64,000 nt of DNA, from contig NZ_LAJB01000007.1 of the NCBI RefSeq assembly GCF_000970685.1, positions 496,001-560,000 of the forward strand. Reading direction: 5' to 3'. The position numbers and the translations under genes were made by a program. The notes below the pieces were generated by a model, which was not told where the DNA came from, made no database searches, and worked only from the letters and a program-made list of their open reading frames with translations. Of this stretch, positions 1-64,000 are shown one piece after another; within the stretch, counting starts at the first letter, position 1, and every line of letters begins with the position of its first letter. This DNA comes from Domibacillus indicus (GTDB taxonomy: Bacteria; Bacillota; Bacilli; Bacillales; Domibacillaceae).

Positions 1-188
1 TTATAACGGCTGTAAAAATCAACGGCCGTTTTCCAGTCCGAATGGCCTTCCGGAATCGGACGGGCATCAACGATCGAAGGGCCCTTTCCGCCTTTATTCC
101 AGGCACCCTCTGTTTGAAAAGAGGTTACGGCTCCTCCCCACATGAAGTTTTCCGGTATATTGTATTCTTTGGCTTTATTCAAGAGCAT
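1..188 (-). CDS. GH1 family glycoside hydrolase, N-terminal fragment (cut by window edge)
   Basis: The reverse strand starts at an ATG preceded by a GGAAAGGA ribosome-binding site and runs off the left edge after about 62 codons. The residues NFMWGGAVTSFQTEGAW, followed by a KGPSIVD stretch, are the family 1 N-terminal signature (beta-glucosidase, 6-phospho-beta-glucosidase or beta-galactosidase). It begins 33 bp after the ROK kinase stop on the same strand, so the two are probably co-transcribed. Substrate specificity cannot be decided from the N-terminus. Confidence 0.85.
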   Translation of the reverse strand, partial: MLLNKAKEYNIPENFMWGGAVTSFQTEGAWNKGGKGPSIVDARPIPEGHSDWKTAVDFYSRY

Positions 189-221
189 GACTTCCTTTCC
201 AAGTAAAGCTGCTTTTTATTT

Positions 222-1130
222 TTATATTTGATCGAGCGCAACAGCCGTTTCTTTTTCCTTTATAAAGCCATACACTGCTCCGAGCAGGTTGGCATTGTGC
301 CGAAACTTGCAGACCGCAATTGATGGTCTTATTTTCGCATCCCGAACAGCTTCCAAAATTGAATCAAGCTTTTTATTCACTTGTTCAATTAAGTCTTCCC
401 GGGCGCTGATGCCGCCGCCGATTAAAATAAGCTCCGGATCATAAACATACTGCAGATTATAAATACCGACAGCAAGAAAATAGTAAAATTCATTGATCGC
501 ATCCGAGCAGATTTTGTCTCCTGCCGCAGCCAGGTTGAAGATTTCTTCTCCGGAAAGCGTCTCTGGATCCAGCTGTTTCGCCGCCGCCACTTTTTTCACA
601 AGCGCTATTGTTGACCCAACACCGCTCCACGTTCTGGCCTGCCCCGTTAGAGGAGGGGTCATTAACATATAGCCGAATTCTCCGCCATGCAAATTGGCTC
701 CTTTGTGCAGTGTGCCATTTTTGATGACAGCCCCGCCAATCCCTGTTCCGATCGCAATAACCAGAACATCATTTTTGTTCTTAGCTGAACCGTTCCATAC
801 TTCGGCATACGCTGCGCAGTTGGCGTCATTTTCCATGTAAACCGGCATACCTGTACGCTCCATAATGAGCTTTTTCACATTGGGCCCGTGCAGGTAAGGA
901 AGTGCACTGAAGCCGTAAATAATCCCGCTGTCAGAAACAGCTCCCGGAGCGCTAATCGCAATAGCTGCTGTTCCAGGATAAAGGCCGGCCAGTTCATTTA
1001 TTTGATCGAGCAGGCCGGCCAATGTTTTCGGCGTTTTCACTTTGCTCTGTTTCAAAATTTCTTTATCGCTCGTCACGAGTCCATATTTAATAAACGTTCC
1101 ACCAATGTCTAATGCTAAGTACTTCTCCAT
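222..1130 (-). CDS. ROK family sugar kinase
   Basis: This 302-residue cytoplasmic protein has the N-terminal phosphate-binding motif DIGGTFIKYG (residues 8-17), the catalytic-region motif ENDANCAAYAE (around 105) and the adenosine-region motif AIGTGIGGAV (around 130). These mark a ROK (repressor, ORF, kinase) sugar kinase that would phosphorylate glucose, fructose or a related hexose released from an imported oligosaccharide. The usual zinc-binding CxCGxxGCxE motif is absent. No winged-helix DNA-binding domain is present, so it is a kinase rather than a repressor. A GTG lies four codons upstream, but the ATG at 1130 has GGGGGA at proper spacing and is chosen. It lies between the DUF624 gene and the GH1 gene. 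Confidence 0.88.
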   Translation of the reverse strand: MEKYLALDIGGTFIKYGLVTSDKEILKQSKVKTPKTLAGLLDQINELAGLYPGTAAIAISAPGAVSDSGIIYGFSALPYLHGPNVKKLIMERTGMPVYMENDANCAAYAEVWNGSAKNKNDVLVIAIGTGIGGAVIKNGTLHKGANLHGGEFGYMLMTPPLTGQARTWSGVGSTIALVKKVAAAKQLDPETLSGEEIFNLAAAGDKICSDAINEFYYFLAVGIYNLQYVYDPELILIGGGISAREDLIEQVNKKLDSILEAVRDAKIRPSIAVCKFRHNANLLGAVYGFIKEKETAVALDQI

Positions 1131-1253
1131 TTCATCCCCCACAGTTCGTTTTCATTGCCGATTTCTCATCAGCCCGCCAGTACATACTTTTTATCGAAAC
1201 CGCTTTCCTTATTGAGGACAAAATTCCCGCGACATTCTATTTCCGCTCAGCAA

Positions 1254-1844
1254 TCAGTTTAATTTCTGAAAAATATTAAACATCACAGCCATTTGAAGAA
1301 AAACAAATGGCACAAGTCCAAATAAAAGCAAAAGAGCCGGAAGCATATAAATGACTGTAAGATAAATGCCCAGAAAAAACAGCTGTATAATGATCCCGGT
1401 AAATGACGTAAATCCTATTTTTAAAATGACCGCGAAGTAATTGGCCGCCGGGATATTGAAACGGACAACTGCCGGGAATAAATACAGCCAGCTGATTAAA
1501 AGAATGAACGTAAAAAATAACAGAACCGGATACATAACCAGCCGAAGCGTCTCCGGATAATAAGGCAGGTAGTATATATTTACAAGAAGAATGCACGTGG
1601 CCGCAAGAAACATCCAGCCTAAAATATTGGCGGCTCTGTAATTCTCATAGTAGCGCTTTTTATATAAGTCGGAAAGTGAAATGGGCTCTTCTTTTTTCAT
1701 CCAGTGCTGGACAACGGCATACACGGCTGCAGTTGCCGGGAAAATACCCATAAGAATCCAGCCTTTCAAAACGTAAAGAACCCAGAGAAAGTGCAAACCG
1801 AGCACCTCAGCCAGCCATTCGGTAAACACGAACGTTCTTTTCAT
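1254..1844 (-). CDS. YesL-like DUF624 membrane protein
   Basis: The 196-residue protein is very hydrophobic, with about four or five membrane segments (roughly residues 20-40, 75-95, 105-125, 140-165 and 165-190) and the short polar block EEPISLSDLYKKRYYEN near residue 55. This matches the DUF624 / YesL family, whose members sit inside carbohydrate ABC transporter operons of Bacillus and have no established biochemical role. The start has a GGGGGAGA ribosome-binding site. Its position between the ABC importer and the kinase supports an accessory part in sugar uptake, which is inference only. Confidence 0.75.
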   Translation of the reverse strand: MKRTFVFTEWLAEVLGLHFLWVLYVLKGWILMGIFPATAAVYAVVQHWMKKEEPISLSDLYKKRYYENYRAANILGWMFLAATCILLVNIYYLPYYPETLRLVMYPVLLFFTFILLISWLYLFPAVVRFNIPAANYFAVILKIGFTSFTGIIIQLFFLGIYLTVIYMLPALLLLFGLVPFVFLQMAVMFNIFQKLN

Positions 1845-2130
1845 ATTCTCCCCCTTAAAATCTATTTGTTGAATGAACCTTCTTTCCTGTTCATCTTCCA
1901 GAACAGGTGATTTTCATAGCGTGATAATCCGACTAAGGAATGGAAGAAGGGAAAAGCTTCCTTGCAAAACAGCGTCAGGGGCTCCGGTATGGCAGCTGCG
2001 CTTCGCACTGTCCTGTCCACCTACCCGCAAATGCCGCTATTCGATCCCGGCGCCAGGCACTGTTTCTCCATAATAATACGTTAAATCCTTCGTTCAGTAT
2101 AAGCTCCCTGCACTCTCCGGCTGGCTTGCT

Positions 2131-2964
2131 TTATTTCACGGCGCCTTCTGTCAATCCTGCAATAAATTGTTTGTTGAAAAGCAGGAATACAACCAGAATT
2201 GGGAGCGTAGCTAAAAACGTGCCCGCCAGTATTAAAGAATAGTCTGTAGAGTACACATCATTTAACGTCCTCAACGCAATTTGTATCGTATGGACACTGC
2301 TGTCTTTTAACACAACGAGCGGCCATAAAAAGTCATTCCATGTTCCCATAAAAGTGAAAATTCCCAGTGTGGCAAGACCCGGTTTAACCGCGGGCAGTAC
2401 AATGTTCCAATAAATGCGGAAGTTGCTGCATCCATCCATTCTTGCCGCTTCAATCAGTTCATATGGAACAGCACCGGAAATATACTGCCTCATCCAGAAA
2501 ACACCGAATGCATTTACAGCGGCCGGCACAATAACAGCCTGCAGTGTATCCACCCAGCCAAGCTGGCTGACGATCATGTAATTTGGAATTAAACTTAACT
2601 GAGGTGGAATCATCATGGTGGCAATCAGAAAAATAAACAATCCATCCCTGAATTTAAATGTAAGCTTTGAAAAAGCGAATCCAGCTAATGAGCAAAAGAA
2701 TAATACAGATAGCGTGACCACCGTTGAAATGAGAATGGAATTAAACAATGCACGGAAAAACTCAATTTCTTCAAACACAGCCAGGCTGTTCGCAATAAAG
2801 TTAGGTCCCGGCAAAATAGAAGGCGGGAATTTGTTAATGGCTGATGTTGTATTTGATGCAACCACAAACATCCAGTAGAACGGAAAGATAGACAGCAGGG
2901 CACTGACCGTTAAAAATGCGTATAATGAAATTTTTGGAAAGGCTTTTTGGCCGACTTCATTCAT
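2131..2964 (-). CDS. Carbohydrate ABC transporter permease, MsmG/GanQ type
   Basis: This inner component of a CUT1-family sugar importer has 277 residues and six predicted membrane segments. The cytoplasmic EAA loop that docks the ATPase reads EAARMDGCSNFRIYWNIVLP at about residues 168-187. It starts 16 bp after the first permease gene and forms the second half of the permease heterodimer. No ATPase gene is visible in the cluster. In Bacillus and Streptococcus CUT1 systems a shared ATPase of the MsmX type encoded elsewhere commonly energises such importers, so that is the likely arrangement here. Confidence 0.92.
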   Translation of the reverse strand: MNEVGQKAFPKISLYAFLTVSALLSIFPFYWMFVVASNTTSAINKFPPSILPGPNFIANSLAVFEEIEFFRALFNSILISTVVTLSVLFFCSLAGFAFSKLTFKFRDGLFIFLIATMMIPPQLSLIPNYMIVSQLGWVDTLQAVIVPAAVNAFGVFWMRQYISGAVPYELIEAARMDGCSNFRIYWNIVLPAVKPGLATLGIFTFMGTWNDFLWPLVVLKDSSVHTIQIALRTLNDVYSTDYSLILAGTFLATLPILVVFLLFNKQFIAGLTEGAVK

Positions 2965-2980
2965 TTTTTTACCTCCACTG

Positions 2981-3916
2981 TTAACTTGTTTGAATTTTTT
3001 TAGTAATTAACAAATTAATTAATGAAACAATAATAATCAGTAAAAACAATACCCAGGCAATAGCAGATGCGTATCCGAAGGAAAATCTGGTGAATGCTTC
3101 CTGATAAAGATACAATGTCATCGTCAGCCCCTGGTATTGGCCCCCTTCACCGAATAACATCGGCTCTGCAAACAGCTGCATACCGCCAATTGTCGATTGA
3201 ATAACAGTGAAAATAATAATCGGCCGCAGCATTGGAACTGTAATGTACCAAAGCTGCTGAAGTTTGCCTGCACCATCAATGGTCGCTGCTTCGTACAGCT
3301 CTCTCGGAATGCTTTGCAGCCCGGCTAAATAGATGATCGCGTTATAGCCGACCCACCGCCACATAACCATCGTTGCAATTGCAACGTGGGTGCCGAAATA
3401 AGAGCCTCTCCAGTTGATTCCCTCGATTCCAAAAACAGAAAGCACGTAGTTAATCAAGCCGTATTGAGAGCCAAACATTGCAGAAAATACAAGGGCTACT
3501 GCTACAACAGACGTCACGTTCGGCATGAAAATTGCCAGCCTGAAAAGCGATTTCCCTTTTAAAAATTTTTCGTTTAAAAAGTAAGCAATCAGCAAAGCTG
3601 CAATGAGCTGCGGAATTGTTGATATGATCCAGATGCTGAATGTGTTGCCGACTGTTTTCCAAAACAGCGGGTCATTTGTAAAAATATTAACGTAGTTTTT
3701 AAATCCTATAAATTCTTTTGTTCCCAATATATCCCATTTGTGGAATGAAAGATAAGCAGTGAAAATCAGTGGAAAAACGCCGAATATGCCAAATAAAATA
3801 AAAAAAGGAGAGATAAACAAATACCCTGATCTGCGTTCGCTTTGTGCGGTGCTGTATTTTTTTTTGCTTTTTGTGAATTTTCCGCTTACTTCTACGCCCT
3901 CTTTTTTAAGCTCCAC
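2981..3916 (-). CDS. Carbohydrate ABC transporter permease, MsmF/GanP type
   Basis: The first permease of the CUT1 sugar importer has about 311 residues with six membrane segments after a charged N-terminus. Its EAA loop begins EAATIDGAGKLQQLWYITVP, in the C-terminal third. The reading frame is open further upstream, but the GTG at 3916 lies 7 nt after a perfect AGGAGG, so it is taken as the start; this removes an implausible 25-residue extension. It lies between the binding-protein gene and the second permease on one transcript. Substrate is inferred to be an alpha-galactoside such as raffinose or melibiose from the neighbouring GH36 enzyme. Confidence 0.92.
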   Translation of the reverse strand: MELKKEGVEVSGKFTKSKKKYSTAQSERRSGYLFISPFFILFGIFGVFPLIFTAYLSFHKWDILGTKEFIGFKNYVNIFTNDPLFWKTVGNTFSIWIISTIPQLIAALLIAYFLNEKFLKGKSLFRLAIFMPNVTSVVAVALVFSAMFGSQYGLINYVLSVFGIEGINWRGSYFGTHVAIATMVMWRWVGYNAIIYLAGLQSIPRELYEAATIDGAGKLQQLWYITVPMLRPIIIFTVIQSTIGGMQLFAEPMLFGEGGQYQGLTMTLYLYQEAFTRFSFGYASAIAWVLFLLIIIVSLINLLITKKIQTS

Positions 3917-4024
3917 GTTCCTGCCTCCTGACTGTTTGTTAGTTTTCAGGTGTGCTAATGAAAAAGAAGGAAGAGGCTGAACCAAAATCATCCTGCAGCC
4001 TCCTCCATTGATTGTCCTTTACTT

Positions 4025-5311
4025 TTACTGCCGGTCGAGCTGGCGTTTTGCTTCCGTTAATACGTTATCCCATGCTTCTTTCTCTGTGGCATTTCCATCT
4101 TCAATCGATATTAATGCATCCTGGAACAGCTGGCTCACCGGATCATGCATAACTCCTTTATGGCCGGCCACAATTTTCTGTGCCGCTTCCGCATAATAAG
4201 AACCTAATTCCGGATTATTGAAAAAGTCATCATTGTATTCTTGAATGGACGGGTCTTCATAAACACCTGGCGTAGACGGGAACGGGCCATTTGCTTCCGA
4301 CCAAATGCGCAGCTGCTGGTCCGGTGACATAACCCATGTGATAAAGTCATACGCTTCTTCTTGGTTTTTACCTTGTTTTGGAAGTGTTAAAAACGATCCG
4401 CCGAAGTTGCCCGAACCTTCCGGTATAAACGTAACGTTCCACTTGCCTGCTGTATCCGGGGCAGCATTTTTTATATTTTGCATCATCCATGGCGGCAGCA
4501 GAACTGTTGCAATATCGCCGGCTGCCAAAGCGGAGCCCCACTCAGCGGAATCCCTCTCTAAATTGCTCGATATGTCTTGCGCGCTCGTTGCCAGTTCCCA
4601 CGCCCGAACGTTTTGTTCACTTTCTTCAGCAACAAAATTTTCTTCTTCATCAAAATATTGAATCTGCGCTTGTTCAAGTACAGCCTGGTACAAATCGGTT
4701 GTACGGCCGATCATATTGGCTCCTGTTGTTTCTTTTACTTTCTTTCCGGCTTCAATGTATTTTTCCCAGGTATCGATTTGGGCCGCTACTTCAGTCGGAT
4801 CTGTAGGAAGGCCGGCTTTTTCAAAAATGTCTTCGCGATACGCCATGACCATCGGGCCTACATCAGTTGGAATGCCCAGCAAGAAATCACCTGCTGCGTT
4901 ATTCGCCTGCTGCCATTTCCAATCCAGGTAATCTCCCTCAAGATCTTTTGCTCCAAGATCGTATAAATTATGAAATTGGTCGCTGTTTTTCTTCATCCGC
5001 TCTAAATAACCTTCATCAACAGCAGAAATATCAGGCGCACCGGAACCGGATGAAAGCGCTGTAATTAAATTTTGATGGACATCCGCATAATCAGCTTCTT
5101 GAATTTCAATCGTCACGCCCGGATTGTTTTCCTCATACTCTGCCGCTAAATCTCCAAGACCGAAGCCCGGCCACGCCCACATCGTCAGCTTAACATCTCC
5201 GCCGCTTTCACCAGAGCTGCCTCCTCCTGATTCTCCACCGTCGCATGCTGATAAACCGAAGAGTAAAAATAAACTTGCCATTGCGCCTGTTGCTTTTTTG
5301 CCAAATGTCAT
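4025..5311 (-). CDS. Sugar-binding lipoprotein of the ABC importer (MsmE-like)
   Basis: This 428-residue extracellular solute-binding protein of family 1 (CUT1 transporters) has an N-terminal lipoprotein signal peptide with lipobox LSAC, so Cys23 should be lipidated and anchor it to the outer face of the membrane. A Gly/Ser/Glu-rich linker follows before the two-lobed binding domain (MWAWPGFGLGDLAAEYEENN). It is the first gene of the importer, with GGGGAGA before the ATG. The upstream region carries cre-like sites and GTTATT repeats. The ligand is probably an alpha-galactoside, by context. Confidence 0.92.
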   Translation of the reverse strand: MTFGKKATGAMASLFLLFGLSACDGGESGGGSSGESGGDVKLTMWAWPGFGLGDLAAEYEENNPGVTIEIQEADYADVHQNLITALSSGSGAPDISAVDEGYLERMKKNSDQFHNLYDLGAKDLEGDYLDWKWQQANNAAGDFLLGIPTDVGPMVMAYREDIFEKAGLPTDPTEVAAQIDTWEKYIEAGKKVKETTGANMIGRTTDLYQAVLEQAQIQYFDEEENFVAEESEQNVRAWELATSAQDISSNLERDSAEWGSALAAGDIATVLLPPWMMQNIKNAAPDTAGKWNVTFIPEGSGNFGGSFLTLPKQGKNQEEAYDFITWVMSPDQQLRIWSEANGPFPSTPGVYEDPSIQEYNDDFFNNPELGSYYAEAAQKIVAGHKGVMHDPVSQLFQDALISIEDGNATEKEAWDNVLTEAKRQLDRQ

Positions 5312-5329
5312 TGTATTCTCTCCCCTTTT

Positions 5330-5374
5330 GTTATTTTTGTTATCTTTATTTTTTGATTACACGATAACAATAAC
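5330..5374. promoter_or_regulatory. Candidate LacI-type operator upstream of the binding-protein gene
   Basis: GTTATTTTTGTTATC at 5330-5344 faces GATAACAATAAC at 5363-5374, forming an inverted arrangement just before the binding-protein start. The same GTTATT/TGTTA units recur upstream of the regulator gene at 6583-6618. The shared motif suggests the binding site of the cluster's own LacI-type regulator. Direct evidence is only the repeat. Confidence 0.5.
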
Positions 5375-5389
5375 ATCTCAACCCATAAA

Positions 5390-5459
5390 TGTAAACGCTT
5401 TATTTTACTTTTTTAAATAAAATGTAAACGCTATATATTTTATGTAATAAGCGCTAACA
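5390..5459. promoter_or_regulatory. Tandem CcpA cre-like sites
   Basis: TGTAAACGCTTTAT at 5390-5403 and TGTAAACGCTATAT at 5423-5436 each fit the cre consensus TGWAARCGYTWNCW at 13 of 14 positions. A weaker copy lies at 5446-5459 on the other strand. They sit upstream of the importer operon and predict carbon catabolite repression. Confidence 0.65.
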
Positions 5460-5462
5460 AAA

Positions 5463-5488
5463 AAAACCGCAGTCTCTCCGCGGTTTTT
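5463..5488 (-). terminator. Rho-independent terminator after the LacI-type regulator
   Basis: AAAACCGC pairs with GCGGTTTT around a 9-nt loop, and the minus strand continues into a T-run. It lies just after the regulator stop and separates it from the importer operon. Confidence 0.75.
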
Positions 5489-5507
5489 CAGTAGAAGAAC
5501 TCGTCTG

Positions 5508-6569
5508 TTATCTGGAAGGTGAGCTAATCGATTCACGAATTAAAATGTCACCAGAAATCAGGACTTTTTCAGAAGGGAATTCAAAATTTTCCATTCGCCA
5601 CAGCAGCATATTCACTGCCCGGCGGCCCATTGCTTCCTTCAGCACCTGCACTGTTGCCAGCGGCGGAGAAAGAGAAGCCGTATAAGCTAAATTGTCAAAG
5701 CCAGTAACCGAGCAGTCTTTCGGGATAGACAGCCCCATCTCCGTCAAAAGCAAAATAATTCTTGCAGCGATTTCATCATTTGCGCACACGAAGGCGGTTG
5801 GCAGGCTTCCTTTCTCCTGTCTGGAAATAAAAGAAGATTCCAGCGCCTTTTTTGACTCTGACCATGCGCTGTAATTAATTCTTATCAGATTTGTTTCTTC
5901 CGAATGGTAAAGACTTTGTTCTTCCAGCGCCATTCTAAACCCCTGCCATCTGTCATAAAAGCTGCGGGAAAAGGAATGGTCCCCAATAAAAGCAAGCCGT
6001 TCATGCCCGAGCCCTATTAAATGATTCGTCATTTTGTACACACTGTCAATATTATTCATAAAAATGGTATCCACTTTTAAAAGGGGGTCTTCATGGTCGA
6101 TCATCACAAGTGTAACGTTATGTTTATTTAATTCCAGCAGCATCTCTGTAGACACGAGTCCCACTGTTATAATACCGAGAAGGTTGTCATTTTTCACATG
6201 GACAGCCAGGTTGTTTTGGCTCGATATGACCATCGCGCCTATATTCAGCTCATCAAGCGCCTCAATAATTCCATTAAAAATGTTACTCCAATAATAAGAT
6301 GCTTTATTCTGGTACCGATGATTAGGCATAACCACAAGGACAAAACCTTCCTCCGCCGCCACTTTGCTGCTCTGCTTGCTTTCTTTTGCTGTTTCGATCT
6401 GCTTGATTGGATGGTCTTTAAAATAGCCAAGCTGCTTTGCTGTTAAATAAATTTTTTGCCTTGTCGCTTCACTCACTCCATCTTTTCCATTTAACGTTTT
6501 AGATACGACATATTTCGAATATCCAGCCGCATCAGCGATCATCTGCATAGTAATTTTTTTATTTGCCAT
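5508..6569 (-). CDS. LacI family transcriptional regulator of the alpha-galactoside cluster
   Basis: This 353-residue protein has an N-terminal LacI helix-turn-helix (residues 5-50, ITMQMIADAAGYSKYVVSKT with the hinge-proximal ARQ-like block EATRQKIYLTAKQLGY) followed by a periplasmic-binding-protein-like effector domain (about residues 75-350, with MIDHEDP, GLGHERLAFIGD, ANDEIAARI and SVTGFDN). Proteins of this kind bind a palindromic operator and release it on binding a sugar or sugar phosphate. It is flanked by the importer genes and alpha-galactosidase on the same strand but has its own terminator. GTTATT repeats upstream of both this gene and the binding-protein gene are its likely targets, which would give autoregulation. 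Confidence 0.9.
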   Translation of the reverse strand: MANKKITMQMIADAAGYSKYVVSKTLNGKDGVSEATRQKIYLTAKQLGYFKDHPIKQIETAKESKQSSKVAAEEGFVLVVMPNHRYQNKASYYWSNIFNGIIEALDELNIGAMVISSQNNLAVHVKNDNLLGIITVGLVSTEMLLELNKHNVTLVMIDHEDPLLKVDTIFMNNIDSVYKMTNHLIGLGHERLAFIGDHSFSRSFYDRWQGFRMALEEQSLYHSEETNLIRINYSAWSESKKALESSFISRQEKGSLPTAFVCANDEIAARIILLLTEMGLSIPKDCSVTGFDNLAYTASLSPPLATVQVLKEAMGRRAVNMLLWRMENFEFPSEKVLISGDILIRESISSPSR

Positions 6570-6582
6570 TGCGTCACCTGCT

Positions 6583-6618
6583 TTTGTTATTTCTGTTATT
6601 TTTGTTAGTTTTGTTATT
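6583..6618. promoter_or_regulatory. Four-fold GTTATT-type repeats upstream of the LacI-type regulator
   Basis: Four direct units of TTTGTTA(T/G)T occur at 8-10-bp spacing immediately upstream of the regulator start. The same unit occurs twice upstream of the sugar-binding protein. This is a candidate autoregulatory operator array. Confidence 0.45.
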
Positions 6619-6681
6619 TAACTATATCACTAGATGCACCTGGTTACCAGACTGTTTATCCCTTTTTTTATTTCAACCCCA

Positions 6682-6710
6682 TAAAAAAAGAAGAGCTGCT
6701 TTGCTCTTCT
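6682..6710 (-). terminator. Rho-independent terminator after the alpha-galactosidase gene
   Basis: AGAAGAGC (6689-6696) pairs with GCTCTTCT (6703-6710), and the minus strand runs into seven T residues directly after the stem, 7 bp past the stop codon. Confidence 0.85.
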
Positions 6711-6716
6711 CACAGA

Positions 6717-8945
6717 TTAATCCTTCACTGCTTTTAAGATAAACAATTCAGAAGCAAAGTCACCGGGTTTTTCTCTTTGCCAAAATTCCTGCGCCCGGCC
6801 GGTATAATCTTCACTGAGAATGATACCCGCATTCATTAATTCATCTCCATAATGTGTCGTTTCTTTTCCCTCAATTTTGTACAGCTTCTCAGGCTCCAGC
6901 CCTTTTAATTTCAAGCGCCGATAGGAATCGTTCGGTTTCGCGAGTATACGGAAAGACAGTACGATTGCTTCGTCTTTTGACACTACCATCCAGGCAACAT
7001 CATTGAGATCCGCATCAGCCTGCAAACGATAAAAAGAGCCTTTCCGGATCAAGCCGCGGTATTGTTTAAAAAACGCCACCTGCTGTTTCACCTGCTGTTT
7101 TTCTTCTTTATTCAGCTTCCCGGGATCGAGTTCATAGCCGAATGTGCCGAAATAAGCGGTATTCGCCCGCGATTCAATCGGTGTCAGCCTTCCCACCTGG
7201 TGATTTGGAATTTCGGACACATGGCTGCCAATGGAACTAAGCGGATAAACCAGCGAAGCACCCGACTGGATTTTCAATCGTTCCACGGCATCCGTATTGT
7301 CACTCGTCCATATTTGCGGAGAATAATACAGCATGCCCGGATCAAACCGGGCGCCTCCTCCCGCACAGGATTCCAGAAGAATTTCAGGATAGTTGTCCGT
7401 TATTCTGCCGAGCAGCTGATAAACACCTAAAATGTAGCGGTGGAATACTTCTCCCTGCTGGTCTGCCTGCAAAGAAGGACTGTATGCTTCGGTAATATAG
7501 CGATTCATGTCCCACTTGATATAAGAAATCTCTGCTTTTTTAAGAATATTGTCCATTAATGTAAAAACGTGCTCCACTACTTCAGGCCTGGAGAAATCCA
7601 GAACAAATTGATTGCGTCCGTGTGAGGCTGTGCGCCCCGGCGTTTGAATAATCCAGTCAGGATGTTCTTCAAACAGCCTCGTTCCTCTGCACACCATTTC
7701 CGGCTCAAACCAAAGTCCAAACTTCATGCCCGCTTCGTTCACTTTTGCTGAAAGACCCTCGATCCCCCCGGGCAGTTTCTTCTTATTTGCAAACCAGTCG
7801 CCAAGTGAGCTTGTATCGTCATTACGCTCGCCAAACCATCCGTCATCCAGGACAAACAGTTCAATGCCAAGCTCCCGGGCTGTATCAACAATCGACAAAA
7901 TCTTTTCTTCATTGAAATTAAAATAAGTCGCTTCCCAATTGTTTATTAATACCGGCCGGTCCCGGTCCCGCCAGTATCCCCGTACAAGCCGATCTCTGTA
8001 CAGCGCATGATAGGACTGGCTCATCCCGTTTAACCCTTCGTCTGAATACACCATGACGCATTCCGGTGTTTGAAACGATTCTTCGGCGTTTAATTTCCAT
8101 TTAAATAAAAACGGATTAATCCCCATCATCACACGCGTGACCTGGTATGTATCAACTTCTACTTGAGCCAGAAAGTTGCCGCTGTACACAAGGCTGAATC
8201 CCATTACTTCTCCGCTGTGTTCAGTTGCATCCAGCCTTTTCAATGCCAAAAAAGGATTATGGACGTGGCTGCTTGCGCCTCTTGCACTGTAAATAGATTG
8301 AATGCCTTTCGTTATTTTTTTGGTTTCCTTATGAGTTTCTCTCGCCCATGCCCCGGCCAGGTGCACCATTTCGTACTGATCATCCGGCAAGTCCAGGCTG
8401 GCGCTCATCGCATTATTTACGTAAACAGATTCACTGCCTTCGTTCACAAAACAGGCATTCCGGCAGATCACATTCCGGTTCCGGTATATGGTATAGCTAA
8501 GCCGCAATGTACAATGCAGTACGCTGTCATACAGCGTGATTACGAGTGTATCGGCTTCTTCTTTCTCTTCGACATATGTCGCCGGAAGCGGGGCAAGCGA
8601 TGGTTTTCCTTTTATAATTTGATAGCCCGTGTATTGAAAGTCAGTCACGCTGCTGCCATCGCTCCGTGTTATTCTATGGGCGGGATACCGGTAATCCGTT
8701 GTGCCAAACGCTGGATATTCCTGTTTAATATGCTCAAAAGAAGATGTATGGTCACCTTCGAATCTATTGCAGGAAGGCCGCACCTCCCGCTCAATTAAAT
8801 GCTTAAAGGAGCGGCGGTGTGTTATATTTCTGCCGTAATATAAATGCTCCAGCTGGCCGCTTTTTTCGATAACTCTGAAAATATAGCTTACTTCCCCGTT
8901 AAACAAATGAAATTCTTTTTGTTCTTCATTTACCTGTATGCCCAT
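6717..8945 (-). CDS. GH36 alpha-galactosidase
   Basis: This 742-residue enzyme is of the length usual for family 36 alpha-galactosidases of Bacillus and Geobacillus (about 730). It hydrolyses terminal alpha-1,6-galactose from melibiose, raffinose and stachyose. Visible motifs are WEATYFNFNEEKIL and DDGWFG in the barrel, KWDMNR near residue 480 carrying the catalytic nucleophile Asp, ESCAGGGARFD, and SDNTDAVERLKIQ near 550 carrying the acid/base Asp. There is no signal peptide, so it acts in the cytoplasm on imported sugar. The ATG has a GAGGTGAG ribosome-binding site. It is transcribed from its own strong promoter with an overlapping cre site. Confidence 0.95.
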   Translation of the reverse strand: MGIQVNEEQKEFHLFNGEVSYIFRVIEKSGQLEHLYYGRNITHRRSFKHLIEREVRPSCNRFEGDHTSSFEHIKQEYPAFGTTDYRYPAHRITRSDGSSVTDFQYTGYQIIKGKPSLAPLPATYVEEKEEADTLVITLYDSVLHCTLRLSYTIYRNRNVICRNACFVNEGSESVYVNNAMSASLDLPDDQYEMVHLAGAWARETHKETKKITKGIQSIYSARGASSHVHNPFLALKRLDATEHSGEVMGFSLVYSGNFLAQVEVDTYQVTRVMMGINPFLFKWKLNAEESFQTPECVMVYSDEGLNGMSQSYHALYRDRLVRGYWRDRDRPVLINNWEATYFNFNEEKILSIVDTARELGIELFVLDDGWFGERNDDTSSLGDWFANKKKLPGGIEGLSAKVNEAGMKFGLWFEPEMVCRGTRLFEEHPDWIIQTPGRTASHGRNQFVLDFSRPEVVEHVFTLMDNILKKAEISYIKWDMNRYITEAYSPSLQADQQGEVFHRYILGVYQLLGRITDNYPEILLESCAGGGARFDPGMLYYSPQIWTSDNTDAVERLKIQSGASLVYPLSSIGSHVSEIPNHQVGRLTPIESRANTAYFGTFGYELDPGKLNKEEKQQVKQQVAFFKQYRGLIRKGSFYRLQADADLNDVAWMVVSKDEAIVLSFRILAKPNDSYRRLKLKGLEPEKLYKIEGKETTHYGDELMNAGIILSEDYTGRAQEFWQREKPGDFASELFILKAVKD

Positions 8946-9044
8946 TTGCTCACCTCTTCGTTTTGATAGCAGCTTTTACCTTCTCTTACACTTGCTTTGA
9001 CTATAACGGAAACCAAAAAACGAATCGCAAAATAATTTAGGTTT

Positions 9045-9073
9045 ATTTTAGTTTCCCTTGAAAGCGTTGTCAA
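9045..9073 (-). promoter_or_regulatory. Sigma-A promoter with overlapping cre site for the alpha-galactosidase gene
   Basis: On the minus strand, TTGACA (9068-9073) is followed after 17 bp by TAAAAT (9045-9050), near the consensus. TGAAAGCGTTGTCA (9059-9072), 13 of 14 to the CcpA cre consensus, covers the -35 box and spacer. CcpA would therefore block RNA polymerase when preferred sugars are present. Confidence 0.75.
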
Positions 9074-9312
9074 ATTTGTTATAAAGCTTAGACAGCTCTG
9101 TTCCGCCTGTGAAAGCTGGTTTGCAAAAACTGTTGCTGCAAAACGCAGTCTGATATAAGCAGCCCGTGCTTTCTTTTTGTTAATCCGGTCATGTATTATA
9201 TGTTCTGCCGATCAAAAAGCAGCTGATAAATTAAACTGCCTTTTTTCATCCAAAAAAGACAGCATTTAAAGGTTCGTCCCCCATCCATCCTTAATCATGA
9301 ATTTAAAGCAAA

Positions 9313-9342
9313 AAAAGACCACCTCCGAAGAAATGGTCTTTT
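9313..9342 (-). terminator. Hairpin terminator, probably the original tRNA-Val terminator
   Basis: AAAAGACCA pairs with TGGTCTTTT and the minus strand then continues as a T-run. It lies 48 bp outside the left attachment site, where the terminator of the minus-strand tRNA-Val gene would have stood before the element inserted. Confidence 0.65.
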
Positions 9343-9389
9343 CCGCTTACACCTTTGCTATATAAGGTTTTAAAGCTATTGAAACATTG

Positions 9390-9432
9390 ATGATTCCTAC
9401 TGGGTTCGAACCAGCGACCTCTACCCTGTCAA
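9390..9432. repeat. Attachment site at the left element boundary (partial tRNA-Val 3' end)
   Basis: These 43 bp are identical to 29478-29520, which form the 3' half of the intact tRNA-Val gene. Identity stops sharply at both ends. Only the T arm, acceptor 3' side and part of the anticodon arm are present, so this copy is not a functional tRNA. It is the distal att site of the integrated element. Confidence 0.92.
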
Positions 9433-9979
9433 TATCGATTTACAAAAATAGATTAGTTTAGCTGAGATAATTAAATTTTTAAAGCTTTATATATTAAGGA
9501 TTTTTCAAATTTTTAAATGAGCTTAATAAAATAAATTCAGTTAAAAAAATTAAATATGTGATCATTCGTGTTAGCAAGTTGGTTGGCGGGTGGTCTGTTA
9601 CAATCAATTTAAGTGTTACAGGTTAATACAGCTAATAATTTTAGCTCTAAGTTCTATTGTTCTCACCACAGCTTACTTGTTACCGAAGAGATAATTTATA
9701 AAAATATAGTAATGTATTTATCAAAACATTTAGATATTTGAACTCATATAGTCCTGTATTCAAATCATTAACTCAATTCCAACTATACTAACCCCATCCC
9801 AATTAGAGAATCAACCTTTAAAAATCTTTCTACAACCAAAGCATCTGTCAGTTAAATAAGAATCTCTAACTATATTACTTTTTAATCGCTATTGCATTTA
9901 GATGATTGTCCAACTTTTTCACCTTCCTTACATACTTCATAGACAGGTTCAATTTTTTCATAGCACCTTCTTTTGCTTC
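9433..9979. other. A+T-rich element end without a recognisable gene
   Basis: About 550 bp between the left att site and a gene remnant. No open frame with a ribosome-binding site or familiar motif was seen on either strand. Confidence 0.6.
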
Positions 9980-10174
9980 TCATTGGGTTAGTAAATTGAA
10001 AGCTTTGATCACTCGTTCCGTCCCCTGATTGTATAGCTCTTCTTCGTATGTATTTACAGCTCTCTCCCTCATTTTTAGTCTTTCCTTTTTCTTCACAGGA
10101 ACAAATTTACCACTCTGGTACTCCTTAATCAATTCACCTAAGTTCAGATAAAACGCCATCCATGGGGAAAACAA
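9980..10174 (-). pseudogene. Gene remnant read into from the distal end of the CRISPR array
   Basis: The frame of 64 codons has no ribosome-binding site, and its apparent start lies inside the last CRISPR spacer. The first 17 nt of the last repeat are read as coding sequence, after which unrelated sequence ending AVNTYEEELYNQGTERVIKAF continues. The segment YEEELYNQGTE resembles the start of the small protein at 27426-27584 (YEEELKNQGFE). It therefore looks like the 3' remains of a gene interrupted where the array ends. A relation to the C-terminal part of Rpn/PD-(D/E)XK transposase-like proteins is possible but unproven. Confidence 0.5.
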
Positions 10175-13006
10175 CGCTTGCCTTGAATAATCTAATCCCT
10201 CTAAGTTCAGATAAAACGGGCTTACAAATGGGCGTATTTGGGTGGCGTGGCAATTTATATCCCTCTGAGTTCAGTTAAAACGATGTATGGGAATGGCTTG
10301 GATGGTTAGATCTAAATAATTTATATCCCTCTAAGTTCAGATAAAACTACAGTGAAGCGCCGCACGGACAAAAATTTTATCCATTTACATCCCTCTAAGT
10401 TCAGATAAAACGCAAACTTGCGTACAACTTGCAAAAAGTTTAGCCGAATTTACATCCCTCTAAGTTCAGATAAAACGACTTCATCTTCATTCTTTAAATT
10501 CTTGCCTATTCTATTTACATCCCTCTAAGTTCAGATAAAACAATCATCCTAATTTCATCAATGAAAATCCTGTCACATTTACATCCCTCTAAGTTCAGAT
10601 AAAACGCACCCCTCTCTTTTTATGTAGTTAGTTTATATTTATATTTACATCCCTCTAAGTTCAGATAAAACGAATCGATTTAGGAATGTCACAGCCGCGC
10701 GGCAAACATTTACATCCCTCTAAGTTCAGATAAAACAGCAGCAAATCAAAGATGAACTTGACGTTGATTTAATTTACATCCCTCTAAGTTCAGATAAAAC
10801 CTTCGTACAGCTGAATATATTCTTCTACATGCTTCATTTACATCCCTCTAAGTTCAGATAAAACTCCATTGTTCCGTTTTGTGCAGAAAGCAATTTCACA
10901 TATTTACATCCCTCTAAGTTCAGATAAAACAAGAATATTGCTTCTGTAATTAGAAGGTATATTCAAATTTACATCCCTCTAAGTTCAAATAAAACCGATT
11001 TGGATAGCGATTCTGGTTGTATTTGTGATTATTTACATCCCTCTAAGTTCAGATAAAACATGAAGCCATTTTATATGACCGATGGTGTGAAATTAATTTA
11101 CATCCCTCTAAGTTCAGATAAAACTTAACTTCTCCTCTCGCTCAATTAACGCTTCTTTCATTTACATCCCTCTAAGTTCAGATAAAACTTTCATGGGGTT
11201 ACTGTAAAATAATATTTACCAAAATTTACATCCCTCTAAGTTCAGATAAAACGAATCCAGGTCAGAAGTTCTCAGGATATAACATCACATTTACATCCCT
11301 CTAAGTTCAGATAAAACTACCCGTGGAAATGATGGATTTGACACGGTGAACTAATTTACATCCCTCTAAGTTCAGATAAAACAGGAATTAGGTTCAAAAG
11401 GAATTGTAAATCGCATCGTATTTACATCCCTCTAAGTTCAGATAAAACACAAGCTGCGCCGATTCCTACCGGCACATTAAAACTATTTACATCCCTCTAA
11501 GTTCAGATAAAACGATGAGCCTGGGCGTGCAGAAACCATTGATATTCTATTTACATCCCTCTAAGTTCAGATAAAACGCACAGCTATTACAACAGAGAAC
11601 TATGAAAAGATGGATTTACATCCCTCTAAGTTCAGATAAAACAATCGCCATCTGCAAAGGAAATGGAAACCCCGTCAAATTTACATCCCTCTAAGTTCAG
11701 ATAAAACAGCCTGGATTCAAGCTCTTACTTCATGATGGCGGTGAAATTTACATCCCTCTAAGTTCAGATAAAACATGCGGAAATTGGGGCTTGTGTTCAG
11801 TCTCATCATCCAATTTACATCCCTCTAAGTTCAGATAAAACATCACAAGAAAAGAGCGGCGAGAAGTTATTTAGTTGATTTACATCCCTCTAAGTTCAGA
11901 TAAAACCGCTTTTTCTGCGGATTGATACATAAGGTCCTTCGTAATTTACATCCCTCTAAGTTCAGATAAAACACAAAAGCCGGTTCCTGTTCCAGATCGT
12001 CCAGGCGTATTTACATCCCTCTAAGTTCAGATAAAACCAAGGCAGCCTTAACGGGCGTCTTGCGGTTCGATGAAATTTACATCCCTCTAAGTTCAGATAA
12101 AACTGGATCGGTACTATTTTTTAAAGACGTACCTAATTTATTTACATCCCTCTAAGTTTAGATAAAACTTTCTTGATGCCGTTTCAGCCTGTTTTCGCTT
12201 ATTCATTTACATCCCTCTAAGTTCAGATAAAACTGATCTGGATGAAAACGGCAAGGCATCGGAAAACATTTACATCCCTCTAAGTTCAGATAAAACCGGC
12301 GCATCCCCACAGATTACCGCAGACGGTGATTTATTTACATCCCTCTAAGTTCAGATAAAACCACTTGCCGAAGCTCTTGAATACACTTTCCGTATGATTT
12401 ACATCCCTCTAAGTTCAGATAAAACGGTCATTGGTGGATTTAATGCGATTCTCTCGTTTTTATTTACATCCCTCTAAGTTCAGATAAAACCGACGCACCT
12501 ATCAAGCGAGCGATCTTGCTGAATACATTTACATCCCTCTAAGTTCAGATAAAACGTTATGACAGGCAGACAAGGGTATGGAAAAACGAATTTACATCCC
12601 TCTAAGTTCAGATAAAACCGCTACCACTAAATAAAGACCGTCACTTGCTTTAAATTTACATCCCTCTAAGTTCAGATAAAACGGGGAAAACGGCTTTTGC
12701 CATTAACTTAGCGATGAAATTTACATCCCTCTAAGTTCAGATAAAACAAGCGCCCTCTCGAACCCATATGTGCTGTTTACGGATTTACATCCCTCTAAGT
12801 TCAGATAAAACTTTCAGACGCATCGAACGAGATTGAGCAATATAGACATTTACATCCCTCTAAGTTCAGATAAAACCGATGCTCGCGACAATGAGAGAAG
12901 CCGTGCAACCGAATTTACATCCCTCTAAGTTCAGATAAAACGATTAACCCTAGCCAAACTCAATCTGCTTGTATTGAATTTACATCCCTCTAAGTTCAGA
13001 TAAAAC
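10126..13006 (-). CRISPR. Type I-B CRISPR array, 45 repeats and 44 spacers
   Basis: A 29-bp repeat, on the transcribed minus strand beginning GTTTTATCTGAAC and ending GGATGTAAAT, recurs every 63-67 bp, leaving spacers of about 34-38 bp. It resembles the 29-nt repeats of clostridial type I-B systems. Forty-one repeats are canonical or differ at one base (variants ending at 10995 and 12168). The four lowest-coordinate repeats are degenerate, and the last (10126-10154) keeps only its first 17 nt. Degeneracy marks the old, leader-distal end, so the leader is at the cas2 side and transcription runs right to left. All spacers differ, with no internal duplications noticed. Confidence 0.98.
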
Positions 13007-13199
13007 CCCCTGAATTCTGGTTTCAAAACCCATTCTCATCAATAGTTTAGCTGGATCAAAGTATTTTTCGTTGCCGTAAATCGAGAATTAGGAATGACAG
13101 CTTGATTAAAAACCAGCATAAACCTTTGTGATATAAGGCCTCAAGCTCAATCATAAAAAAATCGATCTACTGCAAATCATTCTTTATATCCTTATTATA
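13007..13199 (-). promoter_or_regulatory. CRISPR leader
   Basis: The 193 bp between the cas2 stop and the first intact repeat are A+T-rich, lack an open frame and adjoin the conserved end of the array. They should contain the array promoter and the integration signals read by Cas1-Cas2. Confidence 0.8.
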
Positions 13200-13460
13200 C
13201 TATAAGAACAAGTCTAAATCGTTTTTCGAAGAACCATATGTGACTTTTTTTAAATGCTTCGGGTTAGCAATTTGATATACGTATAATGAATCATCTGCTC
13301 CCATAATTTCTTCAAGAGAAGCCAGACATTCTTGCAGTTTTCCTTTCGTAATTTCCCCTTCAAATACTGAATTTTGCGTCCAATCTAAATAAGCACGCAG
13401 TTTTTTACACATCTTAGACGTACGTTTCTCATTCACGTCATACGTAATAATGACATACAT
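13200..13460 (-). CDS. cas2: CRISPR-associated endonuclease Cas2
   Basis: This 86-residue ferredoxin-fold protein starts MYVIITYDVNEKRTSKMCKKL, with the conserved early Asp (D9) after the first beta strand and the typical YQIANPKHLKKV C-terminal segment. Cas2 forms the central dimer of the Cas1-Cas2 spacer integrase. It begins 1 bp after cas1 and is the last cas gene before the leader. Length is normal for the family. Confidence 0.96.
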   Translation of the reverse strand: MYVIITYDVNEKRTSKMCKKLRAYLDWTQNSVFEGEITKGKLQECLASLEEIMGADDSLYVYQIANPKHLKKVTYGSSKNDLDLFL

Positions 13461-13461
13461 G

Positions 13462-14445
13462 TTACCACCACGCTTTCAATGGCTTATAATCTTCATCATC
13501 AACTAAGTGTTTAATCAGTTTATAGCATTCTAATCGAATTAAGTGCCTATACGATGTTTTTCTCTTTAGTACCCGGTGATTGACTGATGTTTTCATTTTC
13601 TCTTCAAATGCCACTATAAATTTTTTACGACCTTCTTCATTTAAATAACAAATCTCCTCCTCTATATAATCGAAATGTTTTGTTGTTATCACCCTTTTAT
13701 TAATGAGTGAAAAGATCATTGAATCAATAATAAGAGGTTTATAGATTTCCGCCAAATCCAGGCTCAGCGAAAAACGTTTGACAGAAGGCTCATGCAAATA
13801 GCTGACCGTCGGATTCAGTTGGGTGCGGTATAGCTCGGATAACACAGCCTGATACATCATCGTATTGCCAAAAGAAATAAGTGCATTTAACGGATCACGC
13901 GGCGGCTTTTTTTCTCGTTTTTCAAAAACAAAACCATATTTAATTATGTTGTTAAATGCACTGTAATAGAGCTGCCTGATTCTTCCCTCAATGCCCATTA
14001 ATTCATTAATTGTTTTTGCCATTTGTAGCTTCTGGCTTTCTAATAAAATAGCGGTAATAATCTCTTCTGTTGCCGGTCGGTGTCTTCGCAGGTTGCGCAG
14101 CATGTGGTGAACAGCTCCATATAAAAATTGATGAGCAAGATACATTCGCTTCAACCGATCTTCATAGTGGCCGCATTGCTTCACCAGCAGAAAACCGGAT
14201 ACCTGTTTTTCACGTGGATAATACGTTCCTGCATAAAAACCATAATAGTTATACACATGGATACAAATATCGTGTTGACTTAAAAAGTTTAACAATTTTG
14301 TATTGAGATCCACTTCACCAAATACATGAAGGTTGCGAATCTTTTCAACCGGCAGTGGCTGCTTCTGTTCATCTGCGTTGATGAAATAAATGGTATTGTT
14401 TTTCCGCTGAATCCGTCCATTTGAAAAAATATAATGATCACGCAT
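13462..14445 (-). CDS. cas1: CRISPR-associated integrase Cas1 (type I-B)
   Basis: About 327 residues. The metal-binding triad is visible: Glu in GIEGRIRQLYY, His in YLHEPSVKRFSLSLDLAE and Asp in the same segment (DLAEIYKPL). Cas1 catalyses insertion of new spacers at the leader end of the array. The ATG at 14445 (MRDHYIFSNGRI) is preferred over one three codons upstream. It overlaps the end of cas4 by 8 bp, so translation is coupled in the adaptation segment cas4-cas1-cas2. Confidence 0.96.
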   Translation of the reverse strand: MRDHYIFSNGRIQRKNNTIYFINADEQKQPLPVEKIRNLHVFGEVDLNTKLLNFLSQHDICIHVYNYYGFYAGTYYPREKQVSGFLLVKQCGHYEDRLKRMYLAHQFLYGAVHHMLRNLRRHRPATEEIITAILLESQKLQMAKTINELMGIEGRIRQLYYSAFNNIIKYGFVFEKREKKPPRDPLNALISFGNTMMYQAVLSELYRTQLNPTVSYLHEPSVKRFSLSLDLAEIYKPLIIDSMIFSLINKRVITTKHFDYIEEEICYLNEEGRKKFIVAFEEKMKTSVNHRVLKRKTSYRHLIRLECYKLIKHLVDDEDYKPLKAWW

Positions 14446-14956
14446 CATCGTCATCTACCTCCGTGGCATAACAAAATGAATGATATGAACATGACTTACA
14501 GTAAGGGACTTTAATAGGCTTTATTGGTTTTGCTTGTTCTAAAATCGTATAAACATCCGCGATTGCTTCTTTGATTTCTTTTATTTCCTCTTCACCCAGA
14601 TGAATTTCATTCGTTTTTCGTTCTTTAGGATAACTGACTAGACCAATTTTATGAATTCTTCGCAGCTGAAGCTGGTAAAGATAAAAGAGCATTTGCAGGC
14701 GGTCTGCCTGCTTCATTTTTGATGAGTTTTTTACTTCTCGCACATATTCTCCATCTATTGCATCGATTTTAAATTGCCCATCCACGATAATCTCTTTCTT
14801 CATCAACTTCGGATATGAAGTATCATGTAAAACAGATCCTTCAAGCACTTTATCGGATTCGTCTTCCATTCGAATTCCATGCTTATAAAGCCATAGCTTA
14901 CGCTTGCACAATGCATAGTACTGAAGTTCAACACCGCCAATGGTTTGGTTTTGCAT
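14438..14956 (-). CDS. cas4: CRISPR-associated exonuclease Cas4
   Basis: This 172-residue RecB-like nuclease has an N-terminal cysteine in ALCKRKLWLYKHGI, the nuclease core with DG-x-Y-VREVKNSSKMKQADRLQMLFYLYQLQ, and a C-terminal iron-sulfur cysteine cluster PYCKSCSYHSFC. Cas4 trims prespacers and helps select those with a proper PAM. It begins 12 bp after cas3 and overlaps cas1. All four expected cluster cysteines are present, so it should be functional. Confidence 0.95.
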   Translation of the reverse strand: MQNQTIGGVELQYYALCKRKLWLYKHGIRMEDESDKVLEGSVLHDTSYPKLMKKEIIVDGQFKIDAIDGEYVREVKNSSKMKQADRLQMLFYLYQLQLRRIHKIGLVSYPKERKTNEIHLGEEEIKEIKEAIADVYTILEQAKPIKPIKVPYCKSCSYHSFCYATEVDDDDA

Positions 14957-14968
14957 CGTTGTTCCTCC

Positions 14969-17176
14969 TTATGAAAAGGCATCTGGCTTATCTTTTAGTT
15001 CAAGTCCTTTGTCAAATGAATAAGGACACTCTGCTACAAATATATCTTTAAAATCAGCTGGTATACCGTTTCGCCAGACTGTCAACTCATGATATTTAAT
15101 TTGTGAATGATAGATATTCACACTCAACCGGGTAATCTCCCTGCGTATCCGCCTTTTCTCTTTCAAGTCACTTAATTGTTCGTAATGTTCGAACAAAGAA
15201 AAAGCCTCATTTTTGAAAATATCAATTGGAATAACCTGCACCTGCCGAATGTCTCTCATTAAATTTTGCGCTTGTCTGCTATCGATTTCATACGGACTCA
15301 TGTGCTTGAGTTCATATAGCGTATTCCGAAAAACTTTTTTAAACTCAGTTCCTTCCAGTTCGTCTTCATCATACAGCGTTTCAATCATCTGCATTTTGGA
15401 TGATTCTTTTAAAACGGTGCCATCTATAATTTGAATCATTTTCTTGCTTCGGTCGAAAATATCTTTATCATAAATGCCCCCGCGGCCAGTCTCGTCTGCA
15501 GTGTAAACATGAACATTCGGCACATTTATGGGCTTCTCTCCTTTTCGATTACAGCGTCCGAGACGCTGAAATAAGCTGTCCAGTGAAGAAAGTTCGGTAT
15601 AAAGACGATCAAAGTCGATATCAAGGCTTGCTTCAACTAATTGCGTGGTCACCCAGATGCCAGGTTCATTTCCTTTTTTTGCAAAGTCCATAATGGCTTT
15701 TTCTTTGATCGACCGGTCCCGTTGCAGAAAGCGGGCATGAAGGAGATGAACATTGCTGCTTTTTTCATCCAGTTTCTCGTACATCTCCATTGCCTGTGCA
15801 ATCGTATTGCAGATAACTAATACTTTTTTTGTTTCTCCGTCACTCTCTATGTTGTCTATGGCATCCAAAATACTTTCATCATGAACACGGATATGATGCC
15901 GTAAAACCTGATCATCAAAGAACTGATGCTGGATGAGCGAGATGCGGCTCCTGCTCATAATCCGCTCCAACTCTTTTTTGTACAAATGTGGCATTGTAGC
16001 CGTCATAATCATAAAACGTCCGCCTACTTGATCAATCATTTCAAGCGCTCGAATGAGCAGCGCGGCAATACGCGGATCGTATGCCTGCATTTCATCAATA
16101 ACAACTTTTGCTCCAGCTAATGTAGCCAATTCTTTTTCAAATCCTCGGTAATAGAGGGGGAATTTCATAATTTGATCAATTGTTGAAATAATCAGCTTGT
16201 TCGCAAATTGTCTGGTTTGGTTATAGACCACTTCAATATCTTGCTGCTGCTCGCTGTTTTCTTCATCGAGATAATCCATGCTGGATGAATGAAGCAGGCC
16301 AATCGCTTCTTCTCCCTCTTCCGATATATTCGAAAATCCAATCTTGTTTTTCACCCGGTCATACATTGCGTTAATACTTGTGCGAAGAGGAAGTGTAAAA
16401 AAGCCTTTTTCTTCTCCAATCCAAAGCAAGCCCGCTTCTGTTTTTCCCATTCCAGTTTGTGCTAGCGCCAAAATATGCTTATCACGATTTTCTTCAGCAA
16501 ATACCTGCAAGTCCCTCTTCGGCTTCTTGATTTCTTTTATAAAATACCGGTCTACATATTCCGATACATGATAACCTGACGCCAGTTCAATAGGCAGTCC
16601 AGCAGAAGCACTGTGATCCAGCCGGTGAAGCAGTCCTTTGACCATGATATAGCGGTAAAACAGCTCACCGTCATGATGGGTGAAACGGTTTTTTAAATAA
16701 TTCAATGAAATCATTTGAGGTTTTTCTGAAATAGGATGCGGGAATTCTGTTTTAATCTCTTTTAATAAGGATTGTACATTTTGAAGAAAAGAACTTTTTA
16801 AAATATCCCGGTCAAACCGGTCATTTTTCTCATGATGATAACCAATTGCCTGTACCATCATTTTCTTTTCCTCCTTTGTAAAAGACCATTGGTGGAAAGG
16901 CAAAAATAAAACAGATAAGTAGTTGTGGCGTACAGTCTCCTGGAAAGGAACGGGCAGCGGGGGGTCGTTTAATACTTGTCTAATCTTGTTTTGAAACACA
17001 GGTTCCGCTTTACCGATGTCATGATAAAGAGCGGCATTCCAAAGTAATAACCAGTCCGTTTCACTCATCGTACAATATTTTTTTCTATTTATTTCGTACA
17101 GTTCCTCATATCTCTTTAAGAGTTCAGACGTGTGTGCATAAATAGATTCCTTTGGGTTTGACTTGGCATATAACAT
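14969..17176 (-). CDS. cas3: CRISPR-associated helicase-nuclease Cas3
   Basis: The 735-residue protein combines an N-terminal HD nuclease domain (His15, then His52-Asp53 in LYHDIGKAEP) with a superfamily 2 helicase: Walker A TGMGKTEAG near residue 245, DEMQAYDPR as the DEAD-like box, MTATMPH as motif III and QRLGRCNRKG as motif VI. It is recruited by Cascade to the R-loop and degrades target DNA. HD and helicase motifs look intact, so interference should be active. It starts 45 bp after cas5 and is followed 12 bp later by cas4. Confidence 0.96.
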   Translation of the reverse strand: MLYAKSNPKESIYAHTSELLKRYEELYEINRKKYCTMSETDWLLLWNAALYHDIGKAEPVFQNKIRQVLNDPPLPVPFQETVRHNYLSVLFLPFHQWSFTKEEKKMMVQAIGYHHEKNDRFDRDILKSSFLQNVQSLLKEIKTEFPHPISEKPQMISLNYLKNRFTHHDGELFYRYIMVKGLLHRLDHSASAGLPIELASGYHVSEYVDRYFIKEIKKPKRDLQVFAEENRDKHILALAQTGMGKTEAGLLWIGEEKGFFTLPLRTSINAMYDRVKNKIGFSNISEEGEEAIGLLHSSSMDYLDEENSEQQQDIEVVYNQTRQFANKLIISTIDQIMKFPLYYRGFEKELATLAGAKVVIDEMQAYDPRIAALLIRALEMIDQVGGRFMIMTATMPHLYKKELERIMSRSRISLIQHQFFDDQVLRHHIRVHDESILDAIDNIESDGETKKVLVICNTIAQAMEMYEKLDEKSSNVHLLHARFLQRDRSIKEKAIMDFAKKGNEPGIWVTTQLVEASLDIDFDRLYTELSSLDSLFQRLGRCNRKGEKPINVPNVHVYTADETGRGGIYDKDIFDRSKKMIQIIDGTVLKESSKMQMIETLYDEDELEGTEFKKVFRNTLYELKHMSPYEIDSRQAQNLMRDIRQVQVIPIDIFKNEAFSLFEHYEQLSDLKEKRRIRREITRLSVNIYHSQIKYHELTVWRNGIPADFKDIFVAECPYSFDKGLELKDKPDAFS

Positions 17177-17221
17177 ATAATTCTCCTTCAGAAAAGGACC
17201 GGCCGAAGCCGACCCAATGGA

Positions 17222-17929
17222 TTAATGATGAAAGAATACAGCATGATTTTCATCGTCGATATAAAGAGGAAACTCTTCTGTCTCAACAATTGTTTGGTCT
17301 TTCTCTGCAAACGAAACAGCAATCTTATCCCAAACCCGAACACCCTTCACAATTCTGTACACCCAATTCAGTTTATAAGGCATCCCATAAATATCACTTT
17401 CGGATGCTATAGGCAAAGGCACAAAGGCGCTGTGTGTAAGCTCACAGCTGTCCGTTTCTTCCAGCTCCACGATATCGCAGCCATCCACCCGTACAAGATC
17501 TTCATGGCGGCCAAGGCTGATAAAAGCTGATGATGCCAAGATGGATTCGCATATCTGCTCAAGCACAGTTTCTTCCGCTTGCACAAAAATCACAAGCTGG
17601 ACATGGTATAGCAAATGCCTGTAAATCGGCATCGTCGTGATTTGATTAAATTCTCCCTTCACACCTGGCAGTCCGGCAGCTGTCAGCGCGAATTCAGGTG
17701 TTGTATCACTTTTAAAAAAGTAATACGTCTGATAGTCATTGATCATACCGGTGTGGGTTCCCTGAATACATAGTTTCATATCAATCAATGATGTGGCACC
17801 CATGACCGCATGAAGCATTCCTTTTACAGTAGCAAAGGGCGGAAGGGGATAGGTTTCCGATACTTTAAGTGCATGGGGCTTTTTATAACAGGCTGTTTCT
17901 TGATACAGCTTCAGCCGTAGTGCTTTCAT
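17222..17929 (-). CDS. cas5: Type I-B Cascade subunit Cas5
   Basis: This 235-residue RAMP protein has the family N-terminus MKALRLKLYQETACYKKPHA and the Cas5 segment SETYPLPPFATVKGMLHAVMG. Cas5 binds the 5' handle of crRNA and helps recognise the PAM. The frame extends further upstream into cas7, but the ATG at 17929 overlaps the cas7 stop by 4 bp (ATGA), the same coupling as in the two preceding genes, and fits the family start. It resembles the Cas5t branch found with Cst1/Cst2-type Cascade. Confidence 0.93.
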   Translation of the reverse strand: MKALRLKLYQETACYKKPHALKVSETYPLPPFATVKGMLHAVMGATSLIDMKLCIQGTHTGMINDYQTYYFFKSDTTPEFALTAAGLPGVKGEFNQITTMPIYRHLLYHVQLVIFVQAEETVLEQICESILASSAFISLGRHEDLVRVDGCDIVELEETDSCELTHSAFVPLPIASESDIYGMPYKLNWVYRIVKGVRVWDKIAVSFAEKDQTIVETEEFPLYIDDENHAVFFHH

Positions 17930-18816
17930 TGGCCCGCATCCGCATAATAAGCGGAAACTCCTTGCTTTAGGTGTCCAAAAAAGGATTCTACATTTCCTGC
18001 TTCGCACAAGCTGCCAATTTCCCCGTCATTCTCAAATACTCCTTTTATATAGCCGATACGGGTCTGGTCTTTGATGGAACTGCCTCCAAACGTTGTATCC
18101 AATGTATCCTTTAAAATGTCCGTTTCAATCAGCCAGTTTTTCATATCATGATTCAGCATGAGACGGCCTAGAAAGAATGGATTAGCTACATCATATACGC
18201 CCCCAATGACAAACAAAGGAGCAAGTGATTCCTGGCGTCCGCGAATGTTACGATTTAATAGTTTAATAACATCTAAAAATTCATGCATTCGCTTTGTTTT
18301 TTCTTCCGGAGACAGCTCAATATCTAGGTCTTTCCCAACCCGGTTCATATCGATGGTGATGGTATAAGCATATAGACTCTCATGCTGCTCAATGTTCGCA
18401 AGATTCGGTGTTTCGCCGATTCGTTCAGCCATTCCCATATTATTCAAAAATTCCATATCACTGCGATATGGCTCCATAGAAACAGCATGAGATAAGCGGG
18501 CAACCGCCGGGCGTTTTTTCGACTGCTTCGCTGTTTTCAAATAACCGAACAAGTCCATTTCTACCGAATCATTAATCGATGTGTTTTCTTTAAATTGAAG
18601 CGTTCCTTTTGTTTTATCGACCGTGTCCAGATTCCAGCCAAACCACTCATTACCGAGCCGCACTATATCATACCGGATGCTTTGACGGGAGGCGAATGTA
18701 TACACGTTTCCATCTGCCCGGTGAAATTTTTTGAGTTCAGAAATATTCCCGATTCCTTCCCCATAATTTAACGAATTTGCTCGAAAAATAATTGACATTG
18801 TCATGGCTTTGCTCAT
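17926..18816 (-). CDS. cas7: Type I-B Cascade backbone subunit Cas7 (Cst2/DevR family)
   Basis: This 296-residue protein starts with the Cst2/DevR-type segment IIFRANSLNYGEGIGNISELKK (within residues 8-30), followed by the conserved FASRQSIRYDI block. Later segments include RPAVARLSHAVSMEPY and the basic thumb region LNRNIRGRQES. Several copies coat the crRNA spacer and form the Cascade backbone. It overlaps cas8b by 4 bp upstream and cas5 by 4 bp downstream, pointing to translational coupling of Cascade subunits. Confidence 0.93.
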   Translation of the reverse strand: MSKAMTMSIIFRANSLNYGEGIGNISELKKFHRADGNVYTFASRQSIRYDIVRLGNEWFGWNLDTVDKTKGTLQFKENTSINDSVEMDLFGYLKTAKQSKKRPAVARLSHAVSMEPYRSDMEFLNNMGMAERIGETPNLANIEQHESLYAYTITIDMNRVGKDLDIELSPEEKTKRMHEFLDVIKLLNRNIRGRQESLAPLFVIGGVYDVANPFFLGRLMLNHDMKNWLIETDILKDTLDTTFGGSSIKDQTRIGYIKGVFENDGEIGSLCEAGNVESFFGHLKQGVSAYYADAGQ

Positions 18817-20588
18817 TTTGCTTCCTCCCCTATCGGTTTTTCTTTGTATTCTTCGCCTAGCAACCCTGCAATAAAAGCGCCGCCTATTGTCTCAAAATCA
18901 AGTCCACCCTTTTTTAAAACATCCAGGAACAGAGAGGAAACAGGCAGCCCAACTCCGACATGGAGCCGCATTATGGTATCTAAGAAACTATCAGGATTTC
19001 CTGTCTTCAGAGAATTCAAAAGACGATAAGCAATCCCCTGTATTTTTTTGGAGGCATCCGCCCGGTAAACATCATGAGTTTCCGTATTTGTTTTTCCTTC
19101 CAATCTTTTTTGAAGAGCGATACCCTGTTTATAAATCACATAAATCTGTTTGTCTTGTTTTTCGTCCATTTCTTCATTCACTCCTTTTTTCACCCGCATG
19201 ATTTTCGCCCGCTGCTGCACCATAACCAAAGCTCCCGTTCGGTGTGTGGCGTTCTTAATGGCTTCTCTCACATAACGGAACATTTCCTGCTTCGGGTCAC
19301 GCCCGTTTAAAATAGATCGAATAAACTGGTCTTTTTCTTCTTTCAAAAACAAGACCCTTAATGCATTGCTTTGATTGGATGAAAAATATTTAGATGCATA
19401 GGCCGGCATATGATAGTAATCCAGCACCGTTTTTTTTGACCCGTCAGTATGGACTTCGATAAACAATAACGAACGCTGGCTGCGTTCTGCTTTTTGCTTT
19501 ACATCCGCCAACACCCCAAAGACAGCATCCGTAAAGGAACCACCTTCATTTCGAATATTCCGGTACGTTTCATTAGCGTCATAATTATCTGCAAACCGAG
19601 TTGAATTCAGCACAATCCCTGCATAACGTCTTGTTTCCTTTGCTGTACCGTGTCCGACTTGACGATTATAAAAAGTTGCACCGATGGGGAATAGAAATAA
19701 AATAAGGCGGGCCACGGCACTCATCGGAATGGGATTTATTTTGTTAAAGTCATAAAAAAAGTTGGTTGCATTTGTCCTGGAAATGCCAAGGGGCAAAAAC
19801 ATCATTTCTTCAAAGTTCATCGTCGCATATAGAGAATCAATAAATGAGCAGGGTAGCAAATTTTCGTGAAACCATTGGTGAGTGTCTGATAATTTCATTT
19901 TTTTAATGGCTTTCAACCAACCTTTAAATCCGCTATAATCTTTGTGTTTTTCTAAGAAATCCTTGATTTCTTCTTCACTCTTTGCGGATTGCAATAACTC
20001 TGCGAAAGTAATTTCAAGTCGAGCTGGCTCGATAAAGTCTTTTATCATCCGTTTTAAGTGCGTGTCATACGTCATGGCTGAAAACGTTTTTTGAAGGAAA
20101 CTTGTTTGTCCGTAAAACGGCGAAATATAAAGTGACTTCACATAATTAATTGTCAGCTTCTGATTTATTTCTTCGCTAGTCACAATCTTCAGATATTTAT
20201 CAACATACACTTTCATTTGTTCTATTGACTCTGGCTTTTTCATAACATCGATAACTCTCTTTAATTCAACCGCCTGGGTGGGAAAATACTTATCAATCTT
20301 TTTTAATTGCTCAGCAGCAAAACGGGATATTTCCTTGAATGCATCTCTTTCATTTTTCTCTGCCCAGCTTAGGAGATTTTGCATTCTTTTAGCATCGCGC
20401 TCTGCGATATTGTACGTAGAAAACAAGTAATGAAAATACCTCTCAGCCAGCGTATCCAGCATATCAACTGTAATAGCTGGATTTCCATTTATAATTGGCA
20501 ATTCATCAGGGTACAGCCTTTTTAGCCCGATAAGGCCTGCGTTGAAAAACCATTCTTCACTTATAAGCTCAACGGCATAGCCACTCAT
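18813..20588 (-). CDS. cas8b: Type I-B Cascade large subunit Cas8b (Cst1-like)
   Basis: This 591-residue protein lies in the large-subunit position between cas6 and cas7, with N-terminal segment EEWFFNAGLIGLKRLYP and C-terminal GLPVSSLFLDVLKKGGLDFE. This fits Cas8b1/Cst1 of the type I-B Tneap branch, the same class as the Clostridioides systems. The subunit contacts the PAM and stabilises the R-loop. Sequence conservation in this family is weak, so the call depends partly on position and on the Cst2-type Cas7. It overlaps both neighbours by 4 bp. Confidence 0.88.
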   Translation of the reverse strand: MSGYAVELISEEWFFNAGLIGLKRLYPDELPIINGNPAITVDMLDTLAERYFHYLFSTYNIAERDAKRMQNLLSWAEKNERDAFKEISRFAAEQLKKIDKYFPTQAVELKRVIDVMKKPESIEQMKVYVDKYLKIVTSEEINQKLTINYVKSLYISPFYGQTSFLQKTFSAMTYDTHLKRMIKDFIEPARLEITFAELLQSAKSEEEIKDFLEKHKDYSGFKGWLKAIKKMKLSDTHQWFHENLLPCSFIDSLYATMNFEEMMFLPLGISRTNATNFFYDFNKINPIPMSAVARLILFLFPIGATFYNRQVGHGTAKETRRYAGIVLNSTRFADNYDANETYRNIRNEGGSFTDAVFGVLADVKQKAERSQRSLLFIEVHTDGSKKTVLDYYHMPAYASKYFSSNQSNALRVLFLKEEKDQFIRSILNGRDPKQEMFRYVREAIKNATHRTGALVMVQQRAKIMRVKKGVNEEMDEKQDKQIYVIYKQGIALQKRLEGKTNTETHDVYRADASKKIQGIAYRLLNSLKTGNPDSFLDTIMRLHVGVGLPVSSLFLDVLKKGGLDFETIGGAFIAGLLGEEYKEKPIGEEAK

Positions 20589-21313
20589 GTCCTCATTCCT
20601 TCCATTTCGATATCAAGAAGGCCAAAACCAGCCGATCTTCTTTTAGAACATCCGTTTTTATACAAGCAATCCAAATCGGCTGGATCGCCCTCTACAAAAA
20701 TCATGCCCTTATAAGCTGTCAAATATAAGACTTGGTTCCCTCCATTGATATGGTGTGTGTTTTCTTTAATTACCACTTTCTTCATTTGCATTGGCCGGAC
20801 GATGAGCGGTTTTTTCAGCGATCTTTTAAGCATCCGCTGTACTGTTAAATTGGCGTAATAATTAAATTCTTGCTCGTAGCCAGGATCGTGAGGCGCAAGC
20901 GGCTGCTGATCTGCTGATTCAATTAATAGAGGAGACAAGGTGCGGAACAAGACAGATGACGACTGGATATTTTTTTCCGGAAGCATTTCAATCCTTCCAC
21001 GCTCCCACTCATATGTTTTATAGCGATATTTCCGAATATGAACCAAGCCGTTATATAACATAGTCATAAACATAAGGTCAGAAGAAGAGATAGTGATCGT
21101 AAAGCTGTCCACCTTAATAGAATCTCCCTCGAAACGGAAATTTTTTAAATAGGTACTGTAGGCAAAAGGTTTCATTTCTCTATTTTGGCTGTCAAAAAGT
21201 TGCTTTGCATAATGAGGATCAGATGCCGTGACAGCTTCTTTGATCATACTCAAAAACCCAAACCGATAAGCGACTGGAATTTCTTTAGCTTTTATATTAA
21301 TTTTTAAACGCAC
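20585..21313 (-). CDS. cas6: CRISPR RNA endoribonuclease Cas6
   Basis: About 242 residues. The first beta strand is MRLKINIKAKEIPVAYRF, and the C-terminal glycine-rich loop typical of Cas6 is present as KRRSAGFGLLDIE. Cas6 cuts the array transcript within each repeat to give crRNAs. A TTG two codons upstream is open, but the GTG at 21313 has GGGAGG nine bases before it and gives the usual N-terminus. It is the first gene of the cas operon and is preceded by a consensus-like promoter and by a degenerate mini-CRISPR (21418-21501). Confidence 0.93.
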   Translation of the reverse strand: MRLKINIKAKEIPVAYRFGFLSMIKEAVTASDPHYAKQLFDSQNREMKPFAYSTYLKNFRFEGDSIKVDSFTITISSSDLMFMTMLYNGLVHIRKYRYKTYEWERGRIEMLPEKNIQSSSVLFRTLSPLLIESADQQPLAPHDPGYEQEFNYYANLTVQRMLKRSLKKPLIVRPMQMKKVVIKENTHHINGGNQVLYLTAYKGMIFVEGDPADLDCLYKNGCSKRRSAGFGLLDIEMEGMRT

Positions 21314-21326
21314 TCTCAAACACCTC

Positions 21327-21357
21327 CCATATTAAAATTTATATTTAGGCATAAATA
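21327..21357 (+). promoter_or_regulatory. Candidate target of the pseudo-CRISPR guide in the cas leader
   Basis: CCA at 21327-21329, in the position of a type I-B PAM, is followed by TATTAAAATTT (21330-21340), identical to the first 11 nt of the pseudo-spacer upstream. Pairing further along is poor (14th to 16th positions and scattered bases only). The site abuts the cas6 ribosome-binding site (21323-21328) and, at full guide length, would reach the predicted transcription start near 21359. Seed-only pairing would allow Cascade binding without cleavage. Confidence 0.6.
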
Positions 21358-21365
21358 ACATTTGA

Positions 21366-21394
21366 ATAATATACCAATTTTGTAAAAATGACAA
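21366..21394 (-). promoter_or_regulatory. Sigma-A promoter of the cas operon
   Basis: On the minus strand TTGTCA (21389-21394) is followed after exactly 17 bp by TATTAT (21366-21371), close to consensus. The predicted start near 21359 leaves a leader of about 45 nt before the cas6 GTG. Confidence 0.75.
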
Positions 21395-21417
21395 ACAAAA
21401 AGTGAACTTCCCTTGAT

Positions 21418-21501
21418 GATCACTTTCCACTTCGTTCAGATATAAATTTTGTTCATACAATCAAAATTTTAATAATTTACATCCCACTTCGTTCATAAGA
21501 C
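21418..21501 (-). ncRNA. Degenerate mini-CRISPR: CreR/CreA-like cas-regulating guide RNA (candidate)
   Basis: Two degenerate copies of the array repeat flank a 28-nt pseudo-spacer (21447-21474). The 5' copy on the minus strand (21475-21501) keeps the final 11 repeat bases GGGATGTAAAT unchanged, which would supply the crRNA 5' handle. The 3' copy (21418-21446) matches the repeat at 19 of 29 positions. Both share the same altered core GAACGAAGTGG. A -10-like CATAAT/TAAAAT lies about 15-25 nt upstream, with no clear -35. The pseudo-spacer seed matches the cas leader next to CCA. Pseudo-repeat guides upstream of cas operons that reprogram Cascade into a repressor are known as CreR/CreA; that this is one is inference. 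Confidence 0.65.
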
Positions 21502-21987
21502 TGAATTAATTTTATTATGACAAGATGCAAACGAAAAGCGAATTAAGACATCTAAAAATTCAGATGTGCTTTTGCCTATCATAAAAACAACAACTTCTTT
21601 TTGAGAATCCTTTTGTTTTCCGACAACTCTACCTTTTGAAAGTTACTTACCTTATAGTTCCTAAATTACAAGATTACTTTCTAATCATAGTTAATATTAT
21701 AAAGAAGGACATTTTTAAACATAACATTTTAGTTTGCTGTTAATTGAGGATTAAACAAATGAAAGATCTGATAGCATTAGGAAAACCACTATAGGTCTCT
21801 TTTAAAGTATCGTTTAAAACTACACAAGACAAAATTAAAATTTACACTCTACGACATCAATTACAGCTCTAAATGGTCTAAAAGCTTTTAATTATTTACA
21901 AAGCGCTTGATTCATCATACTTGTCCTGTAGCCTTTTTTACTCGCTCTATCAAAAAAATCCATTTTATGTATGCCTTTACAAATTAT
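21502..21987. other. A+T-rich intergenic stretch with a small inverted repeat
   Basis: No convincing gene is present. ACATCT and AGATGT at about 21548-21567 form a short inverted repeat upstream of the pseudo-CRISPR. The stretch separates the leftward cas operon from the rightward unknown gene at 22053. Confidence 0.5.
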
Positions 21988-22016
21988 TTGAAAATTAATA
22001 CTATTATGTATATATA
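21988..22016 (+). promoter_or_regulatory. Sigma-A promoter for the unknown gene at 22053
   Basis: TTGAAA (21988-21993), a 17-bp spacer and TATATA (22011-22016) precede the gene, which starts at 22053 after AGAGGTGATGAC. Confidence 0.65.
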
Positions 22017-22052
22017 ACAATATAGTATTACATCAGAAAAAGAGGTGATGAC

Positions 22053-22373
22053 ATGTTGTATTTATATGAAATTAAGAATCTGTATAATGACCTTTGTAAT
22101 TTTGAAATTAGCCCACATGAGTCCATCGAAAACTTCCATATTCGCAGTGAAATGAATGAAGTATATCACTTACTGACTGAACAAGAGAAAACAGAACTTG
22201 ATAAATGCGACTATAAAATAATTGAAAACGCTGAAGCTTTACTACATCATCTTCAAACAGTATATGACTTTGACAACACTAAGCGACCAATAGAGGAATG
22301 GTGGTGGCACTTACATAAAATCTCTTGCAGTGAGTTAACTGTTGCTCTAGAGATTAAAAAGATGAACAGTTAA
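22053..22373 (+). CDS. Unknown small protein divergent from the cas operon
   Basis: This 106-residue soluble protein is not recognised. It is acidic and mostly helical in appearance, with a central SEMNEVYHLLTEQEKTELDK segment and a tryptophan-rich IEEWWWHLHKISC motif near residue 83. It has a good ribosome-binding site (GAGGTGAT) and its own promoter, so it is probably a real gene. It is transcribed away from the CRISPR-Cas operon, sharing the control region that holds the pseudo-CRISPR. A regulatory, toxin-antitoxin or anti-defence role is possible from position but nothing in the sequence proves it. Confidence 0.7.
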   Translation: MLYLYEIKNLYNDLCNFEISPHESIENFHIRSEMNEVYHLLTEQEKTELDKCDYKIIENAEALLHHLQTVYDFDNTKRPIEEWWWHLHKISCSELTVALEIKKMNS

Positions 22374-22669
22374 AGTTATTATAAAAGCGCTGATAATATA
22401 TCCTACACTTTTGTTTTAAAAGGGCAGCTAGTAAATATTTTCAGTTTCAAATTTAAAACGAACACTATAATCAATAAGTACTCTCCAATAAATTTGTATA
22501 TTAATCCTTTTTTTTGTATAATCATAAAAACAAAAAACTACCTTGGAACGTACTTTTAGCAAACAGCAAACTACTACCAAATCGGATAGTATATTCCTAT
22601 ATAGTCGGGATTTCTCACGGTTCTGAAAATAGCTTTGAGCCCTTTCTCTTCCTGGGTTTTTTCTGAACA

Positions 22670-22708
22670 GGGTATGTTATCTCAAATAACATACCCCAAT
22701 AACATACC
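22670..22708. repeat. Inverted repeat with a third half-site
   Basis: GGGTATGTTAT (22670-22680) is the exact complement of ATAACATACCC (22686-22696) with a 5-nt loop, and a third ATAACATACC follows at 22699-22708, 13 bp further on. There is no T-run, so a protein-binding site is more likely than a terminator. Confidence 0.65.
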
Positions 22709-23192
22709 TGCCTATGTGATTGGGTCTTCCCTCTAATAGGTCCTTCATTTGAATAACTATGCATTCTAAAGTTCGAAGGGAGTCTTATTTAAAAAGTGCT
22801 TATAACAGCCTAAGCGATACTTTCTGTTTCGCATAGCACTTGAATGAGAGTAGCAAATCTCAGACTGCAGTATAGGACAAATATTGTGCGTATCATCCAA
22901 AGGGCTTTGCTGTTTTCCGTGGGACAGACGCCAAGTGCAGTTCAATGGGGCTGTATAGGGCTAACTGTATTTTAAAATAGTCACTTCTTCCTTGCTTATT
23001 TTGTCTTATAAAGACGTAGTAAAGCCAGTCATGCAAATTACTCCTGCTGGAACAGTGAGCGGAGCTAGGAGATCCTGCACAACTATCGAAAGGATACTAC
23101 ACACTGAGAAAAGCCTTTTCTTAAATACGGCTTATATAAATAGCAAGCGTTTCCCTCCGGACTTGCACAGTTAAATTACCAAGGATGTGCAT

Positions 23193-23216
23193 ATAGGCAC
23201 CATTAATGGTGCCTAT
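23193..23216. repeat. 24-bp perfect palindrome, CCATTAATGG core (copy 1)
   Basis: ATAGGCACCATT is followed at once by its exact reverse complement. The core CCATTAATGG is shared with the palindrome at 23408-23439. Confidence 0.85.
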
Positions 23217-23308
23217 TATAAAATCAAGCCTTACTACAAGTCTTTGTCCTAAGATATTATACAGAGGTAGCGGGGCACAAACCCTATATCTATAAGGGAT
23301 CTGTTATA

Positions 23309-23330
23309 GTGCCTATTAATGGTTCCTATT
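23309..23330. repeat. Degenerate palindrome related to the flanking copies (copy 2)
   Basis: GTGCCTATTAATGGTTCCTA keeps the ATTAATGG core and the TTCCTA arm of the third copy but only part of the symmetry. Confidence 0.55.
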
Positions 23331-23407
23331 TATAGATTCCATTATATAGAGGGTTTTAATTTATACATAATTATTAAGATCAATCTCTATTTTTTATAGC
23401 AGAAACC

Positions 23408-23439
23408 GCTAATAGGAACCATTAATGGTTCCTATTAGC
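23408..23439. repeat. 32-bp perfect palindrome, CCATTAATGG core (copy 3)
   Basis: GCTAATAGGAACCATT is followed directly by its exact reverse complement without a loop. The absence of a loop and T-run argues against a terminator and for a dimeric protein-binding or replication site. Confidence 0.85.
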
Positions 23440-23702
23440 TTGAACAATAAAGCGCCTGAAATGATTAATATCTCCTGGGTATTTTAAGGGTATTCTTTTA
23501 AACATAACCCGTCCATGAAATATTGGCGGGTTTATCTGCATTAGTTCATGCTTACGACCTTTGCCAGTAAAATAAAGGACCTCAAATAGAGCCTAATAGT
23601 TACCACACGTAAAAAACTATGATAAGCAAACGTAACTAGTCATGAAAAGTGGTAATATAAGGTAATAAGATGCGTAGAAATTAAACCTTAGGGGGCAAAG
23701 TT

Positions 23703-24335
23703 ATGAAAAAGGGTATAAGTGTCGCTGCAATAATAGCAGGGGTTCTTGCGTTTTTGATATTTGCTAAATTGTTCATACCAAATCCATTTGCTGAAAAATT
23801 AGTAAAGGAAAAAGCCGAACAATATTTAGAGGAATACTATAATGATAATTTCAAAATATATGGGGTTTTAGATAACTCTGATTTTGGAGTATACATGAAT
23901 TTTAATTATGCAGCTAAGGTACGTGATAAACATAATGGTATAGAGTTTTTGGTATACGAAGATCAAAATAATGGGGAAATGACAGATGACTATGCAATGT
24001 CCAAAATGACTCACGATATCGAAAAAGAGGTATTCCCTTATGTGAAGGAGGAATTCCAGGCGGTAACTAAAGTGACCGCAATGATAGAAGATAAGGAATT
24101 TTACAACCTAGATATTGAAGAGAGAAATCCAAATCCAAAAAGCTTTAAAGAGTTTGAAATCAGTCCCATGCTACGGATAGAACTTTCAAAAAAGAGAGAG
24201 GAAGGGGATAAAAAATTATTGGACAACCTCATTTCTAAATTGAAAGAGAACAATATTCTTAAACATGGAGACATTACATTACTATATTATGGTGAAGAAG
24301 AACAGTTTGGATCGGATTGGAATAAAACGTTTTAA
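23703..24335 (+). CDS. Unknown membrane-anchored protein
   Basis: This 210-residue protein has one N-terminal membrane segment (about residues 5-26, ISVAAIIAGVLAFLIFAKLF) or uncleaved signal anchor, followed by a charged extracytoplasmic domain rich in Glu and Lys. AGGGGGC precedes the ATG and a terminator follows, so it is a single-gene unit. The fold is reminiscent of small YfjL-like anchored proteins of Bacillus, but I do not recognise it with confidence. It is element cargo of unknown role between the replication module and the CRISPR locus. Confidence 0.75.
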   Translation: MKKGISVAAIIAGVLAFLIFAKLFIPNPFAEKLVKEKAEQYLEEYYNDNFKIYGVLDNSDFGVYMNFNYAAKVRDKHNGIEFLVYEDQNNGEMTDDYAMSKMTHDIEKEVFPYVKEEFQAVTKVTAMIEDKEFYNLDIEERNPNPKSFKEFEISPMLRIELSKKREEGDKKLLDNLISKLKENNILKHGDITLLYYGEEEQFGSDWNKTF

Positions 24336-24378
24336 ATATGTAATTATTCTAGAGGAAGCATTCGAGATGTAATATCTG

Positions 24379-24426
24379 AAAAGCTTGGTTAAGAGTGTGG
24401 AAAGAGCCTCTAAAACCAAGCTTTTT
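24379..24426 (+). terminator. Terminator after the unknown membrane protein gene
   Basis: AAAAGCTTGGTT (24379-24390) pairs with AACCAAGCTTTT (24414-24425), with extra pairing of AGAG and CTCT in the loop, followed by T residues. Confidence 0.75.
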
Positions 24427-24579
24427 AAATGTTCCACTCTATCCCTTTTTGATGATTAGAGCAAAAAACTAGAATAAGTATATTAATTATTGGCAGTTTT
24501 CATAAACAATTATAAAGGATAGCACACTATTTGTGATCTCTATCTATTAATAAATCCAGAGATCATATACTTATCAAAA

Positions 24580-25914
24580 TTAAGAATTCTGTTGATTTAA
24601 ATCCAAGAATTTAGAATATTCCTTAATAAATGCCAACTCTATCGTGCCAACAGATCCATTACGCTGTTTAGCTAAAATGACTTCTACTGTATTCTTTACA
24701 CCCTTATCCTTACTGTAATAATCGTCCCGGTAAAGAAAGGAGACGATATCAGCATCCTGCTCGATCGACCCTGAATCACGCAGGTCAGACAACATCGGCC
24801 GCTTATCCTGACGCTGTTCTACTGCCCGGCTTAACTGGCTGAGCAACATAACCGGCACATCAAACTGGCGTGCCATCTGCTTGAGCTCTCGGGTGATATA
24901 TCCAATAGCCAAGTCATGCCGTTCAAACTTACCAATTGGCGTGATCAGCTGCAGGTAATCAATCACGACAATATGCTTCTTGCCTGGATGATCTCGCTTT
25001 GTTTTCCGGACAGCTGCCCGTATATCAGCAACTGTCTGACGAGAATTATCGTGGATCTCAATCGCCCACTTATTGTATTCATTCATCGCATAGTCGGCTC
25101 TATTATCGTCTACTTCGGTAAACATTTTGGAGGGGTTGCGCCACTTGGAACCTTCGATATTTCCAATGCTAGATAGGAAGCGCTTGATCAGCTGCTTTTG
25201 CGACATTTCAAGCGAGAAAATATCCGCTACACCGCCCTGTTCGCAACAAGCACCCGCCAGGCTTAGAGCGTATGCTGTTTTCCCCATCGATGGACGACCG
25301 GCCACAATGATTAAATCTCCCCCTTGCCATCCACCTGTCATCCGATCGAGCTCTGCCAGCCCGCTCGATATGCCCGTCAGTTCACCGGCATCCTCATAAA
25401 TCTCATCAAAGATTTCGCTAAGGACTTCCACCTTTGTCCGGCCTTGTTTCTGCCCCATTTCCTGAGCCTCAATAAAGGTACTATACACTTTTTCTGCTGT
25501 TTCTTCAGTCGGATTGGCTAAATAATCCGAGGCAGCCCGGCTCATTAATCGCTTTTTATACTGATCGATCAGCATTGCCTGGTAATAGGCAAAGTTTGCA
25601 GTTGTTGGAACAGATCCAGCCAAGTCAGATAGATAGCTTGTGCCACCGACGTTCTCAATCTGGCCGTCTTCAACTAGCTGCTGAGTAACCATGATTACAT
25701 CTACCGGCACATTTTGTTCAGCTAGCTTTTTAATAGCCTCAAAGATGCACCGGTTAGCTGCCCGGGTAAAATGCTCAATCGTTAAGTTTGTCTCGTAAGC
25801 AAGATCCGGTTCAAGAAACATGGAGCCTAAAACCGTATTTTCTACTTCTGCTGCCTGGTACGGATCACTGCTTGTATGGATTAATTGATTTTGGTCTATG
25901 TTTGTCTCTCTCAA
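24580..25914 (-). CDS. Replicative DNA helicase, DnaB family (phage-type, G40P-like)
   Basis: About 444 residues: an N-terminal DnaB domain (AAEVENTVLGSMFLEPDL through VGGTSYLSDLAGSVP) and a RecA-like ATPase domain with Walker A GRPSMGKTAYAL near residue 205, Walker B HIVVIDYLQLI, and SQLSRAVEQR plus DLRDSGSIEQDADIV motifs. It is a hexameric 5'-3' helicase for replication of the element. A GTG at 25932 is open, but the TTG at 25914 has AAGGAG nine bases upstream and is preferred; either way the gene overlaps the preceding one. The chromosomal dnaB is elsewhere, so this is an element-specific copy. Confidence 0.93.
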   Translation of the reverse strand: MRETNIDQNQLIHTSSDPYQAAEVENTVLGSMFLEPDLAYETNLTIEHFTRAANRCIFEAIKKLAEQNVPVDVIMVTQQLVEDGQIENVGGTSYLSDLAGSVPTTANFAYYQAMLIDQYKKRLMSRAASDYLANPTEETAEKVYSTFIEAQEMGQKQGRTKVEVLSEIFDEIYEDAGELTGISSGLAELDRMTGGWQGGDLIIVAGRPSMGKTAYALSLAGACCEQGGVADIFSLEMSQKQLIKRFLSSIGNIEGSKWRNPSKMFTEVDDNRADYAMNEYNKWAIEIHDNSRQTVADIRAAVRKTKRDHPGKKHIVVIDYLQLITPIGKFERHDLAIGYITRELKQMARQFDVPVMLLSQLSRAVEQRQDKRPMLSDLRDSGSIEQDADIVSFLYRDDYYSKDKGVKNTVEVILAKQRNGSVGTIELAFIKEYSKFLDLNQQNS

Positions 25915-26173
25915 TCCGTTCCGCTCCTTCACGTTCCCACTGTTTTACCTTTTCCAGATGCTCATTCTTTGGCCGTTCATAGACTGATATTTCCGCGATA
26001 GATGGTGGGAATCTGTTATCTTTAATATGCTGTCTTAGACGAGCGTCGACCTTATCAAAGTCCATCCCATGAAGCATTTCAGACCATAAGATTACTCGGT
26101 CATCTGTTACTTCAAAACGGGAATACGCCGCGTTAATCGTATGCAGTATTTTAAACACCTGCTGCTTGTCCAC
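25865..26173 (-). CDS. Helicase loader / helicase inhibitor, SPP1 G39P-like
   Basis: This 102-residue protein starts MDKQQVFKILHTINAAYSRF and contains the segment IKDNRFPPSIAEISVYERPK, the pattern of the G39P family (phage SPP1 gp39). Such proteins bind the phage DnaB-type helicase and the initiator and deliver the helicase to the origin. It lies directly between the initiator (adjacent, stop to start without gap) and the helicase (overlap of about 50 bp), the same gene order as SPP1 genes 38-39-40. The basic, disordered C-terminus is also typical. Confidence 0.85.
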   Translation of the reverse strand: MDKQQVFKILHTINAAYSRFEVTDDRVILWSEMLHGMDFDKVDARLRQHIKDNRFPPSIAEISVYERPKNEHLEKVKQWEREGAERIERDKHRPKSINPYKQ

Positions 26174-27055
26174 TTAATCGCCCCCAAAATTCAATTTGCC
26201 TTCCCGTTCAAGTCGGGCAAAACGTTCCTCTAGCGTTTCTTCCTGTTTCCTCGGCTTGCTCCCGAATTGAACAACGTTGCGGTTCTTTTCTTCATGGAAT
26301 CGTTCCAGGATAATAGGCTCGCAGTACCGGAAGCTTTTCACTTTGTTGTGAGGGCTTTTTTGATTTTGTGTTTGCACAATGTCCTGAATCCAGCCCTGCA
26401 GCTTGTCGATTGAAATATCCAACTCAGCAATACGCTCGATTGAATTCTCTTCTTCTGGCTTTAAGTAAAAACCCATATTCCGTACAGCAATAAAGCAGTT
26501 AGCGATTTGTTGTTTACGTGCCTCTGTATCCTGTGATATTTTATTTCCGGTTTCAGGCGTCCCGTCACTTTGGTTCTGAGGAGCGAAATCTTTATCGCCG
26601 TTAGCTACTGCTGCTAATTCTTTAATTCTTACATTCTTGTTATTGTTCGGACTTCGTTCTGGGTTCGTTCTGTAAACGTTCTGACTTCCGTTCTGGGTTT
26701 CTTCTTCATCACCCTGTAAATGCTGATATGACGCGTAATTGACGATGGTGAACAGTGTTCCTAGTTCCGTTTCGTCTACCGTGACCATTCCGTTTTCAAT
26801 CAATTTAGCAGAACACCTCTTTATGGTGCTTGTTGAGTACTGTTTGACGCCTCTCCCTTCCTTGTAAGAAAGATCATGTGCTAGCATCCGATATGAACGG
26901 ATGTACTGGCCTTGTTTAAGGACCTGACCTCCTACCTTGGTGCCGTCTTTATGTGCCGCTTTAAGGAGCAGGAGAGTAAACAAACGGAACGTTGAAACGT
27001 CGTACCACAGTTTGTTGTCGAGTATTTTTCTGTGAAATTTAATCCAACCTTGCAT
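26174..27055 (-). CDS. Phage replisome organiser / origin-binding initiator (DnaD/G38P-like)
   Basis: This 293-residue protein starts MQGWIKFHRKILDNKLWYDV, the classical N-terminus of the phage replisome organiser winged-helix domain, followed by RMLAHDLSYKEGRG and the recognition segment STSTIKRCSAKLIENGMVTV. An Asn/Ser/Arg-rich linker (around residues 115-145) is encoded by regularly spaced CAGAACG iterons. The C-terminal half (QQIANCFIAVRNMGFYLKPEE) resembles a protein-interaction domain. It should bind the element origin and recruit the G39P-like protein and helicase. Confidence 0.88.
   Translation of the reverse strand: MQGWIKFHRKILDNKLWYDVSTFRLFTLLLLKAAHKDGTKVGGQVLKQGQYIRSYRMLAHDLSYKEGRGVKQYSTSTIKRCSAKLIENGMVTVDETELGTLFTIVNYASYQHLQGDEEETQNGSQNVYRTNPERSPNNNKNVRIKELAAVANGDKDFAPQNQSDGTPETGNKISQDTEARKQQIANCFIAVRNMGFYLKPEEENSIERIAELDISIDKLQGWIQDIVQTQNQKSPHNKVKSFRYCEPIILERFHEEKNRNVVQFGSKPRKQEETLEERFARLEREGKLNFGGD
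26644..26695. other. Candidate replication origin: iterons inside the initiator gene
   Basis: CGTTCTG (CAGAACG on the coding strand) recurs at 26655, 26666, 26677 and 26689, at steps of 11, 11 and 12 bp, with a degenerate fifth unit TGTTCGG at 26644. An A+T-rich stretch (about 26600-26645) adjoins. Origins made of iterons inside the initiator gene are known from lambda (gene O) and SPP1 (gene 38). Confidence 0.7.
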
Positions 27056-27242
27056 ATGGTTTTGATCCCTTCTCTATATGTTACTTACTTGTCTCGTACT
27101 GTGTTAATTAAGCAACACAGTAAATTTGCTTTGTTTTAGTCTTTAAATTCTGCAGCGGCCTCCTCCAAAAAAATATTTTAAATATATTACCTGCTGCCCA
27201 AGATCTTTTTAAGCTTTTTTTAAAAATTTTTTAAACATAAAA

Positions 27243-27274
27243 AATCTCTAAATCTTTTACAAGATCCAGAGATT
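27243..27274 (-). terminator. Hairpin terminator between the small gene and the replication module
   Basis: AATCTCT and AGAGATT with inner ATCTT/AAGAT pairing form a stem, and the minus strand continues into T residues. It would end transcription coming from the small gene at 27426-27584. Confidence 0.65.
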
Positions 27275-27321
27275 ATTTTCGGTATATTCAATTTAGCCAA
27301 AACATTCAACTGCTCGTTACT

Positions 27322-27381
27322 GTTACTAATTAAGATTTTTATACTGCATAAGTTACTAATTAAGATTTTTATACTGCATAA
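27322..27381. repeat. Two perfect 30-bp tandem repeats
   Basis: Units 27322-27351 and 27352-27381 are identical, each starting GTTACTAATTAAG and ending ATACTGCATAA, and a truncated third GTAAC follows. They lie upstream of the initiator operon (minus strand) and could be operator or origin-associated sites. Confidence 0.85.
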
Positions 27382-27425
27382 GTAACATAAGAGAGTTTTT
27401 ATCGACATACATATTGGGATTTTTG

Positions 27426-27584
27426 CTATTGTGATAACTTTTCTCTTACTTTTTCAACTTTTGCAACAGGTATTTCTAATTTTTCAGCGATCATTTCATC
27501 ACTCTTTCCTTCAGTAATTAACTTTAAAACAGTTAGTGCCTGTTCAAATCCCTGGTTCTTTAATTCTTCTTCATAGGAAACCAT
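27426..27584 (-). CDS. Small unknown protein with C-terminal helix-turn-helix-like pattern
   Basis: This 52-residue protein has a strong GGGAGGG ribosome-binding site 6 nt before ATG. The N-terminal half reads VSYEEELKNQGFEQAL and the C-terminal half EGKSDEMIAEKLEIP, a pattern of short helices as in helix-turn-helix or Rpn-type C-terminal regions. The motif YEEELxNQGxE is shared with the remnant at 9980-10174 at the other end of the element. It may be a stand-alone C-terminal domain of an Rpn/PD-(D/E)XK transposase-like protein, or a small regulator of the element. Function unknown. Confidence 0.7.
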   Translation of the reverse strand: MVSYEEELKNQGFEQALTVLKLITEGKSDEMIAEKLEIPVAKVEKVREKLSQ

Positions 27585-27951
27585 AGCGCCCTCCCAATTT
27601 TAATTTTTTTCGATGTAACAACTGAGGTTCAGCCCTAACTTAATTATATTATCTAAAATTACCCAAATAAATAAGGTGTAGCAATTTTACTTTTCATGAA
27701 TTTTTTATTCGTTACTTTCCTGCTCTGCTGCCAGTATGACAAATACAAACCGTTAGAGTATTCAAATATCCTTTTGTAAAATTCCACCATCTTTATAACC
27801 TGGGATTTCTGTATAAATTAAACCTCTTATTTCGATACAGAAAAAAATTTTATCAAAAGACTTAAAACCGTAAGCACTTGAAAGTATACTATTTCAAACT
27901 TAAACAGTTGAGTATTCATTAAAAAGAACTAAATATATAAGGAGAAACCGC
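27585..27951. other. Intergenic control region upstream of the excisionase-like gene
   Basis: No gene was seen. TTTCTGTAT (27806-27814) and ATACAGAAA (27835-27843) form a perfect 9-bp inverted repeat 20 bp apart, suitable as a repressor or Xis binding site. Divergent transcription of the small gene and the excisionase-integrase pair would start in this stretch, and no repressor gene adjoins it. Confidence 0.5.
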
Positions 27952-28149
27952 ATGAACAAGAATATGGAGGACTATCCAATTGTTTTAACTGTCGAGCATC
28001 TGGCAGAAATTTTAAAGGTATCCAAGCCCAAAGCGTACCAAATAATGGATGGTGCATCTTTCCCGCTTATAAAACTTGGAAGAAATAAGCGCGTTACCAG
28101 GGAGGCATTTTTTGAATGGCTATCTTGTCAGGAAGGCAACAAATTATGA
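27952..28149 (+). CDS. Excisionase-like helix-turn-helix protein
   Basis: This 65-residue protein has the winged/MerR-like excisionase pattern: LTVEHLAEILKVSKPKAYQI forms the helix-turn-helix, followed by IKLGRNKRVTREAFFEWL. Such proteins (excisionase family DNA-binding domain) bend att DNA and steer the integrase toward excision. AAGGAGAAACCGC precedes the ATG. It lies 88 bp upstream of the integrase on the same strand. Confidence 0.85.
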   Translation: MNKNMEDYPIVLTVEHLAEILKVSKPKAYQIMDGASFPLIKLGRNKRVTREAFFEWLSCQEGNKL

Positions 28150-28237
28150 ATCAATATTCCTGTGTTACAATAAAGATTAGACCACAGGCTTACTTTACTT
28201 CTAACACACAAAAAACGTGTCAAGGAGGTAAGCTACA

Positions 28238-29389
28238 TTGAAAGGATCTGTAATTAAACGGGGGGAAACCTGGACTTATATAATTGATATAGGTAAAGAT
28301 CCATTAACAGGGAAACGAAAACAAAAAACAAAGGGGGGATTTCGTTTAAAAAAAGACGCAGAGGCAGCAATGCGTAAGCTGTTAAGCGAAGTTGACGAAG
28401 GGGATTATTTCAGGCCCAGTGACGAGCAGTTTTCTTTGTTTATACAGAAATGGTTTTATGAGTACTACAGCAAGCGCGTAAAAGATACCACCGCAAAATC
28501 AAGAGAATACATGATGCAAAAGCACTTAATCGATGGAAACCCGTTTAGCAATAAACCAATTTCGGCCATTACAACGGAAGATATCGATGCTTTGTATAAC
28601 TTAAAGTACGAGGAAGAATACAGTCCGGCTTATATCCGTAAAATCCATAATATGCTCAATCAAGCTTTTGATAAGGCCAAAAAGTGGAGGAAAATTAAAT
28701 ATAATCCTGCTTCAGAAGCAGAATCCCCACCAATTAGACAAAAAGAGATGGTGATCTGGTCTTTCAATGAAATTCACAGGTTTCTTGATGTGTGCAGAGG
28801 TGAAAGATGTTATCTTACATTTTTACTTGCCCTCTATACGGGTATGCGAAGAGGAGAACTATTAGGTCTTAAATGGAGTGATATTGATTTTGATAAGCAA
28901 ATTATTAACGTAAACCGGCAACTTGCTTATATTCCATTAAAAGGATATGTTGTAACAACTTTAAAAACAAAAAAATCCCAACGGAAAATTCCAATTTCTA
29001 ACGAAGTGATAAAAGCATTATTGATATCTAAGACCGAGCAACAGGAATGGAAAGAAAAACTGGGACAAGCATATGAGGACAACGACTTTGTTATATGTAC
29101 CGAGTTTGGCAAACCACGGGATCCTAGCAATGTGCTGAGAACAATGAAACGAGTATGTGAGTCCGCGAAAGTTACTCCTATTCGTTTTCACGATTTGCGT
29201 CACACTCATGCCTCTATCCTTATCTCAAGCAATGTAGATATAGTAAGAGTTGCCAAGCGGCTGGGGCATGCAGATCCTAAGATAACTCTCGGGGTGTATG
29301 CCCACCTTGTTCCCGATGCCACTGATGACTCGGCTGACATCTTCGAAGAAGCAATAAAAAAATCCGTGAGCAAAGGGTTAGCAAATTAG
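28238..29389 (+). CDS. int: Tyrosine integrase of the element
   Basis: This 383-residue phage-type tyrosine recombinase has an N-terminal arm-binding domain (VIKRGETWTYIIDIGKDPLTG), a SAM-like core-binding domain (about residues 60-155) and a catalytic domain with the first Arg in LYTGMRRGELLGLKW, HDLRHTHAS (His318, Arg321), GHAD (His344) and the nucleophile Tyr354 in GVYAHL. All catalytic residues are present, so it should be active. The start is TTG with a perfect AAGGAGGT upstream. It reads toward the tRNA-Val gene and ends about 90 bp from it, the usual position relative to the att site. Confidence 0.96.
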   Translation: MKGSVIKRGETWTYIIDIGKDPLTGKRKQKTKGGFRLKKDAEAAMRKLLSEVDEGDYFRPSDEQFSLFIQKWFYEYYSKRVKDTTAKSREYMMQKHLIDGNPFSNKPISAITTEDIDALYNLKYEEEYSPAYIRKIHNMLNQAFDKAKKWRKIKYNPASEAESPPIRQKEMVIWSFNEIHRFLDVCRGERCYLTFLLALYTGMRRGELLGLKWSDIDFDKQIINVNRQLAYIPLKGYVVTTLKTKKSQRKIPISNEVIKALLISKTEQQEWKEKLGQAYEDNDFVICTEFGKPRDPSNVLRTMKRVCESAKVTPIRFHDLRHTHASILISSNVDIVRVAKRLGHADPKITLGVYAHLVPDATDDSADIFEEAIKKSVSKGLAN

Positions 29390-29425
29390 CAAAAGAGCGA
29401 ATTTTTTAATACTGTATCAGTGAAA

Positions 29426-29465
29426 CAAAAAAGCCTGAATCCCTTAACAATAAAGGGATCCAGGC
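29426..29465 (-). terminator. Element-borne terminator for tRNA-Val
   Basis: GCCTGAATCCCTT (29433-29445) pairs with AAGGGATCCAGGC (29453-29465) with one mismatch, and the minus strand ends in six T residues. It lies 13 bp past the tRNA 3' end, inside the element, and replaces the displaced chromosomal terminator. Confidence 0.85.
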
Positions 29466-29477
29466 CTCTGTACTAGT

Positions 29478-29520
29478 ATGATTCCTACTGGGTTCGAACC
29501 AGCGACCTCTACCCTGTCAA
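29478..29520. repeat. Attachment site at the right boundary (within tRNA-Val)
   Basis: This is identical over 43 bp to 9390-9432. It covers the tRNA 3' half from the anticodon loop to the discriminator base, so integration keeps the tRNA intact. Confidence 0.92.
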
Positions 29521-29551
29521 GGTAGCGCTCTCCCAGCTGAGCTAAGGAATC
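29479..29551 (-). tRNA. tRNA-Val (GAC anticodon)
   Basis: A 73-nt cloverleaf: acceptor GATTCCT pairs with AGGAATC, D-arm GCTCAGCTGGGAGAGC, anticodon arm CTACC-TTGACAG-GGTAG giving GAC, and T arm GGTTCGAACC. CCA is not encoded. It is the insertion target of the element. Confidence 0.95.
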
Positions 29552-29632
29552 GTGTTACTGACAATTTATATTTTATTCAATTTACTTTGGAATGTCAACT
29601 CATTTTCTATTTTCTCGGATTCTATGAATAGG

Positions 29633-29725
29633 TTGCGGCGCGATATGGAAGGGATCGCGCCGTCCTGCTGTGTAATTGCGCGAAAATGCTGGAAAATCGC
29701 GCCGAAAACCGGTGGAATCGCGCCG
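29633..29725. repeat. 21-bp periodic ATCGCGCCG repeat
   Basis: Units begin at 29633, 29654, 29675, 29696 and 29717, exactly 21 bp apart. Three read ATCGCGCCG; the others are ATTGCGCGA and TTGCGGCGC. They lie between tRNA-Val and the 3' end of the ubiB-like gene, in the chromosomal flank. Function unknown. Confidence 0.85.
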
Positions 29726-29752
29726 TCTGTCGTCCGGCTGTCCGGCCGGTTG

Positions 29753-31399
29753 TTATTTGATTTTGCGCCACATGAGGTAGAGTACGGTTAGAAATAAGAT
29801 GGTCATAACGGCGGCGGTGACGAGGGCGATGATGTAAGAATCTGTGCCGGAGATCGGTGACTGGCTGCCCATGGAGACGAAAACGCCAGCCATAATAATG
29901 CTGAAAGCGAGCATGATCACGCTTAGCACAATAAGGGACGCCATCCGCTCAATGCGCCGCATCATGTTGTCATCGGCCGTCAAATGCATTTTCAGCTTTG
30001 GCTGGCCGCCTTCCCACTCATTCAGGGTTTCATTTAAAATGCCCGGCAGCTTGTTGGCTGCCATTTTAAACAGGCGCAGAAAGGAACGGGATTCACGCAG
30101 CATTTCCTTTGGATGAATACGCCCGAACAGGACTTCTCTTGCCATATCACGCACCATGCCTGACAGGCTTGAGCCCGGGTCAAGAGTGATAACGGTTTGC
30201 TCTACCTTTAAAAATGCCTGTCCAACCTGAACAAAATCCTTTGGAATAGTGATATGGTGGCTGCCTGCGACAGAAAACAGCTCCTGCAGCATAGCTCCCA
30301 TCTGCACTTCCGCCAGTTCTATATCCATATAGCCCGCCATCCAGCGGCTGATGTCGCGCTGAAGCTGGCGCCGTTCAATCGGCTTGCGGGCGCCCATTTC
30401 AAGCACAAGCATCGACAGTGACGCCGCATCCCGGTCTGCGAGTGCAAACAGGCAGTCCGAAAGCAGGTGTTTCATTTCATCCGAAAGCCGGCCGGTATTG
30501 CCAAAGTCAATAAGGCCAAGACGGCCGTCCGTCAGGAGCAGCAGGTTGCCCGGGTGCGGATCAGCATGAAACACACCGTCAATAAACACCTGGCGCAATA
30601 TTGTTTCAGACAGGGAACGGGCAAGCTTCTGCCGCCGTTCTGTTTCCATTTCTGCTATAACGTCCCCGCGCAGCGGCTTGCCGTTTACAAATTCCATCAC
30701 GAGCATCCGTTCCGTTGTCCATTCCGAAAAAATACGCGGCACATAAATCCGTTTGTCTTTCATTATTTCCCGCATACCGGCTGCTTCTACCGCTTCCATC
30801 CGGTAGTTCATTTCCCGTCCGAGCGCTGCCGCGAAGTCGTCGATGATGGCTTTTAAACTAACCTGGCGCGCTAATTCTGAATTTCGTTCTGCAAGACTGG
30901 CAAGCTGGCGTAAAATCGAAACATCATTTCGGATAACCGGCTCGATTCCCGGCCGGCGGATTTTAATGGCCACCTCTGTTCCGTCCTTCAGGGCAGCCCG
31001 GTGCACCTGGCCAATTGAAGCGGCGCCGAGCGGGATTTCTTCCATATATATAAGCCAATCATCAAGCGGCTGCCCCGCTTCCAATTCGACAATTTTACGG
31101 ATGTCATCAAACGGCATGGCCGGCGCGCTGTTTTGCAGCTTGGCAAGCGGCTCGGTCCAGGACGGCGGCAGCAAGTCCGTTCTTGTGGATAAAAACTGCC
31201 CGAGTTTCATAAACGTCGGGCCCAGTTCTTCAAGAGCCCGCCTCAGCTGCTCGCCTTTTACATTTTGTTCTTTCGCTGCCCAGCGCGTAAACGGGATTTT
31301 TTCTGCCAGACCAAGGTCTTTTATGTATCCGGCAAAGCCATGCTTCGCGAACACCGCCACAATTTCAGGCGCGCGCCGAAGCGTTCCGATTTTCACCAT
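29753..31399 (-). CDS. ABC1/UbiB family atypical kinase-like protein
   Basis: The 548-residue protein contains the UbiB/AarF signature: KLGQFLSTRTDLLPPSW, then the Ala-rich nucleotide loop LGAASIGQVHRA, the invariant Lys in VAIKIRRPG, FHADPHPGNLL as catalytic loop and GLIDFGNTGRL as the metal-binding motif. Two C-terminal membrane segments follow (about residues 495-520 and 525-545). Such proteins are ATPase/kinase-like factors tied to lipid or quinone metabolism; the Bacillus substrate is not known. The start has AGAAGGTGA upstream. Confidence 0.92.
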   Translation of the reverse strand: MVKIGTLRRAPEIVAVFAKHGFAGYIKDLGLAEKIPFTRWAAKEQNVKGEQLRRALEELGPTFMKLGQFLSTRTDLLPPSWTEPLAKLQNSAPAMPFDDIRKIVELEAGQPLDDWLIYMEEIPLGAASIGQVHRAALKDGTEVAIKIRRPGIEPVIRNDVSILRQLASLAERNSELARQVSLKAIIDDFAAALGREMNYRMEAVEAAGMREIMKDKRIYVPRIFSEWTTERMLVMEFVNGKPLRGDVIAEMETERRQKLARSLSETILRQVFIDGVFHADPHPGNLLLLTDGRLGLIDFGNTGRLSDEMKHLLSDCLFALADRDAASLSMLVLEMGARKPIERRQLQRDISRWMAGYMDIELAEVQMGAMLQELFSVAGSHHITIPKDFVQVGQAFLKVEQTVITLDPGSSLSGMVRDMAREVLFGRIHPKEMLRESRSFLRLFKMAANKLPGILNETLNEWEGGQPKLKMHLTADDNMMRRIERMASLIVLSVIMLAFSIIMAGVFVSMGSQSPISGTDSYIIALVTAAVMTILFLTVLYLMWRKIK

Positions 31400-31531
31400 C
31401 TCGTCACCTTCTCTGTTCGGTCGTTTTGTTTATCATATCATATATCTCTCTGCTTCGTTCCCAAAAAGAACATTAGTTCTATTGAAGCCATGATAAAATA
31501 AGCTGACAGTATTTATCAAGGAGGCTTTTTT

Positions 31532-32245
31532 ATGAAACGCGGAACAATTCAAGATCACCATATTCATTCGAAGGAATTAAACGAGGACATTTCGTTTCTT
31601 GTTTATGTTCCCGCCGGCTTTTCCCCTATGTTTTCCTATACGTTTTTAATCTGCCAGGACGGCAGGGATTATTTTCAAATGGGCCGCCTGCCACGCGTGG
31701 CAGATGAGCTGCTTGGCGAAGAAAGCATCGAGCCGCTGATCATTGTTGGCATCCCTTATCACAATAAGCATGACCGGCGTGAAAAATATCATCCTGAAGG
31801 TTCAAAACAAAAAGCGTATATCCGTTTTCTGGCGCAGGAACTCGTTCCGTATTTGGATGAGCAGTTCCCGGGGCATAAAGACAGGTTTGGCCGGGCACTT
31901 GCCGGTGATTCCCTGGGCGGGACAGTTTCTTTTATGGCAGCACTCAAGCATCCGGAGTTATTTGGACGCGTGCTTATGCATTCACCCTTTGTAGACAGCA
32001 CAGTGATGAACATCGCAGAAAAAGCGGAAACACTTCCTTCTCTTTATCATATGATCGGCACAGAGGAAACCGACGTCCTTATGACAAATGGGGAGCGGGC
32101 GGATTTTTTAACACCAAACCGGGCCCTTCACTCTCTTTTAACATCCAAAACATCCGATTATTTTTATGATGAATTTGCGGGCGGCCATACATGGACCTAT
32201 TGGCAGAAAGACATGAAGCCGGCTCTTTTGAAAATGTTTGAGTAA
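31532..32245 (+). CDS. yjcH: Alpha/beta-hydrolase esterase, YjcH-like
   Basis: This 237-residue enterochelin-esterase-type alpha/beta hydrolase has the nucleophile elbow GDSLGGT (Ser near residue 128) and a catalytic His in EFAGGHTWTYW near the C-terminus. It matches B. subtilis YjcH in length and in gene order (yjcH-yjcG-yjcF). Substrate unknown. AAGGAGG precedes the ATG and there is no signal peptide, so it is cytoplasmic. Confidence 0.88.
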   Translation: MKRGTIQDHHIHSKELNEDISFLVYVPAGFSPMFSYTFLICQDGRDYFQMGRLPRVADELLGEESIEPLIIVGIPYHNKHDRREKYHPEGSKQKAYIRFLAQELVPYLDEQFPGHKDRFGRALAGDSLGGTVSFMAALKHPELFGRVLMHSPFVDSTVMNIAEKAETLPSLYHMIGTEETDVLMTNGERADFLTPNRALHSLLTSKTSDYFYDEFAGGHTWTYWQKDMKPALLKMFE

Positions 32246-32325
32246 GCATCTGCTCCCGTTCTGCATTTTTTTAAACGTTTGGTATACTAATAGAAGAAGT
32301 AGTAACTTAAAGGGAGTGAATGAGC

Positions 32326-32841
32326 ATGAAATACGGTATTGTCATTTTTCCATCAAAATCGTTACAGGATAAAGTAAATGGTTACCGAAAGCGGTATGAT
32401 CCGCATTATGCGCTGATTGCCCCACATATTACGCTGAAAAGCCCATTTGAAGCGAAAGAAAAAGAAATTGACCGGATAGCGGAAAAACTGCGCCGTATCG
32501 CAGCGCTGCATCAGCCATTTTCCTATCATGTCAGTAAAGTGAAATCATTTGAGCCGGTGAATAATGTTATTTATTTTAAGGTAGATCCGAATGAGACGCT
32601 TGATTCTTTATATGATATGATGCATACAGAAGAATTTCCCGGCGAAGAGCCGTACCGGTTTATTCCTCATATTACAATCGGTCAGAGGCTGTCCAATGAT
32701 GAGCATTCAGATGTATATGGCTCGCTTCGGCTGGATTCTATTGATCTGACAGAAACGGCAGACCGCTTTCATCTGCTTTACCAGCTTGAAAACGGTTCGT
32801 GGACTGTCCATGAAACATTTTTACTTGGAAAGGATGCGTAA
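32326..32841 (+). CDS. yjcG: 2H phosphoesterase, YjcG-like (2'-5' RNA ligase superfamily)
   Basis: This 171-residue protein carries the two HxTx motifs of the 2H phosphoesterase superfamily: HITLKSP near residue 44 and HITIGQ near 123, which together form the active site for 2',5'- or cyclic phosphodiester chemistry. Two ATGs are possible; the second (MKYGIVIFPSK) has better spacing to GGGAG and matches YjcG. It is 80 bp from yjcH and abuts yjcF. Confidence 0.9.
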   Translation: MKYGIVIFPSKSLQDKVNGYRKRYDPHYALIAPHITLKSPFEAKEKEIDRIAEKLRRIAALHQPFSYHVSKVKSFEPVNNVIYFKVDPNETLDSLYDMMHTEEFPGEEPYRFIPHITIGQRLSNDEHSDVYGSLRLDSIDLTETADRFHLLYQLENGSWTVHETFLLGKDA

Positions 32842-32845
32842 GACT

Positions 32846-33274
32846 TTGAACGTGGTGAAAACAACTGATTTACAGCAGCGCGAGGATGCATACTCTGTAC
32901 GCACTGCCGTTTTTGTGGAGGAGCAGAACGTGCCGCCTGCTCTTGAAATTGATGAGCTTGAAGAGGAAGCTGTTCATTTTGTTTTATACAACGACCTGCA
33001 GGAGCCATGCGGAGCAGGACGGTTTCGCACGGTCGGCGAATTTGGCAAGGTTGAGCGCATTTGCGTATTAAAAGAAGCACGCGGCCATGGAGCCGGAAAC
33101 CTTATTATGGAGGCAATTGAACAGCATGCCAAAACGGCTGGCGGCCTCGCAGCACTAAAGCTTGATGCCCAGCTGCACGCTATTCCCTTTTATGAAAAAC
33201 GCGGCTATGAAATTGTATCCGGTGAATTTTTAGACGCCGGCATTCTTCATAAAACGATGATCAAAAAGTTATAA
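32846..33274 (+). CDS. yjcF: GNAT acetyltransferase, YjcF-like
   Basis: This roughly 142-residue GNAT-fold protein has the sequence VRTAVFVEEQNVP, the acetyl-CoA loop ICVLKEARGHGAGNLIM (R/Q-x-x-G-x-G/A pattern) and AIPFYEKRGYEIVSGEF near the C-terminus. Its start is uncertain: TTG at 32846 or GTG at 32852 give the family N-terminus, whereas the upstream ATGs lie within yjcG. Acceptor substrate unknown. It closes the yjcH-yjcG-yjcF operon and is followed by a terminator. Confidence 0.87.
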   Translation: MNVVKTTDLQQREDAYSVRTAVFVEEQNVPPALEIDELEEEAVHFVLYNDLQEPCGAGRFRTVGEFGKVERICVLKEARGHGAGNLIMEAIEQHAKTAGGLAALKLDAQLHAIPFYEKRGYEIVSGEFLDAGILHKTMIKKL

Positions 33275-33275
33275 C

Positions 33276-33315
33276 AAAAAAGCGTGTTCCCTGTTTTGAA
33301 GGAGCACGCTTTTTT
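33276..33315 (+). terminator. Terminator after yjcF
   Basis: AAAAAAGCGTGTTCC pairs with GGAGCACGCTTTTTT around a 10-nt loop; usable from both strands. Confidence 0.85.
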
Positions 33316-33335
33316 ATTGGAATCGCCTGCTTCCG

Positions 33336-33590
33336 TTAAGCGAACCGGTCGATTTCAAATCCTCTGCCGCTTAGCTGGGCCATATGTACACGGAATGCTT
33401 CATGTTCGCTCTGGCGTTTTTTTCTTCGTTCTTCTAAGCTCATTTGAGGCTCAGAACCGTCCCGAAGCACCTTATCGAATGTTACTTTCGCAGCCGGATC
33501 AATAGACGAATAGCCTGTGCTTGTTTCATTGATGACCCGCTCTCTGTAGTCAACGTATTGATATTGTGGAATCGGAAGTATGTAACTCAT
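33336..33590 (-). CDS. Unknown small Bacillaceae protein
   Basis: This 84-residue protein starts MSYILPIPQYQYVDYRERVI, with a proline/tyrosine-rich front and a basic centre (SLEERRKKRQSEHEAF). AAAGGAG upstream of the ATG at 33590 selects this start over a frame open further upstream. I do not recognise a family. It lies between yjcF and spoVIF on the opposite strand from yjcF, so a sporulation or housekeeping role cannot be told apart. Confidence 0.7.
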   Translation of the reverse strand: MSYILPIPQYQYVDYRERVINETSTGYSSIDPAAKVTFDKVLRDGSEPQMSLEERRKKRQSEHEAFRVHMAQLSGRGFEIDRFA

Positions 33591-33707
33591 TATGCTCGCT
33601 CCTTTCGAAAAGTAAACACTATAAGATAGTTTTCCTTTCCCTTTAGTCACCCCCTATTAAACTATTTATATTGAAAAAGCATCTTATTACCCAGATGAAT
33701 AGGAAAA

Positions 33708-33729
33708 AGAGCAGCATTTCCGCTGCTCT
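33708..33729 (-). terminator. Terminator after spoVIF
   Basis: AGAGCAGC and GCTGCTCT form a stem with a 6-nt loop, and the minus strand runs on into T residues. Confidence 0.8.
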
Positions 33730-33738
33730 CCCATAGGC

Positions 33739-33990
33739 TTATTTCATCATTTTGGTAATCGCGTTCATGTCGAGCTTCTTGCCGTCTTTTAAAATAGTCC
33801 GGACAATTTCGTCTTCTACCTGCTTCGGCACTTTTTTTCCGGCAAGACTGGCAGTTTGCGCGACAACCGCTCGAATGGTGCGTTCATCACTGAAGTCTGC
33901 GTACTGAAGTGAGTCGACGAGCGCAAAGATATCAGACATGCGCACGCCGGTTTTTTTCTCAATGCTGCCAAAAAACTTTTCGTTCATCAA
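33739..33990 (-). CDS. spoVIF: Sporulation-specific protein SpoVIF (YjcC)
   Basis: This 83-residue protein has the YjcC/SpoVIF pattern: FFGSIEKKTGVRMSDIFALV at the front and the conserved end DGKKLDMNAITKMM. In B. subtilis it is a mother-cell protein needed late in sporulation for proper assembly of GerE-dependent coat layers. Position near other coat genes agrees. Confidence 0.9.
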   Translation of the reverse strand: MMNEKFFGSIEKKTGVRMSDIFALVDSLQYADFSDERTIRAVVAQTASLAGKKVPKQVEDEIVRTILKDGKKLDMNAITKMMK

Positions 33991-34010
33991 CTGCTCCCCC
34001 TCACTTCAGA

Positions 34011-34124
34011 TCAATAAAAGCTTGCCCCAACGATGATGAGCAAAATGAATAAAACAACAATCAAAACAAACGTGCTTGTGCCGCCATAGCCGCCGCCATA
34101 ACCGCCGCATCCATACATACCCAT
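34011..34124 (-). CDS. YjcZ family small membrane sporulation protein
   Basis: This 37-residue peptide starts MGMYGCGGYGGGYGG and continues into one membrane segment TFVLIVVLFILLIIVGASFY, the signature of the YjcZ/YczN family of tiny sporulation proteins. GGAGG precedes the ATG. The open frame extends far upstream but without a ribosome-binding site, so the short form is annotated. Confidence 0.88.
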   Translation of the reverse strand: MGMYGCGGYGGGYGGTSTFVLIVVLFILLIIVGASFY

Positions 34125-34191
34125 GACGCCTTCCTCCTTTCGCTGTTCTCTTCTTATCATATGAAGCAGCGAAAAAAAGGGATGGGCGGGC

Positions 34192-34548
34192 TCACCCTTT
34201 TGGCTTAAAAAAAAGGGCGCCGATAAAACCAAAAACAATTGCAGCAGAAATCCCGGCACTGGTTACTTCAAACATGCCGGTTAACACACCAACGACTCCA
34301 TGCTTTTCCGCTTCCTGCATCGCACCTGACACAAGTGCATTTCCAAAGCTTGTAATAGGGATTGTAGCTCCAGCTCCTGCAAAATTAATAAGCGGCTCAT
34401 ATAAATCGAATCCAGCCAAAATCGCTCCTGCTGACACAAGAATTGAAAGTGTGTGTCCCGGTGTCAAGCGGCCGACATCCATCATAAGCTGACCAATGAC
34501 ACAAATAAGCCCTCCGATAACAAATGCCCAGAAAAACATTGCAATCAT
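34192..34548 (-). CDS. spoVAE: SpoVAE (SpoVAEb)-like spore membrane protein
   Basis: This 118-residue protein has three or four membrane segments and the conserved stretch GAGATIPITSFGNALVSGAM. SpoVA proteins form the channel that moves dipicolinic acid into the forespore and out at germination. Here the gene stands alone; spoVAC and spoVAD are not adjacent, unlike the usual operon. GGAAGAG precedes the ATG. It is followed closely by the YjcZ-type gene. Confidence 0.88.
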   Translation of the reverse strand: MIAMFFWAFVIGGLICVIGQLMMDVGRLTPGHTLSILVSAGAILAGFDLYEPLINFAGAGATIPITSFGNALVSGAMQEAEKHGVVGVLTGMFEVTSAGISAAIVFGFIGALFFKPKG

Positions 34549-34565
34549 TTGTCTCTTCCTTTCCT

Positions 34566-35015
34566 TTATGCCATTTCTTTTTTTAATTTAATGATTTCTG
34601 AAAGTCTCTTATCCGCTTCTTTTTCATTCATGTGGCCTGCTTCCATATCTTCTTTCAATCGTACAGCTTCAAGAAATATTTTATAGTCGCTTGAAACGAC
34701 AATTTCAACTTTTTCCTCTTTCGCCATTTTTTCAATATGCTTTTTAAGCTTTTTTTCAATAGAAGTCATTTGAAACCGATCAAGGTGGCGTACCTTATAA
34801 GCGACAAGGAGCTGATCTTTTCCTTTCACAACAGCTGTATCATAAATTTCCTCGAACGAGTCTGCTTCTTTTTTCACGTTATCCGCCAGGCTGTCATGAT
34901 GACCGTCCAGCTGCACGGCGTTCGGATTAGCCGTCTCAATCATGACAGTTCCATCATGCTCCTGTCCGCATCCTGCCAATAAACAGGCCAAAAAAACTCC
35001 TGCTGCTTTTTTCAT
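34566..35015 (-). CDS. YhcN/YlaJ family sporulation lipoprotein
   Basis: This 149-residue lipoprotein starts MKKAAGVFLACLLAGCGQ, with lipobox LAGC. The mature part contains DQLLVAYKVRHLDRFQMTSI and a lysine-rich amphipathic region, the pattern of the YhcN/YlaJ spore lipoproteins found in the inner spore membrane. An ATG 19 codons upstream is open, but GGAGGTG before 35015 and the clean signal peptide decide the start. It precedes the spoVAE-like gene by 17 bp. Confidence 0.8.
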   Translation of the reverse strand: MKKAAGVFLACLLAGCGQEHDGTVMIETANPNAVQLDGHHDSLADNVKKEADSFEEIYDTAVVKGKDQLLVAYKVRHLDRFQMTSIEKKLKKHIEKMAKEEKVEIVVSSDYKIFLEAVRLKEDMEAGHMNEKEADKRLSEIIKLKKEMA

Positions 35016-35147
35016 GCCCGCACCTCCATTTTCGATCAGTATGTGCAAAAGCAAAAAAAAAATTCCGTTCATGCCGGCAATTGTCCATGCCTTTTTGAAC
35101 GAAATTCATATTGTATTATTGTACCGAATTTAAAGGAGGAGTGCCCA

Positions 35148-35657
35148 ATGGGATGCCAAAAGCATCGCGACGATAACGTTCTTGCTTCGGAAAGCTGTGT
35201 TTGTGAAGTCGTTCGTGCGATCCGTGATATTCAGGATGCACGGCAGGAAGACGACTGCGTAGACTGCAAAGACTGCTTTGCCGAACCTCTTGGCGATTTA
35301 GATGGACCGCGCCGCCGCAACGCTGATACACGGGTCTTTACATTGACAACCAAAAAAGGAAAGCCATTTTTCGCTTTCTTCAATCCCGATGAAGTAGATT
35401 GTTGTGATTCCGGCTGTGTTTCTATCTTCTTCCGCGTAGAAGAAGTATACGACAGCTGCTGTGCGCGTCTGCGCGTATTAGTGCCGCTTGATGATGAACG
35501 GGACCCGGTGGATCTTGCTTGTGACGAAGGCATTAGCTTAAAGCAAGTATGCCAGGTAGAAAACTTCCAGAAAACACGCAGCTGTATCACAGTTGATTTA
35601 AATGAATTTATTGCTGTGCAGTGCATCAAAGACGTTGACCTTGATGTGTGCCGTTAA
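35148..35657 (+). CDS. Spore coat protein of the CotY/CotZ (ExsY) family
   Basis: This 169-residue cysteine-rich protein has CVCEVVRAIRDIQDARQ, DDCVDCKDCFAEP, a central beta-rich region with DCCDSGCVSIFF, and CITVDLNEFIAVQCIKDVDL near the end. About 15 cysteines fit disulfide cross-linked crust/outer-coat lattices. It lies next to cotO as cotZ does in B. subtilis. AAAGGAGG precedes the ATG. Whether it is CotY or CotZ cannot be decided. Confidence 0.9.
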   Translation: MGCQKHRDDNVLASESCVCEVVRAIRDIQDARQEDDCVDCKDCFAEPLGDLDGPRRRNADTRVFTLTTKKGKPFFAFFNPDEVDCCDSGCVSIFFRVEEVYDSCCARLRVLVPLDDERDPVDLACDEGISLKQVCQVENFQKTRSCITVDLNEFIAVQCIKDVDLDVCR

Positions 35658-35661
35658 ATTG

Positions 35662-35690
35662 AACCGCCTCACTAAGAGGGGCGGTTTTTT
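35662..35690 (+). terminator. Terminator between the cotY/Z gene and cotO
   Basis: AACCGCCTC pairs with GAGGGGCGGTT (two-base bulge) followed by T residues on the plus strand. It overlaps the end of the convergent cotO gene by two bases. Confidence 0.8.
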
Positions 35691-36063
35691 ATGTTCCAGC
35701 AAGGCGAATATGCAGAATCTCAGCGATGGCCAGCTGAACAAGCTCCCCGCTTTTTTCATCTAACACCCATACGTGTGCATCATCGAACTTTTCAATCCTG
35801 CCGCGGACGCTTCCTTCTCTCCACTCAAAGCGGCACGGAACCGGAATGCGTCTCCTCGCCAGATAAATAACTTTTTCAGTCGTGTCCATTTCGCGAAAAG
35901 GCTTCAGCCGGCTTCCTTCCGAAGCAGGCTCTTCTTTTTTTGCTTCATCCAGGCTCACCGGCGGCTCATCTGTGCTTGCTTTTACAACTTTCTGCATAAC
36001 CGGCTGCACAGGCTGCAATTGTGGCTGTCCAATATAAAGCAATGGACCGGATGTTTTCTTCAT
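35689..36063 (-). CDS. cotO: Spore coat protein CotO
   Basis: At 124 residues it is shorter than B. subtilis CotO (about 225). The conserved C-terminal domain is present: EMDTTEKVIYLARRRIPVPCRFEW, then VRGRIEKFDDAHVWV. The front is proline/glutamine-rich, LLYIGQPQLQPVQPVMQ. CotO is an outer-coat morphogenetic protein. Its position between the cotY/Z gene and fabI agrees with B. subtilis. Confidence 0.87.
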   Translation of the reverse strand: MKKTSGPLLYIGQPQLQPVQPVMQKVVKASTDEPPVSLDEAKKEEPASEGSRLKPFREMDTTEKVIYLARRRIPVPCRFEWREGSVRGRIEKFDDAHVWVLDEKSGELVQLAIAEILHIRLAGT

Positions 36064-36100
36064 GATAGATGCACCTCCGCTTTTCGTCCATTATATGCAA

Positions 36101-36128
36101 AAAAACTGTCCATTATGGACAGTTTTTT
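36101..36128 (-). terminator. Bidirectional terminator after fabI
   Basis: AAAAACTGTCCAT and ATGGACAGTTTTTT form a 12-13-bp stem with almost no loop and T-runs on both strands. Confidence 0.8.
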
Positions 36129-36132
36129 AAAA

Positions 36133-36912
36133 TTAGTTCCCTGTAATGTGATAGCCCGAGTCAACATGAATGTTTTCACCGGTAATGCCGCGGGACATAT
36201 TGCTGAAAAGGAAAACAGCTGTGTCGCCGACTTCTTCCTGTGTAGTTGTGCGGCGAAGCGGTGCCCGCTCTTCAATTTGTGACAGCATATCGTTAAAGTC
36301 GCTGATTCCTTTTGCAGCCAGTGTACGGATTGGTCCGGCGGAAATAGAGTTCACCCGGATACCGTCCTTGCCAAGATCCGCTGCAAGATAGCGCACGCTT
36401 GCATCAAGAGACGCTTTTGCCACGCCCATTACGTTATAGTTTGTAATTACACGTTCGCCACCTAAATATGTCATTGTGACGATGCTGCCGCCTTCCGTCA
36501 TCAGCGGCTTTGCATACTTGGCAACGGCTGTCAGCGAATAAGCACTGATATTATGGGCAAGCAGAAAGCCGTCGCGGGATGTATCGACAAATTCCCCGTC
36601 CAAGTCTTCTTTATTTGCAAATGCGATGCAATGAGCAAGGCCATGGATAGTTCCAGCTTTTTCTTTAATTGCTTCAAAACATTGTTCAATCGCACTGTCA
36701 TCTGTTACATCGCATGATAAAATGAACGGATCGTTTTGATTTTGAAGCGTCGCTGCCAGGTCACGGACATTTTTCTCAAGACGCTCGCCTGCATATGTAA
36801 AAATAAGGCTTGCTCCTGCCGCATCCAGTGAACGGGCGATTCCCCACGCAATACTGCGTTTATTCGCAACACCCATTACGACAAATGTTTTTCCTTCAAG
36901 TGAAAATGACAT
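36133..36912 (-). CDS. fabI: Enoyl-[acyl-carrier-protein] reductase (NADH) FabI
   Basis: This 259-residue short-chain dehydrogenase carries out the last step of each fatty-acid elongation cycle. Visible are the cofactor segment GVANKRSIAWGIARSL, HCIAFANKEDLDGEFVDTSR, and the catalytic Tyr-x6-Lys as YNVMGVAKASL. The start at 36912 (MSFSLEGKTFVVMG) follows GGAGGAAC; a frame open 24 codons upstream lacks a ribosome-binding site. A FapR operator precedes it. Confidence 0.95.
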   Translation of the reverse strand: MSFSLEGKTFVVMGVANKRSIAWGIARSLDAAGASLIFTYAGERLEKNVRDLAATLQNQNDPFILSCDVTDDSAIEQCFEAIKEKAGTIHGLAHCIAFANKEDLDGEFVDTSRDGFLLAHNISAYSLTAVAKYAKPLMTEGGSIVTMTYLGGERVITNYNVMGVAKASLDASVRYLAADLGKDGIRVNSISAGPIRTLAAKGISDFNDMLSQIEERAPLRRTTTQEEVGDTAVFLFSNMSRGITGENIHVDSGYHITGN

Positions 36913-36939
36913 ATATCCGTTCCTCCATTTATACAAGTT

Positions 36940-36958
36940 ATTAGTACCTAGTGTTAAT
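36940..36958. promoter_or_regulatory. FapR operator of fabI
   Basis: ATTAGTACCTAGTGTTAAT fits the FapR palindrome (TTAGTACCTxxTCTTAAT) with one clear deviation and lies just upstream of fabI. FapR represses fatty-acid genes until malonyl-CoA accumulates. Confidence 0.88.
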
Positions 36959-37074
36959 ATTATCATGTATGAAAAAAAAATCAACGGATATTGTACCGGC
37001 TTTTGCCTTACTTTTAAATTTCCCCCAAACCGCTTATACTAATGCAGTAGACAAAATGAATAAGGAGCGATTGA

Positions 37075-37812
37075 ATGAAGCTGGATATTATCGGAGATGT
37101 GCACGGCTGTTTCGATGAGTTTCGCACGCTCACACATACACTTGGATATAGGTGGGACGAAGGCATTCCTATCCATCCTGATGGCCGAAACTTAGCATTT
37201 GTCGGTGATTTAACCGACCGCGGTCCTGATTCTGTCCGTGTAATGGACATGGTCTGCCGGCTTTTTGAAGAGCAGGGGGCGCTCTATGTTCCCGGAAATC
37301 ACTGCAATAAGCTGTATCGGTATTTTCTTGGAAACAATGTACAGAAAACGCATGGTCTGGAAACAACCGTGGCAGAGCTTGATTCAATGCCTGCCGATGA
37401 ATACCGCCTGCTCAGAAAACGTTTTTTATCTATGTATGAAGACTCGCCGCTTTATCAAGTGCTTGATCATGATAAACTAGTAATCGCCCACGCCGGTATT
37501 CGCGCCGATTATATCGGCCGCGCGGACTCCCGGGTAAAAACGTTTGTGCTGTATGGAGATATTACCGGCGAAAAGCACCCTGACGGCTCTCCTGTCCGGC
37601 GCGACTGGGCAAAGAAATACAAAGGGGATGCTTATATTGTATATGGCCACACTCCCGTTAAGGAGCCTCGCAAAGTCGGGAAAACGATCAACATCGACAC
37701 AGGCTGTGTTTTTGGCGGCAAATTAACCGGCTTTCGCTGGCCGGAATGCGAAACTGTGTCGGCAGAGTCCAAGCAGCCTTTTGTCCCGGAGAAATTTCGT
37801 TCAATTGAATAA
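37075..37812 (+). CDS. prpE: Bis(5'-nucleosyl)-tetraphosphatase PrpE
   Basis: This 245-residue calcineurin-type metallophosphatase contains [15 protein letters not shown] and GNHCNK, the PPP-family motifs, and VYGHTPV near the end. B. subtilis PrpE (244 residues) is an asymmetrical Ap4A hydrolase that also affects spore germination. AAGGAGCGATTGA precedes the ATG. It is divergent from fabI. Confidence 0.92.
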
Positions 37813-37940
37813 ATACAAGCTGCTCATCAAAAAGGGATGGACCGTGCCCGTCCTGCTCCTCCCCGCATCAATTTTAAAACCCATCACCTCCAGCTGAAAA
37901 AACGCCTGCCTGGGCTCCACACATTCCGGTCTGATAAAAA

Positions 37941-37973
37941 AAGAAGCTTCCAAACTCTGTTTGGAAGCTTCTT
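37941..37973. terminator. Bidirectional terminator between prpE and the pseudouridine synthase gene
   Basis: AAGAAGCTTCCAAAC and GTTTGGAAGCTTCTT form a perfect 15-bp stem with a 3-nt loop, with A/T runs on both sides. Confidence 0.9.
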
Positions 37974-37975
37974 TT

Positions 37976-38881
37976 TTAGTTCATTATCTTTTTCATATCG
38001 TCCGGCACCGGCATAGATATATCAATTGACTCACCTGTCAGCGGATGGCTGAATATAAGCGAACCGCAGTGGAGAGCCTGGCGCCTGATCCGCTTTATAC
38101 TGCCTCCGTATAAGTCATCTCCTGCAAGCGGATGGCCTATATGGGCAAAATGAACACGAATCTGGTGAGTTCGTCCTGTTTCCGGTTTGACTGCCACATG
38201 AGCAAACCCGCCATATTGCTTCACCACCCGATACCCCGTGCGTGCATACTGGCCATCTTCGCATACGGTCCGCTCAATGATACTATCTCTTCGCCGGCCA
38301 ATTGGCGCTTCGATTACTCCGGATTCCGTTTCAAAAATCCCTTCCGCAAGCGCTTCATACTGCCGGAAAACCATTTTTTTCTTTTGTAACTCAGACATTA
38401 GATGATGAACGTGGCGGCTTTTCGCCGCAAGAACAATGCCGGAAGTATCACGGTCAAGCCGGGTTACGATATGGGCGGTTGCCTGAATTTGACGCTCCTC
38501 ATACAGCCAGAGAAGGCCGGCCGCAAGGGAGCCGTCCGGATGTTCACGCGATGGAATCGTGCTCATGCCGGCCGGCTTTGCTGCGGCGATAAGCAGGTCA
38601 TCTTCATACAGCACCGGTAAATCCAGCTGCTCGGCTTTTATTCCGTCTGATGGCTCTTCAGGCGGAAACACCACACGCACCAGATCGCCCGCAGACAGAA
38701 CATAGCGCACGTTTACTTCGCGGCCATTCACTTCAATGAGTCCGCCTGTAAATTTAATATCCGTTAACGCACGTTTTGAAATCGACTTTTCCTGTAAAAA
38801 CGAACGCAGCAGCACACCATCCTGTTCCGCCGTCCAGCGCAGCTCGAACGGCCTGCCCTTAGCTGCTGACAAAAGAATCAT
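37976..38881 (-). CDS. yjbO: RluA family pseudouridine synthase (YjbO)
   Basis: About 301 residues: an N-terminal S4-like domain ([21 protein letters not shown]) and the catalytic domain with [18 protein letters not shown], carrying the catalytic Asp, and [22 protein letters not shown]. It converts uridine to pseudouridine in rRNA or tRNA; the target site is unknown. The ATG at 38881 follows AAAGGG and lies inside the end of the NAD kinase gene (23-bp overlap), so the two are translationally linked. Confidence 0.92.
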
Positions 38882-39653
38882 GCACCCTTTTCCAAAACGG
38901 GAACGGCCGGAAGCGGGCAAAACGAATTTTTTCCGATGCAACCCGGTACTGGATTGATTTTACATCTTTATGCAGAATAGTTAAGTGATCAATAGTCACT
39001 AAAAAGTCCAGTCGGTTGACCGGCTTCAGCATACACGTATGGTGGGCCGGCAAAATAAGCGGTGAGCCGACTGTCCGGAACACACGGTTATTAATTGAGG
39101 CCATTTCCGCCAGCTGGAGCGCACGAATGGATGGATGCAAAATCGCTCCGCCGAGTGCTTTATTGTAGGCAGTACTCCCGGAAGGAGTCGACACACAAAG
39201 GCCGTCTCCCCGGAAGCGCTCAAACTGCTCACCACGAATTTCCACGTCCATTACAAGCGTGCCATCCACGCTTTTTACCGTCGATTCATTTAATGCCAGA
39301 TAGCGTGTTTCTTTGCCGCCGTCCTGATAGCGGATAATCGCCTCAAGCAGCGGATATTCAATAATCTGGTACGGCGTCCGTGCAATTGCGATCACCAGCT
39401 TTTCAATTTCATCCGGCGTCCAATCTGCATAAAATCCCAGATGACCCGTATGTACTCCGACAAATGCGGTTTTATCAAGACGGCTGCTGTACCGGTGAAA
39501 TGCATATAGCAGTGTGCCGTCTCCCCCAACAGAAATAACGATATCGGGCTCGTTTTCATCATATGTCAGCTTAAAATCCGTCAAATAGTTACGAATTTTA
39601 TGCATTAATGCATTGGACTTGGCGTCCCCTTTTGATGTAATCGCAAATTTCAT
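38859..39653 (-). CDS. nadK: NAD kinase
   Basis: The 264-residue enzyme phosphorylates NAD to NADP. Motifs are [16 protein letters not shown] (GGDG), [15 protein letters not shown], and [20 protein letters not shown] with the NE/D-type segment ALNESTVKS. Length and order equal B. subtilis YjbN (NadF). It overlaps the downstream pseudouridine synthase gene. Confidence 0.95.
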
Positions 39654-39679
39654 TCTGCCTCACCCCTGCCGATTATTGG

Positions 39680-40297
39680 TTACTCTTTTTTCTTTGTAAA
39701 AAACAGCTGCGCTTCTTGGATTTCTTCGCGGATTAGCGACATTTCTTCATCAAGCCGAAAAGCCGCTTCTGCCGCGCGCTGAAGCCGTATTTGAATCTCG
39801 TCCGGAAAATCACCATTATATTTATAATTCAGTGAATGCTCAATCGTCGCCCAGAAGTTCATTGCCAGCGTCCGGATTTGAATTTCGGCCAGCAGCTTTT
39901 TTTCTCCATAGATCGTTTGGACAGGATATTCGATAATAACATGATAGGACCGGTAGCCGCTTGGCTTTTTGTAGGAAATATAGTCTTTTTCCTCGATGAT
40001 TTTAAAATCCTTTCGCTTTCGCAAAATCATCACTACATTTTTAATATCATCTACAAATTGGCACATCATGCGCAGACCGGCTATATCCTGCATATCCTGC
40101 TGAATGCGGTCCCTCGGAATCTTTTTCGTCTCCATTTTATCCAGAATGCTTGGCACCGGCTTAACCCGCCCTGTCACAAACTCAATGGGCGAACGATCGT
40201 CTTCAATCGCAAACTGCTTGCGGATGCCGCGCAATTTTACTTTTAACTCCTCGACCGCCTGCTTGTAAGGCGCTAAAAACTCATCCCAGTTGTCCAT
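39680..40297 (-). CDS. yjbM: Small alarmone synthetase SasB/RelQ (YjbM)
   Basis: This 205-residue RelA/SpoT synthetase-only protein has YKQAVEELKVKLRGIRKQF, the substrate loop GRVKPVPSILDKM, DIAGLRMMCQFVDDI, YRSYHVIIEYPVQT and EIQIRTLAMNFWATIEHSLNY. It makes (p)ppGpp from GDP/GTP and ATP and has no hydrolase domain. The ATG at 40297 follows GGAGGG. It sits between yjbL-like and nadK genes as in B. subtilis. Confidence 0.95.
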   Translation of the reverse strand: MDNWDEFLAPYKQAVEELKVKLRGIRKQFAIEDDRSPIEFVTGRVKPVPSILDKMETKKIPRDRIQQDMQDIAGLRMMCQFVDDIKNVVMILRKRKDFKIIEEKDYISYKKPSGYRSYHVIIEYPVQTIYGEKKLLAEIQIRTLAMNFWATIEHSLNYKYNGDFPDEIQIRLQRAAEAAFRLDEEMSLIREEIQEAQLFFTKKKE

Positions 40298-40308
40298 TAT
40301 ACCCTCCA

Positions 40309-40689
40309 TCAGCGCTGTTCGGCGAAAAAAACGTGCTCGACTTTCTGTACCATTTCCTCGCCATAATTGCTGTTCCCCTCAATATTGACGATCAGGTCAT
40401 TCAATTCTTCGTGAAATGACACAAGCGCAAATGTGCCATCTGTCCCGACGGCTTCAACCGGATGGCTGCCATCCAGTGCCCTTTTAACTTCATCCCATGT
40501 GCTCTCATGCACATACAGATACACATAACCTGCCTCTGCTTCCGCTAAATAAATAAAAGCCGCAGCATCTGAATCGGTAATTACTTGATTTACCGGCTTT
40601 AGATGCGTCACTTCTACGTTTTCTTCAGATAACAGGCGAAGCGTATTATCCGCCCACTCTGTTTTGGTAAAATGCCATTTCGTTCTCAT
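40309..40689 (-). CDS. yjbL: YjbL-like conserved protein
   Basis: This 126-residue cytoplasmic protein of unknown function starts MRTKWHFTKTEWADNTLRLL. AAAGGAG precedes the ATG at 40689. Assignment as YjbL rests mainly on gene order (between yjbK and yjbM) and size, with no catalytic motif visible. It lies 11 bp before yjbM. Confidence 0.7.
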   Translation of the reverse strand: MRTKWHFTKTEWADNTLRLLSEENVEVTHLKPVNQVITDSDAAAFIYLAEAEAGYVYLYVHESTWDEVKRALDGSHPVEAVGTDGTFALVSFHEELNDLIVNIEGNSNYGEEMVQKVEHVFFAEQR

Positions 40690-40820
40690 TATCAACTTCT
40701 CCTTTACAACAACCGTTCATTTAAAACTTCGTAAACATTTTATCACATTTTCCTCTTTCAAACACGGATCGAACAGGATACAATAAGAGAAGATTACTAT
40801 TGGAAAAATGAGGCGGAAAA

Positions 40821-41393
40821 ATGAACGAAGAGATTGAAATTGAATTTAAATGTGTCGTTACGAAAGCACAGTTTGATGAGCTTGCAGCAGCTTTTGAACC
40901 GGGTCCTTTCCAAGTCCAGCACAACCATTATTTTGATACGCCGGATTTTTCCTTAAAAGACGCCGGGTGCGCTCTGCGCATTCGCGAAAAAAACGGCCGG
41001 GCGGAAATGACGCTGAAAGAGCCGGCCGACACGGGTCTGCTTGAATCAACGGTACCGCTGGCATCAGCTGAAGCAGAGGCCTCATTAAATGGCAGGCTGC
41101 CGGTTAATGATGTAATAAAACGTGCTGCTAAACGTGCCGGCACGGCAGAATTTGTTCATTTTGGCACGCTCTCAACTTCCCGCGCAGAAATCATTTATCA
41201 AGATGGACTGCTCGTCTTTGATCATAGCACGTACCTTGGACAGGAAGATTATGAGATTGAGTATGAAGCGAAAAATGTCTCCGGAGAAAAAGTATTTCAC
41301 CAGCTTTTAGCGAAACATGGCATTGACTATATACCGGCTGTCAATAAAATCCGCCGCTTTTATAATGCACTTACACAACATGGAGGAAACTAA
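40821..41393 (+). CDS. yjbK: CYTH domain triphosphate-binding protein (YjbK)
   Basis: This 190-residue tunnel-fold protein has the CYTH signature EIEIEFK at the N-terminus (ExExK), HYFDTPDFSLKDAGCALRIRE, EMTLKEP and YEIEYEA later. The family hydrolyses inorganic or organic triphosphates with a divalent metal. GAGGCGG precedes the ATG. It heads the rightward yjbK-yjbJ unit. Confidence 0.92.
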   Translation: MNEEIEIEFKCVVTKAQFDELAAAFEPGPFQVQHNHYFDTPDFSLKDAGCALRIREKNGRAEMTLKEPADTGLLESTVPLASAEAEASLNGRLPVNDVIKRAAKRAGTAEFVHFGTLSTSRAEIIYQDGLLVFDHSTYLGQEDYEIEYEAKNVSGEKVFHQLLAKHGIDYIPAVNKIRRFYNALTQHGGN

Positions 41394-41398
41394 CTAAC

Positions 41399-42016
41399 GT
41401 GGATACAAACTTTTTTAACACCATGATTAATACAACTGTCGCCAAAGCCGCCGGAACCGGGACATCCTTGCTTTCATCTTCCTCTTCAGCGAGCACGAAT
41501 AATGTATTCGGCTCTATTTTGCAGCAGGCACTTATGCAGGGGCTTGAAATTGTGCAGGCAGGCGCATCTGCAGTTTCTACTGCAGCCGCCCAGCCCGCTC
41601 TTTATACAAAAGCGGGGGCTGACCTTTTGTCCGCGCCAAAAACGGATTTCGACGACATTATCTCCCGCGCGGCTGAAAAATACAATGTTCCTAAAAAACT
41701 GATTCAGTCCGTTATCAAGCAGGAATCAAATTTTAATCCAAATGCAGTCAGCTACGCAGGCGCATCCGGCTTGATGCAATTAATGCCCGGCACAGCCAGC
41801 TACCTGGGTGTAAAGAATTCAGCCGATCCAGAACAGAATGTTTTTGGCGGAACGAAATATTTACGCCAGATGCTTGATATGTTTGACGGGGACATTTCGC
41901 TCGCGCTCGCCGCATATAATGCAGGGCCGGGCAATGTAAAAAAGTACGGCGGCATCCCGCCTTTTAATGAAACACAGAATTATGTAAAAAAAGTAACCGG
42001 CTACTACAATGCGTAG
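41399..42016 (+). CDS. yjbJ: Lytic transglycosylase, YjbJ/CwlQ-like (SLT domain)
   Basis: This 205-residue protein has a C-terminal SLT domain: VIKQESNFNPNAVSYAGASG with the catalytic Glu, LMQLMPGTASYLGV, FGGTKYLRQML and LALAAYNAGPGNVKKYGG. The N-terminal 80 residues are a Ser/Ala-rich spacer. It cleaves peptidoglycan glycan strands. No clear signal peptide is seen. The GTG start follows GGAGG and lies 5 bp after yjbK. Confidence 0.92.
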   Translation: MDTNFFNTMINTTVAKAAGTGTSLLSSSSSASTNNVFGSILQQALMQGLEIVQAGASAVSTAAAQPALYTKAGADLLSAPKTDFDDIISRAAEKYNVPKKLIQSVIKQESNFNPNAVSYAGASGLMQLMPGTASYLGVKNSADPEQNVFGGTKYLRQMLDMFDGDISLALAAYNAGPGNVKKYGGIPPFNETQNYVKKVTGYYNA

Positions 42017-42029
42017 GGCCGGTTTTTTT
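41995..42029 (+). terminator. Terminator overlapping the yjbJ stop
   Basis: AACCGGC, inside the last codons, pairs with GCCGGTT after the stop, followed by T residues. Confidence 0.75.
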
Positions 42030-42135
42030 GTAAAAAAAAATCACCCTGCAGGCATACCTTCAATCCTATCATTTGTTTTATGCTGAAAGCCTTGTTAAAA
42101 TAAAAGTACATTACGAGGAAAAAGGAGTCACATTT

Positions 42136-42534
42136 ATGGCCGAGCAATCCAATGTTCCATACGATATCATTGGCGAAAAACAGCTTTCTGAGCTGGTTGA
42201 CATTTTTTACAGCCGCGTTTCGCAGCATCCGGATCTTGCGCCGATTTTTCCCAATGATTTAACCGAAACGGCCCGAAAACAAAAACAGTTTTTAACTCAA
42301 TTTTTAGGTGGACCTTCTTTATATACAGATGAACACGGGCACCCGATGCTCCGGGCACGCCATATGCCTTTTCCAATCACACCTGCACGCGCAGCCGCCT
42401 GGCTTTCGTGTATGGAAGCGGCAATGGATGATGTGCACTTAACCGGTGAATTGCGTGCTTTCTTTTTTGAACGACTTAAACAAACGGCCTTCCATATGGT
42501 AAACCGGCCGGATGATAAGGGTGATGTTCTGTGA
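42136..42534 (+). CDS. yjbI: Group II truncated haemoglobin (YjbI)
   Basis: This 132-residue globin has Tyr in the DIFYSRVSQHPDLAPIFP segment (B10 region), LGGPSLYTDEHGHPMLRARHMPFPI with the proximal His, and WLSCMEAAMDD (WxxxM of group II). AAAGGAG before 42136 selects this start. In B. subtilis YjbI binds heme and oxygen and acts with the SpxH neighbour in thiol stress. Its stop overlaps the spxH start (GTGA), implying coupling. Confidence 0.93.
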   Translation: MAEQSNVPYDIIGEKQLSELVDIFYSRVSQHPDLAPIFPNDLTETARKQKQFLTQFLGGPSLYTDEHGHPMLRARHMPFPITPARAAAWLSCMEAAMDDVHLTGELRAFFFERLKQTAFHMVNRPDDKGDVL

Positions 42535-43358
42535 ATTCTATGCAACTGCCTGAACGGATTTGCTCTGCCCGGCAAAAGCCGCTCGAACTATATGTATTCG
42601 TTGACCCGCTTTGCCCGGAGTGCTGGGCTCTTGATCCGCTCATTCGAAAGCTGCAGATTGAGTATGGCCATTATTTCAAATTAAAGCAGGTGCTGACCGG
42701 CAAGCTCACTGCATTAAATGCTTCAAAGCGTCCTCTTGCTGTTGAGCGAAGCGGTCTTGCCTGCAAAGAGTCTGTCTGGATGGAGGAAGCCGTTGAATCT
42801 CCTTTTCTCGCATCTATTGCAATTAAAGCTGCCGAACTGCAGGGCAAACGGGCGGGAAGCAAATTTCTGCGAAAGATCCAGGAACAGCTTTTTTTAGATA
42901 AAGAAAACATCGCCGATCTGGCGGTGTTAAGCCGTTGTGCGGAAGAAGCAGGCCTTGATAAAAGTGAATTTTTAAATGACATTTATTCAGCAGGCGCTAC
43001 AAAAGCATTTCAATGCGATTTAGCGATTACAAGTGAGATGGATGTCGATGAAGCACCAACCATTGTTTTTTTCAATGAACGAATTGAAGATGAAGGTATC
43101 AAAATTGCCGGATTGTATTCGTATGATATTTACGTGCAAATTCTGCAGGAAATACTGGAAGAAATTCCGGAGCCGCTTGATCCTCCTTCTCTCGAAGAGT
43201 TCATAAAGTATTTTCGTGTTGCCGCCACAAATGAAATAAGCCGTGTTTATGACTGGACGGATACACAAACAGATTGCCAGATGAAAAAACTGCTTCTGCA
43301 GCAGAAGGTCCGAAAAATCAATACGAAGCACGGTACCTTCTGGGAATACCTGCATTAA
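42531..43358 (+). CDS. spxH: ClpXP adapter protein SpxH (YjbH), DsbA family
   Basis: This 275-residue thioredoxin-fold protein has the CPEC motif in VFVDPLCPECWALDPLIRKL and DEAPTIVFFNE near residue 178. SpxH delivers the regulator Spx to ClpXP for degradation; Spx, MecA and the adapter are all encoded in this window. The GTG at 42531 overlaps the yjbI stop; an ATG three codons later is the alternative. Confidence 0.93.
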   Translation: MNSMQLPERICSARQKPLELYVFVDPLCPECWALDPLIRKLQIEYGHYFKLKQVLTGKLTALNASKRPLAVERSGLACKESVWMEEAVESPFLASIAIKAAELQGKRAGSKFLRKIQEQLFLDKENIADLAVLSRCAEEAGLDKSEFLNDIYSAGATKAFQCDLAITSEMDVDEAPTIVFFNERIEDEGIKIAGLYSYDIYVQILQEILEEIPEPLDPPSLEEFIKYFRVAATNEISRVYDWTDTQTDCQMKKLLLQQKVRKINTKHGTFWEYLH

Positions 43359-43390
43359 AAGCGCCAGCGTGTCTCTGCTGGCGTTTTTTT
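43357..43390 (+). terminator. Terminator after spxH
   Basis: CGCCAGC pairs with GCTGGCG, with A and T runs outside, directly after the stop. Confidence 0.85.
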
Positions 43391-43435
43391 ATATAGCCTT
43401 ACTAAAAAGCTGCTTCCAGCCCAATCTTAAAACAG

Positions 43436-43462
43436 AAAAAGCCCCGCAGAGCGGGGCTTTTT
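43436..43462. terminator. Bidirectional terminator between spxH and pepF
   Basis: AAAAAGCCCCGC and GCGGGGCTTTTT form a perfect 12-bp stem with a 3-nt loop. It can serve leftward pepF as well as residual rightward transcription. Confidence 0.85.
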
Positions 43463-43636
43463 CTTACGAACAAAGGGGATGGGAGAAATTTTTCACGGTC
43501 AAACAAAGGGGTATATGTTTGTTTGTGATCAACTTCACGACATCATCGTATCATGTATGGCACATTTTTTGCAAGAGATGCCCCTTCCGTTCACAACATT
43601 GTCAAAACAATGGGTTTGACAGCGTTAACTTACAAA

Positions 43637-45451
43637 TTACCCCAGAAGTTTCTCCATTTCTTCCAGTGATTCTTCAAACACCCGGCAGGCAGCTTCAACA
43701 GCATCTGCTTTGGTCATATCGACTCCCGCCCGCTTTAATACTTCAATCGGGTCTGCCGAGCTGCCGGCTTTTAAGAATTCATTAATATAGCGTTCTGCTG
43801 CCGGCTCTCCCTCTTTTAAAATTTGTGAGGATAAAGCGATGGCAGCACTTAATCCCGTCGCATATTGATATACATAGTAATTGTAATAAAAGTGCGGAAT
43901 ACGTGCCCATTCCAGCGCAATTTCCTCATCGATGACCATGTCTTCACCGAAATATTTTTTATTCAGTTCATAGTAAGCTGCACTTAATCCATCCGCAGTC
44001 AACGCCTCGCCGTTTTGAGCTTTTTCATGCACTAAATGCTCAAATTCGGCAAACATCGTCTGGCGGAACACAGTGCCGCGGAATGTTTCAAGAAAATGAT
44101 TCAAAAGATAAATGCGTTTTTTCTCATCTTCTGTTGTTTTGAGCAGGTAATCGTTTAAAATCGACTCGTTGCATGTAGAAGCTACTTCTGCTACGAAAAT
44201 CGAGTAATCGCCATAAATGTAAGGCTGGTTTTCGCGAGTGTAGTGACTGTGAATGCTGTGCCCGAATTCATGTGCCAATGTGAATAAATTATTTACATTA
44301 TCCTGCCAGTTCATCAAAATATACGGATTCGTGCCATAGGCCCCTGACGAATACGCGCCGCTTCGTTTGCCTTTGTTTTCGACAACATCAACCCAGCGGC
44401 TTTCGAGCCCTTTCGTCAAAATCTCGTTGTACTCTTTTCCAAGCGGCTGCAAGCCTTTTTGCAGCAGTTCTTTTGCTTCATCATAGGTAACATCAAATTT
44501 GCCTTCCGCGACCAGCGGTGTATATAAATCATACATATGCAGTTCTTCAAGGCCGAGCACTTTTTTGCGCAATGCTATATAACGGTGCAAAAGCGGGAGA
44601 TTTTTATTAATCGTTTGAACAAGATTGTCATAAACATCTTCCGGAATATGATTGCGGGACAAGGCTGCCTCACGGGCATTTTTGTAATTTCGTACCTTTG
44701 CTGAAAAGTTATCTTTTTTAATTTGTCCCGACAGCGTAGAAGCAAAGGTGTTTTTAAACCTTCCATATGTGGCATATACCGCTTTAAACGCATCTTCCCG
44801 AACCCGGCGGTCAGACGATTCTAAAAACCGCACATAGTTGCCATGGGTAATCTGCACGCTTTCGCCGTTTTCATCCTGTATAACTGGAAATTCTAAATCG
44901 GCATTATTAAGCATGCCAAATGTGGCGCTTGATGATCCCAAAACATCCGACGCCTGGGCCAAAAGGTTTTCTTCTACAGCGGATAAAACATGCGGCCGCT
45001 GCTTGTTTAAATCATCAAGCACTTTTTTGTACAGCTGAAGCGGTTCATTAGCGGCCACAAATTCATTCACTTTTGCTTCATCAATCGAAAGAATTTCGGG
45101 GTCCGCAAATGACAGGGCCCCGGCAATTTGTGTATAAAGAACTTTTGCCCGGTCGTTCATGCCCTGGTAATGTGCATTTTGAGTATCTTCGTCATAGCGC
45201 ATATGCGCATAGGTGTACAGCCTGCCCATTCGTTCAAGCAATGAATCCTGCCATGCGAAAAAAGAATACATTTGTTCAGGACTTTCACCAAGCGTTCCAT
45301 TGTAAGAAGCAGCTTCCCCGGCAAGAGCCTGAATCGCTTTAAATTCTTCCTCCCATTGATCATCCGTTTCAAAAATATCTTCAAGACGCCATTTTAATTC
45401 TTCCGCTATTTCAGAACGAGCCGGAAGCTGTTTTACTTGATTGTCTGCCAT
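43637..45451 (-). CDS. pepF: Oligoendopeptidase F (M3B metallopeptidase)
   Basis: This 604-residue cytoplasmic zinc peptidase has the active site LAHEFGHSIHSHY (HExGH with zinc ligands and catalytic Glu, near residue 390) and the third ligand region EVASTCNESILNDYL. It degrades peptides of about 7-17 residues. Length is typical (about 600). GGGAGG precedes the ATG. It follows coiA as in B. subtilis (coiA-pepF). Confidence 0.95.
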   Translation of the reverse strand: MADNQVKQLPARSEIAEELKWRLEDIFETDDQWEEEFKAIQALAGEAASYNGTLGESPEQMYSFFAWQDSLLERMGRLYTYAHMRYDEDTQNAHYQGMNDRAKVLYTQIAGALSFADPEILSIDEAKVNEFVAANEPLQLYKKVLDDLNKQRPHVLSAVEENLLAQASDVLGSSSATFGMLNNADLEFPVIQDENGESVQITHGNYVRFLESSDRRVREDAFKAVYATYGRFKNTFASTLSGQIKKDNFSAKVRNYKNAREAALSRNHIPEDVYDNLVQTINKNLPLLHRYIALRKKVLGLEELHMYDLYTPLVAEGKFDVTYDEAKELLQKGLQPLGKEYNEILTKGLESRWVDVVENKGKRSGAYSSGAYGTNPYILMNWQDNVNNLFTLAHEFGHSIHSHYTRENQPYIYGDYSIFVAEVASTCNESILNDYLLKTTEDEKKRIYLLNHFLETFRGTVFRQTMFAEFEHLVHEKAQNGEALTADGLSAAYYELNKKYFGEDMVIDEEIALEWARIPHFYYNYYVYQYATGLSAAIALSSQILKEGEPAAERYINEFLKAGSSADPIEVLKRAGVDMTKADAVEAACRVFEESLEEMEKLLG

Positions 45452-45515
45452 TAAAAAACCTCCCTTTACCTATAACCATTCTCCTTCATTATTATATATT
45501 CCTTTCTTTCGCACC

Positions 45516-46631
45516 TCAAAAAATAAGCCTGTTAACCACGGTCTCGCCGAACTTCTGAATAAACGAGGCTTCGTTGTGCAGCTTGTCCACCATTGACGTA
45601 CTATCCGTTGAGCGGATATTTCCCATCATTTGAAGCAGTGTTTCATATTCATTTGCAGCCATTTCGGCTGTCCGGCCACTTGCAAGTGGCAGCGGCTGTT
45701 CTTTTACATGGCCAAGCTTAATGCGCCGCCGGACCGTTTCCGCCGCAGAACGTTTCGGCCATTCGGCCCAAACATAAAACTGCCATTCTGCCGGGTGGCT
45801 GCGGATTGCCATACTGCTCCGAACCGGCAGGCCTATTTGTTCCGGAAGCAAATAAGGATTACGGCCTGCTGCATAAATTTCTTTAAAAAAAGGATGCTGG
45901 CAGTTGTTCTGAAAATAAAGCTGGCGATCCAGCCATTTTCGTTTTTCATCAAAAAAGTCATTTAAAGAAAAAGAATGCTTTCCTTTTATAACCGCATCAG
46001 GCGGAAAAGACATGTTTTTTATGTGTATAAAGCGCCGCTCGGCTGTACAAAGTGTGGGGGTGACAGGGATAATTTGCTCGTAAATTGTAAAACCTTTTAA
46101 TTCCGGACAGTAGGAAAGCAAATAAAAGCCCAATGGAAAGCGGTATCGCAAAAAAAGCCGCTGAAATGAAGTCAGCTTAATATATTTTCCTTTTCTTTCG
46201 ATCGGCTTTCCTCCATAAATCCAAAAAGGAGTGATCCCGCGCTTCGTGTAATTTTCTGTTCTTCCCTTAAATAATGCGGCAGAAATTGTTGAACACTGAA
46301 ATTCGACGGCAATGTTTCCTGTTAAAATATCAGGACGCTGCCGTCCCTCCGGCAGGCGTGCTTCCATACTTGCTTTTGCTGTTTTGCTGATCCATTGAAA
46401 TAAGTCTGCTTTTCCGGCAAGATGCCGGGGAGATTCTGGCTCTGAGAAGGAGTTGCATGAAGAAGAGACATGGGCAAAATGGGGAATGTTGATATTACCT
46501 GCTTTCACAAGCACCGGGCCGCGGCATTGAGGGCAAAAATGGGGAATAGCTTTAAGCCGAATGGCTAATTGTTTTGCTTCTGGCCCGGCCAGCACAGCAT
46601 ATTCCCCCTGTGCGTTCACCGCCGAGAGCAT
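45516..46631 (-). CDS. coiA: Competence protein CoiA
   Basis: About 371 residues. The N-terminal zinc-ribbon-like part has HFCPQCRGPVLVKAGNINIPHFAH, and the nuclease-like part has HLAGKADLFQWI, LPEGRQRPDI, and VAIEFQCS-like NIAVEFQCSTIS with catalytic-type E-x-Q. CoiA acts after DNA uptake in RecA-dependent recombination. AAAGGAGGG before 46631 fixes the start, 24 codons inside the open frame. Confidence 0.9.
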   Translation of the reverse strand: MLSAVNAQGEYAVLAGPEAKQLAIRLKAIPHFCPQCRGPVLVKAGNINIPHFAHVSSSCNSFSEPESPRHLAGKADLFQWISKTAKASMEARLPEGRQRPDILTGNIAVEFQCSTISAALFKGRTENYTKRGITPFWIYGGKPIERKGKYIKLTSFQRLFLRYRFPLGFYLLSYCPELKGFTIYEQIIPVTPTLCTAERRFIHIKNMSFPPDAVIKGKHSFSLNDFFDEKRKWLDRQLYFQNNCQHPFFKEIYAAGRNPYLLPEQIGLPVRSSMAIRSHPAEWQFYVWAEWPKRSAAETVRRRIKLGHVKEQPLPLASGRTAEMAANEYETLLQMMGNIRSTDSTSMVDKLHNEASFIQKFGETVVNRLIF

Positions 46632-46730
46632 ATAAAGACTCCCTCCTTTCTTATAATCTAGTATTCGACAATATGAGGAAAATTCCTTTTTATAAAAAAA
46701 CATCCTCTTGATTGCTCAAGAGGATGCAGA

Positions 46731-47372
46731 TTATGAAAAGTATTGACGAACCGTTTGAAACACTTTTTCGGGCATAATGCATTTGCCGTATTCCTGAAGT
46801 GTGTGGATCGTCATGCGTGATTCATGTGTATATTCTAAGAGCATGCTGAGCGCATCATCGATCTCTTCTTCCCCAAAGCGCTCCTCATTAAACTCGACAA
46901 ACAAGTAATAGTGATTCTCATGCGCGTACAAGGAAGTGGTTAAGTGATCGAGACCGCCGCGGCAGCTAAGAGCAATAACATCTTCAAAGTCACGGAAAGC
47001 AAGAACGAACTCAAGCGGTGAATCGTCTTCTTCTGAACGGTCAAAATGTTCTTCCAACAGGTCTTCAATTTGCCCGCTTACATCCATTTTGTCACTTGTA
47101 AACGGCAATTCCAGGCGCTGGCCATCTTTTGTCAGGTTTGCCTGCGTTACAAGAATTTCCAGGCCTTTGTCCAGCGCATGCACTTGAATCCAAAGCGGCC
47201 CATCCACTGTGAAATCTTCTTCATCGTGGACTTCTTCCATCATATCCCAGAACAGTTCTTCGCTGCGCTCCCGGTTATACCAGATCTCTTCGCGGTCAAA
47301 GCCCCGTTCTTCTATATCAATGTATGATATGAAAAACTTTACCGTATTATCATTAATGCGTTCAATTTCCAT
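46731..47372 (-). CDS. mecA: Adapter protein MecA
   Basis: This 213-residue adapter has an N-terminal substrate-binding domain (MEIERINDNTVKFFISYIDI) and a C-terminal ClpC-binding domain (FVLAFRDFEDVIAL through EYGKCIMPEKVFQTVRQYF), joined by an acidic linker. It targets ComK and other proteins to ClpCP. The start at 47372 follows GGGAGAG. It lies between coiA and spx as in B. subtilis. Confidence 0.95.
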   Translation of the reverse strand: MEIERINDNTVKFFISYIDIEERGFDREEIWYNRERSEELFWDMMEEVHDEEDFTVDGPLWIQVHALDKGLEILVTQANLTKDGQRLELPFTSDKMDVSGQIEDLLEEHFDRSEEDDSPLEFVLAFRDFEDVIALSCRGGLDHLTTSLYAHENHYYLFVEFNEERFGEEEIDDALSMLLEYTHESRMTIHTLQEYGKCIMPEKVFQTVRQYFS

Positions 47373-47546
47373 TGTGCGGTCTCTCCCTTCCATTTAGAGG
47401 GTTCACAGGGTTGCGGAAACAATGCCCTCATCCCTTTGTTCTATTGTATGATAAACAGGATATAAATGAAAATAGAAAGACTCCGTTGTCTGCACATTTT
47501 AACTGAATTTTTTACATTCTTCAAGCTATATTAAACAATAAAATAA

Positions 47547-47577
47547 AAAAATTCCTGCATTGCGGGCAGGAATTTTT
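47547..47577 (-). terminator. Terminator after spx
   Basis: AAATTCCTGC and GCAGGAATTT form the stem, flanked by A and T runs on both strands. Confidence 0.85.
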
Positions 47578-47586
47578 CTTTGTCAA

Positions 47587-47982
47587 TTAATTAACCATAC
47601 GTTGTGCTTCAAGCAGCTGGAATGTACGAACTTTCCGTGGCAGGAAGCGGCGAATCTCATCTTCATTATATCCAACCTGCAGGCGTTTTTCGTCCATAAT
47701 AATTGGACGGCGAAGCAAGCCAGGGTTCTGGCGGATCAATTCAAATAAATCTTGAAGTGGAAGGGTTTCAAGATCAACATTCAATTTTTGGAAAATTTTT
47801 GAACGCGTTGAAATGATTTCGTCCGTTCCATCCTCCGTCATACGCAAAATTTCCTTAATTTCGTCAATGCTTAATGGTTCTGAAAAAATATTGCGTTCCA
47901 CGTAAGGGATTTCATGCTCTTCTAACCATGCTTTGGCTTTCCGGCAAGAGGTGCAGCTTGGTGACGTGTATAGTGTAACCAT
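47587..47982 (-). CDS. spx: Transcriptional regulator Spx
   Basis: This 131-residue ArsC-like regulator has the redox switch CTSCRKA (Cys10/Cys13), [17 protein letters not shown], and the [20 protein letters not shown] segment that contacts RNA polymerase. Spx binds the alpha subunit C-terminal domain and induces thiol-stress genes. Length is exactly that of B. subtilis Spx. Its proteolytic adapter SpxH is encoded 4.2 kb away. Confidence 0.97.
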
Positions 47983-48215
47983 TCCTCATTCACACTCCTT
48001 AAATAAAATATATAATACCTGTCAATTTGAGGAATTGAACGTTCATGGAGATTTCAGATGTAAGTGAAACTCCTCAACAACCGGCTACATTATGTATTAT
48101 ACCATGAAATGACAGCCAATTGAATATCATTTTCATTTATATACATGAAATATCGTTGTTTACAAAATACATTGTACCCGAAGAATGTGTCAACTAAACG
48201 TCAAAGCCACATTTT

Positions 48216-48806
48216 TTAAACTTTTTCCCATGGTTCGAACGGTTCTAGAATATCCCCCTCCGGCTTTTCCTTAAACGAAAGCGTTTTATCCACCGGCGCA
48301 AAAGGGGCACCGTAAACTTCCTCGTCTTTATACTTATGAATATCCCGGTATGTTTTTACCATTGCTTCATAAATCGCTTCTTCATCCATTGTATGCGGAC
48401 TCCAATAAAGAATTTCCATTACTGTTTCCTGGCCGGTTGCCAGCGAACGGCGGCGGTAGCCGATTTTTGATGCGTGCTGAAATCCTTCCCGCGCATAAAA
48501 ACGAAGCCGCTTTTCTGTGTCCGAGTCATCGTACTGTATCGGTTCTACTTCAAGGATGACCGGTTTGTTTTTCGACTTTAATTTATCTATTAATTTCCCG
48601 CCAAGGCCCTGGCCGCGTGCATCCTTAGACACAAAAAGATAGTCGACAAAAACAAACCCGTCAAACTCCACGTATATAAGCACGTGATTCGGCCCCTCAT
48701 CTTTATGGTACACATCACCGCGTTCAGATAGTAAAAGGTCCATTTGTTCTTTTGATTTCATTTCTTCAATCGGAAAATATTGATTTAATTTTTCATACCA
48801 ATTCAT
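48216..48806 (-). CDS. yjbC: GNAT acetyltransferase YjbC
   Basis: This 196-residue protein has the acetyl-CoA loop FVSKDARGQGLGGKLIDKL, FYAREGFQHASKIGYRRRS, and the YjbC-type end LSFKEKPEGDILEPFEPWEKV. It lies upstream of spx on the same strand, as in B. subtilis, where the two can be co-transcribed. Acceptor unknown. AAAGGAG precedes the ATG. Confidence 0.88.
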   Translation of the reverse strand: MNWYEKLNQYFPIEEMKSKEQMDLLLSERGDVYHKDEGPNHVLIYVEFDGFVFVDYLFVSKDARGQGLGGKLIDKLKSKNKPVILEVEPIQYDDSDTEKRLRFYAREGFQHASKIGYRRRSLATGQETVMEILYWSPHTMDEEAIYEAMVKTYRDIHKYKDEEVYGAPFAPVDKTLSFKEKPEGDILEPFEPWEKV

Positions 48807-48994
48807 GCATTTCTCCTTTTATTCCTGTATTTTGTTCCTTCTTATATAGTATAAACATATTTCAACATTTTAAACAAACCATCTCCAAAACCTCGTTTCG
48901 TGGTGTTTTTATGTTTATTTCCCCTCTCCTGTCTCCTTGAATATTCAGTTTGTTTTATTTATAATTGAACTCATAAAAAGATGAAGCGAAGTGA

Positions 48995-49995
<1,001 letters not shown>

Positions 49996-49996
<1 letters not shown>

Positions 49997-50027
49997 AAAC
50001 GTTCCGGCTTATGCCGGGACGTTTTTT
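49996..50027 (+). terminator. Terminator after trpS
   Basis: AAAACGTTCCGGC pairs with GCCGGGACGTTTT (one wobble) with a 4-nt loop and a T-run. Confidence 0.88.
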
Positions 50028-50055
50028 ACTGGTGCTATTTTATTTAAACGGTCAG

Positions 50056-50796
50056 TCAGGTAGCAATGCTCATTTCCTGTTCGTACATTTTTTCAAAAAA
50101 CGGCCTGCCTTTAATCATTTGAGCACATAATTGTTCATGAGCAGGACTCCAGCCGATCACAATGGTTTCACTAAACATCTTCACGGCAGATTCCCAGTCC
50201 ATCTGGCGGATCACTTCATACTTTGCGGGCTGCCATTCCGTCAGCCAGTATTTTAATGCAGGTTCATGATCTGATTCAATCAATTGGTCTACAGCCATTA
50301 ATAGAAGATTCTTCAGCTGCCTTTCTTTCCTCGTTAACCCGGCCATCCATTCCGGCGAAGGTTCGCTAAGGCTGTATGTTTTTTGAATGATTTCCGGAAA
50401 ATAAAAAGGTTCTGCCGGATGGCAGTCAGCCATTTCCCGGACGATTAATTCATGCTGCGGCATAATTCGGCTTTTTTTCACCGGCACACGGTATCCATTT
50501 GTATCCACTGCCATCGTACGGTCCCCGTCTGAAGCAATAAAACAATAATCCAGCATTTCCCGCTTGCTTCCTTTACGGATAAACGCTTTGCTTTCCACTT
50601 TTTTCAACAGTTCTTTTGGCAATTCGCACAGCGTCTGTTCAAAAAAATCCATCGCATTTTTTCGTAAAATAAGAACCGGCACTTGATCGAGCAGCATCAT
50701 TCCATCATCTTTCCGCCATTCGTGGTACGGACACACATTACAGCCATTTTCTTCTCCTTCGAACCAGTTCACCCATACGTCATGAAGGTACAGCAT
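50056..50796 (-). CDS. yjbA: YjbA family protein (DUF3603)
   Basis: This 246-residue soluble protein starts MLYLHDVWVNWFEGEENGCN, with the conserved block CPYHEWRKDD. This is the YjbA/DUF3603 family, restricted to Bacillales and of unknown function. Location next to trpS agrees with B. subtilis. The second ATG at 50796 is chosen. Confidence 0.87.
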   Translation of the reverse strand: MLYLHDVWVNWFEGEENGCNVCPYHEWRKDDGMMLLDQVPVLILRKNAMDFFEQTLCELPKELLKKVESKAFIRKGSKREMLDYCFIASDGDRTMAVDTNGYRVPVKKSRIMPQHELIVREMADCHPAEPFYFPEIIQKTYSLSEPSPEWMAGLTRKERQLKNLLLMAVDQLIESDHEPALKYWLTEWQPAKYEVIRQMDWESAVKMFSETIVIGWSPAHEQLCAQMIKGRPFFEKMYEQEMSIAT

Positions 50797-50852
50797 CAAA
50801 TTCCTCCTTGATTACCGTTTTATGGGTTCATTATCGACACGTTTTTGTTACT

Positions 50853-51041
50853 TTATTCAATGAAACCGAAAAACATGAGCAGCCAGCCAAGGAAAAATAA
50901 ATAACATTCCGGCCGGTGCAGTGTAAAGAAAAAATAATCCGACCATGTCATCCCTGCTTCAAGCAGATTTAAATACATAATAAAGCTGATTCCACCCGAT
51001 ACTGCCAGGCCAAAGCCGGTTAAGAAAAGAACAAACTTCAT
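50853..51041 (-). CDS. Small membrane protein of unknown function
   Basis: This 62-residue protein has two membrane segments (FVLFLTGFGLAVSGGISFIM and ECYLFFLGWLLMFFGFI) separated by a short loop with RPE. A GGGGCG ribosome-binding site precedes the ATG at 51041. Similar small proteins occur beside fabF/yjbA in Bacillus, but I cannot name a family. Confidence 0.72.
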   Translation of the reverse strand: MKFVLFLTGFGLAVSGGISFIMYLNLLEAGMTWSDYFFFTLHRPECYLFFLGWLLMFFGFIE

Positions 51042-51235
51042 TCGATCACGCCCCTGCAGCTTGTCCGTTATGTATATGCCGCGTAAGCATAAAAAAACAC
51101 AGACATCCGTTTGTTTCAGACTGCGGACCAATAAAATCATCTGCCGGATAATCCAGAGAGCAGATAAAACCTCTCAAGCTGCCTGCTTTCTTAAACAGGA
51201 GCCGTAAATCCGCCGTCTGCTTATTTTTCCTTCAA

Positions 51236-51266
51236 TAAAAAAAGACTGCCGGCTTTGCCGGCAGTC
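51236..51266 (-). terminator. Terminator of the fabH-fabF operon
   Basis: GACTGCCGGC and GCCGGCAGTC form a perfect 10-bp stem with loop TTT; the minus strand ends in T residues. Confidence 0.9.
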
Positions 51267-51289
51267 CCAAACAGGCGGAGGCCTGTTTT

Positions 51290-52531
51290 TTAGTTCGTAT
51301 ATTGTTTTAGTACAATGGTTGCATTATGCCCGCCAAATCCGAGCGAATTGCTCATAGCTGCCTGAACTCTAGTTTCGCGTGCTTTATTTGGCACATAATC
51401 AAGATCGCATTCCGGATCGGGGCTTTCAAGGTTAATCGTTGGGGGAACCAGGGAGTTTTCAATCGCAAGAGCCGTGAAAATTGCTTCAACTCCGCCTGCT
51501 GCTCCCAGTAAATGCCCCGTCATTGATTTGGTCGAGCTCACCGCAAGCTTGCCGGCATGATCACCAAAAACCGTTTTAATTGCTGCTGTTTCAAATTTAT
51601 CGTTATACGGTGTGCTTGTTCCATGCGCGTTAATATAATCGATTTCTGAAGGATCAAGTCCCGCATCATCAATGGCCATTTTCATCGCCCGGGCGCCGCC
51701 TTCACCGTCGGGCGCCGGCGCAGTGATATGGTGAGCGTCTCCAGTCGACCCGTAGCCGACAATTTCCGCATAAATATGAGCGCCGCGTTTTTTCGCATGC
51801 TCCAGCTCTTCCAGCACAACAATGCCCGCTCCCTCGCCAATTACAAAGCCGTCACGGTTTGCATCAAACGGGCGGCTTGCTGTCGCCGGGTCCGGGTTCG
51901 TTGACAGAGCCGTATTCGCGCAAAAGCCTGCTACCGACATTTGCGTAATAGGTGCTTCTGTCCCGCCTGAAATCATTGCATCTGCGTCGCCGCGCTGAAT
52001 GACCTTGAACGCGTCTCCGATTGAGTTCGTTCCTGTTGCGCAGGCAGTTACCGTACAGGAGTTAACTCCCTTTGCGCCAAGATAAATAGATACCTGGCCT
52101 GCCGCCATATCCGGAATCATCATCGGCACGAAAAAAGGACTTACCCGGCGATATCCGCGTTCTAAAAACGTTTTATACTGACTTTCAAATGTCTCCATTC
52201 CGCCAATACCTGAACCAACCCAGACGCCAATCCGCCCTGCATTCTCATCTGTGATTTCAAGTTTGGCATCCTCTACTGCCATTTTCGCTGCTGCAACGGC
52301 AAATTGAGTAAAACGATCCATTTTGCGCGCATCTTTCTTTTCCATAAACTGTTCCGGATCAAAGTCACGAATTTCAGCCGCTACTTTGGCAGGATAATCA
52401 TCTGCATTTAAGCGTGTCATCGGCTTGATGCCGCTTTTTCCTGCTGTAACGCTGTTCCATGCTTCTTCTACTGTATTTCCAACCGGCGAGATAATGCCGA
52501 GCCCGGTAATAACTACTCTTCGTTTTTCCAT
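51290..52531 (-). CDS. fabF: 3-oxoacyl-[acyl-carrier-protein] synthase II
   Basis: This 413-residue condensing enzyme has the Cys-His-His triad visible as [12 protein letters not shown] (Cys near 164), [11 protein letters not shown] (His near 304) and [13 protein letters not shown] (His near 341). It elongates acyl-ACP in fatty-acid synthesis. The ATG at 52531 follows GAGGTGGAG. It begins 27 bp after fabH in one operon. Confidence 0.97.
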
Positions 52532-52558
52532 CTTCTCCACCTCATTGTTAGTTTCCAA

Positions 52559-53491
52559 TCAGCGTCCCCATTTCATTGCAATGGCGCCCCATGTCAACCC
52601 TCCGCCAAAGCCGACCATGACAATAATATCATCTTCTTTAATCTTTCCATTTTCAAGTTCCTCAACCATGGTAAGTGGAATAGAGGCAGAAGATGTATTG
52701 CCGAACTGGTTTACGGTCACTGACATTTTTTCCGGAGGAAGGCCAAGGCGCTCCCGTGCTGACTCCATAATACGGATATTTGCCTGATGAGGCATCAGAA
52801 AATCAACATCTTCTTTTTTCAGCCCGGCTTTTTCAATGACATTCACTGACGATTCGCCCATTTGGCGGACTGCAAATTTAAATACTTCACGGCCATTCAT
52901 TTTTACGTGTTCATCCTGATACAAATGCTTGCCTCCACGGCCATCTGCACCTAATTCAAAAGAGAGAATGCCGCGTCCTTCTGATACCGGTCCTAAAACG
53001 GCTGCCCCTGCTCCATCTCCGAACAAAACAGCTGTGTTTCGGTCATCCCAGTCAACCACTTTAGACAGTTTTTCCGCTCCTATAACCAAAATGTGTTTAT
53101 AAGCGCCGGTTTCTATAAATTGTTTTCCCGTGATAACCCCGTACATAAACCCGGCACATGCGGCACTAATGTCCATTGCGGCTGCGTTAACTGCTCCAAT
53201 TTCGTGTTGAAGCTCGCATGACACAGACGGAAACATATGATCAGGTGTTACTGTTGCGGTAATAATTAAATCAATTTCTTCCGGTTTTATGCCGGCGTTT
53301 TGAATCGCCTTTTCTGCTGCTCTTGCAGCCATATATACAGTGCCTACGCTCTCATCAGCAATCCGGCGTTCCTCAATGCCTGTGCGGGTACGTATCCATT
53401 CATCCGATGTATCCATCTTTTTTTCTAGATCAGCATTTGTGAGAACTTGATCCGGAATATACCGTCCCATTCCCCATATCCCAGCGTTCAA
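52559..53491 (-). CDS. fabH: 3-oxoacyl-[acyl-carrier-protein] synthase III
   Basis: About 310 residues. The Cys-His-Asn triad is seen in [10 protein letters not shown] (Cys near 112), [11 protein letters not shown] (His) and [11 protein letters not shown] (Asn). FabH starts fatty-acid synthesis by condensing an acyl-CoA with malonyl-ACP. A TTG at 53491 after AGAAGGTG gives the family N-terminus ([12 protein letters not shown]); a GTG seven codons upstream is the alternative. A FapR operator lies upstream. Confidence 0.95.
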
Positions 53492-53530
53492 AAAACGCAC
53501 CTTCTTTCCCACACATTTGTAATATCAATT

Positions 53531-53549
53531 ATTATGACTTGGTACTAAT
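53531..53549. promoter_or_regulatory. FapR operator of the fabH-fabF operon
   Basis: On the minus strand ATTAGTACCAAGTCATAAT resembles the FapR palindrome, sharing the TTAGTACC half with the site before fabI. This puts both operons under one lipid regulator. Confidence 0.82.
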
Positions 53550-53627
53550 TTTACTGAAAAAAATTGCTGAATGCAACTTTTAAATATGAAAAAAGCGAAT
53601 TCCGCCAAATGGGAACCCGCTTTCATT

Positions 53628-53810
53628 TTAGTGCTTTTCAACTGGATCGTTCGGAATCAGCGCTGTTAGAATCAACAGGATAATGGTTACGGCGATGGCT
53701 AGAAAAACGCCTGTTTCGAAATGAAAAGCCGCTCCATTCATAGAAGATACAACGTATACAACCATCTCAGATAAAAGGAACGTCCAGAAAAATGTCATAA
53801 TGTACTGCAC
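53628..53810 (-). CDS. DUF2929 family small membrane protein
   Basis: This 60-residue protein has two membrane segments (residues 3-22 and 33-53), starting MQYIMTFFWTFLLSEMVVYV. It fits the DUF2929 family of Bacillales, of unknown function, usually found beside comZ and fabH. AGGAGG-like AAAGGAGG precedes the ATG. Confidence 0.8.
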   Translation of the reverse strand: MQYIMTFFWTFLLSEMVVYVVSSMNGAAFHFETGVFLAIAVTIILLILTALIPNDPVEKH

Positions 53811-53969
53811 AATGGGGCCTCCTTTTCTTATTTTTTATGTACTCTGACCATAATAGTAGCATATTATCAACACGCCGGCATAAAAAAGTTTTGCTTTTTC
53901 TTGACGATTTTTGTCTATCTACTAAAATGTAAGATAGAATGCAGTTTTGTTTAAAAAAGGAGAATCAAC

Positions 53970-54152
53970 ATGGAAAAAAACATGGAATTTATGCAAATTG
54001 CAATGAAGCACCTGCCTGAAGCACAGGAGAAATTAAAAGAGTCCAATATCGACTTTTCACCAGAACTGGCGCAGCCTTTTTTGGAAATGTTTTTGAAGGT
54101 GATGCAGGAAGCATACGATCTCGGCAAAAAAGACGCATTATTGGATGAATAA
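53970..54152 (+). CDS. comZ: Competence regulator ComZ
   Basis: This 60-residue protein is close to ComZ: MEFMQIAMKHLPEAQEKLKE, then a leucine-zipper-like middle and EAYDLGKKDA at the end. In B. subtilis ComZ represses the comG operon. AAAGGAG precedes the ATG and position next to fabH agrees. Confidence 0.9.
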   Translation: MEKNMEFMQIAMKHLPEAQEKLKESNIDFSPELAQPFLEMFLKVMQEAYDLGKKDALLDE

Positions 54153-54159
54153 AAAATGA

Positions 54160-54192
54160 AATGGGCTTCTTTTTAATGAAGCCCATTTTTTT
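54160..54192. terminator. Bidirectional terminator between comZ and clpB
   Basis: AATGGGCTTC and GAAGCCCATT form a 10-bp stem with an 8-nt loop and T-run on the plus strand; the A-rich left side lets it serve clpB as well. Confidence 0.85.
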
Positions 54193-54221
54193 ATTCATTT
54201 AATTTGCATCATAACAGCCGG

Positions 54222-56804
54222 TCAGCGAACGGTCAGCTCTTCCTTTTCCACATCAATAACAGCTTCGGATCCCGGCAAAATATCACCGGCAATAATGGCA
54301 CGTGCGGCTTTTGTTTCAATCTGCCGCTGAATAAACCGCTTGAGCGGCCGGGCGCCAAAAACAGGATCATATCCTTCCTCCGCGATTTTCTCTTTCGCCG
54401 CGTCTGTTACATGAAGCGTTACCCCGCGGTCAAGCAGGCGTTTTGCCAGATCTTCAAGTACTTTTCCTGCGATTCCTTTTAAATTTTCTCGCGTCAGCGG
54501 CTTAAAAAGCACAATGTCATCAACCCGGTTTAAAAATTCAGGGCGGAAATGGCCGCGCAACTGTGCCATTACATTATTTTTCGCTTCTTCCGGAATTTCG
54601 CCTTCCCCGCCTGTTTCTAAGAGATAAGAAGAGCCGATATTGGATGTCATAATCACTACAGTGTTTTTACAGTCAATCATCCGCCCCTGAGAGTCGGTAA
54701 TGCGCCCGTCATCGAGCATTTGCAGCAGTATATTAAAAACATCCGGGTGGGCTTTCTCTACTTCATCAAGCAGGACAACCGAGTACGGCCGGCGCCGGAT
54801 TGCTTCTGTCAGCTGTCCTCCTTCCTCATAGCCGACATAGCCGGGAGGAGCACCGACAAGTCTTGATACCGAATGCTTTTCCATATATTCAGACATATCC
54901 AGGCGGATCATCTGCTCTTCACTGTCAAACAGCACATCAGCGAGCGTTTTGGCAAGCTCTGTTTTTCCGACTCCCGTTGGGCCAAGAAATAAAAAGGAGC
55001 CAATCGGCCGGTTTGGATCTTTAATGCCCGCCCGTGCGCGCAGAACCGCATCACTGACAAGCGATACTGCTTCATCCTGGCCAATCACCCGTTCATGAAG
55101 GATTTCTTCAAGCCGGAGCAGCTTTTCACGCTCACCTTCCACCAGCCTGGTGACTGGAATGCCTGTCCAGCGTGCAACAATTGCAGCGATTTCTTCTTCG
55201 GTTACTTCTTCGCGGAGCAGGCGGTCATCTTTTTCTTCCGAAGCGGATGCTTCTAATTCTCCCAGTTCTTTTTCAACAGCTGGAATTCGGCCGTGGCGCA
55301 ATTCAGCCGCCCGATTTAAATCATACCGGCTTTCCGCATCTTCCAGCTCACGGCGCAGCCTGTCCAGCTCTTCCCGCTTATCTTTTACATTCATAATTGC
55401 GTCTTTCTCACTCATCCACTGGGCTTTCATTGCGTCAGCCTGCTCTTTTAAATCCGCCAGCTCTTTTTGAATTTGTTCAAGGCGCGCTGCACTTTCCCGG
55501 TCCTTTTCTTTCTGGAGTGCCGCTTCTTCAATTTCAAGCTGCATGACGCGGCGCATCACGGCGTCCAGCTCTGTCGGCATGGAGTCGATTTCCGTCCGGA
55601 TCATCGCACATGCTTCATCAACCAGGTCGATGGCTTTATCCGGCAGAAAGCGATCGGTAATATAGCGATTAGATAAAGTCGCTGCCGCCACAAGTGCCCG
55701 GTCATGAATATTCACACCATGATGAATTTCAAAGCGCTCCTTTAAACCGCGTAAAATAGAGATGGCATCCTCAATCGTCGGCTCGGAAACGAGCACCGGC
55801 TGAAAACGCCGTTCTAATGCCGGGTCTTTTTCAATATACTGGCGATGTTCATCCAGGGTTGTCGCGCCAATGCAGTGCAGCTCACCGCGGGCAAGCATTG
55901 GTTTCAGCATATTGCCGGCATCCATTGAGCCTTCTGTTTTGCCAGCGCCGACAATGGTGTGAATTTCATCAATAAACAGCAGAATGCGGCCATCGCTTTT
56001 TTTCACTTCATTTAAAACAGCTTTCAGCCGCTCTTCAAACTCGCCCCGGAATTTAGCGCCGGCAATAAGCGAGCTCATATCAAGCGAGAAAATCGTTTTG
56101 TCTTTTAAGCCGTCGGGTACATCTTTACGGACAATCCGCCAGGCGAGCCCTTCCACGATAGCTGTTTTCCCTGTCCCCGGCTCACCGATCAGCACCGGAT
56201 TGTTTTTTGTTTTTCGCGATAAAATTCGAATCACATGGCGGATTTCATCATCACGCCCGATTACCGGATCAATTTTCCCGGCCCGTACCTCTTCTACTAA
56301 ATCGCGGCCGTATTTCGCCAGCGCTTCATATCCTGCTTCCGGATTTTGAGTTGTCACTTTCTCACTCCCCCTTATCTCTTGAATGGCATTTACTATTACG
56401 CTTTCTGTAACATTTTCTTTTTTTAAAAACTCCGTTACAGCAGTTCCCGCTGAAAAGATGGCAGCTGCCATATGCTCGACTGACAAATAAGCATCTTCCC
56501 AGCTTTTTTGCACGTCAGCTGCTTTTTGAAACCATGTATTCAAGCCGCCGGACAAATACGCACCATACTGGGCGCTGCCCGATACAGCGGGCTTAGACTG
56601 CATTTCACTCTGAACAAACCTGAGCATGGCTGCTTTCGGCAGGCCTGCCCGTTCGAAAATACGGGTGAATAATCCGTCTTCCTTCGCTGCCAGCGCCATC
56701 AGCATATGTACGGTATCTACATCCGAATGGTTTCGTTCCACCGCACTTTGCTGGGCAGCCGCCAGCGCTTCCTGCATTGTGTATGTCATTTGCTCCATGT
56801 TCAT
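54222..56804 (-). CDS. clpB: ATP-dependent chaperone ClpB
   Basis: This 860-residue AAA+ disaggregase has two ATPase modules: Walker [15 protein letters not shown] with [13 protein letters not shown], and [14 protein letters not shown] with [16 protein letters not shown] coiled-coil middle domain (about residues 400-520) is rich in Glu/Lys/Arg, which separates it from ClpC/ClpA. ClpB rescues aggregated proteins together with DnaK. The ATG at 56804 follows GGGGG. A CtsR box lies directly upstream. Confidence 0.96.
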
Positions 56805-56819
56805 TTTTCCGGAACCCCC

Positions 56820-56838
56820 TTGACCTTTTTTGACCTTT
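56820..56838. promoter_or_regulatory. CtsR operator of clpB
   Basis: On the minus strand AAAGGTCAAAAAAGGTCAA matches the CtsR tandem heptad (RGTCAAANANRGTCAAA). It lies 16 bp before the clpB start and predicts heat-shock derepression. Confidence 0.9.
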
Positions 56839-56941
56839 GAGTATATTTTAAAAGATTTCCTTTTTTTACGCAAAGGAAATGGCGTGAAAAAATCTGCTTA
56901 ACTTGCTAAACTAGCAGAAGCGAGAGAGATGGAGGATGAAA

Positions 56942-57757
56942 ATGGAAAACTTCTTTTTATGGCTAAAATATTTGTTTTTAGGGTTATTTCAAGGATTTAC
57001 CGAGCCAATTCCGGTTTCTTCAAGCGGCCATTTGCAGCTGGCCCAGTACTTTTTTGGGATTAATATTGAAGGGCTCACTTTTGAATTGCTTGTCAACTCT
57101 GCATCACTGCTGGCTGTTCTGGCTGTTTATCGGGAAGACATTATGCGCCTTGCTTCAAGCGGGCTCGGCTACATAAAACACCGCAACCCCTCTGACCGGT
57201 CGGAATTTATGTTTATTGTTTATTTGATCATTGCAACCATTCCGGCTGGTGTCATCGGCGTGTTATTTGATGACTATATTTCTGCAAAGCTGTCCAGTGT
57301 GAAAACTGTCGCCGTCACACTGATTATTACCGGCATTGCTTTGTTTTTAATCCGGAATCTGCGCGGCCGAAAAAACGATGGCGACATGACACTCCGTGAT
57401 GCAGTTTTGATCGGGCTTGCCCAGGCAGTAGCGCTTATTCCCGGCATCAGCCGGTCTGGAGCAACTATCGTAGCGGCCATGGGACTTGGCATGAAACAGG
57501 AGACAGCGCTGCGTTTTTCTTTCCTGCTGTTTATCCCGATCAGCTTTGGCGGGATGATTTTAAGTGTGAGTGATCTAGTAAAAGATCCCCTGCTCCACGA
57601 ACTCGCGGTTCCTTATCTGCTTGCGTTTATCGGCTCTTTTGTCATGACTTATTTTTCACTGAAATGGTTCATGAATATTATGGCGAAAGGCAACTTAATT
57701 TATTTCGCTCTCTACTGCTTTATTGTCGGGCCGGTTGTTTTGTTCCTTACCCGGTAA
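56942..57757 (+). CDS. uppP: Undecaprenyl-diphosphatase UppP (BacA family)
   Basis: This 271-residue membrane protein has about eight segments. The active-site motifs are [19 protein letters not shown] (residues near 17-35) and [14 protein letters not shown] (near 165). It dephosphorylates undecaprenyl pyrophosphate to recycle the peptidoglycan carrier lipid. The ATG at 56942 is 6 nt after GGAGG; the ATG two codons earlier is too close. Confidence 0.94.
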
Positions 57758-57823
57758 AAAATTGGTGATATAAGCTGCGTGTTTCTCGGCAGCCCTCAGG
57801 ACAAAACCGCTTTTAACTTTCCA

Positions 57824-57852
57824 GTCTGAAGTGTAACTTCAGACATTATTTT
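57824..57852 (+). terminator. Terminator after uppP
   Basis: GTCTGAAGT and ACTTCAGAC form a 9-bp stem with a 3-nt loop, followed by a T-rich run. Confidence 0.8.
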
Positions 57853-57911
57853 TTATAAATTTAGTCGATATTTTGCATTAACAACATATAAAATTTAAGG
57901 TTAGCCCTACT

Positions 57912-57960
57912 AAAAAAGTCTGCTGGTATCTTCCTTGTCTTAGGAGGATACCGGCAGACT
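57912..57960 (-). terminator. Terminator after the chemoreceptor gene
   Basis: AGTCTGCTGGTATC and GATACCGGCAGACT form a 14-bp stem with one mismatch-type wobble and a 16-nt loop; the minus strand ends in T residues. Confidence 0.82.
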
Positions 57961-57980
57961 CACTTTTGTTCTGTTATTGC

Positions 57981-59672
57981 TTAAATATCGAATCGGTTAA
58001 TCTGCTCTTTCAGCTCTTCGGCAAGTGATTGCAGATTTTCTGCCGCTGCCGATATTTCTTCAACAGCCTCATACTGCCTTTCGGATAAAACAACAACCTC
58101 ATTTGTTTTATGTGCTCCATTTTGAATGCTTTCGCTCACGGATTCGAATGAACGGCTCATACCGTCTGTTTTCAAAGAAATTTCATTAAGAACAGCAGAT
58201 ACCTCTTGGATTTGTCCTGCTGCTAACTCCGCGGAATTCAGTATTTCTTGGAAAGAACTTCCTGTATTTTCTATGATTTTTACCCCATTCTGTACTTCTT
58301 CGGTAACAGAAGTCATTTGCTGCACTGCCGACAATGTATCATTTTGTATGGATTGAATCAATTTTGTAATTCGGTTCGCGGACTGATTAGATTCCTCCGC
58401 CAGCTTTCTTACTTCGTCCGCCACAACAGCAAATCCCCGTCCGTGCTCTCCTGCACGCGCTGCCTCAATCGCTGCGTTAAGCGCCAGTAAATTAGTTTGT
58501 GTAGATATGTCGGTAATCGCATCAATTATTTTTTCAATTTCCTGAGACCGGTCTCCCAGAGTACGGATTGAACCGGCTGTCTGACCTACCTGCTCTTCAA
58601 TTTTTTTCATTTGTCGAACAGCCTGCCGGATGTTTTCTTCACCCATTTTTGACTTCCTCGTTGTTTCTTCTGATGATTCCGCTACTGCCATTGCGGTGTT
58701 AACAATAACCCCGACTCCATTCGATACTTCTTTAATGGCAGCCGCACTTTCCACTACCTGATTCAGCTGCTGGTTAGCACCTTCTGAAATTTCTTCGATA
58801 GAAGCACCTACTTCCTTTGAAGTCAGCTTTGTTTCACCCTCACTAACAATTAATTGTCTCGATGATGCCGCCAGGTTTTCACTTACTTTATGGATGGTAG
58901 ATACCATCCCTCTTAAATTAGCAGCCATATCATTGAAGGATGCTGCCAGGATTGCAACTTCATCTTTTGATTTAAGCTTCAGCGGCGGAACGTCCAGCTG
59001 GCCCTTGGAAATCTCCTCCGCCAGACGTGTTAATTTTGCCAGTGGTTTAATTTTCGCAAACAGCATCATTATCATAAAAAAGACTGCTGCAAATAATAGG
59101 ACAACAGCCCCTGTCATTATACTGAAACTTACCAACACTTTTTGCTTTCTATCTTCTACAATGGAGCGTGTCCAATCATCAAGACCGGTGCTGAATTCTT
59201 GCAGAGGCTCGCTGATGGTTTCTCTCGCGAATTCATAATCTGTGCCAAATACAACTGAACGCGCTTTATTTAAGTCTCCCGATTCAACCGACTGCATCGC
59301 TTCTTCATCCATTGACACAAGCCAGTCAGATGTTTCCTTCGCATTGTGAACCATTGTTAAAAGTTCCTCTGGTATGTGCAGCTGATCCATGCTGGCAATC
59401 ACATTCTCACGTGTTTGTGTTTCATTTACTTCATTCCAGTAATTTTCATAATGTGTACTGCTTCCAGACTGTGCGTAGGAACGGACTTCATTCGTTAAAT
59501 ATTCTGTCGCACGTTGAAACTGCATTGTTAATTCTAGTGATTCTTTGCTTATTTGCAGCGTTTCAGACTGTTCTTCAATATTCTTGAATAAATAAAGGAC
59601 ACTGCCTCCAATCAGCAAAATAAGAATAACCGATATGGCCGTCATTATTTTTAGGAATAAACTTATCTTCAT
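57981..59672 (-). CDS. Methyl-accepting chemotaxis protein
   Basis: The 563-residue receptor has membrane segments at about residues 8-28 and 187-210, with a helical sensor domain between them (EYLTNEVRSYAQSGSSTHYE). A HAMP domain follows (about 212-265), then the long coiled-coil signalling domain with the hairpin tip ISTQTNLLALNAAIEAARAG and EHGRGFAVVADEVRKLAEES. It would signal through CheA/CheW. Ligand unknown. It is a single-gene unit. Confidence 0.95.
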   Translation of the reverse strand: MKISLFLKIMTAISVILILLIGGSVLYLFKNIEEQSETLQISKESLELTMQFQRATEYLTNEVRSYAQSGSSTHYENYWNEVNETQTRENVIASMDQLHIPEELLTMVHNAKETSDWLVSMDEEAMQSVESGDLNKARSVVFGTDYEFARETISEPLQEFSTGLDDWTRSIVEDRKQKVLVSFSIMTGAVVLLFAAVFFMIMMLFAKIKPLAKLTRLAEEISKGQLDVPPLKLKSKDEVAILAASFNDMAANLRGMVSTIHKVSENLAASSRQLIVSEGETKLTSKEVGASIEEISEGANQQLNQVVESAAAIKEVSNGVGVIVNTAMAVAESSEETTRKSKMGEENIRQAVRQMKKIEEQVGQTAGSIRTLGDRSQEIEKIIDAITDISTQTNLLALNAAIEAARAGEHGRGFAVVADEVRKLAEESNQSANRITKLIQSIQNDTLSAVQQMTSVTEEVQNGVKIIENTGSSFQEILNSAELAAGQIQEVSAVLNEISLKTDGMSRSFESVSESIQNGAHKTNEVVVLSERQYEAVEEISAAAENLQSLAEELKEQINRFDI

Positions 59673-60077
59673 GTCCCCAACCCCCCTGCAGAATTTGTCT
59701 TTTTCTATTTTTTCTTTTAATCAAACCGAAACCGCTTACAAAAAAACTCCCTTTTGATTTCAATCTGTCTGCCTAGTATTGCTGGCCGCTCCCCCTCCTA
59801 TCCAAATAATAACTTGTACGTATATTTATTCAATAAATCAATGATAGTTCAATTTAACCATTTAATCAATATTTTTTTATTTTTCCTTTTTTAATTCAAA
59901 AAAACCACTACTAATTTCTTAATAAAAAAACAGGAATACTGTTATTTTATAATTTCCCACTACGATGATACTCCTCTCCGCTAACTTGTTCGTACAACCA
60001 TCTATCGGATTTATAACTTCTTTAATTTCAAAAAAAGAAGACTCTGCAGAGAGCCTTCTTTTTTCATGCCGCTAACT
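59673..60077. other. Intergenic region between the chemoreceptor and yitW-like genes
   Basis: A+T-rich sequence with no gene seen. It holds the promoter region of the chemoreceptor and a terminator hairpin at 60031-60064. Confidence 0.6.
60031..60064 (-). terminator. Terminator after the yitW-like gene
   Basis: AAGAAGACTCT pairs with AGAGCCTTCTT with one mismatch, with A and T runs on both sides. Confidence 0.8.
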
Positions 60078-60386
60078 TTATTGGATACCGAGCGCGATTT
60101 TCGCGTAGCGTGACATCATGTCGCGCGACCAGACCGGTGTCCAGACGATATTTGTTTCTACTTCTTTTATTTCAGGGATATCGGACAAAGCCGCTCTTAC
60201 CTGATCTACAATTACGCCGGCAAGCGGGCAGCCCATTGACGTCAATGTCATTGTTACCGTTGTTTTGCCGTTCTCATCCATATCAACATCGTACACAAGT
60301 CCAAGGTTTACAATGTCGATGCCAAGCTCAGGGTCGACTACCTGTTCAAGCGCACCCATAATATTATCTTTTAAATCCTGATCCAC
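60078..60386 (-). CDS. yitW: Iron-sulfur assembly factor, MIP18/DUF59 family (YitW-like)
   Basis: This 102-residue protein has the DUF59 pattern DPELGIDIVNLGLVYDVDMD and the conserved cysteine in TLTSMGCPLAGVIVDQV. Relatives (SufT, PaaD, MIP18) help mature Fe-S proteins. The GTG at 60386 follows AAGGAAGGAG and gives exactly the length of B. subtilis YitW; upstream codons lack a ribosome-binding site. Confidence 0.88.
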   Translation of the reverse strand: MDQDLKDNIMGALEQVVDPELGIDIVNLGLVYDVDMDENGKTTVTMTLTSMGCPLAGVIVDQVRAALSDIPEIKEVETNIVWTPVWSRDMMSRYAKIALGIQ

Positions 60387-60529
60387 ATAAAACACTCCTT
60401 CCTTAAATAGTATAGTCCCTATGATAACAAACATTTCTTCAAATGATGAGAAAAAAGCCTGTTTCTTTACAAATGGCGCAAAAAGCCTCTACACTGAAGA
60501 TAGACTTGGCAAAGGAGTGACTCAGCCAT

Positions 60530-61348
60530 ATGGAGAAACATTTAATTGTGCTAGACCTTGACGGTACATTGTTAACTGATGAAAAAACCATTTCCACCCG
60601 CACAAAACAGACGATTCAAAAAGCGATGCAGCACGGGCATGAAGTCATGATTGCAACAGGACGCCCCTATCGTTCAAGCGCCCCTTATTATGCGGAGCTA
60701 GGCTTAAAAACACCGATCGTTAATTTTAATGGTGCGTTCGTCCATCACCCGGGCAACAGTAAATGGGGATTATTCCATGAACCAATGGAGCTGAAAACGG
60801 CTGTTGATATTGTCGATGCCTGCCACGACTTCGATTTTTATAACATTATTGCCGAAGTGATGGATAATGTTTATTTCCATTATCATGATGAAAAGCTGAT
60901 TGACGTATTTAGTATGGGCGATCCCCTGGTTACAACCGGTGACCTGCGTAAAAAGCTGACCGATCATCCAACAAGCCTGCTTATTCATGCGACCGAAGAG
61001 CAGGTGCCGGATATCCGCCGCCATTTAAGCGATGTACACGCGGAAGTAATCGATCATCGGCGCTGGGCTGCTCCCTGGCATGTTATTGAAATCGTGAAAA
61101 GCGGACTAAGCAAGGCGGTTGGATTAAAGCGGGTCTCTGACTGGATCGGCATTCCGCCCGAGCGGATTATTGCTTTTGGCGATGAAGATAACGATCTTGA
61201 AATGATTGATTATGCCGGCACCGGTGTCGCCATGGGAAATGGGATCAATGCTTTAAAATCGATTGCCGATGAAGTTACTTTATCAAATGAAGAAGACGGA
61301 ATCGCTCTTTTTTTAGAAGAGCGCCTGTCGCTTAAAACCTTTGTGTAA
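60530..61348 (+). CDS. yitU: HAD superfamily phosphatase, Cof type (YitU-like)
   Basis: This 272-residue hydrolase has motif I LDLDGTLLTDEK (nucleophile Asp10), motif II IATGRPYRS, a C2-type cap, and motif IV IAFGDEDNDLEMI near residue 220. Cof-type members dephosphorylate sugar phosphates, flavin intermediates or pyridoxal phosphate. B. subtilis YitU lies near YitW, as here. AAAGGAG precedes the ATG. Confidence 0.9.
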   Translation: MEKHLIVLDLDGTLLTDEKTISTRTKQTIQKAMQHGHEVMIATGRPYRSSAPYYAELGLKTPIVNFNGAFVHHPGNSKWGLFHEPMELKTAVDIVDACHDFDFYNIIAEVMDNVYFHYHDEKLIDVFSMGDPLVTTGDLRKKLTDHPTSLLIHATEEQVPDIRRHLSDVHAEVIDHRRWAAPWHVIEIVKSGLSKAVGLKRVSDWIGIPPERIIAFGDEDNDLEMIDYAGTGVAMGNGINALKSIADEVTLSNEEDGIALFLEERLSLKTFV

Positions 61349-61352
61349 TCTC

Positions 61353-61390
61353 AAAAGCCCCACCGGCTGAAATCCCCGGTGAGGCTTTTG
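61353..61390. terminator. Bidirectional terminator between yitU-like and GH13 genes
   Basis: AAAAGCCCCACCGG pairs with CCCGGTGAGGCTTTT with one mismatch, flanked by T residues. Confidence 0.82.
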
Positions 61391-61392
61391 TT

Positions 61393-62892
61393 TTATGGCT
61401 TCACTGCTTTTTTGCCGCGTCTCCATACAATATAAAGGAAAAGAACGAATACAATCCAAACAGCCGCCATGGCCGCAATGAAAGCATAATTCACTCCCGT
61501 TTTTTGGGCAAGCGCGTAGATTTCTGCTTCTTCCCGGTCTAAAATAATCGTAAATTCCCCATCTGCTGCTCTGGCCATGTCTCCATTTAACAGGCCGCGC
61601 AATTCTTTCTTTTCATCCAGTTCAGAGACGGGAATGGTGATATTTTGTGTTTCCCCTGTGTTATTAATGGCCACAACAATCGTTTCATCTTCAAATTCCC
61701 TTTTAAAAACAGACATGCCGTCCTGATCGTAAAGCGGTTCATATGCTCCATGCCGAAGTGCCGGCAGTTCCTGGCGAAGCGCAGCAATTTGCTTAATGTA
61801 ATCAGTAAGCTCCTGGTCGGTGCGGAAATTCATCAATCCGTGTGATTCAGGACCGGATTCCCCGTTTTGCGCAATTTCAGACCCGTAAAAAACCGCCGGT
61901 GTACCCGGTGCTGTATACATATATGTCAGCGCCATTCTCCACCGCGCGCCCGGAAACATATTTTCATTGGCCATATCAAGTGTAAAACGGTCTGTTAAAG
62001 CGGAATCTGTTGCATGAATCGCTGTTGTTGGATCGTTTAACACAGTTTCTTCTTCCAAAAGCAGCTCCTTAACTTCCTTGGATGAGCGATCGACTGTCGC
62101 GAATTGTTGGCGAAGAGGTTTTTGAAGCCATGAAGACGTTACCGCATCCAGCCCGGCTCCTTCATAAGCCGCTGCTTCCTGCATAGAGACATCCATCATT
62201 TCACCGATTAAATGCAGATTCGGCATGGCTTTGTCAAATTCCGCCCAGAATTCCGGCTCTGCCGCTGAAGCATTGCTAAAAAAATAGCCGTCAATTCCTG
62301 TTTGGTCTGCTAATTGAACAGCAGATTGAATCAGCGCTGCTTGAACATCAAAATTGGCCGTATTTAAAAGCGCCATTTCACCCAGCCAGTCCGGCTGCTG
62401 AACAACGGAGGTTTCCGTAAACCAGTCCGCTTTTTCTGTATCTTTCAGCCATACATGCTCTGTGCTGACACGCGTTGCCGGAAAGTCAACAATAACGCGG
62501 ATATTTTTCTCGTGTGCTTTGTCTGCCAGCATAGCCAGCTCCTGCCTGCTGCCAAACTGCGGGTTCAGTTTACTGTAATCTGTGACGCTGTAGCCATGAT
62601 AGGCACCTGCTTCGTTTTCAAAAACCGGCGAAATTACAATCGACGTAACGCCAAGCTCCTGCAAGTATTCAAGCTTCTCTTGAATTCCTTTAAAATCTCC
62701 GCCCTGATAGGCTGAAAGATTATTGTTATCCGTCTGGCTGTCGTTCGAGCGGTCGCCATTCATAAATCGGTCGGTCATTAAAAAATATATCGTTTCATCA
62801 TGCCAGTTCTCTTTCTTTTCCTCCGCGGCAGCTGCCTGTGAAGCAAAGAAAAGAAACGGAACCATAACGAGCGAAAATAATCGTTTTTTCAC
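61393..62892 (-). CDS. Membrane-anchored GH13 (alpha-amylase family) protein lacking catalytic residues
   Basis: About 499 residues. A signal peptide (KKRLFSLVMVPFLFFASQAAAAE), a (beta/alpha)8 barrel starting ETIYFLMTDRFMNGD, and a C-terminal membrane segment (YAFIAAMAAVWIVFVLFLYIV) with RRGKK tail give the architecture of GH13_45-type alpha-amylases. The active site is degenerate: region II reads GYFFSNASA where GYRLDxVxH is expected (nucleophile Asp and preceding Arg lost), region IV has DSALTDRF in place of DNHDTTRF (His and Asp lost), and region I has DFPATR rather than DxVxNH. Only the acid/base Glu (IGEMMD) remains. GTG at 62892 after AGGGGG is preferred to an upstream ATG with no ribosome-binding site. 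Confidence 0.88.
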   Translation of the reverse strand: MKKRLFSLVMVPFLFFASQAAAAEEKKENWHDETIYFLMTDRFMNGDRSNDSQTDNNNLSAYQGGDFKGIQEKLEYLQELGVTSIVISPVFENEAGAYHGYSVTDYSKLNPQFGSRQELAMLADKAHEKNIRVIVDFPATRVSTEHVWLKDTEKADWFTETSVVQQPDWLGEMALLNTANFDVQAALIQSAVQLADQTGIDGYFFSNASAAEPEFWAEFDKAMPNLHLIGEMMDVSMQEAAAYEGAGLDAVTSSWLQKPLRQQFATVDRSSKEVKELLLEEETVLNDPTTAIHATDSALTDRFTLDMANENMFPGARWRMALTYMYTAPGTPAVFYGSEIAQNGESGPESHGLMNFRTDQELTDYIKQIAALRQELPALRHGAYEPLYDQDGMSVFKREFEDETIVVAINNTGETQNITIPVSELDEKKELRGLLNGDMARAADGEFTIILDREEAEIYALAQKTGVNYAFIAAMAAVWIVFVLFLYIVWRRGKKAVKP

Positions 62893-63009
62893 TGCCTGTT
62901 TTCCCCCTGAGCCAAAGTGTACAATCTTCATTTAGAGTACGCTTTTTCCAAGATGGCGTCAATTGAAGCAGGCATTGTTCAAAAAAACGACACGGTTGCG
63001 CTTTGCTTT

Positions 63010-63849
63010 TCATGAAATAAATGACAGAATCTGTTGCTTTTTATCATGAGAAACATGATTGCGCCTTGTAAACACGTCGTATTGATTTGTTCGTACTTCC
63101 TCTAAAATTGCTTGATAGAAAAGAGCTGCTGCCATAACCGGGAATCTTGATGAAGAAGGATAAAGAGCTAAAGTCTCCGAAGCTTCTTCATAATACTTAT
63201 TGGCTGCCCCGGCCATTTCTTCCCATACACCAATAAAGGACGAATCTGCCACTCCCGCCTGAAGGACCGCTTCGGTCAGGCCATGCTTATTCATTAAGTC
63301 GCGCGGCAGGTACAGGCGGCCTTTCTCCAGATCTTCGCCAATATCCCGCAAAATATTTGTAATCTGCATGGCATTGCCCAGTTTGACCGCTCCTTCATAT
63401 AGCTCCTCCTGCCGATTCGGCGCCAGAATCGGCAAAAGCATGACGCCCACAGTTCCTGCGACATGATAAGAATAATCGAGGATATCCTCCATCGTTTGAA
63501 ACGAGCGCTCATCAATATCCATTTGCTGGCCTTTGAGCATATCGAAAAAAGGAGCTGAAGAAAAGGAAAAACGAACAGAAGCATCACGAAGGGCGGTCCA
63601 GAGAGGATCTTCATTCGGCAGGCTGCCGCTGAAAAATTGCCCGGTTTCTTTTTTGAATTCCGCCAGTGATTCAACCGGCGTGCTTCCCTCATCAACTATA
63701 TCATCCGCTTTCCGGCAAAATGCATAAACTGCCGCTACAGCGCGGCGCTCATCTTCTGGAAGCCTGGAAAAAGCTGCGTAGAATGTTTTCGAATGGTGTT
63801 TCATTATATCTTCACAAATTTGATATGCCCGGATTGTATTCATCACCAT
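63010..63849 (-). CDS. Squalene/phytoene synthase family protein, CrtM-like
   Basis: About 279 residues. Both Asp-rich prenyl-diphosphate motifs are intact: AFCRKADDIVDE (near residue 50) and NILRDIGEDLEKGRLYLP (near 165). It condenses two prenyl diphosphates head to head, most likely farnesyl diphosphate to dehydrosqualene, the first step of C30 carotenoid synthesis in Bacillales. Its start overlaps the end of the desaturase gene by 38 bp. C30 rather than C40 use is inferred from the lineage. Confidence 0.9.
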   Translation of the reverse strand: MVMNTIRAYQICEDIMKHHSKTFYAAFSRLPEDERRAVAAVYAFCRKADDIVDEGSTPVESLAEFKKETGQFFSGSLPNEDPLWTALRDASVRFSFSSAPFFDMLKGQQMDIDERSFQTMEDILDYSYHVAGTVGVMLLPILAPNRQEELYEGAVKLGNAMQITNILRDIGEDLEKGRLYLPRDLMNKHGLTEAVLQAGVADSSFIGVWEEMAGAANKYYEEASETLALYPSSSRFPVMAAALFYQAILEEVRTNQYDVFTRRNHVSHDKKQQILSFIS

Positions 63850-64000
63850 TTCGCCTTCTTTCGAGTTCAGTTTTATACTCTTCCGCAATAACGTCCGCCA
63901 TCATTAATGCTCCCTGCATGACTATGGGTACCCCGCCTCCTGGATGAACCGATGCGCCTGCTGCATACACATTATCGAAGCCTGGCACTTTTACCTGAGG
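63812..64000 (-). CDS. Carotenoid desaturase, CrtN-like, C-terminal fragment (cut by window edge)
   Basis: The reverse strand reads PQVKVPGFDNVYAAGASVHP followed by GGGVPIVMQGALMMADVI before a TGA at 63812. The GASxHPGGGVP segment is the C-terminal FAD-binding signature of CrtI/CrtN-type phytoene or diapophytoene desaturases. It overlaps the CrtM-like start, so both form one operon. Only the last 62 residues are in the window. Confidence 0.88.
   Translation of the reverse strand, partial: PQVKVPGFDNVYAAGASVHPGGGVPIVMQGALMMADVIAEEYKTELERRRNGDEYNPGISNL

What the first reader, a model, noticed from the sequence alone, without database searches (positions are those of the whole stretch)
21327..21501. 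CreR/CreA-like self-repressing guide upstream of a type I-B cas operon
Two degenerate CRISPR repeats (21475-21501 and 21418-21446) flank a 28-nt pseudo-spacer. The 5' copy keeps the exact repeat end GGGATGTAAAT that would become the crRNA handle. The first 11 nt of the pseudo-spacer (TATTAAAATTT) match 21330-21340 in the cas6 leader, directly after CCA (a known type I-B PAM) and directly beside the cas6 ribosome-binding site, downstream of a promoter TTGTCA-17-TATTAT. Position, orientation, retained handle, PAM-like triplet and seed-only match all fit a cas-regulating RNA that turns Cascade into a repressor of its own operon. The spacer is shorter than array spacers and the match is A/T only, so chance is not excluded. 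Because the guide is also antisense to the mRNA leader, direct antisense pairing is an alternative. I know of no such element described on a tRNA-integrated satellite-like island.
Basis: partly seen in the sequence, partly recalled or inferred. Interest (0 to 1): 0.93.

Follow-up and report, generated by a model that had tools for sequence, protein, structure and literature searches.

The report
CRISPR guide that represses its cas genes
Next to a bacterial CRISPR immune system lies a small decayed CRISPR unit whose guide matches the start of the system's own first gene, and the same design recurs in distant relatives, so it is most likely a built-in brake on the immune system, a kind of element already known from other CRISPR systems.

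Summary
At 21418-21503 (minus strand) a degenerate repeat, a 28-nt guide and a second degenerate repeat lie upstream of a complete type I-B operon and its 45-repeat array. Guide nt 1-11 equal 21330-21340, next to CCA and the cas6 ribosome-binding site. Relatives answer the worry about chance. Domibacillus robiginosus keeps the guide; its target differs only at positions 6 and 12 of the first 16, which type I guides do not pair. Of 36 I-B loci scanned without asking for a PAM, 12 have such a guide; all 12 targets carry CCA or CCT (background CC 3.2%), positions 13-16 match 46 of 48, position 12 only 3 of 12. Control: 1284 array spacers gave 3 seed matches, none with CC. This is a CreR-type cas-regulating RNA, a kind known for I-B, I-E and V-A (review passage): a new member, not a new kind. 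Side findings: the PAM often lies in the Shine-Dalgarno complement; in D. robiginosus the guide ends a 10-repeat array; one guide also fits a second cas operon in its genome; the window copy sits on a 20.1-kb tRNA-Val island. Transcription, processing and repression are inferred.

The parts
21475..21503 (-). psiR1: degenerate repeat that keeps the 3' end which becomes the crRNA 5' handle
   Evidence: 20/29 identical to array repeat, handle 7/7, coordinates
21447..21474 (-). psiS: 28-nt regulatory guide
   Evidence: first 12 nt identical in D. robiginosus
21418..21446 (-). psiR2: degenerate repeat, 5' part kept, handle part largely lost
   Evidence: 19/29, 0 of 2000 shuffles as good; 5' part 11/13, handle 4/7
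21396..21426 (-). terminator-like hairpin and T run at the end of the unit
   Evidence: fold; kept in D. robiginosus; not listed by the simple scan
21495..21523 (-). possible weak creR promoter TTGTCA-17-TCTTAT
   Evidence: by eye, coordinates; not listed by the consensus scan
21366..21394 (-). cas operon promoter TTGTCA-17-TATTAT
   Evidence: 10 of 12 consensus letters; number of sites in the region not above shuffles
21327..21329 (+). PAM CCA (complement of TGG at the cas6 Shine-Dalgarno)
   Evidence: CCA or CCT in 12 of 12 loci with a guide
21330..21345 (+). target of the guide (positions 1-16; 1-11 and 14-16 pair)
20585..21313 (-). cas6 (GTG start by my reading; the ORF list starts at TTG 21319)
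   Evidence: TIGR01877
18813..20588 (-). cas8b1
   Evidence: TIGR01908
17926..18816 (-). cas7 (Cst2/DevR)
   Evidence: TIGR02585
17222..18007 (-). cas5t
   Evidence: TIGR01895
14969..17176 (-). cas3 (HD and helicase)
   Evidence: TIGR01587, TIGR01596
14438..14956 (-). cas4
   Evidence: TIGR00372
13462..14454 (-). cas1
   Evidence: TIGR03641
13200..13460 (-). cas2
   Evidence: TIGR01573
10126..13006 (-). CRISPR array, 45 repeats (20 or more of 29 identical), 44 spacers
9390..9432 (+). left att copy (43 bp, identical to part of tRNA-Val)
29478..29520 (+). right att copy at the 3' part of tRNA-Val
   Evidence: empty site in three genomes of the genus
28238..29389 (+). island integrase (tyrosine recombinase)
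   Evidence: PF00589, phrog_1
24580..27055 (-). island replication module: DnaB-like helicase, G39P-like loader/inhibitor, DnaD-like loader

Best explanation
The element is a cas-regulating RNA gene (CreR type). A short RNA psiR1-psiS-psiR2 is transcribed toward cas6 and ended by the hairpin at 21396-21426. Cas6 trims it into a crRNA-like guide that keeps the 5' handle. Cascade (Cas5-6-7-8b) loaded with it recognises CCA in the complement of the cas6 Shine-Dalgarno and opens the DNA over about the first 16 guide positions, just downstream of the cas promoter. Pairing too short for Cas3 cutting leaves Cascade bound, so it blocks cas transcription: more free Cascade means less cas expression. 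Shown: anatomy, seed and PAM-like match, conservation, pairing pattern across relatives. Inferred: transcription, Cas6 processing, binding, repression, and relief when ordinary crRNAs or anti-CRISPRs take up Cascade (the last from reviews on CreR).
For: Unit and target read directly. D. robiginosus, cas6 82% identical, keeps the handle, the guide seed and the hairpin, with a CCA-flanked target that differs only at positions 6 and 12 within 1-16. Scan of 36 I-B loci (129 candidate guide starts) with no PAM asked: 12 loci have a guide with 10/10 seed match in the cas6 leader, and 12 of 12 targets are next to CCA (6) or CCT (6); background CC 915 of 28872 sites. Positions 13-16, not used in the search, match 46 of 48 (P 1e-20 at background 0.32); position 12 matches 3 of 12 (Fisher 7e-7 against 13-16); these P values treat the 12 loci as independent, which the window and L005 are not. 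Controls: 1284 array spacers, 3 seed hits, 0 with CC; 420 guide/foreign-leader pairs, 10 seed hits, 4 with CC, of which 2 are the window/L005 exchange and 1 lies in one genome. psiR1 keeps the handle 7/7 in 12 of 12 (the search asked for 5/7) while psiR2 keeps 40 of 84 positions, the pattern printed for creA (PMC8501985, PMC9458426, passages). Guides are 24-33 nt in 11 of 12, 35 in L026. Printed I-B PAMs include CCA in Listeria (PMC3886909, passages) and CCA, CCN, CCT (PMC8482600, Table 1 seen in a passage).
Against: No RNA data; nothing shows that the unit is transcribed or represses. No creR promoter and no terminator were listed by the consensus scan, and the cas promoter match is not above shuffles. 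The PAM of the window system is unmeasured: its array gave no phage match and 2 of 44 spacers tried in viral contigs gave none. Of 7 protospacers of relatives' arrays only 4 have CC (CCG, CCA, CCG, CCA; the others CTA, TTT, CAA), and a Parageobacillus I-B system uses TTA (PMC10551041, passages). The window is the only one of the 12 with both positions 12 and 13 unpaired. 24 of 36 loci have no such guide under the same rule (23 if the one-mismatch case L044 is counted), and the trait is not clearly clustered on the Cas7 tree (9 changes; shuffled mean 10.8; 80 of 500 shuffles as low).
Confidence: 0.9

Rival explanations
1. Direct antisense RNA: the guide pairs with the cas6 mRNA leader beside the ribosome-binding site and blocks translation, without Cascade.
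For: In 9 of 12 loci including the window the guide is antisense to the cas6 leader. Predicted duplex energy against shuffled guides: L052 z -6.0, L048 -5.6, L045 -2.8, L042 -2.3, L005 -2.1, L054 -1.9, window -1.7.
Against: In 3 of 12 (L026, L055, L059) the guide has the sense of the coding strand and cannot pair with the cas mRNA that way (z -0.7, 0.0, 0.2). L027 (z -0.7) and L038 (z -0.1) are unremarkable although antisense. Matches skip position 12 in 9 of 12 and position 6 in 4 of 12, as expected for a Cascade R-loop. psiR1 keeps the Cas handle. Antisense pairing may still add to repression.
Confidence: 0.05
2. Array remnant: two decayed repeats left from an older array, with a chance A/T seed match.
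For: D. robiginosus has a 10-repeat array ending in this unit; the match is A/T only.
Against: Guide and target are kept together in D. robiginosus, and the pattern recurs with CCA or CCT in 12 of 36 loci. Shuffles and array spacers do not reproduce it. Descent from an array and a present role do not exclude each other.
Confidence: 0.02
3. CreTA-type addiction module: the guide represses a small toxin RNA gene and protects the cas locus.
For: Same guide anatomy; a haloarchaeal creTA lies immediately upstream of its cas operon (PMC8501985, passages).
Against: The target lies between the cas promoter and the cas6 start with the Shine-Dalgarno next to it, so the repressed gene is cas6. No ORF of 60 aa or more lies between psiR2 and cas6; shorter RNA toxins were not searched for.
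Confidence: 0.02

Closest known systems
CreR, cas-regulating RNAs (Liu et al. 2023, Cell Host Microbe; reference seen in PMC12948488; the paper itself is not held)
   Same: crRNA-like RNA with partial complementarity to the cas promoter; stated for I-B, I-E and V-A (PMC13131331, passage) and for type I and V-A (PMC12737573, passages)
   Different: Here in Bacilli I-B with Cas8b1; PAM often in the Shine-Dalgarno complement; pairing mostly through position 16; carried on a tRNA-Val island. Whether Liu et al. list such loci could not be read.
CreA of CreTA modules, type I-B haloarchaea (PMC8501985, PMC9458426, passages)
   Same: psiR1-psiS-psiR2; pairing at 1-5 and 7-11 with 6 and 12 dispensable; PAM inside the complement of a conserved promoter element (BRE); Cas5-bound handle kept in psiR1 and degenerated in psiR2
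   Different: Represses a toxin RNA gene; here the target gene is cas6
tracr-L of type II-A (recalled, no call)
   Same: Natural guide that turns the effector into a repressor of its own operon
   Different: Cas9 and tracrRNA-derived; a different effector and a different kind of guide
Shortened crRNAs in Parageobacillus and Haloarcula I-B (PMC10551041, PMC10989794, passages)
   Same: Short guides direct I-B Cascade to repress without cutting (26 nt or less; 24 nt or less)
   Different: Engineered, fully complementary; the Parageobacillus PAM is TTA

Membership tests
CreR (cas-regulating RNA) | Repeat-like, spacer-like, repeat-like unit beside a cas operon | tested here: met
   psiR1 20/29, psiR2 19/29; complete I-B operon
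CreR (cas-regulating RNA) | psiR1 keeps the 5' handle letters, psiR2 loses them (printed for creA; taken over here) | tested here: met
   window 7/7 against 4/7; 84/84 against 40/84 over 12 loci, psiR1 partly by selection; L042 keeps it in psiR2 too
CreR (cas-regulating RNA) | Partial complementarity (seed 1-5, 7-11) to the cas promoter or leader | tested here: met
   10/10 in the window and 11 further loci
CreR (cas-regulating RNA) | Functional PAM at the target | tested here: inconclusive
   CCA present, CCA or CCT in 12 of 12; own PAM not measured, relatives' protospacers 4 of 7 CC
CreR (cas-regulating RNA) | Transcribed and processed by Cas6 | not testable with these tools
   needs small-RNA sequencing
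CreR (cas-regulating RNA) | Represses its cas operon through Cascade; relieved by crRNAs or anti-CRISPRs | not testable with these tools
   needs reporter assays
CreTA | Target is the promoter of a toxin gene | tested here: not met
   target lies beside the cas6 Shine-Dalgarno; no ORF of 60 aa or more between psiR2 and cas6
tracr-L (type II-A; recalled) | Cas9 operon | tested here: not met
   operon is type I-B

The most novel reading that the evidence does not exclude
In Bacilli I-B systems with a CC PAM the Shine-Dalgarno of the first cas gene doubles as the PAM, so a self-repressing guide can be written from the leader alone. In D. robiginosus this guide is the terminal unit of a 10-repeat array, so it would be made from the same precursor as the immune crRNAs; array size and processing would then set the ratio of brake to weapon. 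In another genome (G583) one guide also fits the leader of a second I-B operon, which would make it a shared brake.
Probability: 0.3. Interest if true: 0.65.

Novelty: new member of a known kind. Interest (0 to 1): 0.55.

Why it matters
It places RNA-guided self-control of cas genes in Bacilli I-B systems and on a mobile island, where holding cas expression down after transfer could lower the risk of attacking the new host (inference). The comparison gives a usable rule (CCA or CCT beside the first cas gene's leader, pairing through position 16 except 6 and 12) for finding such guides from sequence. The D. robiginosus array-end guide makes the origin of these guides from ordinary arrays directly testable.

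Tried and rejected
Chance match: rejected by shuffles, array-spacer controls and relatives. CreTA: rejected, the gene after the target is cas6. General antisense mechanism: disfavoured. Rfam, 21100-22100 at E up to 1: three matches, all below gathering scores, one of them CRISPR-DR43 on psiR1 (22.2 bits, gathering 35), the other two taken as chance. PAM from the window's own spacers: no phage hit for the array, none for 2 of 44 spacers in viral contigs. The L042 array gave no phage hit. From I read the flanks of 7 listed hits (H1, H3, H7, H19, H20, H22, H24). Left unread: H2, H4, H21, H23, H25 (the same spacer in a related or duplicate record), H5, H6 and H8-H18 (13 rows, one spacer hitting actinobacterial phages and one Microviridae record, taken as chance), and second places in some records that were not listed. 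Island against plasmids: no match at megablast level. Relatives in the genera or family of positive loci: no locus that was not already in the set.

Papers: Shmakov et al. 2023 (recalled by title and DOI) and Liu et al. 2023 are not held, so whether these loci are already in their lists is open. Nine paper searches gave listings only; the one with the word Domibacillus listed 10 of 2,426 papers, none holding that word. I make no claim that the element is absent from print.

Rows dropped before counts: L060 (no cas6 hit) and four weak Cas7 hits not fetched (G471, G485, G498, G505). L044 (9 of 10 seed, CCT) is not among the 12 but is labelled CreR in the tree (13 of 36). For L038 and L045 no array was found in the locus, so their psiR scores use a repeat typical of relatives.

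Full report
The window lies in a genome of the genus that holds D. robiginosus. On the minus strand it carries a complete type I-B operon, cas6-cas8b1-cas7-cas5t-cas3-cas4-cas1-cas2 (21319 to 13200), followed by an array of 45 repeats at 10126-13006 with 44 spacers of 34-38 nt. The operon sits on a 20.1-kb island: two identical 43-bp copies at 9390-9432 and 29478-29520, the right one in tRNA-Val (29479-29551), an integrase at 28238-29389, and a replication module (DnaB-like helicase, G39P-like protein, DnaD-like loader). In three genomes of the genus (G008, G010, G013; loci L079, L080, L077/L084) a stretch 76-80% identical to the left flank (125-236 bases, att included) runs straight into the tRNA and the right flank, which is the empty site. 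Among the 8 island ORFs outside the cas operon scanned none matched a capsid or packaging family, so satellite-like is a fair but unproven word.

Upstream of cas6 are psiR1 (21475-21503), a 28-nt guide (21447-21474) and psiR2 (21418-21446), then a hairpin with a T run (21396-21426), the cas promoter (21366-21394), the target and the cas6 Shine-Dalgarno. The first 11 nt of the guide equal 21330-21340, preceded by CCA. The consensus scan lists the cas promoter but neither a creR promoter nor a terminator, and its number of promoter-like sites (2) is not above shuffles (2.6). PAM plus seed with position 6 free occurs three times in the genome; the other two lie within open reading frames and do not match through 13-16.

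D. robiginosus (L005) gives the first independent test. Its cas6 is 82% identical. Directly upstream lies a 10-repeat array whose last unit is a repeat, a 28-29-nt guide beginning TATTAAAATTTT as in the window, a degenerate repeat and a terminator hairpin. Its cas6 leader reads CCA TATTACAATTTCAGTT against the guide TATTAAAATTTTAGTT: within 16 positions only 6 and 12 differ. These are the positions that could be mutated without effect in CreA (PMC8501985, passages). In the 20 kb held of this locus tblastn found no cas4, cas1 or cas2.

The second test is wider. I-B loci came from the family sample (3 of 24 genomes, Cas6), the order sample (17 of 397, Cas8b) and the class sample (24 of 398, Cas7); stretches of up to 20 kb were fetched, giving 36 loci in 34 genomes, window and L005 included. 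One rule was applied to all: a repeat tail within 1 kb upstream of cas6 on either strand (129 candidate starts), and a match at guide positions 1-5 and 7-11 within -400 to +20 of cas6 on either strand, with no PAM asked. 12 of 36 loci have such a pair: window, L005, L026, L027, L038, L042, L045, L048, L052, L054, L055 and L059. All 12 targets are preceded by CCA (6) or CCT (6), against 915 of 28872 leader sites with CC (3.2%). Positions 13, 14, 15 and 16, not part of the rule, match in 11, 12, 12 and 11 of 12; position 12 in 3, position 6 in 8, and from 17 to 24 the count is 2-6 of 12. The chance of 46 of 48 at the background rate 0.32 is about 1e-20, and position 12 differs from 13-16 with Fisher P 7e-7. 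The window and L005 share a guide and are not independent. L044 is a near miss: CCT, mismatches at 6 and 8, match from 9 through 19.

Controls: 1284 array spacers against their own leaders gave 3 seed matches, none with CC. 420 pairs of a guide with a foreign leader gave 10 pairs with a seed match and 4 with CC. Two of the four are the window and L005 exchanged. One is the L054 guide on the leader of L050, a second I-B operon in the same genome (G583), with mismatches at 6, 12 and 16. One is unexplained (L027 guide on L044). Shuffled guides gave CC-flanked seed matches in 0 to 0.2% of 2000 trials each.

Geometry. In 9 of 12 the guide is antisense to the cas6 leader, and in 7 (window, L005, L027, L038, L045, L048, L054) I read the PAM as the complement of the GG of the Shine-Dalgarno (sequences; my reading). 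In L026 the guide matches, in the same sense, a TATAAT-like site just upstream of the guide itself. In L055 the unit lies on the opposite strand and its target covers what I read as the cas -10 region. In L059 the target lies just upstream of what I read as the cas promoter. These three cannot act by pairing with the cas mRNA. Antisense duplex energies against shuffled guides are strong for L048 and L052 (z -5.6, -6.0), moderate for L045, L042, L005, L054 and the window (z -2.8 to -1.7), and unremarkable for L026, L027, L038, L055 and L059.

The repeats degenerate as printed for creA (PMC8501985, PMC9458426, passages). psiR1 keeps the handle (84 of 84 positions; the rule asked for at least 5 of 7 per locus), psiR2 does not (40 of 84; L042 is the exception with 7 of 7), while the 5' part is kept better in psiR2 (125 of 156) than in psiR1 (90 of 156). 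Guides are 24-33 nt in 11 of 12. Short guides direct I-B Cascade to repress without cutting (PMC10551041, PMC10989794, passages).

PAM. The window's spacers found no protospacer (only 2 of 44 were tried in viral contigs). For relatives (L034, L052, L036, L031) 7 phage protospacers gave CCG, CCA, CTA, CCG, TTT, CCA and CAA, so 4 of 7 have CC. Listeria I-B uses CCA (PMC3886909, passages), and a survey lists CCA, CCN and CCT among I-B PAMs, CCT for Ureibacillus (PMC8482600, Table 1 seen in a passage). A Parageobacillus I-B uses TTA (PMC10551041, passages), so I-B PAMs vary and the window's remains to be measured.

Evolution. On a Cas7 tree of the 36 loci the 13 loci labelled as having the unit (12 plus L044) need 9 changes, shuffled mean 10.8, 80 of 500 shuffles as low. 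The trait is scattered: old and often lost, or gained many times. Guides differ between lineages while each fits its local leader.

Known or new. Reviews state that CreRs mediate autorepression of I-B, I-E and V-A systems through partial promoter complementarity and respond to crRNA abundance and anti-CRISPRs (PMC13131331, PMC12737573, PMC12948488, passages). The original (Liu et al. 2023) and Shmakov et al. 2023 are not held. On this evidence the element works like a CreR and meets the CreR features that sequence can test, except that its PAM is not measured; RNA and repression are untested. I file it as a new member of a known kind. Not described in the passages that I read: the PAM inside the Shine-Dalgarno complement, a guide as last unit of an array, and a guide that fits two operons of one genome.

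Noticed in passing
L005:8625-9295: D. robiginosus: the regulatory guide is the last unit of a 10-repeat array directly upstream of cas6; cas4, cas1 and cas2 were not found by tblastn in the 20-kb locus, and a second array (9 repeats) lies downstream of cas3.
   Followed up: partly
L054 guide and L050 leader (genome G583): One genome has two I-B operons; the guide of one also fits the cas6 leader of the other next to CCT, with mismatches at 6, 12 and 16.
   Followed up: partly
L026, -232 to -150 from cas6: The guide matches 17 of its first 18 positions in a promoter-like site just upstream of itself (CCT, same sense), as if it repressed its own transcription.
   Followed up: no
window 23193-23437: Three copies of a palindrome-like sequence (ATAGGCACCATTAATGGTGCCTATT and variants) about 110 bp apart, near the island replication genes; possible origin or regulator sites.
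   Followed up: no
window 27322-27381: Perfect 30-bp tandem duplication near the island HTH gene.
   Followed up: no
window 22053-22373: 106-aa ORF between the unit and the replication genes without a match in NCBIfam, Pfam or PHROGs at E 0.001.
   Followed up: no
L029: A second I-B locus of genome G034 has cas8b in two separate matches and no cas3, cas4, cas1 or cas2 match in the stretch held.
   Followed up: no
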